Below, piece by piece: positions 1-64,000 of a DNA stretch of 64,000 nucleotides. Position 1 is the stretch's first letter; each line of letters starts with the position of its first letter. The DNA lies in assembly GCA_902827205.1 (NCBI GenBank), contig LR792634.1, positions 1,364,001 through 1,428,000 of the forward strand, written 5' to 3'. This stretch comes from Methanocaldococcus lauensis. GTDB lineage: Archaea > AGJL01 > Methanococci > Methanococcales > Methanocaldococcaceae. A program made the translations under genes and the position numbers. The notes beneath the pieces were generated by a model that was not told the origin of the DNA, searched no databases, and worked only from the letters and a program-made list of their open reading frames with translations.

Positions 1-204
1 AATTGGTAATTTTTTTCTGATACCAAATGTTGGGTTTGTCTGCTTAGCTCTTGTTCTTATAGGTTTTTGTCCAGTTAATTCCTCTATAACCTTTTCTCCT
101 TTTGTTAATCTATCTCCACTTTCTCCTACTCCAAAATTAACAACAACTTTTTCAATTCTTGGTTTTAACATGGGATTTTTTTGCCACAATTCTTCAAAGC
201 TCAT
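1..204 (-). CDS. rpl5: Ribosomal protein uL5 (L5), N-terminal part only
   Basis: This is the first 68 codons of large-subunit protein L5, which binds 5S rRNA in the central protuberance. The ATG at 202-204 opens a frame starting [13 protein letters not shown], and further on reads [12 protein letters not shown]-like residues and a [14 protein letters not shown] segment typical of L5. The frame runs off the left edge, so the C-terminus is not visible. It follows the S4e gene by about 30 bases and is the last visible gene of the ribosomal cluster. Confidence 0.93.
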
Positions 205-235
205 GTTTCTCCCTCATTACTTTATACTAACAAAT

Positions 236-970
236 TTACAACTTAATAATAGGTTCTTCGTCTCCAACAACAAAGACATAGTCTTTAACTGTCTTGAATT
301 TGTCTCCTTCTAAGTTTTCTAATGTAACTATGTCTGGATAAATTCCTCTTTTCTCAATTTCAACGATTCTTGCAAAGTCTCCAACGTGTTTTCCTCCGGT
401 AATGTATGCTAACTTACCGACTTCAAATGGAATATGTGCTTTAATTTCTTGATCTGGAATTGTGATTAATAAAGTGTCTCCAGTTTTATATACATCCTCT
501 TTAGGGTTTGTAGGATCTGAAACTCTAATTAATATGTTTCTACCATCGTGTAAGTTTAGTTGAATGTGACCTCCTTTAACAACAGTTTTGTTTTTAATTT
601 TACATAATTTTAAATCTGGATTTTCTGTTGGTCTTAATTTAACTCTTCCTTTCCTATCGAATAAAACTCTGTAATTTTCATTTGCATCAGGTAATGAGAC
701 TACATCCATCAATCCAACAGGTAACTTTTCTTCTTTTCTAACTCTACCATCAACTAAAACTTTACCCATCTTAATAATTTTTTTAGCCTCTCTTGCATTG
801 TCAGCATATTTTAAAATATCTCTAATAATAAGTAAGAGAGGTAATGACTCACTCATTGGGTGAGCTCCTGGTAAAGGTCTAACAGTAAATTTAGCTACTT
901 TTCTTGGTAATTCCCATCTAACTGGAGCGGCTAATCTTTTCAAATGTCTTTTTGGACCTTTTTTTCCCAT
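236..970 (-). CDS. rps4e: Ribosomal protein eS4 (S4e)
   Basis: This encodes the archaeal/eukaryotic-type small-subunit protein S4e (244 residues, normal family length). The lysine-rich N-terminus MGKKGPKRHLKRLAAP is diagnostic. An S4-like RNA-binding segment follows at about 40-95, and a KOW-like stretch around GGKHVGDFARIVEIEKRG at about 190-210. It lies between L24 and L5, as in other archaeal clusters, with a 31-base gap to L24, so co-transcription is expected. Confidence 0.97.
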   Translation of the reverse strand: MGKKGPKRHLKRLAAPVRWELPRKVAKFTVRPLPGAHPMSESLPLLLIIRDILKYADNAREAKKIIKMGKVLVDGRVRKEEKLPVGLMDVVSLPDANENYRVLFDRKGRVKLRPTENPDLKLCKIKNKTVVKGGHIQLNLHDGRNILIRVSDPTNPKEDVYKTGDTLLITIPDQEIKAHIPFEVGKLAYITGGKHVGDFARIVEIEKRGIYPDIVTLENLEGDKFKTVKDYVFVVGDEEPIIKL

Positions 971-1001
971 TCTTTCACCTTAACATATTTTTAATCTTGT
1001 T

Positions 1002-1361
1002 TTACTTTTTAATATGTTTGAATCTTCTTTCATCTTTGTCATAGAGTTTAATTATCATAACATTTGATGGATGAATTGGATATGGAACTTCTTTTCCATC
1101 CTGTCTTTTGTTGTAAGCTCCTTCAACATGGATTCTGTATCTTTTTAAATCAACTTTTGTAACTTCTCCTTCCAACCCTTTAAAGTCTCCTCTCATTATC
1201 CTTACAACATCTCCCTTTCTAACCGGAATGGCGTTTTTACCTAATTTTTCCTTTAACTCTTTTGATAACATTGCAGACATAACCTTTCTTCTCAAATGAA
1301 GTGGTGCGTTAAATAATGCTTTTCTTTGTTTTCTTGGCTGTTTTGACTTTGTAAAAGCCAT
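1002..1361 (-). CDS. rpl24: Ribosomal protein uL24 (L24)
   Basis: Large-subunit assembly protein L24, 119 residues, with a basic N-terminus ([20 protein letters not shown]) that is the archaeal extension of the family. A KOW motif sits at about residues 46-75 ([20 protein letters not shown]). The C-terminus ends in a basic tail. It sits between L14 and S4e with short gaps on both sides, consistent with one operon. Confidence 0.97.
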
Positions 1362-1399
1362 AATTTCACCTTTGATTATAAGTTATTAAATTTATTTAT

Positions 1400-1798
1400 T
1401 TAGATTATTATTTTAGCAATTCTTGCAATACCTGGCCATCTTTCTGCCGCTTCTTTAGCTACAGGTCCCTTAATATCAGAACCTTTTGGGTTTCCGTCTG
1501 GAGTTACTATAACAACTGCATTATCTGCAAACTTAACTCTTGTTCCGTCTGGTCTTCTAATTTCTTTTCTTTGTCTTATTACAACTGCCGGTAAAACCTG
1601 TTTTCTCATCTCAGGAGTTCCCTTTTTAACGGTAACGATAACCATATCCCCTACTCTTGCAGTAGGTAATCTTCTTGCTACACCTTTATAGTTTCTCACA
1701 GCAATAATTTCTACTTCCTTAGCTCCAGTGTTATCAGCACATATACATCTTGCACCTACTGGTAGAGCCCTTACAGGTTTTGAACCAATTGCTTTCAT
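1400..1798 (-). CDS. rpl14: Ribosomal protein uL14 (L14)
   Basis: L14 (132 residues) lies at the subunit interface near the factor-binding site of the large subunit. The sequence shows the family core [20 protein letters not shown], then [20 protein letters not shown], and the C-terminal [18 protein letters not shown] typical of archaea. It lies 33 bases downstream of S17 and upstream of L24, the standard archaeal order. Confidence 0.97.
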
Positions 1799-1831
1799 AT
1801 TTTTTCACCTATTAGATTTTTACGAGTTAAA

Positions 1832-2188
1832 TTATTTTTGTTCATTTGATGCTTCGTCTACTCTTCCTAATTTTTCAACAACAACAAATGATTTTGTTTT
1901 ACTTATTGGTCTACACTCCATAACTCTTACAATATCTCCAACTTTTGCGTTTATACATGGAGGGTTGTGAGCAACTAATTTTGAACTTCTTCTTTCGTAT
2001 CTTTCATATTTTTTAATGTACTTTATAATTTCCCTTTTAATTATAACAGTCTTGTGTGGTTTGTCACTAACTACTACACCTACGAAACTTTGTCCTCTTA
2101 CTGGTAGAGATCCGTGAAATGGACAATGTTTATCATCACACTCTACTTCTGGAGCTTTTACAGGGATTCCTATATTTTTTGCTACCAT
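1832..2188 (-). CDS. rps17: Ribosomal protein uS17 (S17)
   Basis: S17 is a primary 16S rRNA-binding protein with an OB fold. I place the start at the ATG at 2188 ([16 protein letters not shown], 118 residues). A strong GGAGGT ribosome binding site lies at the right distance in front of it, while an upstream TTG at 2203 would lie inside that site. Family signatures are [20 protein letters not shown] and the [20 protein letters not shown] block. It is the first gene after the Rpp29 gene, with a 160-base gap that probably holds its own promoter. Confidence 0.95.
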
Positions 2189-2256
2189 GGTCTTTACCTC
2201 CAATTTTGATTATTGTTTATAAATAAGGCATAGTTTATAATAAAAACTTATAACAT

Positions 2257-2295
2257 AACATTAACAGATGTAGAAACTGTGAAAGACTTAATGTT
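2257..2295 (-). promoter_or_regulatory. Possible stem-loop upstream of rps17
   Basis: An 8-bp perfect inverted repeat, AACATTAA (2257-2264) and TTAATGTT (2288-2295), encloses a second short pair, ACAG (2264-2267) with CTGT (2277-2280). Read as minus-strand RNA this folds into two stacked helices with a one-sided 7-nt bulge, a shape seen in ribosomal-protein mRNA leaders. A TATA-like element at about 2302-2311 could place the start site within the repeat, so it may only be transcribed on read-through from rnp1. Function is inferred only from position. Confidence 0.3.
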
Positions 2296-2315
2296 AAAAA
2301 CCTATATATTACTTT

Positions 2316-2330
2316 AACGGTTGGGGCAAA
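2316..2330. repeat. Left arm of 15-bp inverted repeat flanking rnp1
   Basis: AACGGTTGGGGCAAA at this position is the exact reverse complement of 2642-2656. The two arms lie just outside the stop and start of the Rpp29 gene and pair perfectly over 15 bases, with 8 G-C pairs, unusually GC-rich for this genome. In the mRNA this arm is in the 3' trailer. It would pair with the region just before the start codon. Confidence 0.85.
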
Positions 2331-2349
2331 AAAGAACAAAAGATTTTAA

Positions 2350-2637
2350 TTAATATGGATACATAATTTTTACCTTTTTTTTCAATCTTTCTTCAGGTCT
2401 ACCTATTAACAATCTACCATCAACTTTCACTTTACAGTTTTTTAGTTCAAACATAAAGGTTGCAATGTTTTTTGGAATTATTACTTCTTTACCATTTTCT
2501 TTTTCTATTATTAAAGTATTCCTTGTCTCATCTACTACTTTGCCTTTAATACCAATCATTGACTTATTTTTTGAATCGATAATAGTAACTCTAAGACCTA
2601 TAAGCTCGTGTTTTAATATATTGTAAGGTGTTATCAT
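2350..2637 (-). CDS. rnp1: RNase P protein component 1 (Rpp29/Pop4)
   Basis: This 95-residue protein is the archaeal homologue of Rpp29, which binds RNase P RNA and helps process the 5' ends of tRNAs. The core LRVTIIDSKNKSMIGIKGKV and the following VVDETRNTLIIEK strand pattern match the Sm-like barrel of the family. It sits between SUI1 and S17, its usual archaeal place. The start codon is only four bases from the right arm of a perfect 15-bp inverted repeat. The GGGG in that arm is the only ribosome-binding-like sequence before the ATG, so pairing of the arms would mask translation initiation. Confidence 0.93.
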   Translation of the reverse strand: MITPYNILKHELIGLRVTIIDSKNKSMIGIKGKVVDETRNTLIIEKENGKEVIIPKNIATFMFELKNCKVKVDGRLLIGRPEERLKKKVKIMYPY

Positions 2638-2641
2638 AATA

Positions 2642-2656
2642 TTTGCCCCAACCGTT
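2642..2656. repeat. Right arm of 15-bp inverted repeat flanking rnp1
   Basis: TTTGCCCCAACCGTT is the exact reverse complement of 2316-2330. In the rnp1 mRNA it forms the last part of the 5' leader and contains the only purine-rich (GGGG) stretch ahead of the start codon at 2637. It is separated by 4 bases from a GC-rich hairpin at 2661-2700. Confidence 0.85.
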
Positions 2657-2660
2657 TTAT

Positions 2661-2700
2661 GGGGACGGGGTGTGCCCTATAAAAGGGCATCCGCGTCCCC
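2661..2700 (-). ncRNA. GC-rich 40-nt hairpin, candidate structured RNA element
   Basis: The outer stem GGGGACG (2661-2667) pairs with CGTCCCC (2694-2700) and an inner stem TGCCC (2673-2677) pairs with GGGCA (2685-2689) around a 7-nt AT-rich loop. A small internal loop between them allows two more G-C pairs. In AT-rich hyperthermophiles such local GC islands outside genes usually mark structured RNA. It lies in the SUI1-rnp1 gap, most likely as part of the rnp1 leader, though a separate small RNA is possible. I do not recognise its family. The strand is assumed from the operon. Confidence 0.6.
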
Positions 2701-2744
2701 ATTTTATTTAACTACTAAGAAATAAAATAAAGTATTGATTAAGA

Positions 2745-3053
2745 TTATCTAATTTCTATAGAATCCTTCGAGAATCCCATCTTAACTAAAATTTCAGCAA
2801 CTTTTTTCCTATGATCTCCTTGAAGTTCAATAGTATTATCTTTAACAGTTCCTCCACAGGCACAGATGTCCTTTAATTTTTTAGCAAGTTCTTTTAAGTC
2901 AATAACACTTGCATCAAAACCTTCGATTATTGTCATTAACTTACCAAACCTTCTCTTTGTAACATATATTTTTATTTTTTGTTCTTCCTTAGCTATTTCT
3001 TCACAAACACATAGTTCTTTAGGCAAACCACACCTTGGGCAAATTTCTGGCAT
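2745..3053 (-). CDS. Translation initiation factor aIF1 (SUI1 family)
   Basis: This is the archaeal SUI1/eIF1 homologue (102 residues), which binds the small subunit near the P site and helps select start codons. An N-terminal Cys cluster ([13 protein letters not shown]) is followed by the SUI1 core. There [15 protein letters not shown] and [19 protein letters not shown] match the conserved basic loop and Gly-rich segment. It lies between L29 and Rpp29, a common archaeal arrangement, and its 3' side leads into the GC-rich hairpin. Confidence 0.96.
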
Positions 3054-3151
3054 TACTGCACCTCTAAGTTTTACTCTTTATATGGGTAGAAATATATTTT
3101 TATAATATCTATAGGAAGTATTTAAATTTTTCCAATATAAAGTTATTTTGA

Positions 3152-3370
3152 TTACTGTTGTTGTGAAGCCATTCTTTTCTTTTCATTCATTATTGTTAAT
3201 ATTCTTGCAATAGTTCTTTTAATTTCTCTCAATCTTCCCGGATTTGTTGGAGATCCAGAAGTAGCTATACTAACTCTTTCCTTTAACAACTCTCTTTTAA
3301 GCTCTATAAGTTTTTCTTTTAATTCATCAATAGACATTTCTCTTAACTCATTAGCTCTTAATATTGCCAT
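3152..3370 (-). CDS. rpl29: Ribosomal protein uL29 (L29)
   Basis: L29 is a small helical protein at the polypeptide exit tunnel. The 72-residue product has the family pattern [25 protein letters not shown], then [21 protein letters not shown], which together make the expected two-helix hairpin. The gene begins 12 bases after the S3 stop, so the two are surely co-transcribed. Confidence 0.96.
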
Positions 3371-3382
3371 AAGCTCTCACCT

Positions 3383-4012
3383 TTATTGTTCCTCCTCTTC
3401 TACTACATGTTTAACTTCTGCATCTTCTTTAATTATAATCTCATCTGGTAATAAAACATCTGGTCTCATAATTTTTACTGTAACTCCAATAATTCCAGGC
3501 TTTGTTTTTGCAATTGCTCTACCTTTATCTACTAAATCCTCAGCAGGTTCTCCACAGTGTTTCATATATCCAGCCATGAATTTTTCAGTTCTTGCTCTTT
3601 CTCCGGTTAATTTTCCAGAAATAATTACTACAACTCCCTTAGCACCAGCATTCATAACTCTTCTTACAGCAGTGTGCCCAACTCTTCTGAAATGTAATCC
3701 TCTCTCCAATGACTGAGCTATTTTTAAAGCGACAACTTGAGCATCCAAGTCAGGATTTTCTACGGGTTTAACATCGATTTGTGGTTTTTCAACACCAAAC
3801 TCTTTACTTAATGTTTCAGTTAATTCTCTTATTCTACTACCTCTTCTACCAATAACAAAACCAGGTTTTTCAGCATATATTATAATCTTTGTTCCTATTG
3901 GTGTTTTTCTTATCTCACAGTGACTGTAACCAGCTCTACTTAACTCTTCTTTAAAATATTCATCAATTAATAATCTTTTAACATTTTCTTTAACAAATAC
4001 TCTTTCAATCAT
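3383..4012 (-). CDS. rps3: Ribosomal protein uS3 (S3)
   Basis: S3 lines the mRNA entry channel of the small subunit. I choose the second of two tandem ATGs (4012, [15 protein letters not shown], 209 residues) because the GGTGG site is too close to the first. The KH domain is clear at about residues 45-75 ([19 protein letters not shown]). The C-terminal S3 domain follows with [20 protein letters not shown]. It follows the L22 gene by about 20 bases. Confidence 0.96.
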
Positions 4013-4036
4013 CATTCCACCTTTTATAAATTATTT

Positions 4037-4498
4037 TTAATGGTATTCTTCTAAGATAACTTGTATATGAACAGTTTCTTGGAATTTTGGAGTGGCTCTA
4101 CCAAATGCTCTTGGCATGTATCTTTTGATAGTTATTCCCTTGTTTGTTGAGATATGTTTTATTCTCAATTTTTCTACATTTAAACCTTTATATTCAGCGT
4201 TAGCCTTTGCATAGTTTAGTATCTTTAAGATTGCCTTAGCTGCTTTAACTGGGTATCTACCAGCAGGCCATCCTAATTTACCTTTTCTGTGACCTACTTT
4301 TTTGCAGTGTCTTCTAAATAGAACTGGTCTTTTCATTGCAATAACATCTTCTAAGAATTTTATAGCTTCATCTAACTTCATTCCATTTATTGATTTACAA
4401 ATCTCTCTTGCGTGCTTTCTTGATATTGGAATGTTTCTTCCCATAGCTCTTGCAGTTTTTTCAGGATTAACCTGTATTTTATATTTTAATTTACCCAT
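4037..4498 (-). CDS. rpl22: Ribosomal protein uL22 (L22)
   Basis: L22 reaches into the exit tunnel of the large subunit. The 153-residue product has the archaeal N-terminus (MGKLKYKIQVNPEKTARAMG) and the conserved SRKHAREICKSINGMKLDEA. The tunnel-loop region lies around IKRYMPRAFGRATPKFQ. It is the first gene of the visible ribosomal run. The 220 bases upstream (4499-4718) hold no gene that I can see and probably carry the promoter. Confidence 0.96.
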   Translation of the reverse strand: MGKLKYKIQVNPEKTARAMGRNIPISRKHAREICKSINGMKLDEAIKFLEDVIAMKRPVLFRRHCKKVGHRKGKLGWPAGRYPVKAAKAILKILNYAKANAEYKGLNVEKLRIKHISTNKGITIKRYMPRAFGRATPKFQETVHIQVILEEYH

Positions 4499-4718
4499 AA
4501 TATACCACCTTTAATAATGTTTAAGGCTAATAAATTTTAATTGTTTCTTTAAGTAATAATATATCAATAGATTGAATTAAATCCATAATAATTGAAAGAG
4601 ATAGAATTTTAGAATGTAAGAATATAGAATTTTTAAAGTGTTATATATAATTTACGAATAAACGAAATAACAAAATAAAAGTGAATATTGCTTAAATAAT
4701 TTAAAAAAGTTACAAAAT

Positions 4719-4988
4719 TTATGCTAATGAAACTTCTACTGTTTCAACACTCTCAACATCGTCAATTTCAGCTAAAGCATTCTCTATAGGTTCTGTTCCT
4801 CCTTCTCTTTCTTCCATTTCAATAACTACATATACTGTGTATAATCCAAAAGCTAATGGCTCATCAAATAATCCTCTTATAGCAACATCCTGAGTTTCTA
4901 AAACTTTTTTTACTTTTTCTTTTAACTGTTCTTTATCAACTTCTGGACTTTTTGGCATAATTTTTATTTTTGCTAACACTGACGCCAT
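4719..4988 (-). CDS. ef1b: Elongation factor 1-beta (aEF1B)
   Basis: This is the small archaeal guanine nucleotide exchange factor for EF-1alpha (89 residues, the usual archaeal length, equivalent to the C-terminal domain of eukaryotic EF-1beta). Recognisable parts are MASVLAKIKIMPKSPEVD at the N-terminus and PLAFGLYTVYVVIEMEEREG. The C-terminus ends DDVESVETVEVSLA. It follows the zinc-ribbon gene at 5010-5174 by about 20 bases, as in other archaeal genomes. Confidence 0.96.
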   Translation of the reverse strand: MASVLAKIKIMPKSPEVDKEQLKEKVKKVLETQDVAIRGLFDEPLAFGLYTVYVVIEMEEREGGTEPIENALAEIDDVESVETVEVSLA

Positions 4989-5009
4989 TATTTCACCACA
5001 TTATTTTTA

Positions 5010-5174
5010 TTATGGTCCCTCAAATCCACACTTTGGACACTTGTAAGGGTTGTTTAATTTTCTACATCTTTCACATCTTACTATCTCTACCTCTCCACAG
5101 TTTGGACATAAAAACTTTGTTGATTTCTCTCTTGGAGCTATTTCAGCATTACAGCTTATACAAATGTATTTCAT
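5010..5174 (-). CDS. Small zinc-ribbon protein (DUF1610-like), partner gene of EF-1beta
   Basis: This 54-residue gene starts at the ATG at 5174, reads [17 protein letters not shown], and stops at 5010-5012. It has four CxxC pairs (CISC, CPNC, CERC, CPKC), enough for two zinc ribbons. Small zinc-ribbon genes are regularly found in front of EF-1beta in archaea. It ends 21 bases before the ef1b start on the same strand, which supports an operon. The precise role is unknown; translation-linked RNA or protein binding is an inference. Confidence 0.88.
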
Positions 5175-5270
5175 ATTTTTCACCCAATTTTCTAATTTTT
5201 AAATTTTTTAATTTTTATTTATGTTTATAATTTTGTTTAAATTTTATTGTAATATTTTGTGTTTGTAATC

Positions 5271-5912
5271 TTAATCTATGACCATTTTTGTATATATGTT
5301 GGGTTTTCCTTCTAAGATGTCAATAACTCTTTGCGGATATTTGCCATTTACAACATAAGCAGTCATTTTAAATTTTTTTAAGAGAATAGGAAAAGTTTTA
5401 TCTACAGAGGTTAAGCCTTGTATTTCATTCGCATTAATAATATTTAATAGTTTCCCTCCAGGGAACTTATCATATATTCCATCAACATCTGTAGCTATTA
5501 TTATTTCTTTAACATCTAATAGATTTCCAATATATAAACTTAATGAGTCTGATGTTACATCCCAAGAATGTTCAGATATGTCAGTGGATATTAAAATTTT
5601 TGAGGGTAATAATATCGCTATTTTTTCTTTTTTTATTTCTCTTTTTAAATCAAACAATGTATTGTATGCTTTAATATTTCCTATTTCAGAGTAAATTTCT
5701 CCAATTAAGTCCATACATTTTATTGCTAATTTGTGAGATAATGAATTTGAAAGATTTAAAGATTTATCTATCTTTCTAACAACATTTGCGAATTCTCCTC
5801 CTCCTGGTATTATGACAATATTTTTATTATTTTCTTTAGCATAATTTTTTAGTGTTTTTAATAATGGCTTGGCATCATAGGTTAAAGAACCTCCAATTTT
5901 TACAATGTGCAT
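5271..5912 (-). CDS. mfnE: [5-(aminomethyl)furan-3-yl]methyl phosphate kinase, methanofuran biosynthesis
   Basis: This is an amino-acid-kinase-fold enzyme (213 residues). I recognise it as MfnE, which adds a second phosphate to aminomethylfuran phosphate so that MfnF can couple the furan to gamma-glutamyltyramine in methanofuran synthesis. Visible features are the N-terminal HIVKIGGSLTYD lysine-glycine loop and IIPGGGEFANVVRK at about residues 34-47. The ATDVDGIYDKFPGGK nucleotide-binding segment lies at about 140-155. It begins 4 bases after the stop of the upstream peptidase gene. The MfnE assignment rests on remembered similarity and on gene order next to the M20 peptidase. Confidence 0.85.
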   Translation of the reverse strand: MHIVKIGGSLTYDAKPLLKTLKNYAKENNKNIVIIPGGGEFANVVRKIDKSLNLSNSLSHKLAIKCMDLIGEIYSEIGNIKAYNTLFDLKREIKKEKIAILLPSKILISTDISEHSWDVTSDSLSLYIGNLLDVKEIIIATDVDGIYDKFPGGKLLNIINANEIQGLTSVDKTFPILLKKFKMTAYVVNGKYPQRVIDILEGKPNIYTKMVID

Positions 5913-5916
5913 ACTC

Positions 5917-7152
5917 TCACTGTTTTAAAATTTCATAGAAAACCTTAGCCATTTTTACTAAATCTTCTATTTTAATGTATTCATTAGGTTGATGGGCAGT
6001 TTCTTCTCCAATACCCCAAACTCCTACTTTATAACCCTTATATCTTAAAAATGCTGCAACAGTACCTCCACCCATTCCACAAAGTTTTGCCTCTCTATTT
6101 AATACTTTTTTAATAGCATTTTTCAACTCTTTAATAATTTCTGAATTTTCATCTGTGTAATTTGGATTTTCTAATTTTAATATTTCATAATTTATTTTTG
6201 GAGTTGTTGAGTTATCATAGTGTTTAATGTATTTTTTAAAGTCGAATTTTTCTATAAACTTATTTATAAAATTTAAAACATCCTCTATTTTATAATTTGG
6301 CAAAATTCTACAATCAAAAACAACCTCTACACTTCCAGGAATTGTGTTAGGATTAGTTACATTGTTTTTTAACATAGTTGGTTCAAATGTTGAATATTTT
6401 GGAAGAAATATTGGATTTTTTTCAGAAAAAGTTTCATATAGATTATTATACAATTCATCTGCAAAGTTAAATAAAATAATATTTGAGTTTAAACCACTTT
6501 CTGGCGTGCTTCCGTGACACTGTTTCCCTTTAATTGTAAATTTTATCCACAATATTCCTTTTTCTCCAATCTCAATAAATTCTCCCGTAGGTGTTCCAAA
6601 ATCAGGAACAATTATTAAATCATCCTTTTTGAATAACTCATTTTCAAAGTTATTTAAAAGATATTTTAAGCCGTATTCACTACCATCTTCTTCATCAGAA
6701 ACAAAGATTAAAGATAAGTTATATTTTGGAGTAATTTTATTCTCAAAAATCATTTTTAATAATAGTATAGAGGAAACTATTCCTTTATGATTATCTTCTG
6801 CTCCTCTACCATAAATTTTTCCGTCTTTAATTACAGGTTCATAAGGATCTGTAGTCCATAAACTTATATCCCCTTCTGGGACAGTATCTAAGTGAGATAT
6901 AATATGTAAAGTTTTTTCTTTTCCAAAATCTACTTTAAATACTATATTTGGCCTCTCAATGCCGTATTTATCAATAACATTGTATTCTTTTAGAGTATAG
7001 TTTTTTATGTTATATTTTTTAACATATTCTATTAACTTTTTTTTAACATACTCTGCCTTTTCCTTCTCTCCTTTTCCACCAAATGATGGATTAACTGAGT
7101 TAATTTTTATTAAATCACTCTCCAACTTTATGGCTTCTTCTATTAACTTCAT
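5917..7152 (-). CDS. M20 family metallopeptidase (DapE/ArgE-like)
   Basis: This is a zinc-dependent M20 amidohydrolase of about 411 residues, in the family of succinyl-diaminopimelate desuccinylase and acetylornithine deacetylase. Metal ligands are visible in HIISHLDTVPEGD, GRGAEDNHKG, VSDEEDGSEYG and the C-terminal EETAHQPNEY. A dimerisation insert starts near WIKFTIKGKQCHGSTPESG. I prefer the ATG at 7152 because an AGGATGAT site precedes it. It may work in lysine/diaminopimelate synthesis, but the substrate cannot be read from sequence, so I leave the gene symbol blank. Confidence 0.85.
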   Translation of the reverse strand: MKLIEEAIKLESDLIKINSVNPSFGGKGEKEKAEYVKKKLIEYVKKYNIKNYTLKEYNVIDKYGIERPNIVFKVDFGKEKTLHIISHLDTVPEGDISLWTTDPYEPVIKDGKIYGRGAEDNHKGIVSSILLLKMIFENKITPKYNLSLIFVSDEEDGSEYGLKYLLNNFENELFKKDDLIIVPDFGTPTGEFIEIGEKGILWIKFTIKGKQCHGSTPESGLNSNIILFNFADELYNNLYETFSEKNPIFLPKYSTFEPTMLKNNVTNPNTIPGSVEVVFDCRILPNYKIEDVLNFINKFIEKFDFKKYIKHYDNSTTPKINYEILKLENPNYTDENSEIIKELKNAIKKVLNREAKLCGMGGGTVAAFLRYKGYKVGVWGIGEETAHQPNEYIKIEDLVKMAKVFYEILKQ

Positions 7153-7237
7153 AATCATCATCCTACTATTAATCTGTTAAATTAATCTGTTTATTACTTA
7201 TATTATGTTTTAGATCTTTTTCTATTTAATGATATTT

Positions 7238-7969
7238 TTATATCCTAATAATCTCTTTATACATTAAATAACAAATCAAAATTCCAGAAATTATTGAAGA
7301 GCTTAAAATCATCCACATTATTACAATTTGGATTTCTGCGGCATATAAAGGATTAGCTCCACTTAATAACATACCAACCATTGCTCCCGGAATAAAGATA
7401 ACTCCAACAGATTTCGTCCTATTCATTTGTGGAATTATTGCTGATTTTACTGCATTTTTTATAAATGGCTTTAAAGCAGTTAATTCAGTAGCTCCTAATG
7501 CTAAATATCCCAATAAAATATCTCTTTCAGATTTTACTAAATCTATGATTTTATCTAATGTTAAATGGATTGTATTCATCGTATTACCAACAACCATTCC
7601 CATTAGTGGAATTACATAAATAGGCTCAAATTTAATAACATCAGAAAATACTAATATAATTAATGAAACTATAGTTGTTGCTAAAAATGTAACAAATAAA
7701 CTAAGAAAAAGTTTTTTCTTATGCTTTAACTTTATTTCTCTCATTATTAAATATGATGCCACAGTAATCATTAATGAAATCATAAAAAATGCTCCTATCA
7801 TTCCTAAAGAAAAAATATAAAGTAAGGCATATCCCAATATAAACAGTTGAATTAACGCCAATATTGAAACATAAAATATTTCTTTCTCAATGCCTAACTT
7901 TTCAATATATGCGATAACAATGGCTACTATAACAAAAGCGAATGCATAGAGTAGTTTTATAAATAACAT
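7238..7969 (-). CDS. UPF0014 membrane protein (FetB/YbbM-type permease)
   Basis: This is a hydrophobic protein of about 243 residues with roughly seven predicted membrane segments and little soluble sequence. The central [19 protein letters not shown] and the following basic cytoplasmic loop ([20 protein letters not shown]) match the UPF0014/FetB family. In bacteria members pair with an ATPase for metal export. No ATP-binding partner gene is next to it here. The ATG at 7969 has a GGTGAT site; the upstream GTG at 7981 overlaps that site and is less likely. Confidence 0.83.
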
Positions 7970-8101
7970 CAAAATAATCACCCATCTCTATGGTTAATTA
8001 TTATCTATTAACATTAAATTACATTAACATTAATTGTTAAGTAATACTCATAAGTAAATTTAAATAAACTCTTAATATAAAAAATCTTTTAAGTGACTTA
8101 T

Positions 8102-8935
8102 ATGAAGTGGGAGATTACTTTTAATGGAATTACCTATAGATGTATTAATTGTGCATACTGCTGTTCTTGTGAGGGATGGAGAATATATTTAAATTACTTC
8201 GATGTTTTAAAACTTAAAGATTACAAAGATTGTATAGAGAGATGCGAAGGAGAATTTAAATATAGACTAAAAATTAATGAAAGAGGATGTATTTTATTAA
8301 ATAATAATTTATGTAGAGTTCATTTAGAGAAAGGTTATGAGTTTAAACCTTTAATGTGTAAAATTTTTCCATTCAGTAGTATGGTAAAGTGGGATGGAAC
8401 TCCTTTGTTGATAATAAAACATTACTGCAAAGGAATTTGTAAGGGAGAAACTGATAAAAAAGTTATTAAAGAAGTAATTGAATATATAAAAGAACTTTAT
8501 TTTGATAATTTTGAAGAGATTATTGAAAACGGTATGGAACATAGTAGTAAAACATTACTATATAAAGATTTTAAAATTAGTTGGGAAGAGAGGGAAGAGT
8601 TTGGTAGATATATTTTTAGTAGTAAAAATTTTGATGAAATGTTTGAAAGATGCAAAGAAATTTTTGGTAACAATATAAAATTAATAGATGTTGAACTTTT
8701 TGAATCTATAAAAAACAACATTGCAAAATACCATAATCAAGAAAATGAGGAGGAAATTATAAGATACCTATTAGAGTTAAATAGGAGAGAGCATTTTAGA
8801 AAGATTCCATTTTATGAAGAAGTAGAAAAATTATTAAAAATATCTAAATATCTCTCTAAATTTAAAAATGTATTAAGAGCTGAAAGTAATATTGATAAAA
8901 AATTATTTATAGATAAAAAGATTAACATACATTAA
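8102..8935 (+). CDS. YkgJ-type CxxCxxCC cluster protein
   Basis: About 277 residues. The N-terminus has CINCAYCCSCEGWRIYL, matching the CxxCxxCC cysteine cluster of the zinc/iron-chelating YkgJ family. Additional cysteines lie at GCILLNNNLCRVH and KPLMCKIFPF (about residues 60-90), which is the full family pattern. The C-terminal half is helical with no recognised domain. I use the ATG at 8102 rather than the GTG at 8093, because AGTGA just upstream is a suitable ribosome binding site. The molecular function of this family is not established. Confidence 0.82.
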   Translation: MKWEITFNGITYRCINCAYCCSCEGWRIYLNYFDVLKLKDYKDCIERCEGEFKYRLKINERGCILLNNNLCRVHLEKGYEFKPLMCKIFPFSSMVKWDGTPLLIIKHYCKGICKGETDKKVIKEVIEYIKELYFDNFEEIIENGMEHSSKTLLYKDFKISWEEREEFGRYIFSSKNFDEMFERCKEIFGNNIKLIDVELFESIKNNIAKYHNQENEEEIIRYLLELNRREHFRKIPFYEEVEKLLKISKYLSKFKNVLRAESNIDKKLFIDKKINIH

Positions 8936-8975
8936 CTAAAACTAATAATTAAATTTTAAAAATGTGGGGAATAGT

Positions 8976-9953
8976 ATGGATACACACACTAAAGAATTTC
9001 CAAGAGTTAGAGCATTAGAAGCTACAACATACCTTTTAAAATGTTATAGAGAATTATTTGAAGGAGATTTACTAAAAGCATTATATTACATTGATAGAGC
9101 CTTAGAATTAGAGCCTGATTTTAGATTAGCTTTATTTTTGAAAGGATTGATACTAAACGCTATTGGTGAAATTAACAAAGCAATTGATACTTTTGAGAAA
9201 TTAGTAAATTATGGTTCTAAGAACCCAATTGTTTGGGTATTTCTTGGACAATCTTATGGTTTGTTGGGAAGATGTGATAAAGCCTTTTCTTGTTACAAAA
9301 ACGCTTTAGGTACTGAAAATAAATTTCTTGCAGCATTTTTGTTAAAACTTATTTGCACAGAATTCTTAGGAGACTATGAAGAAGCATTAAAATCTTGTGA
9401 TGAGTTATTAACTTATGCGCCAAGATTTGTTCCAATATGGGTTAAAAAAGCAGATATTTTAAGAAAATTAGGAAAGTATGATGATGCATTACTATGCTTG
9501 AAAAAAGCATTAGAGCTAAAACCAAATGACAAAAACGCTTTATATTTAATGGGTGTGTTATTAAAGAGAATGGGTAAATTTAAAGAATCTCTTGAATGTT
9601 TTAAAAAATTAATAGATGAATTAGGAGTTAGATTGTTAGACGCTATTAGACACGCTGTATCTGTAGCATTGATTGTTGGTGACTTAGAAACTGCTGAAAG
9701 ATACATAAAAATGGGATTAGATATTAGAGAGGATGATGTATATTTATGGTATTACAAAGGAGAATTGTATGAAAGATTAGGAAAGTCAGATGAAGCATTA
9801 AAATACTATAAAAAAGCTCTTAGCCTTTATCCATATCGTGTAGATATATTATTAAGCATTGCAAGGATATATGAAAGATTAGGAGATGTAAAAAAAGCTG
9901 TAGAATATTACAACAAAGCAATTGAGTGTAGAGATAGGAGTATTGAAAAATAA
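8976..9953 (+). CDS. TPR repeat protein
   Basis: A soluble protein of about 325 residues made largely of tetratricopeptide repeats. At least seven TPR-like units can be seen, for example the blocks around ALYYIDRALELEPDFRLA, DDALLCLKKALELKPND and DEALKYYKKALSLYPYRVD. There is no signal peptide or membrane segment. Such proteins are protein-interaction scaffolds, and the partner is unknown. The ATG at 8976 is favoured over the GTG at 8964 because GGGGA lies between them. It follows the CxxCxxCC gene by 40 bases, so the two may be co-transcribed. Confidence 0.9.
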   Translation: MDTHTKEFPRVRALEATTYLLKCYRELFEGDLLKALYYIDRALELEPDFRLALFLKGLILNAIGEINKAIDTFEKLVNYGSKNPIVWVFLGQSYGLLGRCDKAFSCYKNALGTENKFLAAFLLKLICTEFLGDYEEALKSCDELLTYAPRFVPIWVKKADILRKLGKYDDALLCLKKALELKPNDKNALYLMGVLLKRMGKFKESLECFKKLIDELGVRLLDAIRHAVSVALIVGDLETAERYIKMGLDIREDDVYLWYYKGELYERLGKSDEALKYYKKALSLYPYRVDILLSIARIYERLGDVKKAVEYYNKAIECRDRSIEK

Positions 9954-10067
9954 CACACTATTAAAATATGAAAATAATAAAATTACTATCTATTCTTTTG
10001 TTGATTTCTATCTCTAAACAGATAATTTAATCTTTCTAAGTTTCAAACGTAATTTGTTGAAGTATAG

Positions 10068-11004
10068 GTGAAAATAATGAAATTTTATAATCGAGAGGAA
10101 GAAGTAAATTTTTTAAAAAATTATTGTTTATTAGAGCCTAATTCAATATTGTTTGTTTATGGGCCAAAATCTTCTGGCAAAACGACAGTAATGCTTAGGG
10201 TTATAGAGGAACTATCTAAAAGGGAGGATATAATATTTTTTTATTATGATTTAAGGAGATATGCCACTCCTACAAAGGAAGAATTTTAAAAATATTTTTT
10301 GAAAAAGGAGATAAGAAATATCTTTTAAATAGATTTGACTTTAATAATTTATCTTTAAATGATGTTTTTGATAAAATTTATGAGGGCATTGAAACTGTTA
10401 TAAAAGATGGTAAAAAACCAATTTTAATAATAGATGATTAAATGAGTTATTTAATCTATTTGTCCATTTAACAAAAGTTAGACATCTCTGCCACGTTATA
10501 TGCTTAACCTCTGACACTCTATTCATTGAAGAGATTTATAAGAACTCTACATTGGAAAATACTTCTGAATATTTCTTAATTGATTGGTTAAATAAAGAAA
10601 CTATAAGAAATATATTGAAAGAAGAAGGTTTTAGTGAAGAAGAGATAAATTACGCTATAAATTATTTATCATTACCTTATGAAATTGCACAGTTAATAAA
10701 CAATAAAAAATTAGGTTTATCTGTTAAAGAAGCAATAAAACAGTGGATTAATATTGAGAGAGATAAGATTTTGTATTTAATATCTACTTAAAAGGAATTT
10801 GAGATTGAAAATTTAAAAAAAGCTTTAGCTTTGAAATTATTTGAAGATAAAATAAAAGTTGATATCAAAGAGATAATAAAAAACAATCTTATGGATGAGG
10901 TTAAATTTTTGATAAAAAATGAAATTTTATTTTATGATGTTATTAATGATATTATTAAACCAACTTCAATAAAAAAATGGTATGCGATAAAGGAAATAAT
11001 CTAA
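10068..11004 (+). pseudogene. Decayed archaeal ATPase (AAA/STAND-like) gene
   Basis: The first part encodes FYNREEEVNFLKNY and a Walker A loop (YGPKSSGKTTVM), typical of the archaeal ATPase family common in methanococci. The frame breaks after EEF at about 10286. It continues in the next frame to a Walker-B-like PILIIDD, breaks again at about 10438, and runs on to 11004 with one in-frame stop at 10789-10791. The three pieces join into one plausible protein of about 310 residues, so this is a single gene with two one-base losses and one nonsense mutation. It lies directly upstream of the restriction-modification operon. Confidence 0.85.
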
Positions 11005-11078
11005 AAAAGGAATAGTATGCAAAATAAAAATTCTTTAATTTTTATATTTTTGTCTTTTTAATTTTACTAACCATAAGG

Positions 11079-11129
11079 TTTATATAGGAAGAAATGAAAT
11101 AGGTAGAGTAAATTAAAAATATCTACCTA
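11079..11129 (+). promoter_or_regulatory. hsdM promoter with 8-bp inverted repeat (possible operator)
   Basis: A good TATA box, TTTATATA (11079-11086), is followed by TAGGTAGA (11100-11107) and its exact reverse complement TCTACCTA (11122-11129), separated by 14 bases. The predicted start site, about 25 bases after the TATA box, falls at or in the first arm. The repeat could therefore act as a repressor operator or as a 5'-leader hairpin. The GGTGAT ribosome binding site of hsdM follows directly. Confidence 0.5.
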
Positions 11130-11145
11130 ATTGTTGGTGATATTA

Positions 11146-12873
11146 ATGCTTTTAGAATTCGTAGATTTAGATAATTGGGTTAAAAAAAGAGGAAGTATAT
11201 TGTTTAATAAATTTAAATATGAACCATTTACCTTAGAAGAAGCAGATAAAGTTTTAAAAGAAGCTGGGATAGAAGCAGAGAATACAAAAGAACTTTTATC
11301 CATATTGAAAAGAAAAGGGATAGTTATTGCAAAGAAAGACCCTAAAGATAGAAGAAAAAGATTATATCAGTTTATTAAGTCAGCAAAGAAACCAACAAAA
11401 GATGATTTAATTAGAAATTTGAAATATTGTGCAGATTTAATTAGAACAAGTGTAGATTATAAAGTATTATTAGTATTTTTATTTTACAAGGCAGTCAGTG
11501 ATAAATATCTTTCATTAGTTGAAAAATTTGTTAAAGATGGATACTCTAAAACGCAGGCTTATCTAATGGCAAATAGGAGTTATTTAAAGCTCTATGATGA
11601 AGATGAAGGAAAATTGTATGTTTGGCATGAAGTTGTAAAAAGCAGGGAAACAATAATGGAATTAGCAAATGCATTATACAAGATAGCAAATCTTAACGAT
11701 AACCTTAAAGATTTATCTAAGTTAGTTGAGGTTTTGGGACTTATTGGGTTTATTAATGAGGACAATATGCATATTTTGGAGGAGTTGGTTAGAGTATATA
11801 ATGAGATGGACTTTTCAGAGATTGACTATGATGCTATTGGAGATGCATATCAATGGATATTATCGTATTTTGCTCCTCAAAAGTGTAAAGAGGGGGAGGT
11901 TTATACACCAGTTGAGGTAGTTAGGTTGATAGTGAATTTGTTGGATATTGAGGAAGATGCTGAGGTTTTAGACCCTGCCTGTGGTAGTGGAACTATGTTA
12001 ATTGAATCTTATAGGTATGTTAAAGATAATTATGGAGGTGAGGTTTATCTCTATGGGCAAGAGAGAAATGAAATTATGGCAATTTTGGCAAAGTTGAATT
12101 TGATATTACATGGGATTGATAGTGAAGGCTACGAGATTTATGTGGGGGATAGTTTAAAAAACCCAAAGTTTGGAGAGGTTGATTATACTATTGCTAACCC
12201 TCCATGGAATTTAGACGGCTATAATGAGAATGTGTTAAAGGAAAATCCGGAGGTTAGAAAGATTTATAATACCTTTGTTAGAGGTGGCTACCCTCCTAAA
12301 CAATCAGCAGATTGGGCTTGGGTTCAATTGATGATATATTTTGCAAGGAAAAAGGCAGGAATTGTTTTAGATAATGGGGCATTATTTAGAGGGGGAAAAG
12401 AGAAAAAGATAAGGAAGGAAATTGTTGATAAAGATTTAATTGAGGCAATTATTCTATTACCTGAAAAGTTGTTTTATAATGTTACTGCTCCAGGAATTGT
12501 AATGATTCTAAACAAAAATAAGCCAGAAGAAAGAAAGGGAAAGATTTTATTTATAAATGCATCTTTGGAGTTTGAAAAGCATCCAGATGTTAGGAGATTG
12601 AATAGATTAGGTGAGGAGAATATTGATAAAATTGTTGAAGTTTATGAAAATTGGGAGGATGTTGAAGGATTTAGTAGGGTTGTTGATTTAGAAGAAATTA
12701 GGAAGAATGATTACAATTTAAATGTAAGTTTATATGTATTCCCTAAGATTGAAGAAGAAGAGATAGACATTGAAGAGGTGTTTAAAGAATTAAAAGATAT
12801 TGAGAAAGAGGAAAAAGAGGCTGTTAATGAAGTTATGGGATATGTTGAAGAGATTTTAAAAATCTATAATTAA
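11146..12873 (+). CDS. hsdM: Type I restriction-modification methyltransferase subunit HsdM
   Basis: This is the N6-adenine methyltransferase subunit of a type I R-M system (about 575 residues). The SAM-binding motif DPACGSGT lies at about residues 276-283 and the catalytic NPPW at about 351-354. CKEGEVYTPVEVVRL before motif I is typical of HsdM. The first 80 or so residues look like a winged-helix DNA-binding domain (EADKVLKEAG, then ELLSILKRKGIVIAKKDPKDRRKRLY), which ordinary HsdM proteins lack. I choose the ATG at 11146 behind GGTGAT. hsdS follows after 19 bases. Confidence 0.95.
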   Translation: MLLEFVDLDNWVKKRGSILFNKFKYEPFTLEEADKVLKEAGIEAENTKELLSILKRKGIVIAKKDPKDRRKRLYQFIKSAKKPTKDDLIRNLKYCADLIRTSVDYKVLLVFLFYKAVSDKYLSLVEKFVKDGYSKTQAYLMANRSYLKLYDEDEGKLYVWHEVVKSRETIMELANALYKIANLNDNLKDLSKLVEVLGLIGFINEDNMHILEELVRVYNEMDFSEIDYDAIGDAYQWILSYFAPQKCKEGEVYTPVEVVRLIVNLLDIEEDAEVLDPACGSGTMLIESYRYVKDNYGGEVYLYGQERNEIMAILAKLNLILHGIDSEGYEIYVGDSLKNPKFGEVDYTIANPPWNLDGYNENVLKENPEVRKIYNTFVRGGYPPKQSADWAWVQLMIYFARKKAGIVLDNGALFRGGKEKKIRKEIVDKDLIEAIILLPEKLFYNVTAPGIVMILNKNKPEERKGKILFINASLEFEKHPDVRRLNRLGEENIDKIVEVYENWEDVEGFSRVVDLEEIRKNDYNLNVSLYVFPKIEEEEIDIEEVFKELKDIEKEEKEAVNEVMGYVEEILKIYN

Positions 12874-12892
12874 ATTATTTTGAGGGATTTTT

Positions 12893-14164
12893 ATGGAATT
12901 TTATAAAGAAACAAGATTTAAAAATTCAGAGATTGGGGAAGTTCCAGAGGATTGGGAGGTTGTTAGGCTTATTGATGTTGCAGAATATATTAATGGGTAT
13001 GCATTTAGCCCCAAAGATTGGAAAGATAAAGGACTTCCAATAATTCGGATCCAAAATCTTAACGATCCAAAAGCTGAATTTAACTATTTTGATGGAGTAA
13101 TTGATAATAAGTATATTGTAGAAAATGGGGATATATTATTTTCTTGGTCTGCAAGCATAGGAGTTTATATTTGGAATAGGGGTAGAGCAGTTTTAAATCA
13201 ACATATATTTAAAGTTGTGCCAAAGAATAATGTTGATAGGCTTTTTCTTTATTATACTTTGTTTTTAGCAATAGAGCAATTAAAAAATAGGGTTCACGGC
13301 TCCACGATGAAACATTTCAAGAGAAGTGAATTAAATACTACATTTATTCCACTCCCACCCCTCGAAGAACAGAAAAAAATTGCAGAAGTTTTAAGTAATA
13401 CAGATAAAGCAATTCAAAAAGTTGATGAGAGTATTGAAAAATTTGAAAAGTTAAAAAAGGGCTTAATGAATATTTTACTTAATGGAAAAGTAAGGATTAA
13501 GGTTGAAAATGGTAAAATTTATTTCTATAAAGAAACAAGATTTAAAAATTCTGAGGTTGGGGAAGTTCCAGAGGATTGGGAGGTTGTTAGGCTTGGTGAT
13601 GTTGCTAAGCTCGAAAGTGGCGGAACTCCAAAAAGGCAAAAACCAGAGTATTGGGAGAATGGAACTATACCATGGGTAAAATCTGGAGAGCTTAATGATG
13701 GGATAATTTATGACACCAAAGAAAAGATAACAGAATTAGGATTGAAAAATTCAAGTGCTAAAATTTTCACAAAAGGAACACTACTCATAGCTTTGTATGG
13801 TGCTACTGTTGGTAAAACTGGTATATTGGGTATTGATGCGTCAACAAATCAAGCAGTTTGTGCAATTCTTCCAAAGTCTTCTAATACTTTTGATTCAAGA
13901 TTTTTACAGTACAGCCTTATTTTCCTGAGAGAAAAACTAATAGCTCAAAGCAGTGGAGGAGCTCAACCAAATATCTATTTATATGTTTTGAAAGATTTTA
14001 AAATCCCACTCCCACCAATTGAAGAACAACAAAAAATTGTTGAAATATTAAGTAAAATAGACAAAGTTATACAATTAAAAAAAGAGAAAAAAGAAAAACT
14101 AGAAAAGATAAAAAAATACTTTATGGACAATCTTTTAACTGGTAAAGTTAGGATAAAACTATGA
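12893..14164 (+). CDS. hsdS: Type I restriction-modification specificity subunit HsdS
   Basis: HsdS (423 residues) holds the two target recognition domains that read the two halves of the bipartite site. Each half begins with the same unit, ETRFKNSE(I/V)GEVPEDWEVVRL, at about residues 5 and 215. Each ends with a PLPP(L/I)EEQ(K/Q)KI motif followed by a coiled-coil spacer. The two variable domains between them differ, so the recognised sequence should be asymmetric. The repeated units are almost identical at DNA level, which could allow domain swapping or loss. Confidence 0.95.
   Translation: MEFYKETRFKNSEIGEVPEDWEVVRLIDVAEYINGYAFSPKDWKDKGLPIIRIQNLNDPKAEFNYFDGVIDNKYIVENGDILFSWSASIGVYIWNRGRAVLNQHIFKVVPKNNVDRLFLYYTLFLAIEQLKNRVHGSTMKHFKRSELNTTFIPLPPLEEQKKIAEVLSNTDKAIQKVDESIEKFEKLKKGLMNILLNGKVRIKVENGKIYFYKETRFKNSEVGEVPEDWEVVRLGDVAKLESGGTPKRQKPEYWENGTIPWVKSGELNDGIIYDTKEKITELGLKNSSAKIFTKGTLLIALYGATVGKTGILGIDASTNQAVCAILPKSSNTFDSRFLQYSLIFLREKLIAQSSGGAQPNIYLYVLKDFKIPLPPIEEQQKIVEILSKIDKVIQLKKEKKEKLEKIKKYFMDNLLTGKVRIKL
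12902..12970 (+). repeat. Direct repeat copy 1 inside hsdS
   Basis: This 69-bp segment is repeated at 13526-13594 with two mismatches. The copies lie at the beginnings of the two halves of hsdS. The distance between them is 624 bases, exactly 208 codons, so recombination between copies would leave an in-frame half-length HsdS. Confidence 0.9.
13526..13594 (+). repeat. Direct repeat copy 2 inside hsdS
   Basis: This is the second copy of the 69-bp unit at 12902-12970, with 67 of 69 positions identical by eye. It encodes the start of the second recognition half of HsdS. Its high DNA identity compared with the diverged variable domains suggests recent duplication or gene conversion. Confidence 0.9.
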
Positions 14165-14254
14165 AAAAGCATAAAATACTCAAGAAATAAAAAGATTAAA
14201 AAAAGTGGGGGAGTAAATATAACTCTTTAAGAATAAAACAAAGTGGGGATTATT

Positions 14255-17200
14255 ATGATAAGGAAGGAAGATTTAGATGTTGAGAATATAAAAGAAAACC
14301 TCCAAAAAATTGGATGGGAAGATGGAAAGAAATACATTAACTTTAAGGAGTATCAACTAATTCCTGACTATTATCTACCAAACTTTTTTGAGGAAAAATT
14401 TAAAGAGATAAATAAAGCCCTACTAAGTGATTTAACTCCAAAGGAAGTTAGAGAAGTTATTGACTATATAAAAAATGAACTTAATAATGCAGATGAAATA
14501 AAAATTTTGGATTACTTAAAATATGGAGTTGAGGTTGTAGTTAAAAAAAGTGAAAAAAGAAAATTTAAACTTATTGACTATAAAAATATAGAAAAAAACA
14601 CATTTTTCTATTTATGTGAAGCAGAATTTAAAGGAAATCCAAAAAATTCAAGACCTGATATAACTTTATTCATTAATGGAATTCCTATTGTAATTATAGA
14701 GGCAAAACCTACAATGAAAATTAACTCTCACTTAGAGGGAATTAATCAAATAAGAAGATATGAAAAATATAGCCCAAATTTATTTAGATTTGTTCAATTT
14801 GCAATATCTTATGGTGAAGAGCAGTTATACACTCCAACAATGCCAAACTGGTTTAAAGAAAACTTTTATCTACCAAAATACTACTGGAAAGTTAAAGAAA
14901 AAATAAATGGAAAAATCAAAACCATAAACAACATTTTTTACATTATAAATCCTAATGTATTGTTAGAGATGATAAAATACTTTATATTTTACAGAAAAGA
15001 GGAAAATAGTAAAACAAAAACAGTGAGTAAAATTATTGCAAGATACAACCAATATTTTGCTACAAAAAAGGCAATGAAAAGAATAGAGGATTATTTAAGT
15101 GGAGATAATAAAAATAAAGGTTTAGTATGGCATTGGCAGGGTAGTGGAAAAACATACACTATGTTTTTCATAGCAAATTATTTCTTAGATAAATATTTCT
15201 CAGAAAATCCTGTTATTTTTTTTATAGTTGATAGAGTTGATTTAGAAAAACAGAGTAAAGAGTTTTATGAAGCAATCCAAGAAAAAAAATTTAAAAACCT
15301 ATTAAAAAGAATTGAAAACCTCGATAATCTATATGAAGTTATAAAAAATATAAAAATGAGCGAATTGAGTAATAAAGTCATTGTTAGAGGTATTTATACA
15401 ACAACTATTCAAAAATTTCTACGAGAAAGGAATAAAAAAGAAAAGAAAAAAGTTAAAAAAGAAGAAGATGAGATAAAGGGCTTATGCCATCTTTTAATAA
15501 AATTAGGTGAGGAATATTTAAACTATTTAAAAGAAGAAAATACTGAAGAGTATAAAAAACATATAGAAAACTTAAATAAATTGGAAGATGAGGAAAAGGA
15601 TAGATATTTAATAGAATTAGGGAGTATTAAAAAGAAACATATCTTAATATTGATAGATGAAGCTCACAGGACTCAATACGGAACCTTAGGAAGTATGAGA
15701 AAAATGACATTTCCAAATGCCATAACCTTTGGATTTACTGGAACTCCTGTATTTAATAATGAAAAAAACACATTTTCAGAGTTTTCATATCCACAAGAAG
15801 GAGAGTTTTATTTAGATGTGTATTTTATAAAGGACTCTATAAAAGACAAATTTACACTACCATTAACTTATCAAATTGTAAAAGAGGGCGATATTAAAAC
15901 TGAAGGAATACAAATAGCATTGGATGAAGAAGATATAAAAGAATTTATTGATGAGTGGATTAAAAGAGGAGAAGATATTGATTTATTTGACAGAAAAAAA
16001 GTTCCAAAGTATATAAACAAGTCAAAAACAATTTTATTAAACCCAGAAAGAATTGATAAAGTTGCAAAATATATTGTTGATAGAATAGAGGAAGATACTG
16101 AAAACTTTAAATTTAAGGCAATGGTTGTAGCGGTTAATAGATTAGGATGCGTGAGATTTAAAAAGGCACTTGATAAATATTTAAAAGAAAGATTTGGAGA
16201 TGAAGCAGAAAAATGGGCTGAAATAGTGATGACTTATCATCACAATGAAGAAGAGAAAGAGATTATTGAATACATGGAAAAACTTAAAAAAGAAAAAAAT
16301 TCTAATGATTTTAATGAGATTAACCAAATTATTAGAGAAGAGTTCTTAAATTCAGAAAATCCGAAGATTTTAATAGTAACAGATATGCTTTTAACTGGAT
16401 TTGATGCTCCACGATTAAAAGTTATGTATTTAGATAAACCACTATATGGACACAGACTGCTACAAGCAATAGCAAGGACAAATAGACCCTATAAGGATAA
16501 AGAATTTGGTCTAATTGTTGATTCTGTGGGATTATTTAAAGTTTTAACAGAAACAATGGCATTATACAATATGATTGCAGAGGAAGAGATTAGAGAGGAC
16601 TTTAAAAACAATTTAATAACTTCAATTGATGATATTTTCCAAGAATTTGAGTTAAAAATGGATAAAGTTAAAAAATCTCTAAAAAATTTAAAAATAAACG
16701 ATGATGATTTAAGTATAGATATTAATGCTCTAAAAATATTAACGAAAAATAAAGATTTCGATAAGAAACAATTAGTAGAAAAGTTAGATTTAATTGCATT
16801 TTATGCAGAAGATGGAAATGCTGAAATTTTAAAACTTATAAACGATATAAACGCAGTAATTAAACTTTATAAATCATTAGGCTCATATCCACAAAAAATT
16901 TTTTACGTTGAGGATATTGAACTCTTATCCTTTATATATGCATATTTAATGAAAAAATTAAAGCCAAAGAGAAAATCTAACAGGAAATTTTGGGAAGAAT
17001 TAATAATTTTTATACATAATAAAATGCTTGTCGATGAATTGAATGTGATAGAAGAGATAAATCTTAACCCTAACGACTTAGATAAAATTTTAAAAGGGAA
17101 TGTTAAGAATAGAGAAATAAAAAGAGCTGTAGCCAATTACTACTTTATTTTGAGGAACAGTATTTTAGATAAGCAACACGACCCAATATATAAGGAAATC

Positions 17201-17638
17201 TTGGAAAGATTAGAAAAACTAAGAAGAGATTGGGTTTTAAAAAAAATTGATAATAAAATATATCTAAATGCTATAAAAAACCTCATAGAATTAAAGAAAA
17301 ATTATGATAAGAGGATAAAAGGAAAATCATCAATCGAAAGGATAAAAGAATCAATAAGTGCGTATATTGGAAATAATATATTAAAAAACCAGAATATTAA
17401 TTTAAATTTAAAAAATACTGAAAAGTTAATCATAAAAATACAAAATTTAAATAAAATGTCAAAATTGCAAAGAAAAAAGTTTAAAAAAGAGTTATCTTAT
17501 GCATTGCTTGAAGATTTATTAAAGGAATTAGAAGGAAAAATTAAAGATGAAGAAGCTAAGAAGGTAGCAGAAATTTCTGATAAACTTATTAATGAATTTA
17601 TTTTAAAGGAGTTATGGGGAGATGAGTATGAAAGTTAA
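14255..17638 (+). CDS. hsdR: Type I restriction-modification endonuclease/translocase subunit HsdR
   Basis: HsdR (about 1127 residues) translocates DNA using ATP and cuts it when sites are unmethylated. The N-terminal nuclease core shows RPDITLF and IVIIEAKP, the D and ExK of the PD-(D/E)xK motif, at about residues 133-152. The motor carries Walker A HWQGSGKT (about 292-299), LIDEAHRTQYG (about 466), FTGTP, LTGFDAP and QAIARTNRP. All key motifs are intact, so the enzyme looks functional. The ATG at 14255 follows GGGGAT; the GTG at 14243 lies in that site. The lysine-rich C-terminal third is helical. Confidence 0.96.
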   Translation: MIRKEDLDVENIKENLQKIGWEDGKKYINFKEYQLIPDYYLPNFFEEKFKEINKALLSDLTPKEVREVIDYIKNELNNADEIKILDYLKYGVEVVVKKSEKRKFKLIDYKNIEKNTFFYLCEAEFKGNPKNSRPDITLFINGIPIVIIEAKPTMKINSHLEGINQIRRYEKYSPNLFRFVQFAISYGEEQLYTPTMPNWFKENFYLPKYYWKVKEKINGKIKTINNIFYIINPNVLLEMIKYFIFYRKEENSKTKTVSKIIARYNQYFATKKAMKRIEDYLSGDNKNKGLVWHWQGSGKTYTMFFIANYFLDKYFSENPVIFFIVDRVDLEKQSKEFYEAIQEKKFKNLLKRIENLDNLYEVIKNIKMSELSNKVIVRGIYTTTIQKFLRERNKKEKKKVKKEEDEIKGLCHLLIKLGEEYLNYLKEENTEEYKKHIENLNKLEDEEKDRYLIELGSIKKKHILILIDEAHRTQYGTLGSMRKMTFPNAITFGFTGTPVFNNEKNTFSEFSYPQEGEFYLDVYFIKDSIKDKFTLPLTYQIVKEGDIKTEGIQIALDEEDIKEFIDEWIKRGEDIDLFDRKKVPKYINKSKTILLNPERIDKVAKYIVDRIEEDTENFKFKAMVVAVNRLGCVRFKKALDKYLKERFGDEAEKWAEIVMTYHHNEEEKEIIEYMEKLKKEKNSNDFNEINQIIREEFLNSENPKILIVTDMLLTGFDAPRLKVMYLDKPLYGHRLLQAIARTNRPYKDKEFGLIVDSVGLFKVLTETMALYNMIAEEEIREDFKNNLITSIDDIFQEFELKMDKVKKSLKNLKINDDDLSIDINALKILTKNKDFDKKQLVEKLDLIAFYAEDGNAEILKLINDINAVIKLYKSLGSYPQKIFYVEDIELLSFIYAYLMKKLKPKRKSNRKFWEELIIFIHNKMLVDELNVIEEINLNPNDLDKILKGNVKNREIKRAVANYYFILRNSILDKQHDPIYKEILERLEKLRRDWVLKKIDNKIYLNAIKNLIELKKNYDKRIKGKSSIERIKESISAYIGNNILKNQNINLNLKNTEKLIIKIQNLNKMSKLQRKKFKKELSYALLEDLLKELEGKIKDEEAKKVAEISDKLINEFILKELWGDEYES

Positions 17639-17963
17639 TGATAATGATAAAACAATGATTAAAAATCTTGTTAATGAAGTTAAAAGTTCATTAAACATTA
17701 ATGAGACCATAAACATAGAAATAAAGCCAATGAAACAAAAAATTGCCTCATTTTCATTTAAAACTAAGACTTTAAGATTAAACAAATTTGTTGTTGAAAA
17801 TTTTGAGAAAGAATTGCTTTACTATATAATACTACATGAACTTATTCACTTCAAAGTAAAATCAACAAATCATAATTTAGCGTTTGAAAATGAATTAAAA
17901 AAACACTTTTCTGAAGAGATATGTTATGAAATTGAGTTAAAAATTATACAAAAACTTATATAA
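17622..17963 (+). CDS. YgjP/SprT-like (DUF45-type) metallopeptidase
   Basis: A small protein of 113 residues with HELIHF, the HExxH zinc motif, at about residues 79-84 and a downstream HNLAFENELKKHF segment carrying a third ligand candidate. This arrangement fits the YgjP/SprT-like metallohydrolases. The gene overlaps the end of hsdR by 17 bases, so it is translated from the same transcript. YgjP-like genes are known neighbours of type I R-M operons, which suggests a link to that system, but no substrate is established. A second ATG at 17628 is also possible as start. Confidence 0.82.
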   Translation: MSMKVNDNDKTMIKNLVNEVKSSLNINETINIEIKPMKQKIASFSFKTKTLRLNKFVVENFEKELLYYIILHELIHFKVKSTNHNLAFENELKKHFSEEICYEIELKIIQKLI

Positions 17964-18034
17964 TATTCTATATTAAGGATTTAATTCCAAAATTAAAATT
18001 CATCACTAATAAAAAGTAGTGGAGTGGGCATTTA

Positions 18035-18094
18035 ATGGGCAAAGCTATGAGAGAAATTTCAGAGGAGGACTATAAGTTGATTGCAGAAAAATAA
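18035..18094 (+). other. 19-codon open frame, possible gene remnant
   Basis: ATG at 18035 opens MGKAMREISEEDYKLIAEK and then stops. The sequence reads like the first strand and helix of a small ribbon-helix-helix or antitoxin-type protein, but it is too short to be a full domain. It lies between the metallopeptidase gene and the end of carB. It may be the stump of a deleted gene at the edge of the accessory region. Confidence 0.25.
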
Positions 18095-18099
18095 AAATA

Positions 18100-19962
18100 T
18101 TATTCTCTTTTCTTTATACTTGCATCAAGTTCATTTAAGGAATAGACATTTAACTCTCCAGTTCTTACAGATTCTATTGCCTTTACTGCCGCTTTTGCCC
18201 CGGGAATTGTAGTTATATATGGAATTCCTAAATCAACCGCCGCTCTTCTTATATAATATCCATCAGATTTCGCCTTTTTACCAGAGGAAGTGTTTATTAT
18301 TAAGTGTATCTTTCCATCTTTCATTAACTTTAAAATGTTGTCATTAGGACTTTCAGAGATTTTCTTAACTAATATTGCTGGAATTCCATTTTCTCTCAAA
18401 ACCTTAGCAGTTCCTTCTGTTGCATATATTGTAAATCCAAGTTCATGCAATTTTTTAGCAATATCAACAATATGTTTTTTATCTCTATCCCTAACACTAA
18501 TAAATACATTCCCAACTATTGGCAATTCCATATTTGCAGATAATTGGGCTTTATAATATGCCCTACCAAAGTCTTTATCAATTCCAATAGCCTCTCCTGT
18601 TGATTTCATCTCTGGTCCTAAGACAGGGTCTACTCCAGGCAATTTTTGGAATGGGAACACTGCCTCTTTAATTGATACATACTTTGGTTTTGCAATCCAA
18701 ACTTTCTCAGAGACTTCTACAACATTGTTGTAATCCTTAATCAACTCCTCCAACTTTTTCCTAAGCATAACTTTTGTAGCCAACTTAGCCAAAGGAATTC
18801 CAATAGATTTACTTACATAAGGAACAGTTCTTGAAGCTCTTGGATTAGCCTCTAAAACATAAACAACTCCATCCTTAACTGCATACTGCACATTTAATAA
18901 TCCTACTATATTTAACTCCCTTGCTAACTTTGCAGTGTATTCAATAACTTTATCAATAATTTCCTTAGGTAGTGTTTGAGGAGGAATTACTGTTGCTGAA
19001 TCTCCACTATGCACTCCTGCCTCTTCAATATGTTCCATTATAGCCCCAATTAAAACACTCTCTCCATCACAAACAGCATCGACATCTAACTCAATAGCAT
19101 CTTCCAAAAATTTATCAATTAACACTGGATGTTCCTCTGAAACTTTAACAGCCTCTTCCATATATTCTATTAACTCATCTTCACTATAAACAATCTGCAT
19201 TGCCCTTCCACCAAGGACATAGGAAGGTCTAACTAAGACAGGATAACCAATTTTTTTAGCTATCTTTAAAGCCTCTTCTTTTGTAAAGGCAGTTCCACCT
19301 TCTGCCTGAGGAATTCCTAATTTTTTTAACAATTTAGAAAACTCTTCCCTATCTTCAGCAACATTTATATTTTCTGGGCTCGTTCCTAAGATATTAACCC
19401 CAGCTTTTTTTAACTTCATAGCCAAATTTATGGCAGTTTGTCCTCCAAATTGGACAATAACTCCTAAAAACTCTCCTCTCTCTTTTTCTCTTTCAACTAT
19501 ATTTAGAACATCTTCAAAAGTTATTGGCTCAAAATAGAGTTTATCTGATGTATCATAATCTGTTGAAACAGTCTCTGGGTTGTTGTTTATAATTATTGCC
19601 TCAATTCCCATTTCTTTCAATGCTAAAACTGCATGAACACTTGAATAGTCAAACTCAATTCCCTGACCAATTCTTATTGGACCAGAACCTAAAATAATAG
19701 CCTTTTTTCTGTCTGAGGGATTACTTTCATCCTGTTCTTTATATACATAAGTTTCATATGCAGAGTAGTAATAAGGAGTTTTAGCCTCAAACTCTGCAGC
19801 ACATGTATCTACCATTTTATATACTGGAACTATTCCAAGTTTATTTCTCAACTCTCTAATGTCTTTTTCATCTAATCCTAACAAATGAGATATCTGTTTA
19901 TCAGAAAATCCTAATTTTTTTGCCTTTAATAAAATTTCTTTCAATTTATTCTTTTTATCCAT
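18100..19962 (-). CDS. carB2: Carbamoyl-phosphate synthase large chain, C-terminal half
   Basis: This 620-residue protein equals the second half of bacterial CarB: a short oligomerisation segment, a second ATP-grasp domain and the C-terminal allosteric MGS-like domain. Visible are ILGSGPIRIGQGIEFDYSSV, the ATP-grasp VRPSYVLGGRAMQIVYSEDE and ANPRASRTVPYVSKSIG. The C-terminal end reads GFTIYATEGTAKVLRENGIP. It makes carbamoyl phosphate for arginine and pyrimidines together with carB1, which lies 13 bases upstream. As I recall, the two halves of carB in M. jannaschii are separated by other genes. Confidence 0.95.
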   Translation of the reverse strand: MDKKNKLKEILLKAKKLGFSDKQISHLLGLDEKDIRELRNKLGIVPVYKMVDTCAAEFEAKTPYYYSAYETYVYKEQDESNPSDRKKAIILGSGPIRIGQGIEFDYSSVHAVLALKEMGIEAIIINNNPETVSTDYDTSDKLYFEPITFEDVLNIVEREKERGEFLGVIVQFGGQTAINLAMKLKKAGVNILGTSPENINVAEDREEFSKLLKKLGIPQAEGGTAFTKEEALKIAKKIGYPVLVRPSYVLGGRAMQIVYSEDELIEYMEEAVKVSEEHPVLIDKFLEDAIELDVDAVCDGESVLIGAIMEHIEEAGVHSGDSATVIPPQTLPKEIIDKVIEYTAKLARELNIVGLLNVQYAVKDGVVYVLEANPRASRTVPYVSKSIGIPLAKLATKVMLRKKLEELIKDYNNVVEVSEKVWIAKPKYVSIKEAVFPFQKLPGVDPVLGPEMKSTGEAIGIDKDFGRAYYKAQLSANMELPIVGNVFISVRDRDKKHIVDIAKKLHELGFTIYATEGTAKVLRENGIPAILVKKISESPNDNILKLMKDGKIHLIINTSSGKKAKSDGYYIRRAAVDLGIPYITTIPGAKAAVKAIESVRTGELNVYSLNELDASIKKRE

Positions 19963-19975
19963 AGAACCACCATAT

Positions 19976-21409
19976 TTAAAAATTCTCTTTAAGTTTTTCT
20001 AACTCATTTTTCATATCAACAATATTCCTAATCTTTCTAATGAAAAATTCGTCAATATTTGTTAGTTCAGCTATTTTTTCAACACTCCATCCTTTCTCTA
20101 ATGCCTTTGCTATAACAAAAATCCTCTCATCAGTTGGATTTTTCAAAATATCTTCAATTTCTTCCTCACTGTAATCTTTATCCTTCCCATCTCCAATTAA
20201 TCCCAATCTTCCAATATCTAAACTTCTAATAGCCTTTTGTAAAGCTTCTTCAAAAGATCTACCTATTGCCATCACTTCCCCAGTAGATTTCATACTCGTT
20301 CCTAATCTTTTATCTACAGTTTTAAACTTATCAAATGGCCATCTTGGTATTTTCACAACTACATAATCCAATGTAGGCTCAAAACTTGCTGGTGTCTCTT
20401 TAGTAACATCATTTAATATTTCATCCAATGTTTTTCCAATTGCTATTTTAGCGGCAATTCTTGCTATTGGATAACCAGTAGCCTTACTTGCTAAAGCTGA
20501 ACTTCTTGAGACTCTTGGATTAACTTCAATAACTCTATACTCTGTCATCTCCTTATTTACAGCAAACTGTATATTACAACCTCCTTCAACTCCCAAGTGT
20601 CTTATAATTTTTATAGCCGCATTCCTTAATTTTTGATAAAACTCATCTGGTAATGTCTGTATTGGAGAGACAACAATACTCTCTCCTGTATGTATTCCCA
20701 TTGGATCAATGTTTTCCATACCACAAACAATAATACATGTATCTTTTCTATCTCTCATAACCTCTAACTCAAATTCTTTCCAACCTAAAACACTCTCATC
20801 GATTAAAACTTGGTTAATTATAGAATATTTTAAACCTTTTGATGTAATATCTATTAACTCCTCCTCATTGTGGGCTATTCCTCCACCAGTTCCTCCTAAT
20901 GTAAATGCAGGTCTAACAATAACTGGATAACCAATTTCTTCAGCAAATTTTAATGCCTCATCAACTGAATTAACTGCCTTACACTTTGTAACTGGCTCGT
21001 TAATTTCAGCCATTGCCTTCGCAAATAGTTCTCTATCTTCTGCTATTTCAATCGTTCTTATATTTGAACCTAACAATTTTATTCCGTATTTGTCTAAAAT
21101 TCCTCTTCTATGCAACTCCAAAGCCAAATTAAGCCCAGTCTGTCCTCCCATTGTTGGTAAAATAGCGTCTGGTCTCTCTTTTTCAATAATCTTTTCAACT
21201 ATTTTTGGATGTAATGGCTCTAAATAAACTTTATCAGCCATTTCAATATCTGTTTGTATTGTTGCGGGATTTGAATTAACTAAAATAGTATAAATTCCCT
21301 CTTCTTTCAAAGCTTTACAAGCCTGAGAACCAGAAAAATCGAACTCTGCTGCCTGTCCAATAACTATTGGTCCAGAACCAAAAACCATAACTTTATTAAT
21401 ACTCTCCAT
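19976..21409 (-). CDS. carB1: Carbamoyl-phosphate synthase large chain, N-terminal half
   Basis: This 477-residue protein is the first ATP-grasp half of CarB, which phosphorylates bicarbonate. It shows [20 protein letters not shown], the ATP-grasp loop [16 protein letters not shown] and [20 protein letters not shown]. It ends in a helical segment ([19 protein letters not shown]) that matches the start of the next part, so the split lies in the oligomerisation region. The ATG at 21409 sits behind GGTGA; a TTG precedes it. No carA lies nearby. Confidence 0.95.
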
Positions 21410-21516
21410 CAATATTCACCACACTTATTAAACCTAATTTAAAATATATAAACTTCAAATAAGAGTATCCTTTTCATAATAATCAGTTAAGGTTTTTAAA
21501 GTTAATGGTGATGAAT

Positions 21517-23184
21517 ATGGAAAATGTGGAAAAAAAGATTTTAGCAATAGCTTTAAAAAACGCTATAAATCACAATGGTAAAGCTAATTCCAAGGCAGTT
21601 TTAGGTAGATTTTTGGCAGAAAATCCAGAATATAGAAAAAAAGCTAAGGAAGTTTCACAAGTTGTAGAAAAAGTTGTCAAAGAAATAGAAAATTTATCTA
21701 TAGATGATCTGAAGAAAATGCTAAAGGATTTGGGAGTAAATGTTGATGAAAAAGGTAAGAAGGAGAAGGACTTAGAGTTACCAAATGTAAAAGATAAGGT
21801 TGTTATGAGATTTGCACCAAATCCTTCTGGGCCTTTACACATAGGACACGCAAGAGCAGCAGTTCTAAACGATTACTTTGTCAAAAAGTATGGAGGAAAA
21901 TTAATTTTGAGATTGGAAGATACTGATCCAAAAAGAGTTTTACCTGAGGCTTATGATATGATTAAGGAAGATTTAGATTGGTTGGGAGTTAAAGTTGATG
22001 AAATTGTAATACAATCAGACAGAATGGAAATTTATTACGAATATGGAGAAAAATTAATAGAAATGGGATATGCCTATGTTTGCGAATGCGAGCCAGAAGA
22101 ATTTAGAAAATTGAAAAATAAAGGAATTCCTTGTAAATGTAGGGAGAGAAGTGTTGAGGAAAATTTAGAACTTTGGAAAAAAATGCTTAATGGAGAAATA
22201 GAAAATGTTGCTGTTAGGTTAAAAACAGATATAAAGCATAAGAATCCATCAATTAGAGATTTTCCAATATTTAGAATTGAAAAAACTCCTCATCCAAGAA
22301 CTGGAGATAAATATGTTGTTTATCCATTAATGAACTTCTCAGTGCCTATTGATGATTACTTGTTAGGAATGACACATGTTTTAAGAGGAAAGGATCATAT
22401 TGTAAATACTGAAAAGCAATCTTATATATATAAATACTTCAATTGGAAGATGCCAGAATTTATACATTATGGAATTTTAAAAATAGAAGATACAGTTTTA
22501 AGCACATCATCAATTTATAAAGGAATTAAAGAAGGGCTTTATAGTGGATGGGATGATGTTAGATTGGGAACTTTAAGAGCTTTAAGAAGGAGAGGAATTA
22601 AGGCGGAGGCGATATATGAGATAATGAAAAGAATTGGTATTAAGCAGGCAGATGTTAAATTTTCGTGGGAGAATTTATATGCAATAAATAAAGAATTAAT
22701 TGATAAAGATGCAAGAAGATTTTTCTTTGTTTGGAATCCTAAAAAACTCGTTATTGAAAATGCTAAAAAGAGAATTTTAAATCTTAGAATGCATCCTGAC
22801 AGACCAGAGTTTGGTAAAAGAGAATTAATATTTGATGGAGAAGTTTATGTAGTTGGCGATGAGATTGAAAAGGGTAAGATGTATAGATTAATGGAACTCT
22901 TCAATATAGTCGTTGAAAAAATTAATGATATAATTAAAGCAAAATATCACTCAGATGACTTCAAAATAGCAAGAAAAAATAAGGCTAAAATTATACATTG
23001 GATTCCTATAAAAGATAGTTTAAAAGTTAAGGTTTTAATGCCTACTGGTGAAATAAAAGAAGGATTTGCAGAAAAAGATTTTAAAATAGTTAATGTAGAT
23101 GATATTGTTCAATTTGAGAGGTTTGGATTTATTAGAGTTGATAAAAAAGATGATGAAATTGTTTGTTGTTATGCTCACAGATAA
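21517..23184 (+). CDS. gltX: Glutamyl-tRNA synthetase (archaeal GlxRS)
   Basis: A class I aminoacyl-tRNA synthetase of about 555 residues. The HIGH motif appears as [19 protein letters not shown] at about residues 105-123. The KMSKS counterpart is [13 protein letters not shown]. The C-terminal beta-barrel domains are of the GlnRS-like archaeal type. In methanogens this enzyme charges both tRNA-Glu and tRNA-Gln, with later amidation. I use the ATG at 21517 behind GGTGAT. It diverges from carB1 across about 107 bases that must hold both promoters. Confidence 0.96.
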
Positions 23185-23250
23185 AAATTATTTATTAAAT
23201 CCCATCCTTTTATATTAAAAAATTAAATAAAAAATGAAAAGTTAAGGAAT

Positions 23251-24933
23251 TTAGAGGTTTTTAATTAAGTACTCTGCAGCTTCTCTTGTCTTATCTCTGT
23301 CTCCACCAGCAACTACAACAACATCGTATCCGTTTGCTGCACCTTTGACAATTTCGATAACTGGTCCTGATGTGTTGTTAATTGGAACTGGTAACTTACC
23401 ACTATCTTGGAGTTCTTTTGTTAATTTGTTTGCAACTGGTCCTCCAACTAAGACTAAGTTCTTGTCTGCTGAATCTAAGCTAACTTCAGTATCTAATTTT
23501 GCAATTGGTGCGGTTAATGCACATGGTTCAACTGCTAATGCTTTAATACCTTTTAATTTAACATCTGCATTTAATGCTGATACTGTTTCTCCAATATTTA
23601 AAGTAGTTTCAACACTTTTATCCATTGAGAAGTATGCATATAGCTTGTCATTTTTGTCTTTATCGTCTAATTTGAATGTTACATAATCTGCAATATCTAG
23701 CTCATCTCCACTATCTAAATTGTCTAATTTATCTCCTTCATATCTTAAAGCAATACCTGTTACATTGTCATTATTATTTATACTCTTTTCTAATGTAAGC
23801 CCATTACTTCCTTTTACAACTGCATAAATTTTCCAATCAGGTATGTATTCTTTTCCAAGCTCCAATTCTTTAACATCTCTTGCAATTAATATTTCAGCAT
23901 ATCCATAATGTTCTCCAATATCCATCCAAGCACTGTGTACTACAACACCTACCTTATCTCCATATATAACATCCATTGATGATGAATTTGTTATAGTATC
24001 AGATTTTGTAGCAACAACTTTTCCATCTTTTAATATGTCAATAGTTACCTTGTATTCTCCCTCTTTTGTAGATTTTAATACTGAATCTACTTTAACTTCA
24101 TAACCATTTCCTACATTGTATGTATCTCCCTCTTTTAAAACACCATCATATACTGGGGTACCAAGATATATAGTGTCCTCATCAGCGTCAATGTCAATTA
24201 CTGCCTGTTCTTGACCTAAAAATGGTATTCTCATACCTCTATCTAATGGGATAGTATTAGTAAAGTTACTTTCATCATCTTTGTATGCTAATGACATATA
24301 AATAGCACTTTTTTTCTCTATAGTTAATTCATCAGTACTATCATTCTTTAATGCTACAGCAACAAGTTCTCCTGCGTCATCATCACTACCATACCAATCT
24401 GATGGGTCAATATCTTCAATTTTTAACATTGTGGAAACATCTCCCAAGCTAACGACTTTATTTACATCGGTTCCTAAACCATTTAAGTTTAACATATTTA
24501 CGGTAAGGTTACCTGCATCAGCAAGAGTTTCATTAATGTCATCGGAATAGTCACTATCTGAAGCAGCAACAAATACTGTATAGTTGTTTTGAGGAATATT
24601 ATTTCCTGACTTTAGTATGTTGTAATCATCTGAATTAGCTTCAGCGTGAATCTTTAAGTCAGCACTACCATCTTCGACAGTACCCTCTTTGTAGCATAAT
24701 GAACCTATTTTTGCAGCGATGTCTGCTGCTGAAACTACATCCATTGTTGATGGAGCGTTAGCTCCAACAACAACATAACAGTTTGGCTGTCCATCCTTAA
24801 CTACAATATCTTTTATATCTTTTATATCTCCACCAACAACATTTACATCTGCAGCTACTCCACTTGCTAATGCAGTAGCTACCATTGCTCCTCCAATAGC
24901 AATTGCACCAATTTTCTTTAAACTCATTGCCAT
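23251..24933 (-). CDS. sla: S-layer protein (methanococcal surface layer)
   Basis: This is the main cell-surface protein (560 residues). The N-terminus LKKIGAIAIGGAMVATALAS is a Sec signal peptide, followed by the family start DVNVVGGDIKDIKDIVV and CYVVVGANAPSTMDVVSAAD. The body is acidic and Thr/Asn/Asp-rich with several N-x-S/T glycosylation sites. The C-terminus VVVVAGGDRDKTREAAEYLI is the conserved S_layer_C end. The gene is monocistronic, with a strong promoter and two inverted repeats upstream, as expected for a very highly expressed gene. Confidence 0.95.
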   Translation of the reverse strand: MAMSLKKIGAIAIGGAMVATALASGVAADVNVVGGDIKDIKDIVVKDGQPNCYVVVGANAPSTMDVVSAADIAAKIGSLCYKEGTVEDGSADLKIHAEANSDDYNILKSGNNIPQNNYTVFVAASDSDYSDDINETLADAGNLTVNMLNLNGLGTDVNKVVSLGDVSTMLKIEDIDPSDWYGSDDDAGELVAVALKNDSTDELTIEKKSAIYMSLAYKDDESNFTNTIPLDRGMRIPFLGQEQAVIDIDADEDTIYLGTPVYDGVLKEGDTYNVGNGYEVKVDSVLKSTKEGEYKVTIDILKDGKVVATKSDTITNSSSMDVIYGDKVGVVVHSAWMDIGEHYGYAEILIARDVKELELGKEYIPDWKIYAVVKGSNGLTLEKSINNNDNVTGIALRYEGDKLDNLDSGDELDIADYVTFKLDDKDKNDKLYAYFSMDKSVETTLNIGETVSALNADVKLKGIKALAVEPCALTAPIAKLDTEVSLDSADKNLVLVGGPVANKLTKELQDSGKLPVPINNTSGPVIEIVKGAANGYDVVVVAGGDRDKTREAAEYLIKNL

Positions 24934-24939
24934 ATCTTA

Positions 24940-24990
24940 TCACCTAAATTTTTTATAGTTGTTTTACTTTACGGATTATAACTTAGGTGA
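24940..24990 (-). promoter_or_regulatory. Inverted repeat pairing with the slaA ribosome binding site
   Basis: TCACCTAA (24940-24947) contains, on the minus strand, the GGTGA ribosome binding site of the S-layer gene. Its exact reverse complement TTAGGTGA lies at 24983-24990. If both are transcribed, a hairpin with a 35-nt loop would hide the ribosome binding site. The TATA box at about 24994-25004 would place the start site near 24970-24975, which would leave the upstream arm outside the mRNA, so the role is uncertain. Confidence 0.4.
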
Positions 24991-25006
24991 ACTAATATAT
25001 ATACCT
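24991..25006 (-). promoter_or_regulatory. slaA TATA box
   Basis: On the minus strand this reads AGGTATATATATTAGT, a near-ideal archaeal TATA element about 60-70 bases ahead of the S-layer start codon. The purine-rich AAGG before it could be a weak BRE. It is the best promoter candidate in the 296-base gap 24934-25229. The remaining part of the gap carries a palindrome (25012-25040) and an AT-rich promoter for cooC on the other strand. Confidence 0.65.
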
Positions 25007-25011
25007 TACGA

Positions 25012-25040
25012 TATGAAACGGTTATAACGATTGTTTCATA
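25012..25040. promoter_or_regulatory. Operator-like palindrome directly upstream of the slaA promoter
   Basis: TATGAAAC (25012-25019) and GTTTCATA (25033-25040) are exact reverse complements. Between them lies GTTATAAC (25021-25028), itself a perfect palindrome. The element abuts the BRE/TATA region of the S-layer gene. It contains the 10-mer TATAACGATT that also occurs at the mcr and nrdD promoters. This looks like a binding site for a dimeric regulator. Confidence 0.5.
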
Positions 25041-25238
25041 CTTTAAAATTTAGTTTATCTTTTTATATTTTATTTTGACTATAAAATTATTTTTAGATTG
25101 TTAAATAAAAAGGTTGTAAATGTTTGCAACTTTTAAAAAGAATAAAAATTTATATAAATAAATGTGAATATTTAATAGAAATTTATAAAAAAACTTGTAA
25201 GAAATAGTTCTAAAAACAATAATAAATTTGTGATAAAA

Positions 25239-26012
25239 ATGAAGATAGCAATAACTGGAAAAGGTGGAGTAGGAAAAACATTTATTGCTTCAACTTTAAT
25301 GAGATTATTTGAAAAAAAAGGTTTTAAAGTTATTGGAGTCGATTGTGACCCTAATCCTACATTAGCATTATCTTTTGGAATTGAAGATACCCTTATACCC
25401 TTATCAAAAAGGCATGATATAATAGAAGAAAGAACTGGGGCAAAGCCTGGAACTTATGGAAATATTTTTAAATTAAATCCAAAAGTTGATGACTTAATCG
25501 ATAAAGTTGGATATAAGATAGGAAATATAACTATATTGGTTATGGGAACTATAGAGGAGGGAGGAGAGGGTTGTGTATGTCCTGCATCTGTTTTGTTGAG
25601 GAGATTACTTAGGCATTTAATAGTAAAAAGAGATGAAGTAGTTATCTTAGATATGGAAGCAGGAATAGAGCATTTTGGAAGAAAAACAATAGATAGTGTT
25701 GATTTAATGCTAATTGTTATAGAACCAACTAAAAAGTCATTAATAACTGCTAAAAGAATGAAAAAATTAGCTAATGATTTAGGAATAGAAAATATTAAAG
25801 TTATTATCAATAAAGTTAGGAATGAAGATAAAGAATTATTAAAAAATATGGTTGAGAAAGAACTTGGTTTAGAGATTTTAGGATTTGTTCCTTATGATGA
25901 AAAAGTTATTGAAAGTGAGTTTTTAGGAAAACCAATTAATTTAGATTCTAAATCTACAAAAGAAATAGAAAAAATATTTAATCGTATTTTAGAGTTGAAG
26001 AAAAATATTTAA
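25239..26012 (+). CDS. cooC: CooC-type nickel-insertion ATPase
   Basis: A MinD/ParA-like P-loop ATPase of 257 residues with GKGGVGKTF at the N-terminus and CDPNPTLALSFG. EGGEGCVCPASVLLRRLLRH carries the CxC metal motif typical of CooC. CooC proteins bind nickel as dimers and load CO dehydrogenase. No CODH gene is present in this window, so the client is elsewhere in the genome. The ATG at 25239 follows GTGAT; the GTG at 25230 lies in that site. It converges with moaA. Confidence 0.85.
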   Translation: MKIAITGKGGVGKTFIASTLMRLFEKKGFKVIGVDCDPNPTLALSFGIEDTLIPLSKRHDIIEERTGAKPGTYGNIFKLNPKVDDLIDKVGYKIGNITILVMGTIEEGGEGCVCPASVLLRRLLRHLIVKRDEVVILDMEAGIEHFGRKTIDSVDLMLIVIEPTKKSLITAKRMKKLANDLGIENIKVIINKVRNEDKELLKNMVEKELGLEILGFVPYDEKVIESEFLGKPINLDSKSTKEIEKIFNRILELKKNI

Positions 26013-26019
26013 CCTTTAT

Positions 26020-26940
26020 TTATTTTTTATTTTTTAATTTATTGAATTTAAAATAGGGCTCTCTTCTATTTATGCACTCAATAAAATATGGTTCTAAATT
26101 TTCTCCATTTCTTAAAGGAGTTAAAACATCAACTAAATTATCATCTCTCAATAAACAAGGCTTTAAATAGCCATCATACGTTAATCTAATCCTTGTACAA
26201 TGCATACAAAATTCACTGTTATCCATAGGTCTTACGAACTCTATTTCTAAGTTATCTACAATGTATTTTTTCCTATTATGCATAAATTTCCTTGTTATAA
26301 CCTTGTCAGCTTTTTCTTTAATTTCATTTTCTATTGTAGAAATGTCATAGTAATATTTATTAAGTTCTTCATTTAAAGGAATAAATTCAATAATTTGTAA
26401 AATAGCCCCAATATTTCTACAAAATTTCATAATATCGGGTAAATTTTTAATATTAATACTCATGGCTAAAAAATTAACTTTTAGTGGGGATAATCCAACA
26501 TCTATTGCTTTTTTTATCCCATTTATAACTTTTTCTACATCACCAAACTTAGTAATTTCTTTGTATAATTTTGGATTTAAAGTGTCAAGACTTACATTAA
26601 CTCTATTTAATCCAGCATCTTTAAGTTTTTCAGCATATTTTTCTAAGAGAATTCCATTAGTCGTTAAAGAAATTTCTTTTATTTTTTTATCTCTTACATT
26701 TTCAATAATCTCGCAAATATCATTTCTTATTAAAGGCTCTCCTCCAGAAATTTTAACTTTTCTAACTCCAAATTTTGTTGAAGTTTTTACTATAACTCCA
26801 AACTCTTCTGGTTTTATATATCTATTATAATTGCCTTCTAAATTATGCCCCTCTCTATGACAGTAAAAGCATTTTAAATTACACTTATTAGTAACTGAAA
26901 TCCTAAAAGATCTTATTTCTCTACCATATCTGTCTTTCAT
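26020..26940 (-). CDS. moaA: GTP 3',8-cyclase MoaA (molybdopterin/tungstopterin cofactor)
   Basis: A radical SAM enzyme of 306 residues that starts pyranopterin synthesis from GTP. The N-terminal cluster is CNLKCFYCHREG and the C-terminal second cluster is seen in EFCMHCTRIRLTYDGYLKPC. KISGGEPLIRND is the conserved strand after the SAM site. In this organism the cofactor would serve tungsten/molybdenum formylmethanofuran dehydrogenase and formate dehydrogenase. The gene converges on cooC with only 7 bases between the stops. Confidence 0.93.
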   Translation of the reverse strand: MKDRYGREIRSFRISVTNKCNLKCFYCHREGHNLEGNYNRYIKPEEFGVIVKTSTKFGVRKVKISGGEPLIRNDICEIIENVRDKKIKEISLTTNGILLEKYAEKLKDAGLNRVNVSLDTLNPKLYKEITKFGDVEKVINGIKKAIDVGLSPLKVNFLAMSINIKNLPDIMKFCRNIGAILQIIEFIPLNEELNKYYYDISTIENEIKEKADKVITRKFMHNRKKYIVDNLEIEFVRPMDNSEFCMHCTRIRLTYDGYLKPCLLRDDNLVDVLTPLRNGENLEPYFIECINRREPYFKFNKLKNKK

Positions 26941-27092
26941 AACTATCCACTATATTGATATAACTAAAATTATAAAATTAAACTAAACAAAAATGAAAAA
27001 TTAAAATTGAAAGATAATATTAATTATAAAAATTTAATCTATAAAAAAGCTACCGTAACTATTTTAAATTAAACTAAATATTCAAATATTAA

Positions 27093-27788
27093 TTATTCAG
27101 TTTTTTCCATATTTTCTTTTTTTCTTTCAAAAGTTTCAATAAATGCTACTTTATCTACATCTTCTAATCTCTTTAATATCTCATTTGCTATAGCCATTTT
27201 AAATCTTTCAATGTTTGGAATAAAAGGAGCAAATTCTGGTAATTCTATTTTAACAGTTTCATTCTCAATAGTAATATTTACATCTGTTAATCTTGGAACA
27301 TACATCTTTACAATCTCTTTTACGATGTCTTCTTTATTTTCAACTACTTCTTCAATTTTTATTCTATACTTTACCTCTTTTCCTGCCAATTCATGATTAA
27401 AATCTACTAAAACTCTTCCACTATTTACACTAACAATTTTTCCTGGTATATTGTCTATATATACAGTTAAACCTTTTATTGGCTGAATTCCTCTTTTCTT
27501 AAATTCAGATATAGGAACTAATTTTATTTTTGATGGATCTCTTTTACCAAATGCTTTTTCTGGTGGTAAAACAACTTCCCTTTCTTCACCAACATCCATT
27601 TCTAATATTACTTCATCTAATCCTGGGAGTATCTGTCCTTCACCAGCAAAAATAGCAACAGGACCATAAACTACTGCTGGATTATAAATTCCCTCTTTTT
27701 TAGCCAATTCCTCATTAGTAGTGTCAAATAGTTTTCCTTCAACATATCCATCATAACTAACCTTAACTAATTTTCCTTTTTCTACCAT
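27093..27788 (-). CDS. FKBP-type peptidyl-prolyl isomerase (SlyD-like, long archaeal type)
   Basis: A cytosolic proline isomerase/chaperone of 231 residues. The FKBP part shows [17 protein letters not shown] and [20 protein letters not shown], with [15 protein letters not shown] leading into the inserted flap domain ([20 protein letters not shown]). [10 protein letters not shown] is the typical SlyD signature. A further C-terminal domain of about 80 residues is characteristic of the long archaeal form. It has no metal-binding histidine tail. Confidence 0.93.
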
Positions 27789-27912
27789 TTATTTCACCTT
27801 TTAGTTAGTTAAAAGGTTTTCATAATTTTTAATATAAGCCATATATAAATATAACGACAAAGAACAAAAAATTTTAAATATAATAATAAACAATTAACAT
27901 ATGTGATGTTCT

Positions 27913-28323
27913 ATGGAGGGCTTAGGATATTTTTTCATACTTGTAGGTTTTATTGTAATGGCATTAGAGACTGTAACTCCTGGCTTATATCTTCCTGCAT
28001 TAGGAATAGCCTTATTAATATATGGTGTTGTATTGTTGATACTTCCCCAGTATGCATTTATTTCAGCAATAATTTCTGGGATTATAACAATTATATTATT
28101 AAATAGATTCGTTTATGGAGTAGGAAAGGATATAAAAATTGGGGCTGAGAGATTTATAGGAAAAATTGGAAAAGCAGTAGAAGATTTTGATGAAAATGGA
28201 TATGGATGGGTAGAAATAGAAAATCAAAAATGGTTGGCAAAGTCAGATGATAACATAAAAAATGGGGACAAAGTTGAAATTGTTGGAATTGAAGGAGTCT
28301 CACTAATCGTTAAAAAAGTATAA
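27913..28323 (+). CDS. NfeD-like membrane protein
   Basis: A small membrane protein of 136 residues with two or three N-terminal hydrophobic segments (residues 1-65). A C-terminal OB-fold domain follows, in which GKIGKAVEDFDENGYGWVEI and GDKVEIVGIEGVSLIVKK are typical of NfeD. NfeD genes nearly always sit with a stomatin gene, and that gene follows here after 27 bases, so the two should form one operon and work together on membrane proteins. Confidence 0.9.
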   Translation: MEGLGYFFILVGFIVMALETVTPGLYLPALGIALLIYGVVLLILPQYAFISAIISGIITIILLNRFVYGVGKDIKIGAERFIGKIGKAVEDFDENGYGWVEIENQKWLAKSDDNIKNGDKVEIVGIEGVSLIVKKV

Positions 28324-28350
28324 TAATATATAAAAATAGGAGGGAGTATT

Positions 28351-29163
28351 ATGTTTTGGTTTTGGTTAATATTAGGGCTTATACTATTATTTATAGTTGT
28401 TAAATCAATAATTATTGTTAATCAGTATGAGGGTGGACTAATTTTTAGATTAGGAAGGGTTATTGGAAAACTAAAACCTGGAATCAATATTGTAATTCCA
28501 TTCCTAGATGTGCCTGTTAAAATTGATATGAGGACCAGAGTTATTGATATACCACCTCAAGAGATGATTACAAAGGATAACGCCGTTGTAAAAGTAGATG
28601 CCGTCGTTTATTATAGAGTAGTAGACGTAGAGAGAGCCATCTTAGAAGTGGAAGATTACGAATACGCAATAATAAATTTAGCACAAACTACATTAAGGGC
28701 TATAATAGGTAGTATGGAATTAGACGAAGTTTTAAATAAAAGAGAGTATATAAATTCCAAGTTATTAGAAATATTAGATAAAGAGACTGATCCATGGGGA
28801 GTAAAAATTGAAAAAGTTGAAGTTAAAGAAATAGACCCTCCAGAAGATATTAAAAATGCTATGGCTCAGCAAATGAAGGCAGAAAGACTAAAAAGAGCTG
28901 CAATATTAGAGGCAGAAGGGGAAAAACAAAGTAGAATATTGAGGGCTGAAGGTATCGCTGAAAGTTTAAGAATTGAAGCTGAAGGACAAGCTAAAGCAAT
29001 ACAAATAGTCGCTGAAGCTGCAAGAAATTACTTTAAAGATGAAGCTCAACTTTACAAAGCTTTGGAAGTAGCAAACAATGTATTAAAAGATAACACTAAA
29101 TATGTTATATCTGAAAATGTATTAAATCTTGTCAGAAATTTCATTAAGAATGGAAAAGAATAA
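28351..29163 (+). CDS. Stomatin/prohibitin-like membrane protein (SPFH domain)
   Basis: A stomatin homologue of 270 residues. One N-terminal membrane segment (about residues 3-25) is followed by the SPFH domain, recognisable by [41 protein letters not shown] and [20 protein letters not shown] coiled region rich in AEGEK/AEGIAE comes next. It is paired with the NfeD gene and is expected to form large membrane rings that scaffold or regulate proteolysis. Confidence 0.95.
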
Positions 29164-29370
29164 ATAGTTTTAGTAAAATTATATAAATTATATCTTTTAA
29201 TTATATCTTTTTTAAAACATTAATTCATATTTCTCAATTTTAGTTCATTGATTTTATATTTTGCTATTCTCACTACTAAACACATTAAATTTAAAGTGGA
29301 TATCTTTATACAACCTTTAAAGTAAAAAGATACAAGTCATTTTAAATAAATTCAAACAATGGTGATATTT

Positions 29371-30636
29371 ATGGCTTCAAAAGATTCAAAACAATTATAT
29401 ATGTTTAAAAAAATGTTAAAAGAATTAAAATCTAAGAAAGGTAAAGGTACTGAACTAATCAGTTTATATATCCCAGCAGGTAGAAGAATATCTGATGTAG
29501 CTCAACATCTGAGAGAAGAGATGTCTCAAGCATCAAACATTAAAAGTAAAAGTACAAGGAAAAATGTTCAATCAGCAATAGAGGCAATTTTGCAGAGATT
29601 AAAATTATTAAAAGAGCCTCTTGAAAAGGGTGTTGTTATATTTGCAGGAATGATTCCAAGAAGTGGTCCTGGAACTGAAAAAATGGAAACTTATGTTATA
29701 GAGCCACCAGAACCAATAAAAACATACATATATAGGTGTGATTCAGAATTTTATTTAGAGCCATTAGAGGAATTTTTAGAAGATAAGGATGTTTATGGAA
29801 TTATATTAGTAGATAGAAACGAAGCAACAATTGCGACAGTTAAAGGAAGAAACATAAACATTTTAAAGAAATTAACAAGTGGAGTTCCCGGAAAGTTTAA
29901 GGCAGGAGGGCAGTCTGCAAGAAGATTAGAAAGGCTTATCGATTTAGCAGCTCACGAATTTTTACAGAGAGTTGGGCAAAAGGCTAATGAGCAATTTCTA
30001 CCACTATTACAGGAGAAAAAACTTAGAGGAATATTAGTTGGAGGACCAGGACATACTAAAAATGAGTTCGTTGAAGGAGATTACTTGCATCACGAACTTA
30101 AAAAGATTGTTTTAGATACTTTTGATTTATGTTATACTGAAGAGTTTGGAATAAGGGAACTCTTAGAGAAAGCTGCCCCATTACTTAAAGATGTTGAATT
30201 AATGAAAGAGAGAGAGGCTGTTCAAAGATTTTTAAAAGAACTAATTAAAGAAGATGGAGGACTTGCCTGTTATGGAGAGAAAGAGGTTTTAGAAGCATTG
30301 ATGATGGGTGCAGTTGATACTTTAATTGTCTCAGAAGACTTAGAAAAATATAAAGTAAAAATTGCTTGTAATAACTGTGACTATATGGAAGAAAAGACAG
30401 TTACAAATCTCGAACTTATTAAATTAGAGGAAGAGCTTAAAAATGCTCAATGTCCTAAGTGTGGAGGAGCGTTAAGTATAGTTGAGAAAAAAGATTATAT
30501 TGAATATCTTTCAGAACTATGTGAGCAAAGTGGAACTAAACTTGTAACTGTATCTTCAGAAACAGAAGAAGGGGCAATGATATTAAATGCATTTAAAGGA
30601 ATAGCGGCAATATTGAGATTTAAGATTAATCAATAA
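29371..30636 (+). CDS. prf1: Peptide chain release factor aRF1
   Basis: The archaeal release factor (421 residues) recognises all three stop codons and triggers peptide release. The stop-codon loop is SNIKSKSTRKNVQ (NIKS), and the catalytic GVPGKFKAGGQSARR carries GGQ. The C-terminal domain has a CNNCDYMEEKT and CPKCGG zinc-like insert. The ATG at 29371 stands behind GGTGAT; the ATG at 29359 overlaps that site. It converges with the PP-loop gene, overlapping by 7 bases. Confidence 0.96.
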   Translation: MASKDSKQLYMFKKMLKELKSKKGKGTELISLYIPAGRRISDVAQHLREEMSQASNIKSKSTRKNVQSAIEAILQRLKLLKEPLEKGVVIFAGMIPRSGPGTEKMETYVIEPPEPIKTYIYRCDSEFYLEPLEEFLEDKDVYGIILVDRNEATIATVKGRNINILKKLTSGVPGKFKAGGQSARRLERLIDLAAHEFLQRVGQKANEQFLPLLQEKKLRGILVGGPGHTKNEFVEGDYLHHELKKIVLDTFDLCYTEEFGIRELLEKAAPLLKDVELMKEREAVQRFLKELIKEDGGLACYGEKEVLEALMMGAVDTLIVSEDLEKYKVKIACNNCDYMEEKTVTNLELIKLEEELKNAQCPKCGGALSIVEKKDYIEYLSELCEQSGTKLVTVSSETEEGAMILNAFKGIAAILRFKINQ

Positions 30637-31379
30637 CTCTTATATTCCTCTAAATTTATACACACTTTTTTATATCCAAATTCTTTAAATTTTTTAACTA
30701 TTTTATTTTTATTTTCAATAAATTTATCAAAATCTTTTTCTACTTCAATTATTGCTAATTCTCCAAAATCTCTAACTCTAATTGCTCCATTAGTATAATT
30801 TCTTAAAAAATCTTCTAAACACTCAATTTTTCTTAAATCTTCAATTGATATTTTTCTATTAAATTCAAATCTCGTTAATAAACAAGTTTCTTTTGGAGGA
30901 TGGTTAATATTTATATACTTGGCTATTTCAATTAAATCTTTTTTACGAATTTTTAAATCAGATAATGGTGAAATTATATTAAATTCTTTTTTAGCTTTTA
31001 ATCCTGGTCTATCATCAAAAAGATCATCGTAGTTCGTTCCATCAACTATAATATCATAACTATAATATTCTTTCTCCTTATTTAAAATTTCAAAAAACAT
31101 TTTTTTGCATAAATAACATCTTTCTGGAACATTTTCTATAATTTTATCAACTTTAACAATTTTTAGATTTAAGTTATACTTTTTTGCATTAATAATGGCA
31201 TTATTTAAAGCCCACTTTGAAATATATGGAGTTTTTATAAAAATACACAATATTTCTGTAATGTTATTTAATAAAATTGATAAAAGTAAGCTATCAATTC
31301 CTCCAGAATATGCAACGATAACTTTTTTGTTTTTAAATAATTCTTTTAACTTATTTTTTAATAAATTTAATTTTTCCAA
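30630..31379 (-). CDS. LarE-like PP-loop ATPase (ATP-dependent sulfur transferase family)
   Basis: An adenine-nucleotide alpha-hydrolase of about 249 residues with the PP-loop VIVAYSGGIDSLLLSILL near the N-terminus. CYLCKKMFFEIL and the VDGTNYDDLFDDRPGLKA region follow, all features of the LarE family. LarE proteins donate sulfur to make the nickel-pincer cofactor; whether this member does so is unknown. The open frame extends to 31607, but that part is hydrophobic and overlaps the divergent gene. The TTG at 31379, preceded by GGTGAT, is the better start. Confidence 0.82.
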   Translation of the reverse strand: MEKLNLLKNKLKELFKNKKVIVAYSGGIDSLLLSILLNNITEILCIFIKTPYISKWALNNAIINAKKYNLNLKIVKVDKIIENVPERCYLCKKMFFEILNKEKEYYSYDIIVDGTNYDDLFDDRPGLKAKKEFNIISPLSDLKIRKKDLIEIAKYININHPPKETCLLTRFEFNRKISIEDLRKIECLEDFLRNYTNGAIRVRDFGELAIIEVEKDFDKFIENKNKIVKKFKEFGYKKVCINLEEYKSY

Positions 31380-31511
31380 AAAATCACCTATTTCATATTC
31401 ATATAGTATAGTAATGTTTATATGATAATTACTTTTATATATTACTATAGAAATGTTTAAATATACATGTAACTTAATTTTAAAATCATAAAAACTTGTG
31501 GGGAGAGTACG

Positions 31512-32810
31512 ATGATAGAAAAAATTAAAGAAATAGAAAATGTTACTAAGGCAATTAAAGAAAAAATTCTTAATCATAATGGATATATTAGAATTATAAC
31601 CCATCATGATCCAGATGGATTGAGTAGTGGAGGAATTTTAGCTAAGATATTGATGAGATCCAATAAATTGTTTCATTTAACCGTTGTAGAACATTTGTCA
31701 GATAATGTTATTCAAAAATTAGTAAAAGAAAATGAAGTAAATAAGCCTCTATTTATATTTGCAGATATGGGAAGTGGGCAGATAGATAATATTATAGAGA
31801 ATAACTTTAATGCAATAATATTAGATCATCACCCTCCAATAATTAAAGAAAGTTTTGTAAATGAAAATATCATTCAACTAAATCCACATATTTTTGGAGT
31901 TGATGGCTCTAAAGAATTAACTGCAAGTGGAGTTTGCTATTTAGTAGCAAGAGAATTTGGATATTATGATTTGAGTAGTTTAGCAATTGTAGGAATTATT
32001 GGAGATATGCAGTATCGTCCATTGTTAGGATTAAACAAGTTTATAGTAAATGAGGCAAGAGAGCATAGATATGTTAAGATTGTGAGTGACTTAATTTATA
32101 ATATTTATGATGTCGAGATACATAAATCTATAGCATACTGCACTAAACCTTATATTCCAGAGTTAGCCTCTGAAATAAAAGCATTTAAATTCTTAAAAGA
32201 TATAGGTATAGATCCAAATAAAAAAAGATTTGATGATTCTGATAGAAAAAAGTTCCTCTCTGCAATAATATTTAAGTATCCAAAAATTGAAAATTTAATA
32301 ATTGACAGATATTTAATAAATCATAAAGTTAATGACGCTATGCTATTGTCTGAAATGTTAAATGCCGTAGGTAGAAGTGGTTTATTTGCTGTAGGTATAG
32401 GAATTTGCTTAGAAGATGATGAATGTATAAAAAAAGGATATGAAATTCTTTGGGAATATAAAAAGAACTTAGTTAATGAGTTAAAAAATGTCAAACTAAA
32501 GAAATTAAATAATATTTATTATTTTGAAGGTAAAAAAGGGATGATTGGAATTATTGCCTCAATATTGGTTGATGATAAGCCAGTAATAGGGTATCATATT
32601 GAGGGTGATTTAGCTAAGTTTTCAGCAAGAGGTAATAGAGAGTTAGTTGAGAGAGGTTTAGATTTAAGTATTGCTATGGCTGTGGCTAAAGAGTTTGGAG
32701 GCACTGGGGGAGGGCATAATGTTGCTTCTGGGGCAGTTGTTCCAAAAGATAAAGTTAAAGATTTTTTAAATAGAGTAGATGAGATTATAGGAGAGCAACT
32801 AAAAAAATAA
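31512..32810 (+). CDS. RecJ-like DHH phosphoesterase (archaeal RecJ/GAN family)
   Basis: A single-strand nuclease family protein of 432 residues. Metal-binding motifs are RIITHHDPDGLSSGG at the N-terminus, FADMGSG, and LDHHPP, the DHH motif, at about residue 111. The DHHA1 domain near the C-terminus shows GGTGGGHNVASGA. Archaeal members act as 5'-3' exonucleases, some bound to the GINS/CMG replication machinery (GAN). No signal shows which subtype this is. It lies upstream of nrdD on the same strand. Confidence 0.88.
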   Translation: MIEKIKEIENVTKAIKEKILNHNGYIRIITHHDPDGLSSGGILAKILMRSNKLFHLTVVEHLSDNVIQKLVKENEVNKPLFIFADMGSGQIDNIIENNFNAIILDHHPPIIKESFVNENIIQLNPHIFGVDGSKELTASGVCYLVAREFGYYDLSSLAIVGIIGDMQYRPLLGLNKFIVNEAREHRYVKIVSDLIYNIYDVEIHKSIAYCTKPYIPELASEIKAFKFLKDIGIDPNKKRFDDSDRKKFLSAIIFKYPKIENLIIDRYLINHKVNDAMLLSEMLNAVGRSGLFAVGIGICLEDDECIKKGYEILWEYKKNLVNELKNVKLKKLNNIYYFEGKKGMIGIIASILVDDKPVIGYHIEGDLAKFSARGNRELVERGLDLSIAMAVAKEFGGTGGGHNVASGAVVPKDKVKDFLNRVDEIIGEQLKK

Positions 32811-33075
32811 ATCATTAAATTTTGGAACTATATAATCATAGAATCACATATCGTTAATCTAATAAATTAATATAAATTGTTCTTTAATTTAATAAAGGAT
32901 TTTTATACCTTTATATACTCTTTTAAGAAATCGTTATACCCTATTTAAATAAATCTCTGAAATACTTCCGTTATCTTTATTAATGATGATAGTGAAATAT
33001 TACATACTGTTCTTGAATATCATTAACATATTGATAAATTAATTTATATTAATAATATATTTTTTAGGTGGTTAT
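32811..33075. promoter_or_regulatory. Long intergenic leader of nrdD with TATA box and shared 12-mer
   Basis: This 265-base gap holds no gene. It has a TATA-like TTATATAC near 32911-32918, followed by AAATCGTTATAC (32928-32939). The same 12-mer occurs, reverse-complemented, at the mcr promoter. A second ATCGTTA lies at 32850-32856. If the TATA is used, the mRNA would carry a leader of about 140 bases. A second TATA-like stretch lies close to the start codon (about 33045-33060). Confidence 0.4.
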
Positions 33076-36000
33076 ATGATAAGTATTAAAGACATTAATG
33101 AAAAAGTTACAAACATGACTGTAATAAAAAGAAACAAAAAAAAGGAAAAATTTAACATAAATAAATTGGCAAAATCCTTAATAAACAGTGGGGTAAATTA
33201 TGGAGATTTAGATAGAGTTTTAGCTGAGGTTTGCTCTAAAATTTACAATGGAATCACTACTGATGAGATAAAAGATATTGTTTATAATGTTTTAAAAAAG
33301 ATTGATAAAGATGTAGCTGATAACTATAAAAAAGGAATTATTTTAAAAGTTAGAACTTCAGAAAAAGAATTTGAGCCATTCAATAAAGAGAAGATAGTTA
33401 AAGCATTAATTAGAGAAGCAGGAGCAGATAAAGAAACTGCAGAAAAAATAGCTGATGAAGTTGAAAGAGAATTAAAAAAGTTAAATGTTAAATACTTAAC
33501 AGCTCCAATGATTAGAGAAATTGTTAATTACAAATTAATAGAGTATGGATATGAAGATTTAAGACATAAGCATACAAGATTAGGACTACCTGTATATGAT
33601 ATCACTAAACTAATTAAGCAAGGTAGTAGAGAAAACGCCAACTTAATGTATAACCCAGAATCTATTCACAAGTGGGTTGCTGACGAAACTATGAAACAGT
33701 ATGCACTGTTGGCAATATTTCCAAAGCATATTGCCGATGCCCATATAAAGGGGGATATTCATTTACACGATTTAGAGTATGCCGCTACAAGACCTGTTTG
33801 CCTACAACACGATTTGAGACCTTTCTTTAAATATGGATTAAAAGTAGATGGAACTGGATTACATACAAGTGTTTCAAGGCCTGCAAAGCATCCTGAAGTT
33901 GCTATTCAACATGCGGCAAAGGTTATGATGGCAGCACAAACTAATATGAGTGGTGGTCAAAGTATAGATGAATTTAATGTTTGGTTAGCCCCCTATGTTA
34001 GAGGATTAAGTTATGAAAAGATAAAACAATTAATGCAGATGTTTATCTATGAATTAAACCAAATGTATGTCGCCAGAGGAGGACAATCTCTTGCTAAAGA
34101 TGAATTAATTTTCATAAAAGAAGGAGATAAATTAAAGGTTTGTAAAATAGGGGAAATAATTGATGAATTTATGGAAAAACACAAAGATAAAATAATAATG
34201 AATGGAGATACGGAAATCCTTTATTTGGATGGAATTGCTGATATTTATACAATATCTGTGAATATAGAAACTGGAAAGGCAGAATTTAAAAAAGTTTATG
34301 CTCTATCAAGACACAAACCTAGAGGGAAACTATATAAAGTTATTGGTAAAGATGGAACGTCAATAACTGTAACTGAAGATCACTCTCTATTTAACTATGA
34401 TGAAAATGGAAACTTAATCTGTGTTAAGCCATTGGAAATGAAACATATTATTAGAAATTTCGATAATCCATACAATACTGAATATAAAATTGGAGATTAT
34501 ATAGAAACTAACTATAAAAGAACGGATTCAAAATACAACAGCAGACAGAATGATATTCCAGAGAAATTAAAAATAACAAAAGAACTTTGCCAATTTATAG
34601 GGTTATTTGTTGCTGAAGGAACTTACTTTAAAAATAGTATTTCAATAACTACAAAAGATGATGAAATCGCCAAATTTGTTGAAAAATTTGTAAAAGGAAA
34701 TATAAATGAAAACATTACTGTTATAAAATATGACGACTCAGTAAGATTTGTAAATAAAGGATTTTATGAGTTTTTAAAGAAACATATAAATAGAGGGGCA
34801 ATAAACAAAAACATTCCAGAGTTTATATTAAAAGGAGACAAAGAGATGAGATTGGCATTCTTAGGAGGTTTGATTAGTGGAGATGGATATGTTAGTAAAG
34901 ATGGAAGAATAAAGATATATACAACATCTGAACAACTATTGGGACAATTGCATTTATTGTTGTCCAGTTTAGAAATGTTATATACAATATCCAAAATTAA
35001 GGAAGAAGGAGAAAATATTAATATAAATGGATATAATACTAAACGAAATTACAAACTTTATGAAATTGAAATTACCAAGAGATATACAAGTGTTTTGAGA
35101 GAATATATAATTCCAAAATATAAGAAGGATAGAATAAAATCATCTAACTACGACCAATTACCTTATGATTATAGTATAATAAAAGAATATCTAAGAAAAA
35201 TAACAGGCAAAAAGCCATATAACAATAGAAAATTAAAATTAAACACTCTAAAAAGAATTGAACAACTAAATCCATATTTAAAAGAAGAAATAAATAAATT
35301 CAAGCTAAATATTCCATTTGAAATAAAAGAAATTAAAGAGATTGACTATAATGGCTATGTATATGATTTGAGTGTTGAAGAAAATGAGAACTTTATAACT
35401 GCTACTGGAATCTTATGTCATAATACAATATTTAGCTCTATTAACTTAGAATTGGAAATTCCTGACTTCCTAAAAGATAAACCTGCTGTAATAGCAGGAA
35501 CTACAAGAGGTACTTATGGAGACTATGAAGATGAGGCAAAGTTAATCTTAGAGGCATTAGTTGATGTAATGATGGAAGGAGATGCAATGGGAAAACCTTT
35601 CTTATTCCCAAACTTTATAATTAAATTAAGGGAAAACGCATTCAAAGACGAGAATAGTGAATTAATGTATAAAATTCATCAATTATCCTCTAAATTTGGA
35701 ATCCCTTACTTCATAAATATGCTCCCTGATTGGCAAGAAATTAATACTAATGCAATGGGTTGTAGAACAAGATTAAGTGGAAATTGGACAGGAGATGCTG
35801 AGATAGATACATTAAGAACAGGAAATATGCAGTGGTACTCTCTAAATTTACCAAGAATTGCTTATGAAGCTAATGGAGATGATGATAAATTATTTGAAAT
35901 TTTGAATGAAAGATTAGAGCTATTAAAAGAAGCTTTATTAATAAAACATGAAGTAACAAAGGAAAGGTTATATATTGATAAATTAATGCCATTCTTGACT

Positions 36001-36723
36001 CAAGACTTTAATGGAGAGCCATACTATAGATATGAAAATACGACAAAAACCTTTGGATTCGTAGGATTAAATGAGATGCTTAAATACCATATTGGAGAAG
36101 AGTTACATGAATCTAAGGAAGCTGTTAAGTTTGGAGAAAAAGTTATTAGTTACATTAAGGAATATGCAGATAAATTGAAAAAAGAAACTGGATTAAGATG
36201 GACAGTTACTCAAACTCCTGCTGAATCTACAGCTGGAAGGTTTGCAAGATTAGATTATAAATATTACAAAGAAGAAACCATAAGTGTAGTTAGGGGAGAT
36301 TTAAAAGATCCAGAAACTTTGTATTATACAAACTCTTCACATGTTAGAGTTGATGCTCCAATAACATTAGGAGAAAAGGTAAGAATTGAGGAAAGATTCC
36401 ATCCATTGTGTAATGGAGGACATATTATGCATATATGGAATATAGAAAGAGCCGCAGATCCTGATGTATTGATGAGTATAACAAAAAAGATAACTAAAAC
36501 AGATATTGGCTTCTGGACATATACAAAAAATCTAAGTGTTTGTAATAAATGTGGAGTAAGTGCTGGAGGATTATTAGATAAATGTATGAACTGTGGTTCT
36601 GAGGATATAGCTAAATTTAGCAGAATAACTGGTTATTTACAAAATATTTCAAACTGGAATAGGGCAAAACAGAAAGAATTAGAAGATAGAAGGATGGTAA
36701 AGATATTTGAAGGCAAAAAATAG
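33076..36723 (+). CDS. nrdD: Anaerobic ribonucleoside-triphosphate reductase, intein-containing precursor
   Basis: Class III ribonucleotide reductase makes dNTPs from NTPs with formate as likely reductant. The 1215-residue precursor contains two N-terminal ATP-cone regions (about 15-170). The glycyl-radical catalytic barrel follows, and near the end comes a CNKCG...CMNCG zinc site with the radical-bearing glycine in RITGYLQ. A 446-residue intein interrupts [15 protein letters not shown] in the barrel. Without it the mature enzyme has 769 residues. The activating enzyme NrdG is not in this window. Confidence 0.95.
34087..35424 (+). mobile_element. Intein with LAGLIDADG homing endonuclease in NrdD
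   Basis: The intein is 446 residues (precursor 338-783). It begins with Ser after GGQ and ends with HN before Thr. The splicing block B is TVTEDHSLF, block F is [15 protein letters not shown] and block G is ILCHN. The endonuclease motifs are [11 protein letters not shown] and [13 protein letters not shown], with the acidic residues E and D present, so the homing activity may be intact. All splicing residues are present, so splicing should occur. Serine at position 1 instead of cysteine is permitted in inteins. Confidence 0.93.
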
Positions 36724-36749
36724 TAAGACTTTGTAACTCATTATATTTT

Positions 36750-36866
36750 TTGGAGATTATTATCTATATTAAAAAGAGAAAAGAATTAAAATTTTTAAAA
36801 GATACAAACAGTTATATAGAAGTCATTGAAACTCCTTTAAATAATCATATAGAGAGAAAGATATAA
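36750..36866 (+). other. Possible 38-residue open frame or gene remnant
   Basis: A TTG-started frame reads LEIIIYIKKRKELKFLKD and continues to a stop at 36864-36866. The composition is protein-like and there is no internal stop, but no clear ribosome binding site is present. It lies in the 177-base gap between nrdD and the pilin gene. It could be a fragment of a lost gene or chance. Confidence 0.2.
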
Positions 36867-36900
36867 ATTTAATTGAAAAAATTGGAATATTATGTCTTCT

Positions 36901-37314
36901 TTATGAATATATAGTAACATTTACTTTATTTTGGTCAATTTTTACAATTTTAACTGCTATAATTTCTGATTTAGTAATAGTTGTATTCCCATTTAGACTT
37001 ATATTTACATCACAGTATGCTGTAATATTATAATTAATATCTCCACTACGATTAAAATATAAAATAGTATTATTAGATCTCCACGATCCCGGAGGGCATT
37101 TTATATATACAATTCTTATAGTTCCTACATCTCCAGAAGAGACTAATTCAATATTTTGCTTCATCTTAGACACAGCTGCATGAGCCAAACTCATTGACGA
37201 AATTTCAACAGATTTATGCAAACCAAAAATTCCTGGATGTATCGTAGCAATTAAAATAACAACTAACATCCCTAAAAATAATAGAGAGAATTCCAAGGAT
37301 ATTTGTCCTCTCAT
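36901..37314 (-). CDS. Type IV pilin-like protein with class III signal peptide
   Basis: This 137-residue protein begins MRGQISLEFSLLFLGMLVVI. The QxSxEF pattern directly before a hydrophobic helix is the archaeal class III signal, cleaved before Gln by EppA. The rest is a Ser/Thr/Asn-rich extracellular domain with several N-glycosylation sites and two cysteines (KCPPG and YCDV). The GTG at 37323 is possible, but the ATG at 37314 gives the usual short leader. It ends the minus-strand pilus locus. Confidence 0.85.
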   Translation of the reverse strand: MRGQISLEFSLLFLGMLVVILIATIHPGIFGLHKSVEISSMSLAHAAVSKMKQNIELVSSGDVGTIRIVYIKCPPGSWRSNNTILYFNRSGDINYNITAYCDVNISLNGNTTITKSEIIAVKIVKIDQNKVNVTIYS

Positions 37315-37352
37315 TATAAACACCTAATAAAAATTTTAAAATAGCTAAAATA

Positions 37353-38282
37353 TTAGATAAAATCTGGAAGTTCTATATTCATATCATTGTTATTTTTCCA
37401 TTCAATAATATAATAGAATTTAATTTTCCCAGAGCTATCACTTACAGTAAAAGCCAGTGCTGGGAAGTATTTATTTTCCATATTTAAATTACTATCTATT
37501 AAGTCATCATCAGTTAAAGTAGGATCAAAGTCACTATTGTAATCATTAAGTTCATTATTTATATAAGAATTCTTTATATTTATAAAGTTATGATACCAAT
37601 CATAATAATTTATCCAAATTCCATTATCATCAATTATATTAATATTTTTATAATCTTTAAATGCTAATGGTAAAGGTAATATAATAGAATCACCGGAACT
37701 TGTTATATTTTCATTTGAATAATCTTTATATATTTCCAAATAACCATTAACATATAGTTTAAAGTTTTCCAACTTAATATGTTCTTTTTTGGCATTTGGA
37801 AACAAATCTTTAATACTTATAACTTTGTAAGAATTAACTACTGCTGGACCTATTACTCTGAAATTATTCTCTGTTGGAGCATTTATATTGATTGTCATAT
37901 TGTAATCATATACTGAAAGTTTTATTTTTGCTGTGGTATATGGAGGGAGCCAAAATCCAATTTTCTTATTAAATATACATAAATATTTAGGTTTTAATAT
38001 TTGGAATGAGGTAGTATCTGGACAATCTATTGTTGAGGGAATTATTCCACTTGATGGAATAGGCAATGTTTCAACATCTACAATTTCTATATATTCATCA
38101 GGAATTGCAACAAATACACTGTATGGATTTAAATTAGTAACTTCTCCAACTATAGAATAGGATAAGGAAATTGTTCCAATAGATTCAGACATAGTTGTTG
38201 TATTTGTTGTCTCATTTTGAGCATAAGAAACTTGAAATATAAAAAACAAAAATATTAAAAGAAGGAAATTTCTTATTTTCAT
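37353..38282 (-). CDS. Secreted protein of the pilus locus
   Basis: A 309-residue protein with a clear Sec signal peptide (RNFLLLIFLFFIFQVSYAQ, residues 4-22) followed by a Thr/Asn-rich linker and beta-rich extracellular sequence. I do not recognise a domain. There is no second membrane segment or anchor. It lies between the split coiled protein and a pilin gene with gaps of 13 and 38 bases, so it probably belongs to the same surface structure or its assembly. Confidence 0.75.
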   Translation of the reverse strand: MKIRNFLLLIFLFFIFQVSYAQNETTNTTTMSESIGTISLSYSIVGEVTNLNPYSVFVAIPDEYIEIVDVETLPIPSSGIIPSTIDCPDTTSFQILKPKYLCIFNKKIGFWLPPYTTAKIKLSVYDYNMTININAPTENNFRVIGPAVVNSYKVISIKDLFPNAKKEHIKLENFKLYVNGYLEIYKDYSNENITSSGDSIILPLPLAFKDYKNINIIDDNGIWINYYDWYHNFINIKNSYINNELNDYNSDFDPTLTDDDLIDSNLNMENKYFPALAFTVSDSSGKIKFYYIIEWKNNNDMNIELPDFI

Positions 38283-38295
38283 GAAAACTTCACCA

Positions 38296-39303
38296 TTATT
38301 CTTTTATTTTTACAATAGCAGTTTTATCTAAATCTAAACCAATGATTTCTGGAGCTCTATCTGATGGAATTTCAACAACAAGTAAATAAACTACATTAGG
38401 ATCAAATATTTGAGTATCTTCTTCTAATTTGTTTAATCTATACCCATAATCTCTTAATTTGTATCTCAAAGTATTATAATCAATTTTACCCATTACAGCT
38501 GCATGTAATATATTACTTATTCCTGTAAGTTGATAGTTAATATTCACATCTTTTGATGCTGAGGTAGTATCGTCGTCTTGTGATATAGTAACTTTTGAAG
38601 ATTTAGACTCTGAATAACTTACAGTATCTAAAGGAAATATAACATAAACATCTTTTACAATAGCTTCAGATATGGGAATAGGTAAAGATCCCTTATTAAT
38701 TGTTTCATTTTTAGGTATATTATACCATTTATAATAGTCAAATAATTTTTTTTCATCTTTTAACTTTATTATATTTTTTTTACTAAAATTAACAAATTCA
38801 TAGATTATTATTTTATCTCCAGGTTTTGGAAGATTTCCACAATATGATGCCAAAACGGGTAGTGTAGCTTCACACATAGTTACTTTATAAAGTTTTAGGT
38901 TTTTTAGAGTTTCTAAGTCATAATTATTTAACGCTTTTAAAAAATTATCTGTAGTATATAAATATTCTCTATTGTCTATCATAACTCTAACATACTTTGA
39001 ATTAACCACTTCATTTCTGTATTTAGATATATAATATTGTTTTGCATCTTCTTTTAGTTTTTCTAAATTTGCTAAATATATATTTCCAGCTTCATCAATA
39101 CTTTTTGCTAAATCTATTTCAGACATTACTTTTTGAGCTAAGGGACTCTCTGATACATAATTACCATAAATATTTTTTATTTGATTTTTTAGATTTTCTT
39201 TATACTCTTTAAGTTTTATGTATCTTTGAGCCTCATCTATAATTTTATTAATGTCATCTTGATTTTTTGCTGTATTTATTTTAGTGATAAAATATGCTTT
39301 CAT
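38296..39303 (-). CDS. Hypothetical pilus-locus protein, main (C-terminal) part of a frameshifted gene
   Basis: This 335-residue frame has a helical N-terminal half with coiled-coil character (INKIIDEAQRYIKLKEYKEN) and a soluble C-terminal half ending DRAPEIIGLDLDKTAIVKI. No known family was recognised. The reading frame stays open upstream of its first ATG back to an A8 run at 39353-39360. There it would join the membrane-anchored frame at 39336-39551 if one A were added. The intact protein would have 418 residues with one N-terminal membrane segment. Confidence 0.7.
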   Translation of the reverse strand: MKAYFITKINTAKNQDDINKIIDEAQRYIKLKEYKENLKNQIKNIYGNYVSESPLAQKVMSEIDLAKSIDEAGNIYLANLEKLKEDAKQYYISKYRNEVVNSKYVRVMIDNREYLYTTDNFLKALNNYDLETLKNLKLYKVTMCEATLPVLASYCGNLPKPGDKIIIYEFVNFSKKNIIKLKDEKKLFDYYKWYNIPKNETINKGSLPIPISEAIVKDVYVIFPLDTVSYSESKSSKVTISQDDDTTSASKDVNINYQLTGISNILHAAVMGKIDYNTLRYKLRDYGYRLNKLEEDTQIFDPNVVYLLVVEIPSDRAPEIIGLDLDKTAIVKIKE

Positions 39304-39335
39304 AGGATCTGAGGGATATTCAGAAAAAAGTATAT

Positions 39336-39551
39336 TTATGTTATTGATAGCATTTTTTTTGCATTTTCTAAACTTTGTTGTGATAAAATTTTTTCCTCTT
39401 GCATAGATTTAATAATTGGAGGAACAGTTATCACTAAAAGAGCTACAATAGATATAACTATAATAATTACAATAATTGGCATAAAATTTGGTCTTGGTTT
39501 TCGTCCTTTACTTTTTTCCTTTAATTTTCTAATTTTAGAAATATCCACCAT
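39336..39551 (-). CDS. Hypothetical pilus-locus protein, membrane-anchor (N-terminal) part of a frameshifted gene
   Basis: This 71-residue frame has a basic cytoplasmic start (KIRKLKEKSKGRKPRPN), one membrane helix (about residues 25-47) and the beginning of a coil. It stops shortly after an A8 run (39353-39360). Reading nine As instead of eight continues it without a stop into the 335-residue frame downstream. It may be one gene broken by a mutation, a sequencing error, or a gene expressed through slippage. Confidence 0.65.
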   Translation of the reverse strand: MVDISKIRKLKEKSKGRKPRPNFMPIIVIIIVISIVALLVITVPPIIKSMQEEKILSQQSLENAKKMLSIT

Positions 39552-39592
39552 ATAATCACCAAATTTAATAATTTTAATTTTTATTTAATCTT

Positions 39593-39991
39593 TTAAGGAT
39601 TTATAGTTATATTGTAATCACTAATATTTATTTTTGTTGTATTATAAACATAATTTTTTACATACTCAATAATAAAGTTTTTTGTATCATTTGACACGAG
39701 ATCTTTCGGTGATATGTATATGTAAATATCTTTTTTATTTTCTGACCAAGAAATGCCTCCATAAATTAAGGTAGTGTTAAGATGTAGTCCTTTATAATTT
39801 GAGTTTATTAATATAACAGCAGATTTCGCCGCAATGTCAATTTGGTTAATAATTAAATCATCTTTTGATACATTTTTAGATATAAAATTATTAATTGTCA
39901 CTAAGGACATTATTAATATTGCAAGGAACAGTATTGAAAATTCCAGAGTTATTTGACCTTTATTTAATATTATCAACATAGGTATCATCAT
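39593..39991 (-). CDS. Type IV pilin-like protein with class III signal peptide
   Basis: A 132-residue pilin candidate. Near the N-terminus NKGQITLEFSILFLAILIMS has the QxxxEF signal before a hydrophobic helix, the EppA-type processing site. The extracellular part is Asn/Lys/Tyr-rich with several glycosylation sites. Its ATG overlaps the stop of eppA (TAATG), so peptidase and substrate are translationally coupled. A later ATG at 39979 would give a shorter leader. Confidence 0.85.
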   Translation of the reverse strand: MMIPMLIILNKGQITLEFSILFLAILIMSLVTINNFISKNVSKDDLIINQIDIAAKSAVILINSNYKGLHLNTTLIYGGISWSENKKDIYIYISPKDLVSNDTKNFIIEYVKNYVYNTTKINISDYNITINP

Positions 39992-41007
39992 TAAAATTTT
40001 AGATAAACCAATATTAAGGTTATTGTATAAGCAATAATAACAAACGGAATGAAGGGATAAGTTTTTATAATATTTAATTCCTCAGGAAGTTTCCCTTCAT
40101 TGTAGAGTTTTTTTATTATTTTTATATCTTCTTCTGATAACCCTTCTCCATCTGTTGCTATTATTTTTTTATTACTTCTTTTAATTTCATTTTCTACTAA
40201 AAATTTTATTCTTTTTATAATATTTAAACTTTTTACTTCAACCTTGTCACCATCTATAACTATTATGTCTCTTAAAATATCTCCCTCTTTTAATTCATCA
40301 ATACTTTTTTTGTTAGTAATTTCTATACCAACCAATGCATAAATTACAATAGATATTAATAAGATTTCTCCTATATATATTATTGAAGATAACAATAGAT
40401 TATTTTTAATAAAATATATCGGGTCAATTATATATAAAACTAAAAGATATATTGGAAATAGGTATCCTAATTTTTTAGAATATTCTTTATATTTAGGAAC
40501 TTTTCTTGAAATGTATATAGATACAATAATATAAGCCCATATTATCACAGAGACATATGGTATTTTATATAAATAAACAATATAGTGAATAATTCCTAAA
40601 ATCATTGCTAAATATAATGCTGATGGGATTATATCTTTCCAATATCTAACTAAAATTTTAAACATTGGAAAAATTGCGGCAATAAACATACTAATTCCAA
40701 TCATATAAAGGATATATTTAGGAATATAAAATACAAAATAATTTGGATATGCAAAAATAGGGGCTAAGGCAGTAAATACTTTAACATCTCCTCCACCCAT
40801 TCCTATACTTAATATTAAACATAATATAAATGTTGAAAATAGTGCTATTATAGCATCAAATCCAAAATAGTAATAACCAACAACTATATTAATTAAAAAC
40901 ATAGCAATTGTATATTTATGTGGAATTATTCTTTCTTTTATATCAGTAATAGATGCCAAAATGAGTAATAAAAAGTTTATAATATATGTAATGCTTAAAA
41001 TATCCAC
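39991..41007 (-). CDS. eppA: Prepilin peptidase EppA (class III signal peptidase)
   Basis: A membrane aspartyl protease of 338 residues with about eight or nine membrane segments. The catalytic aspartates are in SITDIKERIIPHK (about residue 22) and in SIGMGGGDVKVFTALAP (the GxGD motif). A soluble loop between the last helices and a final C-terminal helix are typical of the archaeal EppA/A24 group. It removes the leader from QxSxEF pilins, two of which are encoded next to it. It begins 4 bases after the cysteine-rich gene. Confidence 0.92.
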   Translation of the reverse strand: MDILSITYIINFLLLILASITDIKERIIPHKYTIAMFLINIVVGYYYFGFDAIIALFSTFILCLILSIGMGGGDVKVFTALAPIFAYPNYFVFYIPKYILYMIGISMFIAAIFPMFKILVRYWKDIIPSALYLAMILGIIHYIVYLYKIPYVSVIIWAYIIVSIYISRKVPKYKEYSKKLGYLFPIYLLVLYIIDPIYFIKNNLLLSSIIYIGEILLISIVIYALVGIEITNKKSIDELKEGDILRDIIVIDGDKVEVKSLNIIKRIKFLVENEIKRSNKKIIATDGEGLSEEDIKIIKKLYNEGKLPEELNIIKTYPFIPFVIIAYTITLILVYLKF

Positions 41008-41011
41008 GCTT

Positions 41012-41374
41012 TCACCTATTTACAAGATATTTTTCTTTAACTTTATCTTTTATTTTTAACATTAATTCATGATCATTTAATAATTCTAAAGCTTCATCTA
41101 TCCCTTTATCTTTTGTTAGATTAAAAATCTCTTTTAATATTTCAACAGCTATATCTATTCTATGAACCCAAAAACATTTACTACAGCTCCAAATTTTAGA
41201 TCCGTCTTTTCTTTCAATGTATTCTCCAAGCTCATAATCTTCACAAGGATAAAATGGACAGTAGCACCATAAACAAACTTGCCCATCAAAATGGCATGGA
41301 TAGTATTCACAATTTCTATTAGCTCCACAGGTTTCTAAAACTTTTTTTAAATGATTTTTAGCTAATTCTATCAT
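41012..41374 (-). CDS. Cysteine-rich small-domain protein
   Basis: A soluble protein of 120 residues. The N-terminal two-thirds contain ten cysteines, with CEYYPCHFDGQVCLWCYCPFYPCED as the core (longer than a normal zinc ribbon), then IWSCSKCFWVHR. This matches the cysteine-rich small domain (PF04071) found in several archaea, also fused to cobalamin-related enzymes. It probably binds zinc or an Fe-S cluster. The gene leads the pilus operon, but a direct role there is not evident. Confidence 0.75.
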   Translation of the reverse strand: MIELAKNHLKKVLETCGANRNCEYYPCHFDGQVCLWCYCPFYPCEDYELGEYIERKDGSKIWSCSKCFWVHRIDIAVEILKEIFNLTKDKGIDEALELLNDHELMLKIKDKVKEKYLVNR

Positions 41375-41503
41375 CTCTTCACCTCAGTAGATACAGTGAT
41401 TATAATTAATGTTATAGAAAAAATGTTTTATATTTTTACTAAAAATATGTCTAACTTTCACAGTTATTTAATTTTTATTATAAAAATTTAGGAGGAGATT
41501 ATA

Positions 41504-42241
41504 ATGGAAAGATTAATTAAACTTGCTGAACTGATAAAAGATGAAAATTTAAGAAAAAAAGTTATAGAATTTTTAAAAAATCCTAAGGCAACGCATCCAG
41601 AGATTGTAGATACAGGAATTAGTGTTGAAGAATCTCCAGCAAGTATAAACTGGCACCATAGATATGAAGGAGGGTTAATAGAGCATACAATTTCTGTAAC
41701 AAAGATGGCTTTAAAAATAGCAGATGTTTTAGAGGAAGTTTATGGAGTTAATGTTAATAGAGATTATATAATCGCTGGGGCATTATTACATGATATAATG
41801 AAGCCATACAATTACATTAAAAAAGAGGATGGGACTTATGACCACTACGATATGTTTAATTTAGATCACTTAACTTTAGCAGTTGCTGAACTTTATAAAA
41901 GAGATTTTCCATTGGAAGTTATAAAGATAGTTGCTTCACATCACGGGGAGCATTCTCCAACGAGACCAAGTTCTATAGAGGCGTATATAGTCCATTATGC
42001 TGATGAAGTTGATTCAAAAATCAACGATGTAGCTATAAGAGTCTGTCAGGCAAGAAGTAGAGATTTAGGAATTTCTGAGAATGAAATATATAAAGCAATT
42101 AATCCATTGAAGGTTTATGAAATTAGAAGTAAAGAAGGAAAATTAAAATGTATTGAATTTTTAAAGAATATTTTAAAATCATTAGGAATTATTATTGAAA
42201 GTGAGAGTGATAAGGAAGAAAATATAAAGAAAATAGATTAA
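41504..42241 (+). CDS. HD-domain phosphohydrolase
   Basis: A 245-residue metal-dependent phosphohydrolase of the HD superfamily. The metal ligands are seen in WHHRYEGGLIEHT, GALLHDIMKP (the HD doublet), VASHHGEHSPTRP and HYADEVDSKI. The substrate may be a nucleotide or RNA, as in related oligoribonuclease-like HD proteins. It has its own GGAGGAG-type ribosome binding site and starts a plus-strand block with the isoprenoid genes. Confidence 0.88.
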   Translation: MERLIKLAELIKDENLRKKVIEFLKNPKATHPEIVDTGISVEESPASINWHHRYEGGLIEHTISVTKMALKIADVLEEVYGVNVNRDYIIAGALLHDIMKPYNYIKKEDGTYDHYDMFNLDHLTLAVAELYKRDFPLEVIKIVASHHGEHSPTRPSSIEAYIVHYADEVDSKINDVAIRVCQARSRDLGISENEIYKAINPLKVYEIRSKEGKLKCIEFLKNILKSLGIIIESESDKEENIKKID

Positions 42242-42307
42242 GATTTTTAAATTTAATATTCTTAAAATTTTAAAAATAAAGCAAATATTTATATATTTGG
42301 TGAAAGT

Positions 42308-43384
42308 ATGGGTTATAGTAAAAATGAAATAGAAGTTAGAAAATTGGAACATATACTGTTATGTAAATATTGTAATGTTGAATATGATAAAACAACTTTG
42401 TTAGAAGATGTTGAATTAATACATAGAGGAACCTCTGGAATTAATTTCAATGACATTGAAACAGAAATAAAATTATTTGGTAAAAAACTTTCAGCCCCAA
42501 TTATTGTTTCTGGAATGACTGGGGGGCATACAATAGCAAAAGAAATAAATAAAAATATTGCCAAGGCAGTTGATGAGTTAGGTTTAGGAATGGGTGTTGG
42601 CTCTCAAAGGGCGGCTATTGTTAATGAAGATCTAATAGATACTTACAACATAGTTAGAAGTTATACTGACAATTTAGTTATAGGTAACTTAGGGGCTGTT
42701 AATTTTATAGTTGATAACTGGGATGAGGAGATTATAGATAAAGCCGTAGAGATGATAGACGCTGATGCAATGGCGATACATTTTAATCCATTACAAGAAA
42801 TTATACAACCAGAAGGTGATTTAAACTTTAAAAATATAGACAAACTTAAAGAGATTATCTCAAATTATAAAAAGAAATATAAAGATATTCCATTCATAGC
42901 TAAACAAGTTGGAGAAGGTTTTTCAAAGGAAGATGCTATAATTTTAAAAAATATTGACTTTGATGCTATTGACGTCCAAGGTAGTGGAGGAACTTCGTGG
43001 GCAAAAGTTGAACTTTTAAGAATAAAAGATGATGAAACAAAAGATTTATTAAAAAAATTTGTAAATTGGGGAATTCCCACTGCTGCATCTATATTTGAAG
43101 TAAAAAGTGTTTATAATAATATAATTATAGGTTCTGGAGGTATAAGGAGTGGATTAGATATTGCCAAATGTATAGCGATTGGTTGTGATTGTTGTGGTGT
43201 AGCATTACCTATATTAAAGGCATCATTAAAAGGTTGGGAAGAAGTTGTTAAAGTTTTAGAAAAATACATTAAAGAGTTAAAAATTGCAATGTTTTTAGTA
43301 GGAGCAGAAAATATTGAAGAACTTAAAAAAATTCCTTACATAGTTAAAGGTTATTTAAAAGATTGGATTTCACAAAGATTGTAA
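42308..43384 (+). CDS. fni: Isopentenyl-diphosphate delta-isomerase, type 2
   Basis: An FMN-dependent enzyme of 358 residues that interconverts IPP and DMAPP for archaeal lipid synthesis. Typical parts are RKLEHI at the N-terminus, APIIVSGMTGGH, GVGSQRAA, AMAIHFNPLQE (active site) and VQGSGGTSWAKVE. IIGSGGIRSGLDIAKCIAIG completes the FMN site. It sits two genes from the prenyl synthase idsA on the same strand, with RNase J between them. Confidence 0.96.
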   Translation: MGYSKNEIEVRKLEHILLCKYCNVEYDKTTLLEDVELIHRGTSGINFNDIETEIKLFGKKLSAPIIVSGMTGGHTIAKEINKNIAKAVDELGLGMGVGSQRAAIVNEDLIDTYNIVRSYTDNLVIGNLGAVNFIVDNWDEEIIDKAVEMIDADAMAIHFNPLQEIIQPEGDLNFKNIDKLKEIISNYKKKYKDIPFIAKQVGEGFSKEDAIILKNIDFDAIDVQGSGGTSWAKVELLRIKDDETKDLLKKFVNWGIPTAASIFEVKSVYNNIIIGSGGIRSGLDIAKCIAIGCDCCGVALPILKASLKGWEEVVKVLEKYIKELKIAMFLVGAENIEELKKIPYIVKGYLKDWISQRL

Positions 43385-43548
43385 ATTTATATAGTTATTC
43401 ATTATTCAATTTATTGGTTGTCATTGTTATTATCGTTTGTTATTTTTTATTTGAGTAAATTAAATTTTAAATTCAAATAATAACATATTTGCATAAAATA
43501 AACTTTAATTAAATCTAAAACAAAATAAAAACTTAGGAGATGATAAAT

Positions 43549-44895
43549 GTGAAATTAGAAATTATTGCGATAGGAGGATATGAAGAAGTAGGTAGAAATA
43601 TGACAGCTATTAATGTAGATGGAGAAATTATAATATTTGATATGGGAGTTAGGTTAGATAGAGTTTTAATTCACGAAGATACTGATATATCAAAACTACA
43701 CAGTTTAGAATTAATAGAAAAAGGAATAATTCCTAATGATACCGTTATGAAAAATATAGAGGGCGAAGTTAAGGCAATTGTTCTATCTCATGGACACTTA
43801 GATCACATTGGGGCAGTTCCTAAGTTAGCTCACAGATACAATGCTCCAATAATTGGAACTCCATACACAATTGAATTAGTTAAAAGAGAAATTTTAAGTG
43901 AAAAAAAGTTTAATGTCAAAAATCCACTAATTGTTTTAAACGCTGGTGAATCTATTGACTTAACACCAAATTTAACCTTAGAATTTATTAGAATTACTCA
44001 CAGTATTCCAGATTCTGTTTTACCTGTATTACATACTCCTTATGGAGCTATAGTTTACGGTAACGATTTTAAATTTGACAACTTTCCAGTAGTTGGTGAA
44101 AGACCTGATTATAGGGCAATAAAAAGAGTGGGTAAAAATGGAGTTCTTTGTTTTATATCTGAAACTACGAGAATAAATCACGAAGGAAAAACTCCTCCAG
44201 AAATTATTGCCTCTGGTTTATTAAAGAATGATTTATTAGCGGCAGATAACGATAAAAATGGAGTAATTGTTACAACATTCTCTTCACATATTGCAAGAAT
44301 TAAGTCCATTACTGACATAGCTGAAAAAATGGGTAGAACTCCTATTTTATTAGGTAGGAGTATGATGAGATACTGTGGAATAGCTCAAGATATTGGTTTA
44401 GTTCAATTTCCAGAAGATTTAAGAATTTATGGAGATCCAAGTTCTATAGAAATGGCTTTAAAAACTATAGCAAAAGAAGGAAAAGAGAAATATTTAATAA
44501 TTGCAACTGGTCATCAGGGTGAGGAAGGGGCTGTATTGTCAAGAATGGCTACTAATAAAACCCCTTACAAATTTGAAAAATACGATTGTGTTGTATTTTC
44601 AGCAGATCCTATACCAAATCCAATGAACGCAGCTCAAAGATACATGTTAGAGTCAAGGTTAAAATTATTGGGGGTTAGAATATTTAAAGGGGCTCATGTT
44701 TCAGGGCACGCTTCAAAGGAAGATCATAGAGATATGTTAAGATGGTTAAATCCTGAACATATTATTCCTTCTCATGGAGACTTTAATTTAACTGCTGAAT
44801 ATACAAAATTAGCAGAAGAGGAAGGATATAGATTAGGAGAAGATGTTCATTTATTAAGAAATGGACAGTGTTTAAGTTTTGAAAGGATAATTTAA
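43549..44895 (+). CDS. rnj: Ribonuclease J (archaeal aRNase J, MBL fold)
   Basis: A metallo-beta-lactamase-fold RNase of 448 residues with 5'-3' exonuclease activity in this family. LSHGHLDHIGAVPKLA is the HxHxDH motif and VSGHASKEDHRDMLRW plus PSHGDFNL are the beta-CASP motifs near the C-terminus. I choose the GTG at 43549 (KLEIIAIGGYEEVGRNM follows) because GGAGATGAT stands just before it; an ATG at 43540 would overlap that site. It ends 18 bases before the idsA start. Confidence 0.93.
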   Translation: MKLEIIAIGGYEEVGRNMTAINVDGEIIIFDMGVRLDRVLIHEDTDISKLHSLELIEKGIIPNDTVMKNIEGEVKAIVLSHGHLDHIGAVPKLAHRYNAPIIGTPYTIELVKREILSEKKFNVKNPLIVLNAGESIDLTPNLTLEFIRITHSIPDSVLPVLHTPYGAIVYGNDFKFDNFPVVGERPDYRAIKRVGKNGVLCFISETTRINHEGKTPPEIIASGLLKNDLLAADNDKNGVIVTTFSSHIARIKSITDIAEKMGRTPILLGRSMMRYCGIAQDIGLVQFPEDLRIYGDPSSIEMALKTIAKEGKEKYLIIATGHQGEEGAVLSRMATNKTPYKFEKYDCVVFSADPIPNPMNAAQRYMLESRLKLLGVRIFKGAHVSGHASKEDHRDMLRWLNPEHIIPSHGDFNLTAEYTKLAEEEGYRLGEDVHLLRNGQCLSFERII

Positions 44896-44913
44896 TAATT
44901 TGAGGTGAAATTT

Positions 44914-45867
44914 ATGCAATTTGATAAGTATATACTACAAAAAATAGATGAAGAACTAAAAAACTATGTAAATAAAGATGATAAATTATATAATGCGTCA
45001 AAGCATCTACTATTTGCTGGTGGTAAAAGAATTAGACCATATTTAACTGTTGTAACATACATGCTAAAAAAGGATGATATTGAAAAAGTTCTTCCCGCAG
45101 CTGCAGCTGTAGAATTAATTCACAATTACACTTTAATACATGATGATATAATGGATAACGATGATAAGAGAAGAGGAAAGCCAACTGTTCATAAGGTTTA
45201 TGGAGAGTCTATAGCAATATTGGCTGGAGATTTATTATATGCTAAAGCCTTTGAGGCTGTTTCAAAGATAAACAATGAGAAAAAAGCTTATAAAGTTTTA
45301 AAAATTCTATCAAAGGCTTGTGTAGATGTTTGCGAAGGACAGGCTATGGATATGGAATTTGAAAACTATTTCCCTAGTATGGAGGAATATTTAGAGATGA
45401 TTAGAAAAAAAACAGGTGCATTGTTAGAGGCTGCTGTAGAAATTGGGGCAGTTATGGGAGATTGTAATGAGGAAGAAAGGAAGGCATTAAAGGAATATGC
45501 AAAAAGAATTGGATTAACTTTTCAAATACAGGATGATATATTAGATTTAATAGGAGACAAAAATAAATTAGGAAAACCCGTTGGAAGTGATATAAGAGAA
45601 GGAAAAAAAACAATTATTGTAATTCACGCTTTAAAAATATTGGATGAAGATAATAAGAAAAAACTATTAAATGTCTTAGGAAATAAAAATATTAGTGATG
45701 AAGAAATTAAGGAAATTATTGAGATATTAAAACCTTCAATTGATTATGCTAAAAATCTTATGAAAGAAAAAACAGAGGAAGCTAAAAATTATTTAAAAAT
45801 ATTTGATAAAAATAGAAGAAAGGTTTTAGAAGATATTGCTGACTTTATAATTGAAAGGATATATTAA
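44914..45867 (+). CDS. idsA: Short-chain isoprenyl diphosphate synthase (bifunctional FPP/GGPP synthase)
   Basis: A trans-prenyltransferase of 317 residues, all-helical. The first aspartate-rich motif is LIHDDIMDNDDKRRGKPTVH and the second is FQIQDDILDLIGD. In methanogens it elongates DMAPP to farnesyl and geranylgeranyl diphosphate for ether lipids. The ATG at 44914 stands behind GAGGTGA; the GTG at 44905 lies in that site. It belongs to the fni-rnj-idsA run. Confidence 0.95.
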   Translation: MQFDKYILQKIDEELKNYVNKDDKLYNASKHLLFAGGKRIRPYLTVVTYMLKKDDIEKVLPAAAAVELIHNYTLIHDDIMDNDDKRRGKPTVHKVYGESIAILAGDLLYAKAFEAVSKINNEKKAYKVLKILSKACVDVCEGQAMDMEFENYFPSMEEYLEMIRKKTGALLEAAVEIGAVMGDCNEEERKALKEYAKRIGLTFQIQDDILDLIGDKNKLGKPVGSDIREGKKTIIVIHALKILDEDNKKKLLNVLGNKNISDEEIKEIIEILKPSIDYAKNLMKEKTEEAKNYLKIFDKNRRKVLEDIADFIIERIY

Positions 45868-45905
45868 ATTTTTAAATTTAAATTTTTATTTTATATGGTG
45901 ATATA

Positions 45906-46394
45906 ATGAAAATTCCTAAATTATACGTTGAAAATGCTGAAAAACATGAAGGAAGAAAAGTAGTTATAGAAAATAATGGAAAAGTTATTAGGTTTTTAGA
46001 TAAAGATGAAGAGTATAGTGGAAATGGAAAAGTATTGTATCAAGTTATATATGATGACTTTGATAAATATGTTCTTATGGGAGAAGTTACAAAAGATATG
46101 CTTATTGAATATGAAGTTGGAGGAGTTAAGCAATTAACTTATATAAAGAAAGGAACAAGACTATTAGAAATTCCTGCTGAGGGTTATAAGGTTTATCCAA
46201 TAGTAAATTTTGGATGTAGAATATTAGAAGGTCATAGATTAGCGGCTTTGCAGAGTAGAAAGGGTGATATAAGGTTTGTAAATACACCAGTTAATGGAAT
46301 TGTAGTATTCTTAAAAGAACTTCCTGCTAAGAGAGAAAATTATATATTCTACATATTACCAGAAAAAGAGATTAAATTTGAAGAAGAACTTTAA
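45906..46394 (+). CDS. Conserved archaeal protein, probably DUF2118
   Basis: A soluble, beta-rich protein of 162 residues. [21 protein letters not shown] near the C-terminus resembles the lipoyl/biotin-carrier-like hairpin of DUF2118, but no modifiable lysine in an MKM-type motif is seen. There are no membrane segments. It follows idsA by 38 bases and may belong to that transcript. Function is unknown. Confidence 0.65.
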
Positions 46395-46441
46395 ACTTTA
46401 AAATAATTAATAATATAGAATAATAATTTTGAGGGAGATTT

Positions 46442-46741
46442 ATGAATAATAAAGTAGAATTTACTGCTACATTAATCTCTATATTAACTGTTAAAGAAGC
46501 GTTAAATAGCGAAATGGAAAATTTTGTTAGAGTTAGAGCGGCAATTGACAAAAGGGAATTAAACGAAGATGATATAGTTGCAATTTTTAATATATCCTCT
46601 ACTACAAGTTACCAAGCGTTTTTTATAGATAAAGATACAGACATTGAGAAATTAAAAGAAGAATTAAAAAAAATGAATGTGAAACTTAACTATGATAGTG
46701 AGAAAATTTTAAAAAGATACATTGAGAGGGTAAAGAAATGA
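46442..46741 (+). CDS. Small conserved archaeal protein (possibly DUF749)
   Basis: A 99-residue alpha/beta protein with sequence such as EFTATLISILTVKEALNSEM and VAIFNISSTTSYQAFFIDKD. It has no cysteine clusters or membrane segments. I compared it mentally with the KEOPS subunit Pcc1, but the expected C-terminal LRAALNS-like strand is missing. DUF749 is a tentative name. It overlaps the next gene by four bases (ATGA), so the two are translationally coupled. Confidence 0.6.
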   Translation: MNNKVEFTATLISILTVKEALNSEMENFVRVRAAIDKRELNEDDIVAIFNISSTTSYQAFFIDKDTDIEKLKEELKKMNVKLNYDSEKILKRYIERVKK

Positions 46742-47268
46742 AAGATGTTAGAAACTTGGATAAACAGTGGGTAATATTATCTGAGCTATCAGCTGAATTA
46801 GTTAAAAGAGGGATTAAAGTTCCCGAAATTGTTTTTGAAAAGCTTAGATTAACCTATGCCCTTATATCATATTACATATTAGACCCCCATGTATCTATAT
46901 CTATGCTTCCAAATATTGAAAGAGAATTAAATTTTATTCAATCTCAACTATTTAGTTTATGTAATTCAGAATTATTAGAGGAATATTTAAATAAAATGAC
47001 AAAAGTTATTAGAGGAGAATTAAATGTAAAATTCCCGTTAAATAGAAGTATATACACTAAAGAAGTTAGAAAAAAAGGAAAAGTAGAATCAATAAGAGTA
47101 ATATTACAGAGAGAAATTCAAATAGAAAGATTAAGCGACTTAGGAGAATGGTATGGAGTTATATTTGAATATAGTGATGAAGATAATAAAATAGTTATTG
47201 AGGGAAATATAGAAAGAGTAAAAAGAGCTTTAAAAGACTTTGCAATTCTCTGGAAAGAGGAATTTTAA
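46738..47268 (+). CDS. Conserved archaeal protein (possibly DUF2096)
   Basis: A 176-residue protein with a helical N-terminal half (VILSELSAELVKRGIKVPEI) and a C-terminal part rich in beta strands (VESIRVILQREIQIERL). It has no recognised catalytic motif. The ATG overlaps the stop of the preceding small gene, indicating coupled translation. It converges with the V4R gene with 19 bases between the stops. DUF2096 is a tentative family name from memory. Confidence 0.6.
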   Translation: MKDVRNLDKQWVILSELSAELVKRGIKVPEIVFEKLRLTYALISYYILDPHVSISMLPNIERELNFIQSQLFSLCNSELLEEYLNKMTKVIRGELNVKFPLNRSIYTKEVRKKGKVESIRVILQREIQIERLSDLGEWYGVIFEYSDEDNKIVIEGNIERVKRALKDFAILWKEEF

Positions 47269-47287
47269 TTTTTTATTTTTATTTATT

Positions 47288-47974
47288 TTATATCCTTATT
47301 GACTTTTTTACAATAAATTGACAGTAAGGATCCCCCTTTGCGAGACATTTTTTTTCAGTAACCTCAATCATATATTTTTTTTCAGTTATATTTTCTAAAC
47401 ATCCTGCTATAAAACCTGCTGTTATATAACAAACAGGTTCTGAAGCTCTACAATTAATAGCCTCTTTATTGTTTTTAACGATGAATGTTAAAGGTTCTGA
47501 AGTTTCAATATGTGTTTCTCCAAATTCACCTTTCATAAAATTAATCATTGTATCATAATTATTAATCCCCATTTTAATTGCATAATCTTTACCTATTTCA
47601 TAGAAAATTTTTTTTACATTATATCCAAAATAGTATTTTCTCATGTATTCCCTTACATAGGCAATAATAGATACATAACCATCAAAACTACAAAACTCTT
47701 CTGCTTTTTTTTCTTCTTCAGATTCTTCGAGAGTTATAGTCATGTCTTCTTCTTCAATTTCTTTTTCTAAGGCTTCTAATGGAGGATAAGCTTCTAATAT
47801 TAATTCATGGAGTCTAGATCCTTTTGTAATTTTTAAAACTTCTTTTAGTAATTCTTTATTATCTTTATATTTTTCTAATAAATTTTTCATCATATTTAAT
47901 TTTATCCCCATAAATTTTGCTCGATTGTCAATAATTTTTAGCATTTCAATAATCTTCATTGCTGATGTTGACAT
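47288..47974 (-). CDS. V4R-domain protein, partner of the FIST sensor
   Basis: This 228-residue protein has a helical N-terminal part (residues 1-90) and a C-terminal V4R (4-vinyl reductase-like) domain. The end of that domain shows the characteristic EVTEKKCLAKGDPYCQFIV, with other cysteines at INCRASEPVC and GC before it. V4R domains bind small molecules or metals in regulators and in chlorophyll and phenol pathways. It starts 18 bases after the stop of the FIST gene, so the two form an operon, lying between DUF2096 and the mtr operon. Confidence 0.78.
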   Translation of the reverse strand: MSTSAMKIIEMLKIIDNRAKFMGIKLNMMKNLLEKYKDNKELLKEVLKITKGSRLHELILEAYPPLEALEKEIEEEDMTITLEESEEEKKAEEFCSFDGYVSIIAYVREYMRKYYFGYNVKKIFYEIGKDYAIKMGINNYDTMINFMKGEFGETHIETSEPLTFIVKNNKEAINCRASEPVCYITAGFIAGCLENITEKKYMIEVTEKKCLAKGDPYCQFIVKKSIRI

Positions 47975-47992
47975 TTAGATCACTCATTTTAT

Positions 47993-49555
47993 TTATAAAA
48001 TTTTTAATAATCTTTCTCTTTCTAATTTTTTAATTCTATAATTTTTGTCTATCTCTTCATCAATTTTTTTGAGAACATTTTTTAGGTCATCTATGTAGTA
48101 TTTCCCTGTTACGTCAATGTATTTTACTATATCTTTCTCTTTTAGTATTTTTATGATTTTTTTCACGTCTTCAATAGACATATTTGTCTTTTCTGATAGT
48201 TCTTCTATGCTTAGCTCATTATATAATAAATTTAGAATAATTTTAATTTCTTCATCGGAAAAATCAAAGCTTTTTAGAGTATAATAAGGATTGATGCTTA
48301 ATTCCTCTAATTCAAATACAACCCCCGTAAAAGATAGATTGTTATGAAGTCTAATTATGTCTTTAGAAATTATCTCCCCATAGGACAACCAACCAATGCA
48401 TTCAGTACCAATAAGGTATTTATCTATATTCTTAAAGCCATCATAAAAATATTCAAAAAAATACGGTAAATCCTGATTTTTCTTTCTATACATAGGATTT
48501 TTAAGAACTTCAAGTCCATAACATTCATTTATAAATATGAGTGGATTTTTGTAATATTTTTTAATAGTTCTTACTTTATTTGAAAGAGATTTAATTTGCA
48601 TTTCTAAATTAGTTTTCATCAATATTAAAAATGAACCTTCAGCTATATTTCTTCTAAATATTAACTTATTATTATCTACACCCTCCAAAAATGCTGTTAT
48701 AACATTCCCATATATATCCATAAAACCTAAAGGATGGATTAAATAGAAATTTATAGATTCTAATCGTTCTTTTTTATCAATTTTGATATATTTTTCAATT
48801 ATATATTTAGGAAGTTTTGTATATTCTGAAATCATCTCTAAGTATCTTTGATATGCTGGCTTTCCATCTAGCTCATAAACAACTCTACCTTCTGATTTAG
48901 TTACTCTTGCATAAATATCAGTAGGTTCATATCCATGTCCATAAATTAAGTCAAATTTTATTTTTCCACCAATAACTCCAAAGACACAACCTTCTTTAAC
49001 AATCTCCCCCTTATATATTAAAAAAATATTTTCAAATGAACCATCATTACCAGCAGTACCTCCAACAATAGGTATTCCTAGTTCTTTTCCTAATCCATCT
49101 AACACTTCTTGTTCATGATTAGAGTCCCAATCAGAAAATAAAAATCCAAGAAACTTGTCTTCTACACTTAAATAGGACATATATTTGGATCTCAGGATAT
49201 TTTTTATATCTAAGGCAACAGCCTTTCCTGTTTTTTCTGCACATTTTTCAATTTTTTTATATGTAGTTGCATATTTGAAATATCTATTAAAAACTAATAT
49301 TAAAACTCCATCTTCTTTTATATAATTATTTCCTACAAATGTTCCTCCTGTAGAGCAACCTACAAGCCCCTCCAATGAAATATTCTTTTTTAATCCAGTA
49401 AAAAATTCTTTTAATTTATCTTCATCAAATATTGATGTTATAAGTATCATTAATGATGGAGATCCTATTTTTTCTTTAATTTCTTTTCCAATTTTTAATC
49501 CATCTTCATATGGATTATTAATTTTTGTATGTATATATGTTTTATATATTTGCAT
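47993..49555 (-). CDS. FIST-domain sensor with C-terminal helix-turn-helix
   Basis: A protein of about 520 residues. The N-terminal FIST domain shows SLMILITSIFDEDKLKEF, GLVGCSTGGTFVG and GIPIVGGTAGNDGSFENIF. The FIST_C part includes CIGWLSYGEI and LHNNLSFTGVVFELEEL. The final 80 residues look like a winged helix (NELSIEELSEKTNMSIEDVKK...LKEKDIVKYID). FIST domains are thought to sense small ligands such as amino acids. Fusion to a DNA-binding-like tail suggests a one-component regulator. The ATG at 49555 follows GGGTG. Confidence 0.82.
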   Translation of the reverse strand: MQIYKTYIHTKINNPYEDGLKIGKEIKEKIGSPSLMILITSIFDEDKLKEFFTGLKKNISLEGLVGCSTGGTFVGNNYIKEDGVLILVFNRYFKYATTYKKIEKCAEKTGKAVALDIKNILRSKYMSYLSVEDKFLGFLFSDWDSNHEQEVLDGLGKELGIPIVGGTAGNDGSFENIFLIYKGEIVKEGCVFGVIGGKIKFDLIYGHGYEPTDIYARVTKSEGRVVYELDGKPAYQRYLEMISEYTKLPKYIIEKYIKIDKKERLESINFYLIHPLGFMDIYGNVITAFLEGVDNNKLIFRRNIAEGSFLILMKTNLEMQIKSLSNKVRTIKKYYKNPLIFINECYGLEVLKNPMYRKKNQDLPYFFEYFYDGFKNIDKYLIGTECIGWLSYGEIISKDIIRLHNNLSFTGVVFELEELSINPYYTLKSFDFSDEEIKIILNLLYNELSIEELSEKTNMSIEDVKKIIKILKEKDIVKYIDVTGKYYIDDLKNVLKKIDEEIDKNYRIKKLERERLLKIL

Positions 49556-49694
49556 ATAAACACCCAAGAATGAAGAATTTTATTATCTTCATCATTATAA
49601 TGAATTTACACTTATATATGTTTTATGATTAAATTATATAAAAATTATATATCTTTAAATTATTATTTATCATTAAATTTATCATAATTATTAA

Positions 49695-49709
49695 TAAAAA
49701 ATAAAAAAA
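49695..49709 (-). terminator. Oligo-T terminator of the mtr operon
   Basis: On the minus strand the sequence just after the mtrH stop reads CTTTTTTTATTTTTT, two T-runs of six or seven, which is the usual archaeal termination signal. It lies 12-26 bases beyond the mtrH stop and well before the FIST gene. Confidence 0.55.
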
Positions 49710-49720
49710 GAGAATGTTTT

Positions 49721-50680
49721 TTATAATAACTTGTTAATTGGGTGATTATCTACTGGATTTATTCCCATTTCTTTTGCTGCTTCTGCAATCATAGCATCAG
49801 TCATAGCTACTGCTGGAAATGCTAATTGGGCGTTATCAATAGGTCCGTATAAGACGAAGTCCCCTGAAGCCATGACTTGAACTATATTTGCTCCAATATC
49901 ACATACATGATGGACATCTTTTGCCAGCTGTGTCTTACCACTTTCTCTTAACTGCTTTCTAAATGTTCTTAACCAATCCCAAGCTGATGGAACATTATGA
50001 ATACCACTTCCAGAAGGTAATCCTAATTTTGCTTTAACGGCAAAAGTTGCTCTAACAGCATTACCTGCTCCATTACCCAATGGTGTAACTGCTACATCAA
50101 CTAATGGATACTTGATACCAGCTTTTTCTGCAAGTTCTAACATTCCTTTATCAGCTGTTTTACCACCATTTAATAGAACATTTAGTTTACCTTCAACACT
50201 AGAATCCATTGGATCAAAACATAAAACAATTGAAGCCTCTATATCACTCTCTACTAAGTTTTGGAACTCTTCATCATCAATAGAAACATTAATAGAGTTA
50301 TAAATACACTGGTCAGCATATCCTGCCTCAGTTGCTCTTTTTGCTGCTGCCATCCTTGCTTCTTTTGCAGTTGAGTCAAGTAACATTGGACCATCCCAAA
50401 TTTCAGCAACGAAGTCAATATATTTAACTAATGCTTCTGGAGTTCCACCAAATACCTGAACCAATGCTGGATTACCAGTAATATCTTCCATTTCTGCCTG
50501 TTTGTTTATTAAATCTTCAGCTGCCGCCTTATCAAAGATACCTTTTCTTTCATCTTCTACAATCTTATGCCTTGCATAAAATATGGTTCCAGACAATGCT
50601 GTTGGATATTCTCCTGGCTGACCTCCTATTTTTCTACCTGCGATTTCAACAACCATCTGTTCTCTTTCAAATTTAAACAT
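49721..50680 (-). CDS. mtrH: Tetrahydromethanopterin S-methyltransferase subunit MtrH
   Basis: MtrH (319 residues) is the cytosolic subunit that moves the methyl group from methyl-H4MPT to the cobamide of MtrA. It has a TIM-barrel fold and the start FKFEREQMVVEIAGRKIGGQPGEYPT. LLDSTAKEARMAAAKRA, CFDPMDSSVEGKL and PLGNGAGNAVRATF are typical. No membrane segment is present. It is the last gene of the mtrEDCBAFGH operon and is followed by an oligo-T terminator. Confidence 0.97.
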   Translation of the reverse strand: MFKFEREQMVVEIAGRKIGGQPGEYPTALSGTIFYARHKIVEDERKGIFDKAAAEDLINKQAEMEDITGNPALVQVFGGTPEALVKYIDFVAEIWDGPMLLDSTAKEARMAAAKRATEAGYADQCIYNSINVSIDDEEFQNLVESDIEASIVLCFDPMDSSVEGKLNVLLNGGKTADKGMLELAEKAGIKYPLVDVAVTPLGNGAGNAVRATFAVKAKLGLPSGSGIHNVPSAWDWLRTFRKQLRESGKTQLAKDVHHVCDIGANIVQVMASGDFVLYGPIDNAQLAFPAVAMTDAMIAEAAKEMGINPVDNHPINKLL

Positions 50681-50710
50681 AATTACATCACCTCAGGAAA
50701 ATTATTTTAT

Positions 50711-50935
50711 TTAATGAGACATTTTTATAATTAATTGCATTATATTTAACAAATTAGGTAATATAATTGATAGTATGGTTCCAATAATCAACCCATAGGC
50801 AATACCTATATCTCTACCAACTTTTTTTCCAGCTCTTTGGAATATTTCAGCATTGGTATTTTCTACTTTCTCTTCAAGTTCATCTAATTTTTTCATTATC
50901 TTTTTAAAATCATCACTTGGTGTAATGATAGTCAT
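50711..50935 (-). CDS. mtrG: Tetrahydromethanopterin S-methyltransferase subunit MtrG
   Basis: A 74-residue subunit with a coiled-coil N-terminal part (IMKKLDELEEKVENTNAE) and one C-terminal membrane helix. KKVGRDIGIAYGLIIGTI is the conserved junction. It belongs to the membrane-bound Mtr complex. It begins 5 bases after the mtrF stop and 30 bases before mtrH. Confidence 0.93.
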   Translation of the reverse strand: MTIITPSDDFKKIMKKLDELEEKVENTNAEIFQRAGKKVGRDIGIAYGLIIGTILSIILPNLLNIMQLIIKMSH

Positions 50936-50940
50936 TTAAT

Positions 50941-51156
50941 TCACCCTATTATAGCTTTTAATATAATTGGAATTCCTACTAGTACAATAGCACCAACTGC
51001 TCCAATAATTACCCCTGTTGTAGATTTTGTATATATTCCTGAAGCTAAACCAATATCTCTTGTTATTAGCCCTACTTTATACTCTAAATCTTCTAAGTGT
51101 TTGTCACAGTGTTCTAAGTTTGGTTTTACTACTGTTGGAATTCCTTCAATTTCCAT
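50941..51156 (-). CDS. mtrF: Tetrahydromethanopterin S-methyltransferase subunit MtrF
   Basis: A subunit of about 71 residues with an N-terminal amphipathic part (HCDKHLEDLEYKVGLITRDI) and one C-terminal membrane helix. LASGIYTKSTTGVIIGAVGA at the junction resembles the related MtrA C-terminus and MtrG. The ATG at 51156 follows GGTGTC; the upstream GTG at 51165 overlaps it. It lies in its usual place between mtrA and mtrG. Confidence 0.92.
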   Translation of the reverse strand: MEIEGIPTVVKPNLEHCDKHLEDLEYKVGLITRDIGLASGIYTKSTTGVIIGAVGAIVLVGIPIILKAIIG

Positions 51157-51202
51157 AATTGACACCTACTTATATTTTATATATATTTTATAAAAGCTTA
51201 CT

Positions 51203-51925
51203 TTAGAGTACTAATGTAAATAAAAGTATTGAGATAAACAAACCTATAGCCAATCCTTGTATTTTTCCATTATAATATCCTGAATTATATTTTGAAAGTA
51301 ATGCTGCAGAATTAATTTTTTCGGAAATCATTCTTATTCTTGCTTCTATTAAGGCAGTTTCTGGGGACATTGGTTTTATTGCCAAACCTTCTTCCTCTTC
51401 TCCACCCTTAGAACCTTCTAATTCTAATATCATTGGTTCTTCATCAATAGCTCCTGGATCTTTACTTAAACATTCTTTTATAGCCTGTGTTATTTTGTTA
51501 ATATCCTCACAATCAATTAAGTCAATAAGCTCAACAATCTGCCTTCTAAATCTCTCAACTGCTTCTTTATCAACATTCTCTAAGAATGGAATTGCTCCTT
51601 TTGCACCTACAATTTGCCCACTGTCATCAATACCATTTTCCCATAATGCTTTAAAACATTGCCCTGTTAGATGTCCTTGAACTTCAGAACCACAAAGGAT
51701 CATAAATCTAATGTTAGGATTTGAAATATAATTTGCTACAACTTTTTCAATACCTAAGTTTTCTGTGTGACATGGACCAGCAATAGCTGCTCCAGCCTCA
51801 ATACATGCCTGTTCTAAACCATGAGAACCAAGAGTTACTACTCCAACACAACTCTCAGGATTCCCTACAACATACTCCCCAGAAACTATTGGCCAACCTG
51901 GGGCTGGAGATTTTTTTTCTACCAT
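51203..51925 (-). CDS. mtrA: Tetrahydromethanopterin S-methyltransferase subunit MtrA (corrinoid protein)
   Basis: MtrA (240 residues) carries the cobamide that passes the methyl group to coenzyme M. The family start [19 protein letters not shown] and [19 protein letters not shown] are conserved. His85 in EVQGHLTGQ corresponds to the cobalt-ligating His84 described for the family. A single C-terminal membrane helix anchors it. It lies between mtrB and mtrF with short gaps. Confidence 0.97.
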
Positions 51926-51938
51926 AATTTACACCTCC

Positions 51939-52262
51939 TTATTGAATCAAACCAGGATATAGTTTAATTATTGCAAATATTACAAGTGTCATTATTGCTA
52001 AAGCTAACCAAAAACCAAAGAATATCCCTTTAAAATATCCTGCTATTTCATAAACCCTATCTCTATTTGGGAAAGATTTTAATGGTGGATTTCTTGGATC
52101 TAATGAGTTTTCAAAAGATATAACTAACTCCTCTAATTTTTTAATTCTTTCTTCTACAGGATTTAAATCTACCATTAAAATATCTTTTCTTGTTTCTGCT
52201 ACTAATCCTGAATCTACATCCATAGCTATATCAAGTTCAGGACATATTTTAACAATTTCCAT
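51939..52262 (-). CDS. mtrB: Tetrahydromethanopterin S-methyltransferase subunit MtrB
   Basis: A 107-residue subunit of the membrane complex with a soluble N-terminus (VKICPELDIAMDVDSGLVAE) and one C-terminal membrane helix around FFGFWLALAIMTLVIFAI. It is encoded between mtrC and mtrA with gaps of 9 and 13 bases, consistent with tight co-expression. Confidence 0.95.
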   Translation of the reverse strand: MEIVKICPELDIAMDVDSGLVAETRKDILMVDLNPVEERIKKLEELVISFENSLDPRNPPLKSFPNRDRVYEIAGYFKGIFFGFWLALAIMTLVIFAIIKLYPGLIQ

Positions 52263-52271
52263 GTTTCCACC

Positions 52272-53072
52272 TTATTGTTCTTCTTTCTTAGGAATCTCAG
52301 GAACATAAAGAACTGCACAAGCATCTTTGAATGACATCTTTACAAATTTCACATAAAATACTGCCCATAAGATTATGGAAGCTATGATTGATAAAATATC
52401 TAATTTAACCACTGAAAATACAAACCATGAAAGTAATCCACAAGATACTGCCAAAGTTAATGTCCTTTTATGGCTTTCATTTGGACCTAAACATGCATTG
52501 AATGGATGTAGTATTGCCATACCTGCTACAATAAATGCTAAAGCCATGATTCCTGAATTTAATGCTCCATCAATAAACATTTTAGGATCTAAACTGCCAA
52601 CATATACTGTTGTAAATCCTAATAATGCTAAAGCTCCTGCAACTGATAGATATGTCATACTTCTAACCATAATTGGAATTTTCATTCCAACAGGTTTAAC
52701 AGTTAATTTACCCACGATAAATCCAACAATAAAAGATAATACTAATGTTAATATTGGTGCAGCTAATGATGTTATACCAACCGCTTTTGGTATTAAAACT
52801 CCTGCAACTGCTGATAATGTACCCATACCTAAACTAACCATACCAATTGATGGTACTCCAGTTCCCAAACCATATGCTGCTACTTTTCTAACAGTATTTG
52901 CCCCTGCAATACATGCTGATGATACTAATAATCCTCCAATCAGCATTGATAAACCATATCCAGATAAGAAATGAGCTGCATAAATTCCAATTAATGATAA
53001 AACAACACCTGCCGCAAATATTTGATTTTCAGGATACAATTCAGCTGCATGACCTCCTCCACCATGTGACAT
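52272..53072 (-). CDS. mtrC: Tetrahydromethanopterin S-methyltransferase subunit MtrC
   Basis: An integral membrane subunit (about 266 residues) with about seven or eight helices. Together with MtrD and MtrE it forms the core that pumps Na+. Recognised parts are [35 protein letters not shown] and [18 protein letters not shown]. The ATG at 53072 stands behind GGTGAT; the start at 53084 lies upstream of that site. Confidence 0.95.
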
Positions 53073-53126
53073 GATTATCACCAAATTTTATGTTATTTTG
53101 GTATTTTATTATATTTATTGTTAGTA

Positions 53127-53819
53127 TTAGAGAGCCATTAATACTGCAACGATACCACAAACAAATGAAGCAATTGTAGATGCTATAACTCCATTAGGCA
53201 TTTTCTTAAACTTAGGATCGTGGAAACCTTCAATTGTCCCTCCAATGTTATATGATGCAAGAACTGCATTAATAAAGAAGAAACCAACTGCTAAAATTCC
53301 AGCAACTGCCATTGAAAATCCTATATTAATAAGTGCAATATAAGCTAAAGCCCCTCCAATACCCCCTAAAGCTGCTCCTATCAACCCACTTATGAAACAC
53401 ACAGTAGGAATTCCATGTCCAGTAGTACCGGGAGTAATATAAGGTTTTTGAGGATCTTTTGTTATTGGATCTATTTCACACTTGTCAGCTGCTGGAACCA
53501 CTCCCACTCCAAAAACATAAATTAACTGACCAATTAACATTGTTACTCCCAGCATAATCATTGAACCAATAGCTCCTGAGAGTAAAATTAAGATAGAACT
53601 TAATCCATCTATACCTAATTTAGATGACATAACAGCAGCAGCCATCAATCCTGTAAAACCAGCTCCTGCCGCCAACTGAGTAGTTCCAGTACCTACCCCT
53701 GTTGATGTAGCCATTGCTGCTGGAGCACCACCAACAGGGACAAAATGAACACTTGCATTGATTATAGCTCCTGCAATAGTTATTTCAATTAGTGAAATAG
53801 CCAAATTAATTATATCCAT
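53127..53819 (-). CDS. mtrD: Tetrahydromethanopterin S-methyltransferase subunit MtrD
   Basis: An integral membrane subunit (230 residues) of the Na+-translocating core with about six helices. Typical sequences are [34 protein letters not shown] and [20 protein letters not shown]. These glycine-rich loops are highly conserved. It lies between mtrE and mtrC in the operon. Confidence 0.96.
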
Positions 53820-53852
53820 ATATTATCACCTTTTAATAACTTCTTTTAAATT

Positions 53853-54752
53853 TTACTTGTATGGACCAAACTTGTTTCTTGCAAACACTTCAATTTTTCT
53901 ATTTGCTATTGCTAAAATTGCTACAATTATTAAACCTACAATTATTGAAATAATTGATGAAAGAATTGGATTTTTACCTTGTAATATATCTCCAATAATT
54001 CCTCTCCAACCATCTAAGAAAACAATTAAACCAAAGCATAAACCAGTTAAGACACTTCCAACTCTAACACAGAAATATGATGAGTCCATACTATTTCTTA
54101 AACCATACTCTGCTTTAATATCGATATCTCCATGGTTAGCAACAGGTACTCCTCCTCCAAATGGATATTTTTGATATTCTCTTTCAGCTCCATAATGAAC
54201 ATCTCCTGTTGAGGAACCAATTGCCCCAACAGTAATTCCAAATATTAACGCAATTAAAGGCAATGGAAATGGATTTCCTAATATATTATTGGCAATATAT
54301 GCCATTAAAACCATACAAAAGACAGCAATAAAACCATGTCCAACAATTGGACCAACATGACTCATTACAACATCCCAATAAACTGGCTGACCAAAGTTCT
54401 TTGACTGCCCTACAATTCTTCCCAAGTAGGCTGAAACTGCATATGCACCATGAACAAATGCAGCTACACCAGCTCCTAAAATTAATGCTAAAACTGGTGA
54501 AATACCTAAGTTTATTAATGCATAGGCAACTGTTCCGGCAACTGCTACATATAAACCATAAGAAACTGGCTCCCCAGATATTGCCTTGTTGTAATATCTA
54601 TGTATATTTCCCATCTGTGGAGCCAACTGAACCTGAGAGTTTGGGTTTGATTGAGAACCTACATCCGATTCTGCATCTTCTGCACATCCAGCAACTGTTG
54701 CTAATGCTCCACTTAATGCAAGAGCTCCTAATGCTATTAATGTAGCATCCAT
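53853..54752 (-). CDS. mtrE: Tetrahydromethanopterin S-methyltransferase subunit MtrE
   Basis: First gene of the mtr operon (299 residues, about six helices). It begins DATLIALGALALSGALATVA and contains AEDAESDVGSQSNPNSQVQL and QMGNIHRYYNKAISGEPVSY, which are diagnostic for MtrE. EREYQKYPFGGGVPVANHGD is a further conserved loop. The AGGTGAT-like ribosome binding site and an upstream TATA box mark it as the promoter-proximal gene. Confidence 0.96.
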   Translation of the reverse strand: MDATLIALGALALSGALATVAGCAEDAESDVGSQSNPNSQVQLAPQMGNIHRYYNKAISGEPVSYGLYVAVAGTVAYALINLGISPVLALILGAGVAAFVHGAYAVSAYLGRIVGQSKNFGQPVYWDVVMSHVGPIVGHGFIAVFCMVLMAYIANNILGNPFPLPLIALIFGITVGAIGSSTGDVHYGAEREYQKYPFGGGVPVANHGDIDIKAEYGLRNSMDSSYFCVRVGSVLTGLCFGLIVFLDGWRGIIGDILQGKNPILSSIISIIVGLIIVAILAIANRKIEVFARNKFGPYK

Positions 54753-54796
54753 GCTTAATCACCTCATTCTACATACGATTTATCTTTATGGTGGTT

Positions 54797-54810
54797 AATA
54801 TATAAGGTTT
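54797..54810 (-). promoter_or_regulatory. mtr operon TATA box
   Basis: On the minus strand AAACCTTATATATTAA is an archaeal TATA box 45-60 bases ahead of the mtrE start codon. No other good TATA element lies between it and the gene. The mRNA would start near 54775 with a leader of about 20 bases. Confidence 0.6.
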
Positions 54811-54916
54811 TCTATTTAGATTTGATAAAATTCTTTTAATTTTTATTTAACTTTCTTTTAATTAGTAGATATTTGCCAAAATCTAAAACTCTTACAGAAT
54901 GCTTATAATAAACATA

Positions 54917-54942
54917 TTTAGTGCTATTTAAAATCCACTAAA
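54917..54942. promoter_or_regulatory. Inverted repeat between mtr and mcr operons
   Basis: TTTAGTG (54917-54923) and CACTAAA (54936-54942) are exact reverse complements with a 12-base AT-rich spacer. The element lies about 110 bases upstream of the mtr TATA box and beyond the mcrA terminator. It could be a regulator site for mtr or the stem of a trailer hairpin. The remaining bases of this 256-base gap show nothing else. Confidence 0.3.
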
Positions 54943-54971
54943 ATAATGTTACAAAATAAATAACAATATGT

Positions 54972-54986
54972 TAAAAAATAAAAAAT
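54972..54986 (-). terminator. Oligo-T terminator after mcrA
   Basis: On the minus strand two T6 runs (TTTTTTATTTTTT) lie 23-37 bases after the mcrA stop codon. This is the normal form of archaeal intrinsic termination and separates the mcr transcript from mtr. Confidence 0.55.
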
Positions 54987-55008
54987 AGAATTTAAAAATT
55001 AAATTAAT

Positions 55009-56670
55009 TTAGTGTGCTGGAATAATTGGGTCTCTTTCTCCTGCTGGTTCGAACTCTCTTAAAGCACCTCTTGCAAACTCTTTTCTTGGGTATCTGAAGT
55101 CAAATACTAATGATGGATCTGCAAATGCAACCTTAATTAATGGGTTAAGTGCAAATGCATCTCCTCTTCCTGAATGTGCCGCCTGTGTAATTCCTGCATA
55201 TTCTCCTTGGTGTCCAACGTTCATTGCATAGTTTGGATAGTTAGGTCCTCTCAATTCTAATGGAGAACCTTCATCGTTTCTAAATGATAAGGAGTTAGCG
55301 GCTCCACACTGATCTTGTAAGTCGTATCCATAGAATCCTAATCTGCTGTGGTATTCTTTATGTAAGATCTGACTTAGATACCATCCATTAACTCCAGCAT
55401 TTGAGTTTCCAGTAGCTAATGCTACTGTAATTCCTGCCGCAGCTGCAGTAACTGCTGCTCTTTGTGATCCTCCAAAGTGATCCTCTAATAATGCTGGGAA
55501 AGTATCGTATTGCTCTAAAGCATACAATGTTACCTCTGTTGCAATGTCTTCGACAACATCCATAGTTGGTTTTACGCTGTTACATCCACCGTATTTTTTA
55601 TTTATATAGTCATAACCGTAGTATGAGAAGTCATCTAAGATATCGTCAGTGTAGGATGCTGTAGCATACTGAGTGAATCCAACCCCCCCTGACATGTAAC
55701 TTCCTAACCAGATTTGGTCATATAACATTGCTCCTGCGGCAACAACTTCTAAGGACTGTTCGACAGGATCTTCACTAACTCTTGATGTTTGAACAACATC
55801 TGCTAAAACTCCAAAGAACATTCCTCCTGGTTCATTTGGCCCTCTTGCTCTTCTTGCAGGTAAGAATGAAGCCATTTGAATAACATCTGCGTGCTTAGCG
55901 GCATAAGCAAAGTCAGCAATTGCTGCCTCTCCAGCACAGAGTTTGTATGCTGTAATGAAGGACATTCCAATCTGCATTGCACTCCATCTTGCAATAGTAC
56001 CTCCATCACAAACTCTACCAGCCAATGTTGGAACTCTTGAGACTTGGTATGTTCTTTTACCAATTGCCTGTTTAATTTGTTCTGCCTGTTCTTCTGGGAA
56101 TAATTTGTTTATATCAATTAAGAATCTTTTATCAATTTCATCTGCTAATTCATCGTCTCCTGTGAATATCTTAGCATAACTGTCCCAAACTAATGCTGGG
56201 TGAACTTCGACCATGTGCTCTTGAACAACAGCCCCTCCAGGTAAGGCATGGTTAATTGTTTCCATATACTCATTAATAGTTTCTGGAGTAACCTCTACCC
56301 CTAATCTCTTCTCTAAGACAGCATGTGCTGTATCTAATCCAACGATAACTGTTCTTCTAATGTCATCCCAAAACTGCTGCATTGCGGCATTGTTCATGAA
56401 GTGTAAGTCATCACCTTCAACAATTGCATCAGTATTTGAAACTTTGTAAGGCATTAATTTTCTTTGACCTAATGGAACCCCAATATCTGGGTTGTAGAAT
56501 GGAATTCCTCCTCTCTTCTCAATTAACTTCTGTGCTGCTTCAACGAATTCTCTCTTTCTTTTTGATTGTTTCCATCCTCCAAATACATAGAACTTTGTGT
56601 ATTTTTCTCTTGGATCTTCTTCAAACTTCTCCTTTAATGCCTTTAAGAACAATCTTTTTTCTGCATCCAT
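55009..56670 (-). CDS. mcrA: Methyl-coenzyme M reductase alpha subunit McrA
   Basis: McrA (553 residues) forms the active site with coenzyme F430 and makes methane from methyl-CoM and CoB. The start [18 protein letters not shown] follows a GAGGTGA site, so the ATG at 56670 is used. Residues that are modified in known McrA can be seen. They are the His in [15 protein letters not shown], the Arg in [15 protein letters not shown] (about 270-280) and the Gly and Cys in [14 protein letters not shown] (about 448-455). It is the last gene of mcrBDCGA. Confidence 0.98.
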
Positions 56671-56779
56671 CTCACTCACCTCTGAGACATAATTATTATA
56701 TTATTATTGTTATTGTTTATTTTTCATTTTCAACAAGTTAAAAAGTTAAAAGTTTTGAAGATAAGGAAGTAGTTTAGTT

Positions 56780-57562
56780 TTAGAGCTTCTCGAAGACATC
56801 ATCAACTGGTAAGAATCCTCCTAATGTTCTTGCTCTGTGTATTCTTTTAACAACAATTAATAACTCCTCATCATCTCTCATTGGTACTCCGTCAATTCTG
56901 TAGATTGTTGTAATTTCTTTCAATTTCTCTTCTGGTAATGGTTCACCAACATCAACTGGTTCATCTAAAGGCCTTCCTACCTGGTCCTTAACATATAAAA
57001 CATGTCCTGTCTTTTCATCATATACATATCTCTGAAGAGCATCAAACATTAAACCATTTTCATCTAATCTTAATGAGTGTCCGTGGACTGTTGCTCCTCT
57101 AATTCCACATCTTGCTGGATCATAGAAGGCAGTATCAATTAAGAAGTTCTTAGATAATGCTTCTAAGTCACTTTCTCTCATTTCAATAACTTGTCTCCCT
57201 GACAATGTACCTGTATCTACTCCTCTAAACCTCCACATGTATGTCCTTGCTCTATCATAAGGTTGTGCTGGAGCAAAGTACATTGAGTCAGTAAATTGAA
57301 TATATCTAATTCTATGCCCTTCTTTAGCTCCATTTATTGGCTCGACCAAGTCTCTAACGTAATCTTCTGGTAAATCCATTTCTTCTAATGGTGGGTGAAC
57401 TGTTTTGTAATCTTCTCCTGGCTGTCTGTGACCCATTATTTTAACTACATCATCATCTGGAATATCTCTCAACTTTTCTAACTGAACATCTGGATTCATA
57501 TGATCTCTTCTATTTTGAGCAATTTTTGTCTGACCTGGATAAAACTGTGGCTTGTATGCCAT
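56780..57562 (-). CDS. mcrG: Methyl-coenzyme M reductase gamma subunit McrG
   Basis: McrG (260 residues) is the third subunit of the alpha2beta2gamma2 enzyme. It begins AYKPQFYPGQTKIAQNRRDH and contains VKIMGHRQPGEDYKTVHPPL, RTYMWRFRGVDTGTLSGRQV and ARCGIRGATVHGHSLRLDEN, all conserved. It lies between mcrC and mcrA with a 110-base gap to mcrA. Confidence 0.98.
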   Translation of the reverse strand: MAYKPQFYPGQTKIAQNRRDHMNPDVQLEKLRDIPDDDVVKIMGHRQPGEDYKTVHPPLEEMDLPEDYVRDLVEPINGAKEGHRIRYIQFTDSMYFAPAQPYDRARTYMWRFRGVDTGTLSGRQVIEMRESDLEALSKNFLIDTAFYDPARCGIRGATVHGHSLRLDENGLMFDALQRYVYDEKTGHVLYVKDQVGRPLDEPVDVGEPLPEEKLKEITTIYRIDGVPMRDDEELLIVVKRIHRARTLGGFLPVDDVFEKL

Positions 57563-57571
57563 ATAATCACC

Positions 57572-58168
57572 TCAATTTAAATGCTTCTTTATTTTTCTTA
57601 TGATTTCATCAATTTTACTTTGTGGACAAGATTCTCCTCTAATAACTCCTGTTACAATATCGACAACGATTCCTTTAGTTTTAGGTTCTAAAGGCATAAC
57701 ATTTATAGTCTTTACACCATATTTGGCAAGGTCTTCCATATCTACAGGAGCTTGACATACGATAATTGTAGGAATTTCTACATATTTTAGAAACAAGGCA
57801 GCTTTATATACAATATGGCTGATAACATTTCCGAAATGTACTATGCAAAGTTTATGTCTATTTATTTGCTCTGCCTCTTCTGGTTTAATTCCAAAAGTTG
57901 ATCCCAAAGAACCTCTTGGAGCATCATGAGGTATTCCTGATCCAGCGTTTAATACGAGAACACTGGTTTGAATACCTGCTTCTCTTATACCATATGTTAT
58001 TTCACACACTGGTTTTGTTATATGCCTTCTTCCTGGTGACATTGCCACTACTACAACATCATTTCTTAGAGCCTCTGCAAATGTCCCTCTCTGCGCCAAT
58101 CCTCCCCCTTCTCCTAATCCCATCACTGCTCTACAATCTATAATTTGCTCTCTTCTACCAACAACCAT
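57572..58168 (-). CDS. mcrC: Methyl-coenzyme M reductase operon protein McrC
   Basis: McrC (198 residues) is not a subunit of the mature enzyme. Known family members take part in the ATP-dependent activation complex that reduces F430. Conserved parts are [40 protein letters not shown] and [20 protein letters not shown]. The ATG at 58168 has GAGG at the right distance; the ATG at 58174 overlaps the mcrD stop. Confidence 0.95.
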
Positions 58169-58170
58169 AT

Positions 58171-58659
58171 TCATTCCTCATTTCCATCTTTCTCAATGAT
58201 ATCTACTGAATTAGCCATTCTACTTCTTGGATCAACCATTCCTATTAATCTTCTATCCATCTCATTTATTAAGAAAACGCCATCTTCTCCATATTTAATA
58301 TAATCTGTAACTGTTGGTTTGTCTTTTAGGAATTTCCCTACTCTTAAATTGTATCCAAATGGAAACATCTCTTTACATATTTCATCTAATTTGTCTAATT
58401 CCCTGTCATCACTAAGTGTTATCCAAAATCTCCCTGCCATAACTGTAAGTTCTACTGGAACTCCTTTAACATTAATTACTTTCCTTTCTGTGTGATTTAC
58501 TGGTGTTCCTCTGGCAGGTCCATAAGGAACAACTTTAGGAAGGGGTTGACCGTGGATTACTACTCTCTCCACGGTCTTTAAGTCATATATTTTATTAAGA
58601 AATTTTTCAGTTGTAGAGGCTTTTAAGTATCTATAAGGGAAAATTTCAACTTCTATCAT
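58171..58659 (-). CDS. mcrD: Methyl-coenzyme M reductase operon protein McrD
   Basis: McrD (about 162 residues) is an accessory protein of Mcr assembly, thought to bind apo-enzyme or deliver F430. It starts [20 protein letters not shown] and contains [20 protein letters not shown], the family core. The ATG at 58659 follows GTGAT. It lies directly after mcrB and its stop almost touches mcrC. Confidence 0.95.
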
Positions 58660-58668
58660 TATAATCAC

Positions 58669-60003
58669 TTAGATTTTATCTTTAACTTCTAATGCCCCTT
58701 CAATGACATACTTCAATGGTTCTCTAAACTCATCAATTGCACTGAATACCGTTCCTACTAATGCAGAAGTTCTCTCTGGTGAGAACATTTGAGTTCCTGC
58801 ATCTAAACACATAGCTGCTGCAACTGGTGGAATAGCAAACCCTTTGGAGTGTCTTGTAACAATGTGGTTTCCATTGAAGATACCTGGCCCTCCTCCTCCA
58901 TAGATTGAGTGACTGAAGAAACTGAAACCAACTGCAGTACCTTCTGCTCTACCAAAATCAACTCCTGGTAATCCAGTTTCATATTCTAAAATATCGTTGT
59001 AGTATAATATTGTTGATGCAATATTTTGAGCAGCTCTTGCTGCTCCACAATTTACAATAGCTGCTGCAACTAAACCTGCTGCTGCATAAGCGTTCCACTT
59101 GGCAACATCAACAGGTTTGTATAATGTAAATCCTGATGGTAAGGTTTTATCCTCTTTTATTATTCCATCTTCTAAAGCTCTTTCAACTACTGAGGCTACA
59201 ACGGTTCCAACAGTTCCATTCTTACCGTTTGCTTTTACTAAGTCAATTACTAAGTTGTCAGCATTTAATCCTTCATAAGCTAATCCTAATAAGTGTAACC
59301 TTTCAAATAATCCAACAGCATCTCCCATTTCAAACATTGCTGTTTGTTCCATTATTGCCGCAAATGCTACAGCATTCATAATATTTTTCTTTGTACAAGC
59401 TACAAAATGGTTTACCATAATATTTCTTAATGCATAACCTGGACCTTCTAATGATAATGGACTACCTAATAATGCCATAATATTTGAACCTTTCATTGAA
59501 ACATCGTGTGGATAACCTCCCAAAATAGCAGCATGAACCATTGGAGCGTCAAAGATATCTATATCAAAGGTTCTTATAATAGCCTCTTTCAATGCCTGAG
59601 CAGTAACTAATACAGAAACTGAATATTCTGCCGCAATATCTAATCTTTTTGTAGGTATTTGAACAGCCATCTGCTTTCCGTCGTTAATTAATTTAATTGA
59701 GGTGTCATCATCTTCTGAAACTCTAATAACTTTTTCTAAGTATTCAGCAATTGTTTCAGCATTTTCAACAATTGGTAAATCAATTTCTCTCCCTTTAATT
59801 TTGCAACCTTTTCCACCAACTTGACCAGTTTTTAATGCATTTTCAATACCTGCTAAGTTAACTGCAACTGTTCTCTTAACGTCTCTAACTAACTTCTGAA
59901 TTGTTGGGTTATACAATGGACTAATAGCTTCTAATGGAACATTTTCTTCTACTAAATTACCCTTTGCATCATACAAGTTTATGATGTCTTTATACTTAAC
60001 CAT
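58669..60003 (-). CDS. mcrB: Methyl-coenzyme M reductase beta subunit McrB
   Basis: McrB (444 residues) is the first gene of the operon. I place the start at the ATG at 60003 ([20 protein letters not shown] follows) behind GGGTGTGAT. The frame extends upstream to 60066, but that part would be untypical of McrB and runs into the promoter. Conserved parts are [40 protein letters not shown] and [20 protein letters not shown] near the coenzyme B channel. Confidence 0.97.
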
Positions 60004-60043
60004 ATTAATCACACCCACATTTATTGGTTCGATATTTAGTATA

Positions 60044-60087
60044 ACGATTTTTATTATATATTCCATTTTTCATTTAAAAAAAATCGT
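60044..60087 (-). promoter_or_regulatory. mcr promoter flanked by a 9-bp inverted repeat
   Basis: On the minus strand a TATA-like GGAATATATAATAA lies at about 60050-60064. It is flanked by ACGATTTTT (60044-60052) and its exact reverse complement AAAAATCGT (60079-60087). The proximal arm is part of GTATAACGATTT (60039-60050), a 12-mer that recurs at nrdD. A further TATATATATA at 60091-60102 may serve mmp10 on the other strand or be an alternative mcr box. The layout suggests a dimeric regulator spanning the promoter. Confidence 0.45.
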
Positions 60088-60147
60088 AAAATATATATAT
60101 AAGATGAGTTTGTAATTCCCAGACAGCAAAAGTATTTTTATAATGAG

Positions 60148-61452
60148 TTGTTTAATATTAAATTAAAAATTCATAAAATTAGAGACTATAATTTAAGTGA
60201 AATTATGAAAGAAAGTAGTTTGTTGGTAGATTTAAAAGGGGAGCCAGGAATTAACTGTAATGGTTTCTGTAAATTTTGTTATTTTAGAAAAGTTGATAAA
60301 AAAAATCCAAAGCCTTTAGGTTGTAGATACTGCCAATTTACATTTGGTTGTGATTATTGTACTTACTCAGTTAGAGAAATTAATGGAGATTTTATTCCTT
60401 TACCCTTGGCATTGATGGAAGTGCAAAGCAATTTATTATTTAAAAGATACAAAAGAGTTAATATCACTGGAGGAGGAGATGTTAGTTGTTATCCCCAATT
60501 GGTTGAACTATGTAAATATATAAATAGTATGGGGTTGAATATACATCTTGGATATACATCAGGCAAAGGTTTTGATAATATAGATATAGGTAAAAGTTTA
60601 GTTGATTATGGAGTAGATGAAGTTACATTTTCAGTTTTTTCAACGAATGCAAAACTTAGAAAAGAGTGGATGAATGACAAAAATGCTGAAACTGCATTAA
60701 AATGCTTAAAATACTTTTGTGAGCATTGTGAAGTTCATTGTGCAATAATAGTTATTCCAGGAGTTAATGATGGTGAAGAATTAAAGAGAACTGTTTCAGA
60801 TTTAGTAGATTGGGGAGCAAAGGCTGTTATATTAATGAGATTTGCAAATTCTGAAGAACAAGGATTAATATTAGAAAATGCTCCATTACTTGAAAATATA
60901 AAAACGCATACAGTTGAAGAATTTAAAAAGATAGTTGATAAAATTCACAACGAATTTGGAGACAGTATTAGAGTTACTGGAACTCCACTGTATGATCCAA
61001 TTACAAAAACACCTTTTGCGTTAGCGGATGATGAAAATAAAAATATTTTAGAAAGATTAAAAAATAAAATAGATGGAGAGGCTACAATAATAACTGGAAA
61101 TGTTGCCTATCCATTCTTAAAAAAGATTTTTGACGAAACTTCTGTTAATGTTGTTAGAGTTAATAAAGACATTGCAGATTTAATAACTTCTAAAGATTTA
61201 GAAAATCTAAATTTAAAAGATGTTAAAGAAACTGTTTTTATTCCTCCTAAGGCATTTGTGCATGATAGAGTTGCTGAGGAACTTTTAAGTAGAGATGGAA
61301 TAGAAAGAATAGTTGTTAGAGGTATAGAACAATTAACATTAGACGGAGAAGTGAGTGGAGTATATACTAAAAAAGAGGCATTAGAATTTGAAATTAAAGC
61401 TTTTGAAGAGTTAATTGGTATGATTAACTTCTTTGGAATGAAAAAAAGATAA
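60148..61452 (+). CDS. mmp10: Mmp10, radical SAM/B12 methylase of McrA arginine (methanogenesis marker 10)
   Basis: A protein of up to 434 residues. [12 protein letters not shown] is the CxxxCxxC radical SAM motif, and [18 protein letters not shown] adds the extra cysteines of the Mmp10 family. [19 protein letters not shown] is the glycine-rich SAM strand. Known Mmp10 methylates the conserved active-site arginine of McrA, and here it is divergent from mcr. The start at 60148 is a TTG without a clear ribosome binding site; the ATG at 60202 is an alternative. Confidence 0.9.
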
Positions 61453-61465
61453 GTTATGTTATTAT

Positions 61466-62449
61466 TTATTTTAACTGCATCTGTAATAATTTCCCTACGG
61501 CAAAACTTGGAGTTGCTAAGGAAACATCTTTACCATACAGTTCTTTTATAGAGATTATATTATAATCTGTTAATGCATCTTTTAAAATTTCCTCTCCCAA
61601 ACCAGTTATAACTACATGTTTCAAATTATATCTCTTTGAAACACTATCAACATTTTCTCTAATTAAATTTAGTAGTTTATTGTAAAGTTTTTTTGCAAAG
61701 TCAATAATTTCATCCTCACTAACCATATTCAAATCAGCACACAAAACTCTTGCCAATCTTGTCAAACAACTTTTAAAATCTTTTCCTCCATTATCTGGAG
61801 TTTCACAACTATACTCATTTTCACTAATCTTATTAAGAATTAAAGAAATATCTGCTATTATGGAGAAGTATTCTGATGATAGATTTGTTAATTTTCCTCT
61901 AAATTCTATTTTATTAGCTAAAAAACTTACTGGTGTTCTTAATGCCCCAACATAAACAAGTTGGTTATTCATTAATCTATCTAAATCAGTTTTTTCTGCT
62001 AAAATCTTTTTGTTTTTTATTGGAATTATGTCTGTTGTCGTAGAGCCCATATCTACTAAAATACAACTCTCTTTTATAAATTCAGCAACAAATTTCCCTG
62101 TAGCCACCCAATTTGACGCTGAAACTTTTAAATAATTTTTCTTAGCCTCTTCTGTTGTTAAAAAATTTCCATCAACATCAAAAACATATATTGGACAATT
62201 AAAGGATTGCTCAACTTTATTTATTATGTCATAAACTCCCTCTTTTTTTGTTTTATAACAGTCTGCTAATTCAGCAGTCATTACTAATGCTACATATTCA
62301 ACATTGTCATTGTTATAAGATTTCAATAAATCAGGTAATTCATCTTTTTTCTTCCACATTGGAAAATATATATGATGAATTTTATATCTATCATTATCAA
62401 TCTCTGCAATTTTTGTATTTGCTCCTCCAATATCAATTCCTAAAATCAT
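61466..62449 (-). CDS. mfnF: MfnF, methanofuran-forming synthase (hydantoinase/ASKHA-like)
   Basis: An ASKHA-fold protein of about 327 residues. GIDIGGANTKIAEIDND is the first phosphate-like loop and LVDMGSTTTDIIPIKNKK the second, typical of the H4MPT-linked C1 family TIGR03123. I recognise it as MfnF, which joins the furan diphosphate to gamma-glutamyltyramine in methanofuran synthesis. The ATG at 62449 lies behind TTGGTGA; the frame opens at 62461. It converges with mmp10. Confidence 0.87.
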   Translation of the reverse strand: MILGIDIGGANTKIAEIDNDRYKIHHIYFPMWKKKDELPDLLKSYNNDNVEYVALVMTAELADCYKTKKEGVYDIINKVEQSFNCPIYVFDVDGNFLTTEEAKKNYLKVSASNWVATGKFVAEFIKESCILVDMGSTTTDIIPIKNKKILAEKTDLDRLMNNQLVYVGALRTPVSFLANKIEFRGKLTNLSSEYFSIIADISLILNKISENEYSCETPDNGGKDFKSCLTRLARVLCADLNMVSEDEIIDFAKKLYNKLLNLIRENVDSVSKRYNLKHVVITGLGEEILKDALTDYNIISIKELYGKDVSLATPSFAVGKLLQMQLK

Positions 62450-62581
62450 AAGTTTCACCAATTATAAATTTAATTAATTTTTATATTGGAATTATTTATG
62501 ATAAAATCTTAAAATATTGGGTTGTAGGTAGTTTATTCTTTGTCTATTTTATTTTTATTTTTGTTTAACGGTGATCTATAT

Positions 62582-63637
62582 ATGAACGCATTTGTAGAAG
62601 TTCAAAAGTTATATAAAGAATATTACAAATTTGCAATAAAAAACAATATCCTTGAAGTCCCTGAAGATATTGAGCATAGGGAATTTGGTTATGGATATTT
62701 AAAAAAAGTCGATAATAGAAACTTATCCTTTAAAAATGAGAGAGTGTATAAAGATTGGGTTTTAAAAAATTCACCAATGCACTTATACAAATCCTTAGCT
62801 TATATGCTATATCCAAATAACCCCGGAGGGGCTGAAAAGAAAGGAGTATTTAGGAGAGAGTTAGCTTTTGATATAGATGTCCATAAAACTAATAAGTGTA
62901 AGCATGAGGATGATTGGATATGCAAATATTGTTTAGAGGAAGCAAAGAATCAAGTTATCTATTTAATTGAAGACTTTTTAATTCCAGATTTCGGATTAAA
63001 TGAGGAGGATATAAAAATTGTATTTAGTGGTAATAGAGGTTATCATATCTATATAAAACCAAAAAATAATAAAATTAAAGACATTATTGAGAATTATTCA
63101 AAAGACGATAGAAAATTTTTAATTAACTACATCTTAGGAAAAAATTTAAATTTAAATATGGTTGGTAGATGTTGGAGAAGAAGATTAATAAAAGCAATTA
63201 AAGAGAAAGATAAAAGAATCTCAACAAAAAAACTAGAAAAAGAGAAAAATTGGAAAAAAATTATAGAAAATTTTAAATCTAAAAATAAAATTTATAAAAT
63301 TATTGAAGAAACTAAAAATAAACTTGAATTAGATGAAAAGGTTATGGATGATGATATAAGATTATTGAGAGTTATTAACTCTTTACATGGATATACAGGT
63401 TTTATCGTTAAATCATTAAATAGTTTAGATGACCTAAAAAAATTTGACCCATTAAAAGATGCTATATTCAAAAATTTTGAAAATAAGTTTTATGAAGTCA
63501 ATATATATGACAGTAGAAAATTCGAAATTGAAATATGTGGAAAAAAATATACTAATAAAAGTAAGAAGGTTACTGGTTCAGTTTTGTTATATCTATTTGG
63601 ACACAACATTAAATTTGAACTACTTGGATCCCATTAA
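62582..63637 (+). CDS. priS: DNA primase small (catalytic) subunit PriS
   Basis: The catalytic subunit of archaeal/eukaryal primase (351 residues). Catalytic acids are in RRELAFDIDVHK, preceded by the conserved YPNNPGGAEKKG, and HEDDWICKYC shows the zinc-binding cysteines. VFSGNRGYHIYIKP is the conserved SGxxGxH motif. I use the ATG at 62582 (NAFVEVQKLYKEYYK follows) after GGTGAT. Its end overlaps the opposing DUF166 gene by 29 bases. Confidence 0.95.
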   Translation: MNAFVEVQKLYKEYYKFAIKNNILEVPEDIEHREFGYGYLKKVDNRNLSFKNERVYKDWVLKNSPMHLYKSLAYMLYPNNPGGAEKKGVFRRELAFDIDVHKTNKCKHEDDWICKYCLEEAKNQVIYLIEDFLIPDFGLNEEDIKIVFSGNRGYHIYIKPKNNKIKDIIENYSKDDRKFLINYILGKNLNLNMVGRCWRRRLIKAIKEKDKRISTKKLEKEKNWKKIIENFKSKNKIYKIIEETKNKLELDEKVMDDDIRLLRVINSLHGYTGFIVKSLNSLDDLKKFDPLKDAIFKNFENKFYEVNIYDSRKFEIEICGKKYTNKSKKVTGSVLLYLFGHNIKFELLGSH

Positions 63638-64000
63638 CTAATAATTTTCCAGCTTTTGTTTTTTTACTTTCTTTTTCTACAAATAACCTTATTTTTCCAG
63701 CCCTACAAAAGTGTTGAACTCTCAAACCCATATTTGTTAAAGTTTCGTTACTAAATTCCTTGCCTATGTATTCCTTTAAGGTTTCTGACGTTGAACCACA
63801 TGGAGCTTCTCTTAAAATTTCAACTTTTTTAATTATATTATCTTTAACATATAACTTTGCTTTGGGCTTTCCAAAAAACTTTAAAAATTCTTTTAATTGA
63901 GGATATTTATATAGATATTCTTTTAATTCATTTTCATCAATATTACACATTAAATCTGGACAAAAAGCATTTTTAAAACTCTCCAACTGTTTTTTGAATC
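63609..64000 (-). CDS. DUF166 family protein, partial
   Basis: The visible 130 codons form the C-terminal part of a protein whose beginning lies beyond the right edge; no start codon is needed within the window. REAPCGSTSETLKEYIGKE and LTNMGLRVQHFCRAGKIRLF are the cysteine-containing signatures of DUF166, an archaeal family of unknown function that some annotations call thymidylate-synthase-like. It converges on priS with a 29-base overlap of the 3' ends. Confidence 0.75.
   Translation of the reverse strand, partial: FKKQLESFKNAFCPDLMCNIDENELKEYLYKYPQLKEFLKFFGKPKAKLYVKDNIIKKVEILREAPCGSTSETLKEYIGKEFSNETLTNMGLRVQHFCRAGKIRLFVEKESKKTKAGKLLVNGIQVVQI

Follow-up and report, generated by a model that had tools for sequence, protein, structure and literature searches.

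The message for the RNase P subunit P29, encoded by rnp1, on balance probably carries in the Methanococcales a cis-regulatory RNA in which a partner within the 3′UTR blocks the start region. Comparison of sequences shows three components: a leader hairpin (hairpin I) with an invariant asymmetric loop, a G-rich Shine-Dalgarno (SD)-like stretch, and a C-rich partner that is present when that stretch is present and changes when it changes. The whole appears to be an archaeal RNA control element not described before, and the literature searched yielded no description of the control of archaeal RNase P subunit synthesis. If the reading is correct, the covarying ends of this message would give archaea a clear example of direct 5′-3′ UTR pairing, few cis-regulatory RNAs being known or predicted in archaea (PMC7247131). 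As Methanocaldococcus jannaschii, with an RNase P already reconstituted and structurally solved (PMC6565675), belongs to the order, both ligand and mechanism are directly testable.

In the stretch of Methanocaldococcus lauensis DNA analyzed (64,000 nucleotides, here the window), a ribosomal-protein cluster harbors rnp1 (2350..2637, minus strand; 95 amino acids; PF01868, 94.8 bits; match to PDB 6k0a_E), flanked upstream by the gene for SUI1/aIF1 (2745..3053, minus strand; PF01253) and downstream by that for ribosomal protein S17 (1832..2188, minus strand; PF00366). The first-pass annotation had described a perfect inverted repeat enclosing the whole of rnp1, and its arms, 2316-2330 (AACGGTTGGGGCAAA) and 2642-2656 (TTTGCCCCAACCGTT), are indeed exact reverse complements of 15 bp with 8 G/C positions and with the gene between them. 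Since rnp1 is on the minus strand, the 5′ arm of its mRNA is AACGGUUGGGGCAAA (2642..2656, minus strand), which lies over the SD-like GGGG preceding the rnp1 AUG and, as had also been observed, includes the sole SD-like G run there; the 3′ arm is UUUGCCCCAACCGUU (2316..2330, minus strand), in the rnp1 3′UTR within the gap between rnp1 and the S17 gene. Even when up to 2 mismatches are allowed, the whole 1.48 Mb genome has these two sites and just one other, with 2 mismatches. The window has 20 perfect inverted repeats that are 12 bp or longer within 600 bp; this pair is the longest of them, the runner-up being 13 bp, and the most GC-rich, with 8 G/C positions where one alone of the others exceeds 2. 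A 15 bp match was reached in none of 200 shufflings of the downstream region. With arms that also co-occur across the order, the annotation's judgment that chance is very unlikely holds. Chance origin would be compatible with the complementarity in a single genome of family f2, which taken alone is not significant, but the arms co-occur and covary throughout the order and 15 bp with 8 G/C is an outlier in the window; the probability left to chance is negligible, and that reading is already refuted by the comparative data.

For the comparison the flanks of rnp1 were read in each of 36 genomes of Methanococcales, from five genera and two families; the P29 of one of them, G008, is identical to the PDB 6k0a chain, which we take to be from the M. 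jannaschii RNase P structure (PMC6565675). Arms were scored in 35 genomes, 26 having both, nine having neither and none having a single arm, so that conservation of one arm only, which the first-pass annotation had named as fatal to its proposal, is not seen. G002 was tabulated with a 5′ match only, but is counted as having neither arm, as the match is a GGGC inside hairpin I that was reached because the 22-nt search window extended into that hairpin. The nine arm-less genomes represent at least two losses, one in a clade of six where everything is lost, and one or more in G002, G003 and G010 where the hairpin is kept. Since these three genomes retain the hairpin without the arms and six lack all, the system is dispensable. 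The six (G016, G033, G013, G026, G031 and G028, loci L016, L018, L019, L021, L023 and L025) form one clade that has lost hairpin and both arms, and its spacing between SUI1 and rnp1 is only 2-7 nt, which suggests that translational coupling took over from the leader.

Every one of the 26 genomes with the G run has a stretch of 3′UTR complementary to its own SD-like region, the pairing being 12-15 bp in family f1, 8 bp in g3 and 5-6 bp in the remaining f2 genomes. Where the f2 pairing is 5-6 bp, the G run sits in the loop of a small hairpin, GGGU-AGGG(G)AC-ACCC, that abuts the AUG or comes close to it. The 3′ partner is within an order-wide element, UUUU-(AAA)-G-(U)-CCC(C)A, downstream of the stop codon, and its distance from the stop codon varies from ~3 to >100 nt while the 5′ stretch keeps a fixed place over the SD-like site. 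In the window the U run directly 5′ of the CCCC core (2328..2333, minus strand), recognized from the sequence and the order-wide consensus, is part of this element or possibly an archaeal termination tract; termination in it, before the 3′ arm, would exclude that arm from the rnp1 message.

Pairing is supported by natural compensatory changes. Whether both arms change together in relatives, which the annotation had proposed as a check, can be answered in the affirmative: an A-U pair is flipped to U-A between G011 and G004 (AUCGG/CCGAA) and G000 (AACGG/CCGUU), g3 has one U-A pair fewer than f1 on both sides, and G014 and the g4 clade have GGG/CCC where their neighbors have GGGG/CCCC. The core of the arm in f1 contributes little covariation, as it is mostly invariant. 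When 3′ elements were swapped among eleven representatives, native partners gave a longest-match sum of 87 against 64.6 for swapped ones (p = 5e-5), and in duplex energy also the native ones pair better (p = 1.5e-4). The permutation, however, ignores relatedness, and most of its signal comes from the contrast of f1 with the rest, so that the separate events of coordinated change are the safer argument. These events also bear on the possibility that there are two independent features, with hairpin I a protein leader and the G and C runs an enhancer or weak SD and a 3′-end signal that are complementary simply as both are homopolymer-rich. Three genomes do have hairpin I without the arms, and the 5-6 bp complementarity of f2 is not significant genome by genome, as such independence would have it. 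Neither arm ever occurs alone, though, run length shifts in step on both sides, and the pairings of f1 and g3 extend well past the G/C run, and we regard independence as distinctly unlikely.

The arm helix has a calculated energy of about -11 kcal/mol in G000 (82 °C) and -10 kcal/mol in G021 (37 °C), these being growth temperatures assumed from the likely genera, with which the G+C content of the RNase P RNA (58% in G000, 42% in G021) agrees. Arms are shorter at lower likely growth temperature, and the calculated stability stays comparable.

Adjoining the 5′ arm on its upstream side is hairpin I (2659..2702, minus strand; 40.3 bits with a covariance model), of which the first-pass annotation made no mention. 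It has an outer stem, a 1x3 internal loop (GG-A-U ... A-CAC-CC), an inner stem and a loop, with GGAU and ACACCC invariant in every instance. In an alignment with the correct register, both sides vary in 11 of 15 pairs; the proportion of cells that pair is 90%, in comparison with 69% on shuffling and at most 54% when slid, and the covariation score is 0.61 (0.22 shuffled). Loops in this alignment, A3, were padded with N to fix the register, the padding lying outside the counted pairs. An alignment of 29 sequences, itself fitted to the model, upholds the covariation. A search with the covariance model gives a single strong site in each of 30 of the 36 genomes, invariably directly upstream of rnp1, and a few weak extra matches (E 0.005-0.04) are in genomes without hairpin I. 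From its covariation hairpin I is clearly an RNA structure; across the genomes compared it is the more constant part of the system than the arms, and it is probably a protein-binding site.

Rfam 15, at gathering and relaxed thresholds, yielded no relevant family, the best sub-threshold match being of 20.7 bits and inside a coding region. The hairpin I model had no match in 51 rnp1 loci of other archaea, where two members of the order served as positive controls, or in 152 genomes of a neighboring phylum searched with strict filters and no internal positive control, and no relative was found among viral contigs. Nor did the 16S, 23S and RNase P RNA loci give a match, and so there is no sign in them of mimicry. 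A kink-turn of the type bound by L7Ae, which by consensus has tandem G-A / A-G pairs after a 3-nt bulge (PMC3651934), was considered and discarded, as the loop of hairpin I has A opposite CAC in every sequence. An apparent 5S rRNA (L067, ~4594-4603) has GGAUACACCC, in which the two invariant halves of the hairpin I loop are joined directly; being contiguous and with a different strand layout, this is probably a chance resemblance and not mimicry. In leaders of the M. jannaschii type (L007, 1445-1503), GAUGCCCC of hairpin I could pair with GGGGCAUC before the AUG as a possible local switch; this alternative fold is possible in several Methanocaldococcus, broken in G007 and absent in f2, and so is not conserved.

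Before the rnp1 AUG of the genomes with arms, no stretch matches the anti-SD better than the G run (-4.7 to -10.2 kcal/mol), with the SD-like run of f1 at the weak end (-4.7 to -5.5 kcal/mol), and the S17 gene, unlike rnp1, has canonical SD sequences. Since the 5′ arm takes in the SD-like run ahead of the AUG, the closing off of translation, which the first-pass annotation had put forward, is the natural reading of the pairing; the partnership of the arms across relatives and the location of the 5′ arm stand, and repression itself is what they would lead one to predict. With rnp1 RNA presumed to run through the 3′ element, the 3′UTR partner would fold back onto the start region in the mRNA, mask the G run and block ribosome entry. 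Hairpin I would be a receptor, most likely for protein, with subunits of RNase P and the cluster's ribosomal proteins as candidates, and binding to it may open or lock the leader-tail pairing. The outcome would be that an RNase P subunit, a low-copy protein, is kept at low output inside a heavily transcribed ribosomal-protein cluster. It is a more tentative proposal, and one that we would not expect to hold in full, that the P29 message senses free RNase P protein or ribosomal protein via hairpin I, with a temperature-tuned leader-tail helix that closes and opens, and so provides RNase P feedback through an mRNA folded end to end, as a new class of regulatory RNA in archaea.

The first-pass annotation had alternatively likened the arms to the processing stems around archaeal rRNAs, possibly cut by RNase P itself. 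As with those stems the rnp1 arms are complementary and enclose a segment of RNA. However, the archaeal bulge-helix-bulge stem, a 4-bp helix between two 3-nt bulges, is not what is found, the helix being continuous, 12-15 bp in f1 and 5-8 bp elsewhere (5-6 bp in most f2), short in half of the order and positioned on the start codon; an rRNA-like stem cut by RNase P or another nuclease is not supported. A broader version is that the end-to-end helix serves chiefly for processing or stability and not to block translation, sealing off the rnp1 segment of a longer ribosomal-protein transcript as a discrete, protected and possibly circular mRNA. That exactly one gene of the cluster lies between the arms accords with it, as does the f1 helix, which at 82 °C is still stable (about -9 to -11 kcal/mol); yet the helix offers no bulge-helix-bulge to the splicing endonuclease, what is constant is the position over the SD-like site and not how far the 3′ partner lies from the stop codon, and in most f2 genomes a pairing of a few bp with a G run in a hairpin loop at the AUG resembles initiation control. 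We consider such a role unlikely, though with some claim to attention. An intrinsic terminator, a GC-rich stem followed by a U run, does not fit, as the U run comes ahead of the C-rich arm, whose partner is >300 nt away. No published RNA ends for the rnp1 locus were found in the literature searched.

On its other side the 3′ arm abuts TTAAAGTAATATATAGG (2301..2317, minus strand), by its sequence a probable BRE/TATA promoter of the S17 gene, and a similar block, probably the S17 promoter there too, follows the 3′ arm in most f1 genomes. It is kept in several relatives yet is separable from the arm. G008, G011 and G004 have the arm core GCCCCAACCG intact with the TTAAAGTAATATATAGG-like block gone, and G002 retains AACCGTTAAAG and a TATA-like block with GCCCC lost along with the 5′ arm, patterns from which it follows that arm and promoter are separable. 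This has a bearing on whether the arms could be two copies of one DNA operator for a transcription factor, one at the S17 promoter and the other upstream of rnp1, that covary as its specificity drifts. Duplicate DNA sites would likewise change in step, and in several f1 genomes the 3′ arm does abut the TATA-like block. Besides the separability, however, there is no conserved promoter beside the 5′ site, in many genomes the 3′ element and the nearest TATA-like block are tens of nt apart, strand and position relative to the AUG are fixed, the f2 site has merely 5-6 bp, and the adjacent hairpin I is clearly RNA structure; we hold an operator to be improbable.

For the favored reading, control of rnp1 translation by leader-tail pairing, the closest precedent, by analogy, is the icaR mRNA of Staphylococcus aureus, where pairing of a short C-rich 3′UTR motif, UCCCCUG, to the SD region of the same mRNA, which is rich in G, lowers translation (PMC3868564). 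Similarly, GCCCC or GUCCC(C) is opposite GGGGC or GGG(G)AC at the rnp1 SD-like site. In contrast to icaR, the rnp1 element is archaeal, has a longer helix in hyperthermophiles, has a separate conserved leader hairpin ahead of it and involves the gene for an RNase P subunit; decay by way of bacterial RNase III, as for icaR mRNA, is not known for it, and the rnp1 pairing is predicted from sequence comparison. In haloarchaea also 5′ and 3′ UTRs act jointly in translational control, with 5′UTR stem-loops being needed; the genes and lineage are different, and in the portion of that report available no direct leader-tail complementarity is reported and no conserved motif shared with rnp1 is seen (PMC2636863). 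With regard to hairpin I, a survey of ribosomal leaders describes archaeal ones for S15, eL15 and L4, likewise covarying RNA structures before genes of the translation apparatus, but from other lineages (PMC7247131); the main text of that survey, the portion available, names no motif for Methanococcales, rnp1 or S17. Like ribosomal leaders, hairpin I is a covarying structure before a gene of a ribosomal-protein cluster, though the next gene, rnp1, does not encode a ribosomal protein, and the resemblance to an rRNA binding site that is frequent, not obligatory, in such leaders is not seen in it.

Some minor features of the locus and its surroundings can be added. A search of the window for tRNA genes gave none. 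Residues 1-33 of SUI1/aIF1 match the DTW domain below the cut-off (20.8 bits against 33.7), apparently reflecting a cysteine pattern. In G020, G024 and G025 (L062, L063 and L064) P29 is 120 amino acids because of a mid-protein insertion in comparison with the 95-amino acid form, and the gap between rnp1 and the S17 gene is 440-480 nt, with the 5′ and 3′ elements nonetheless kept.
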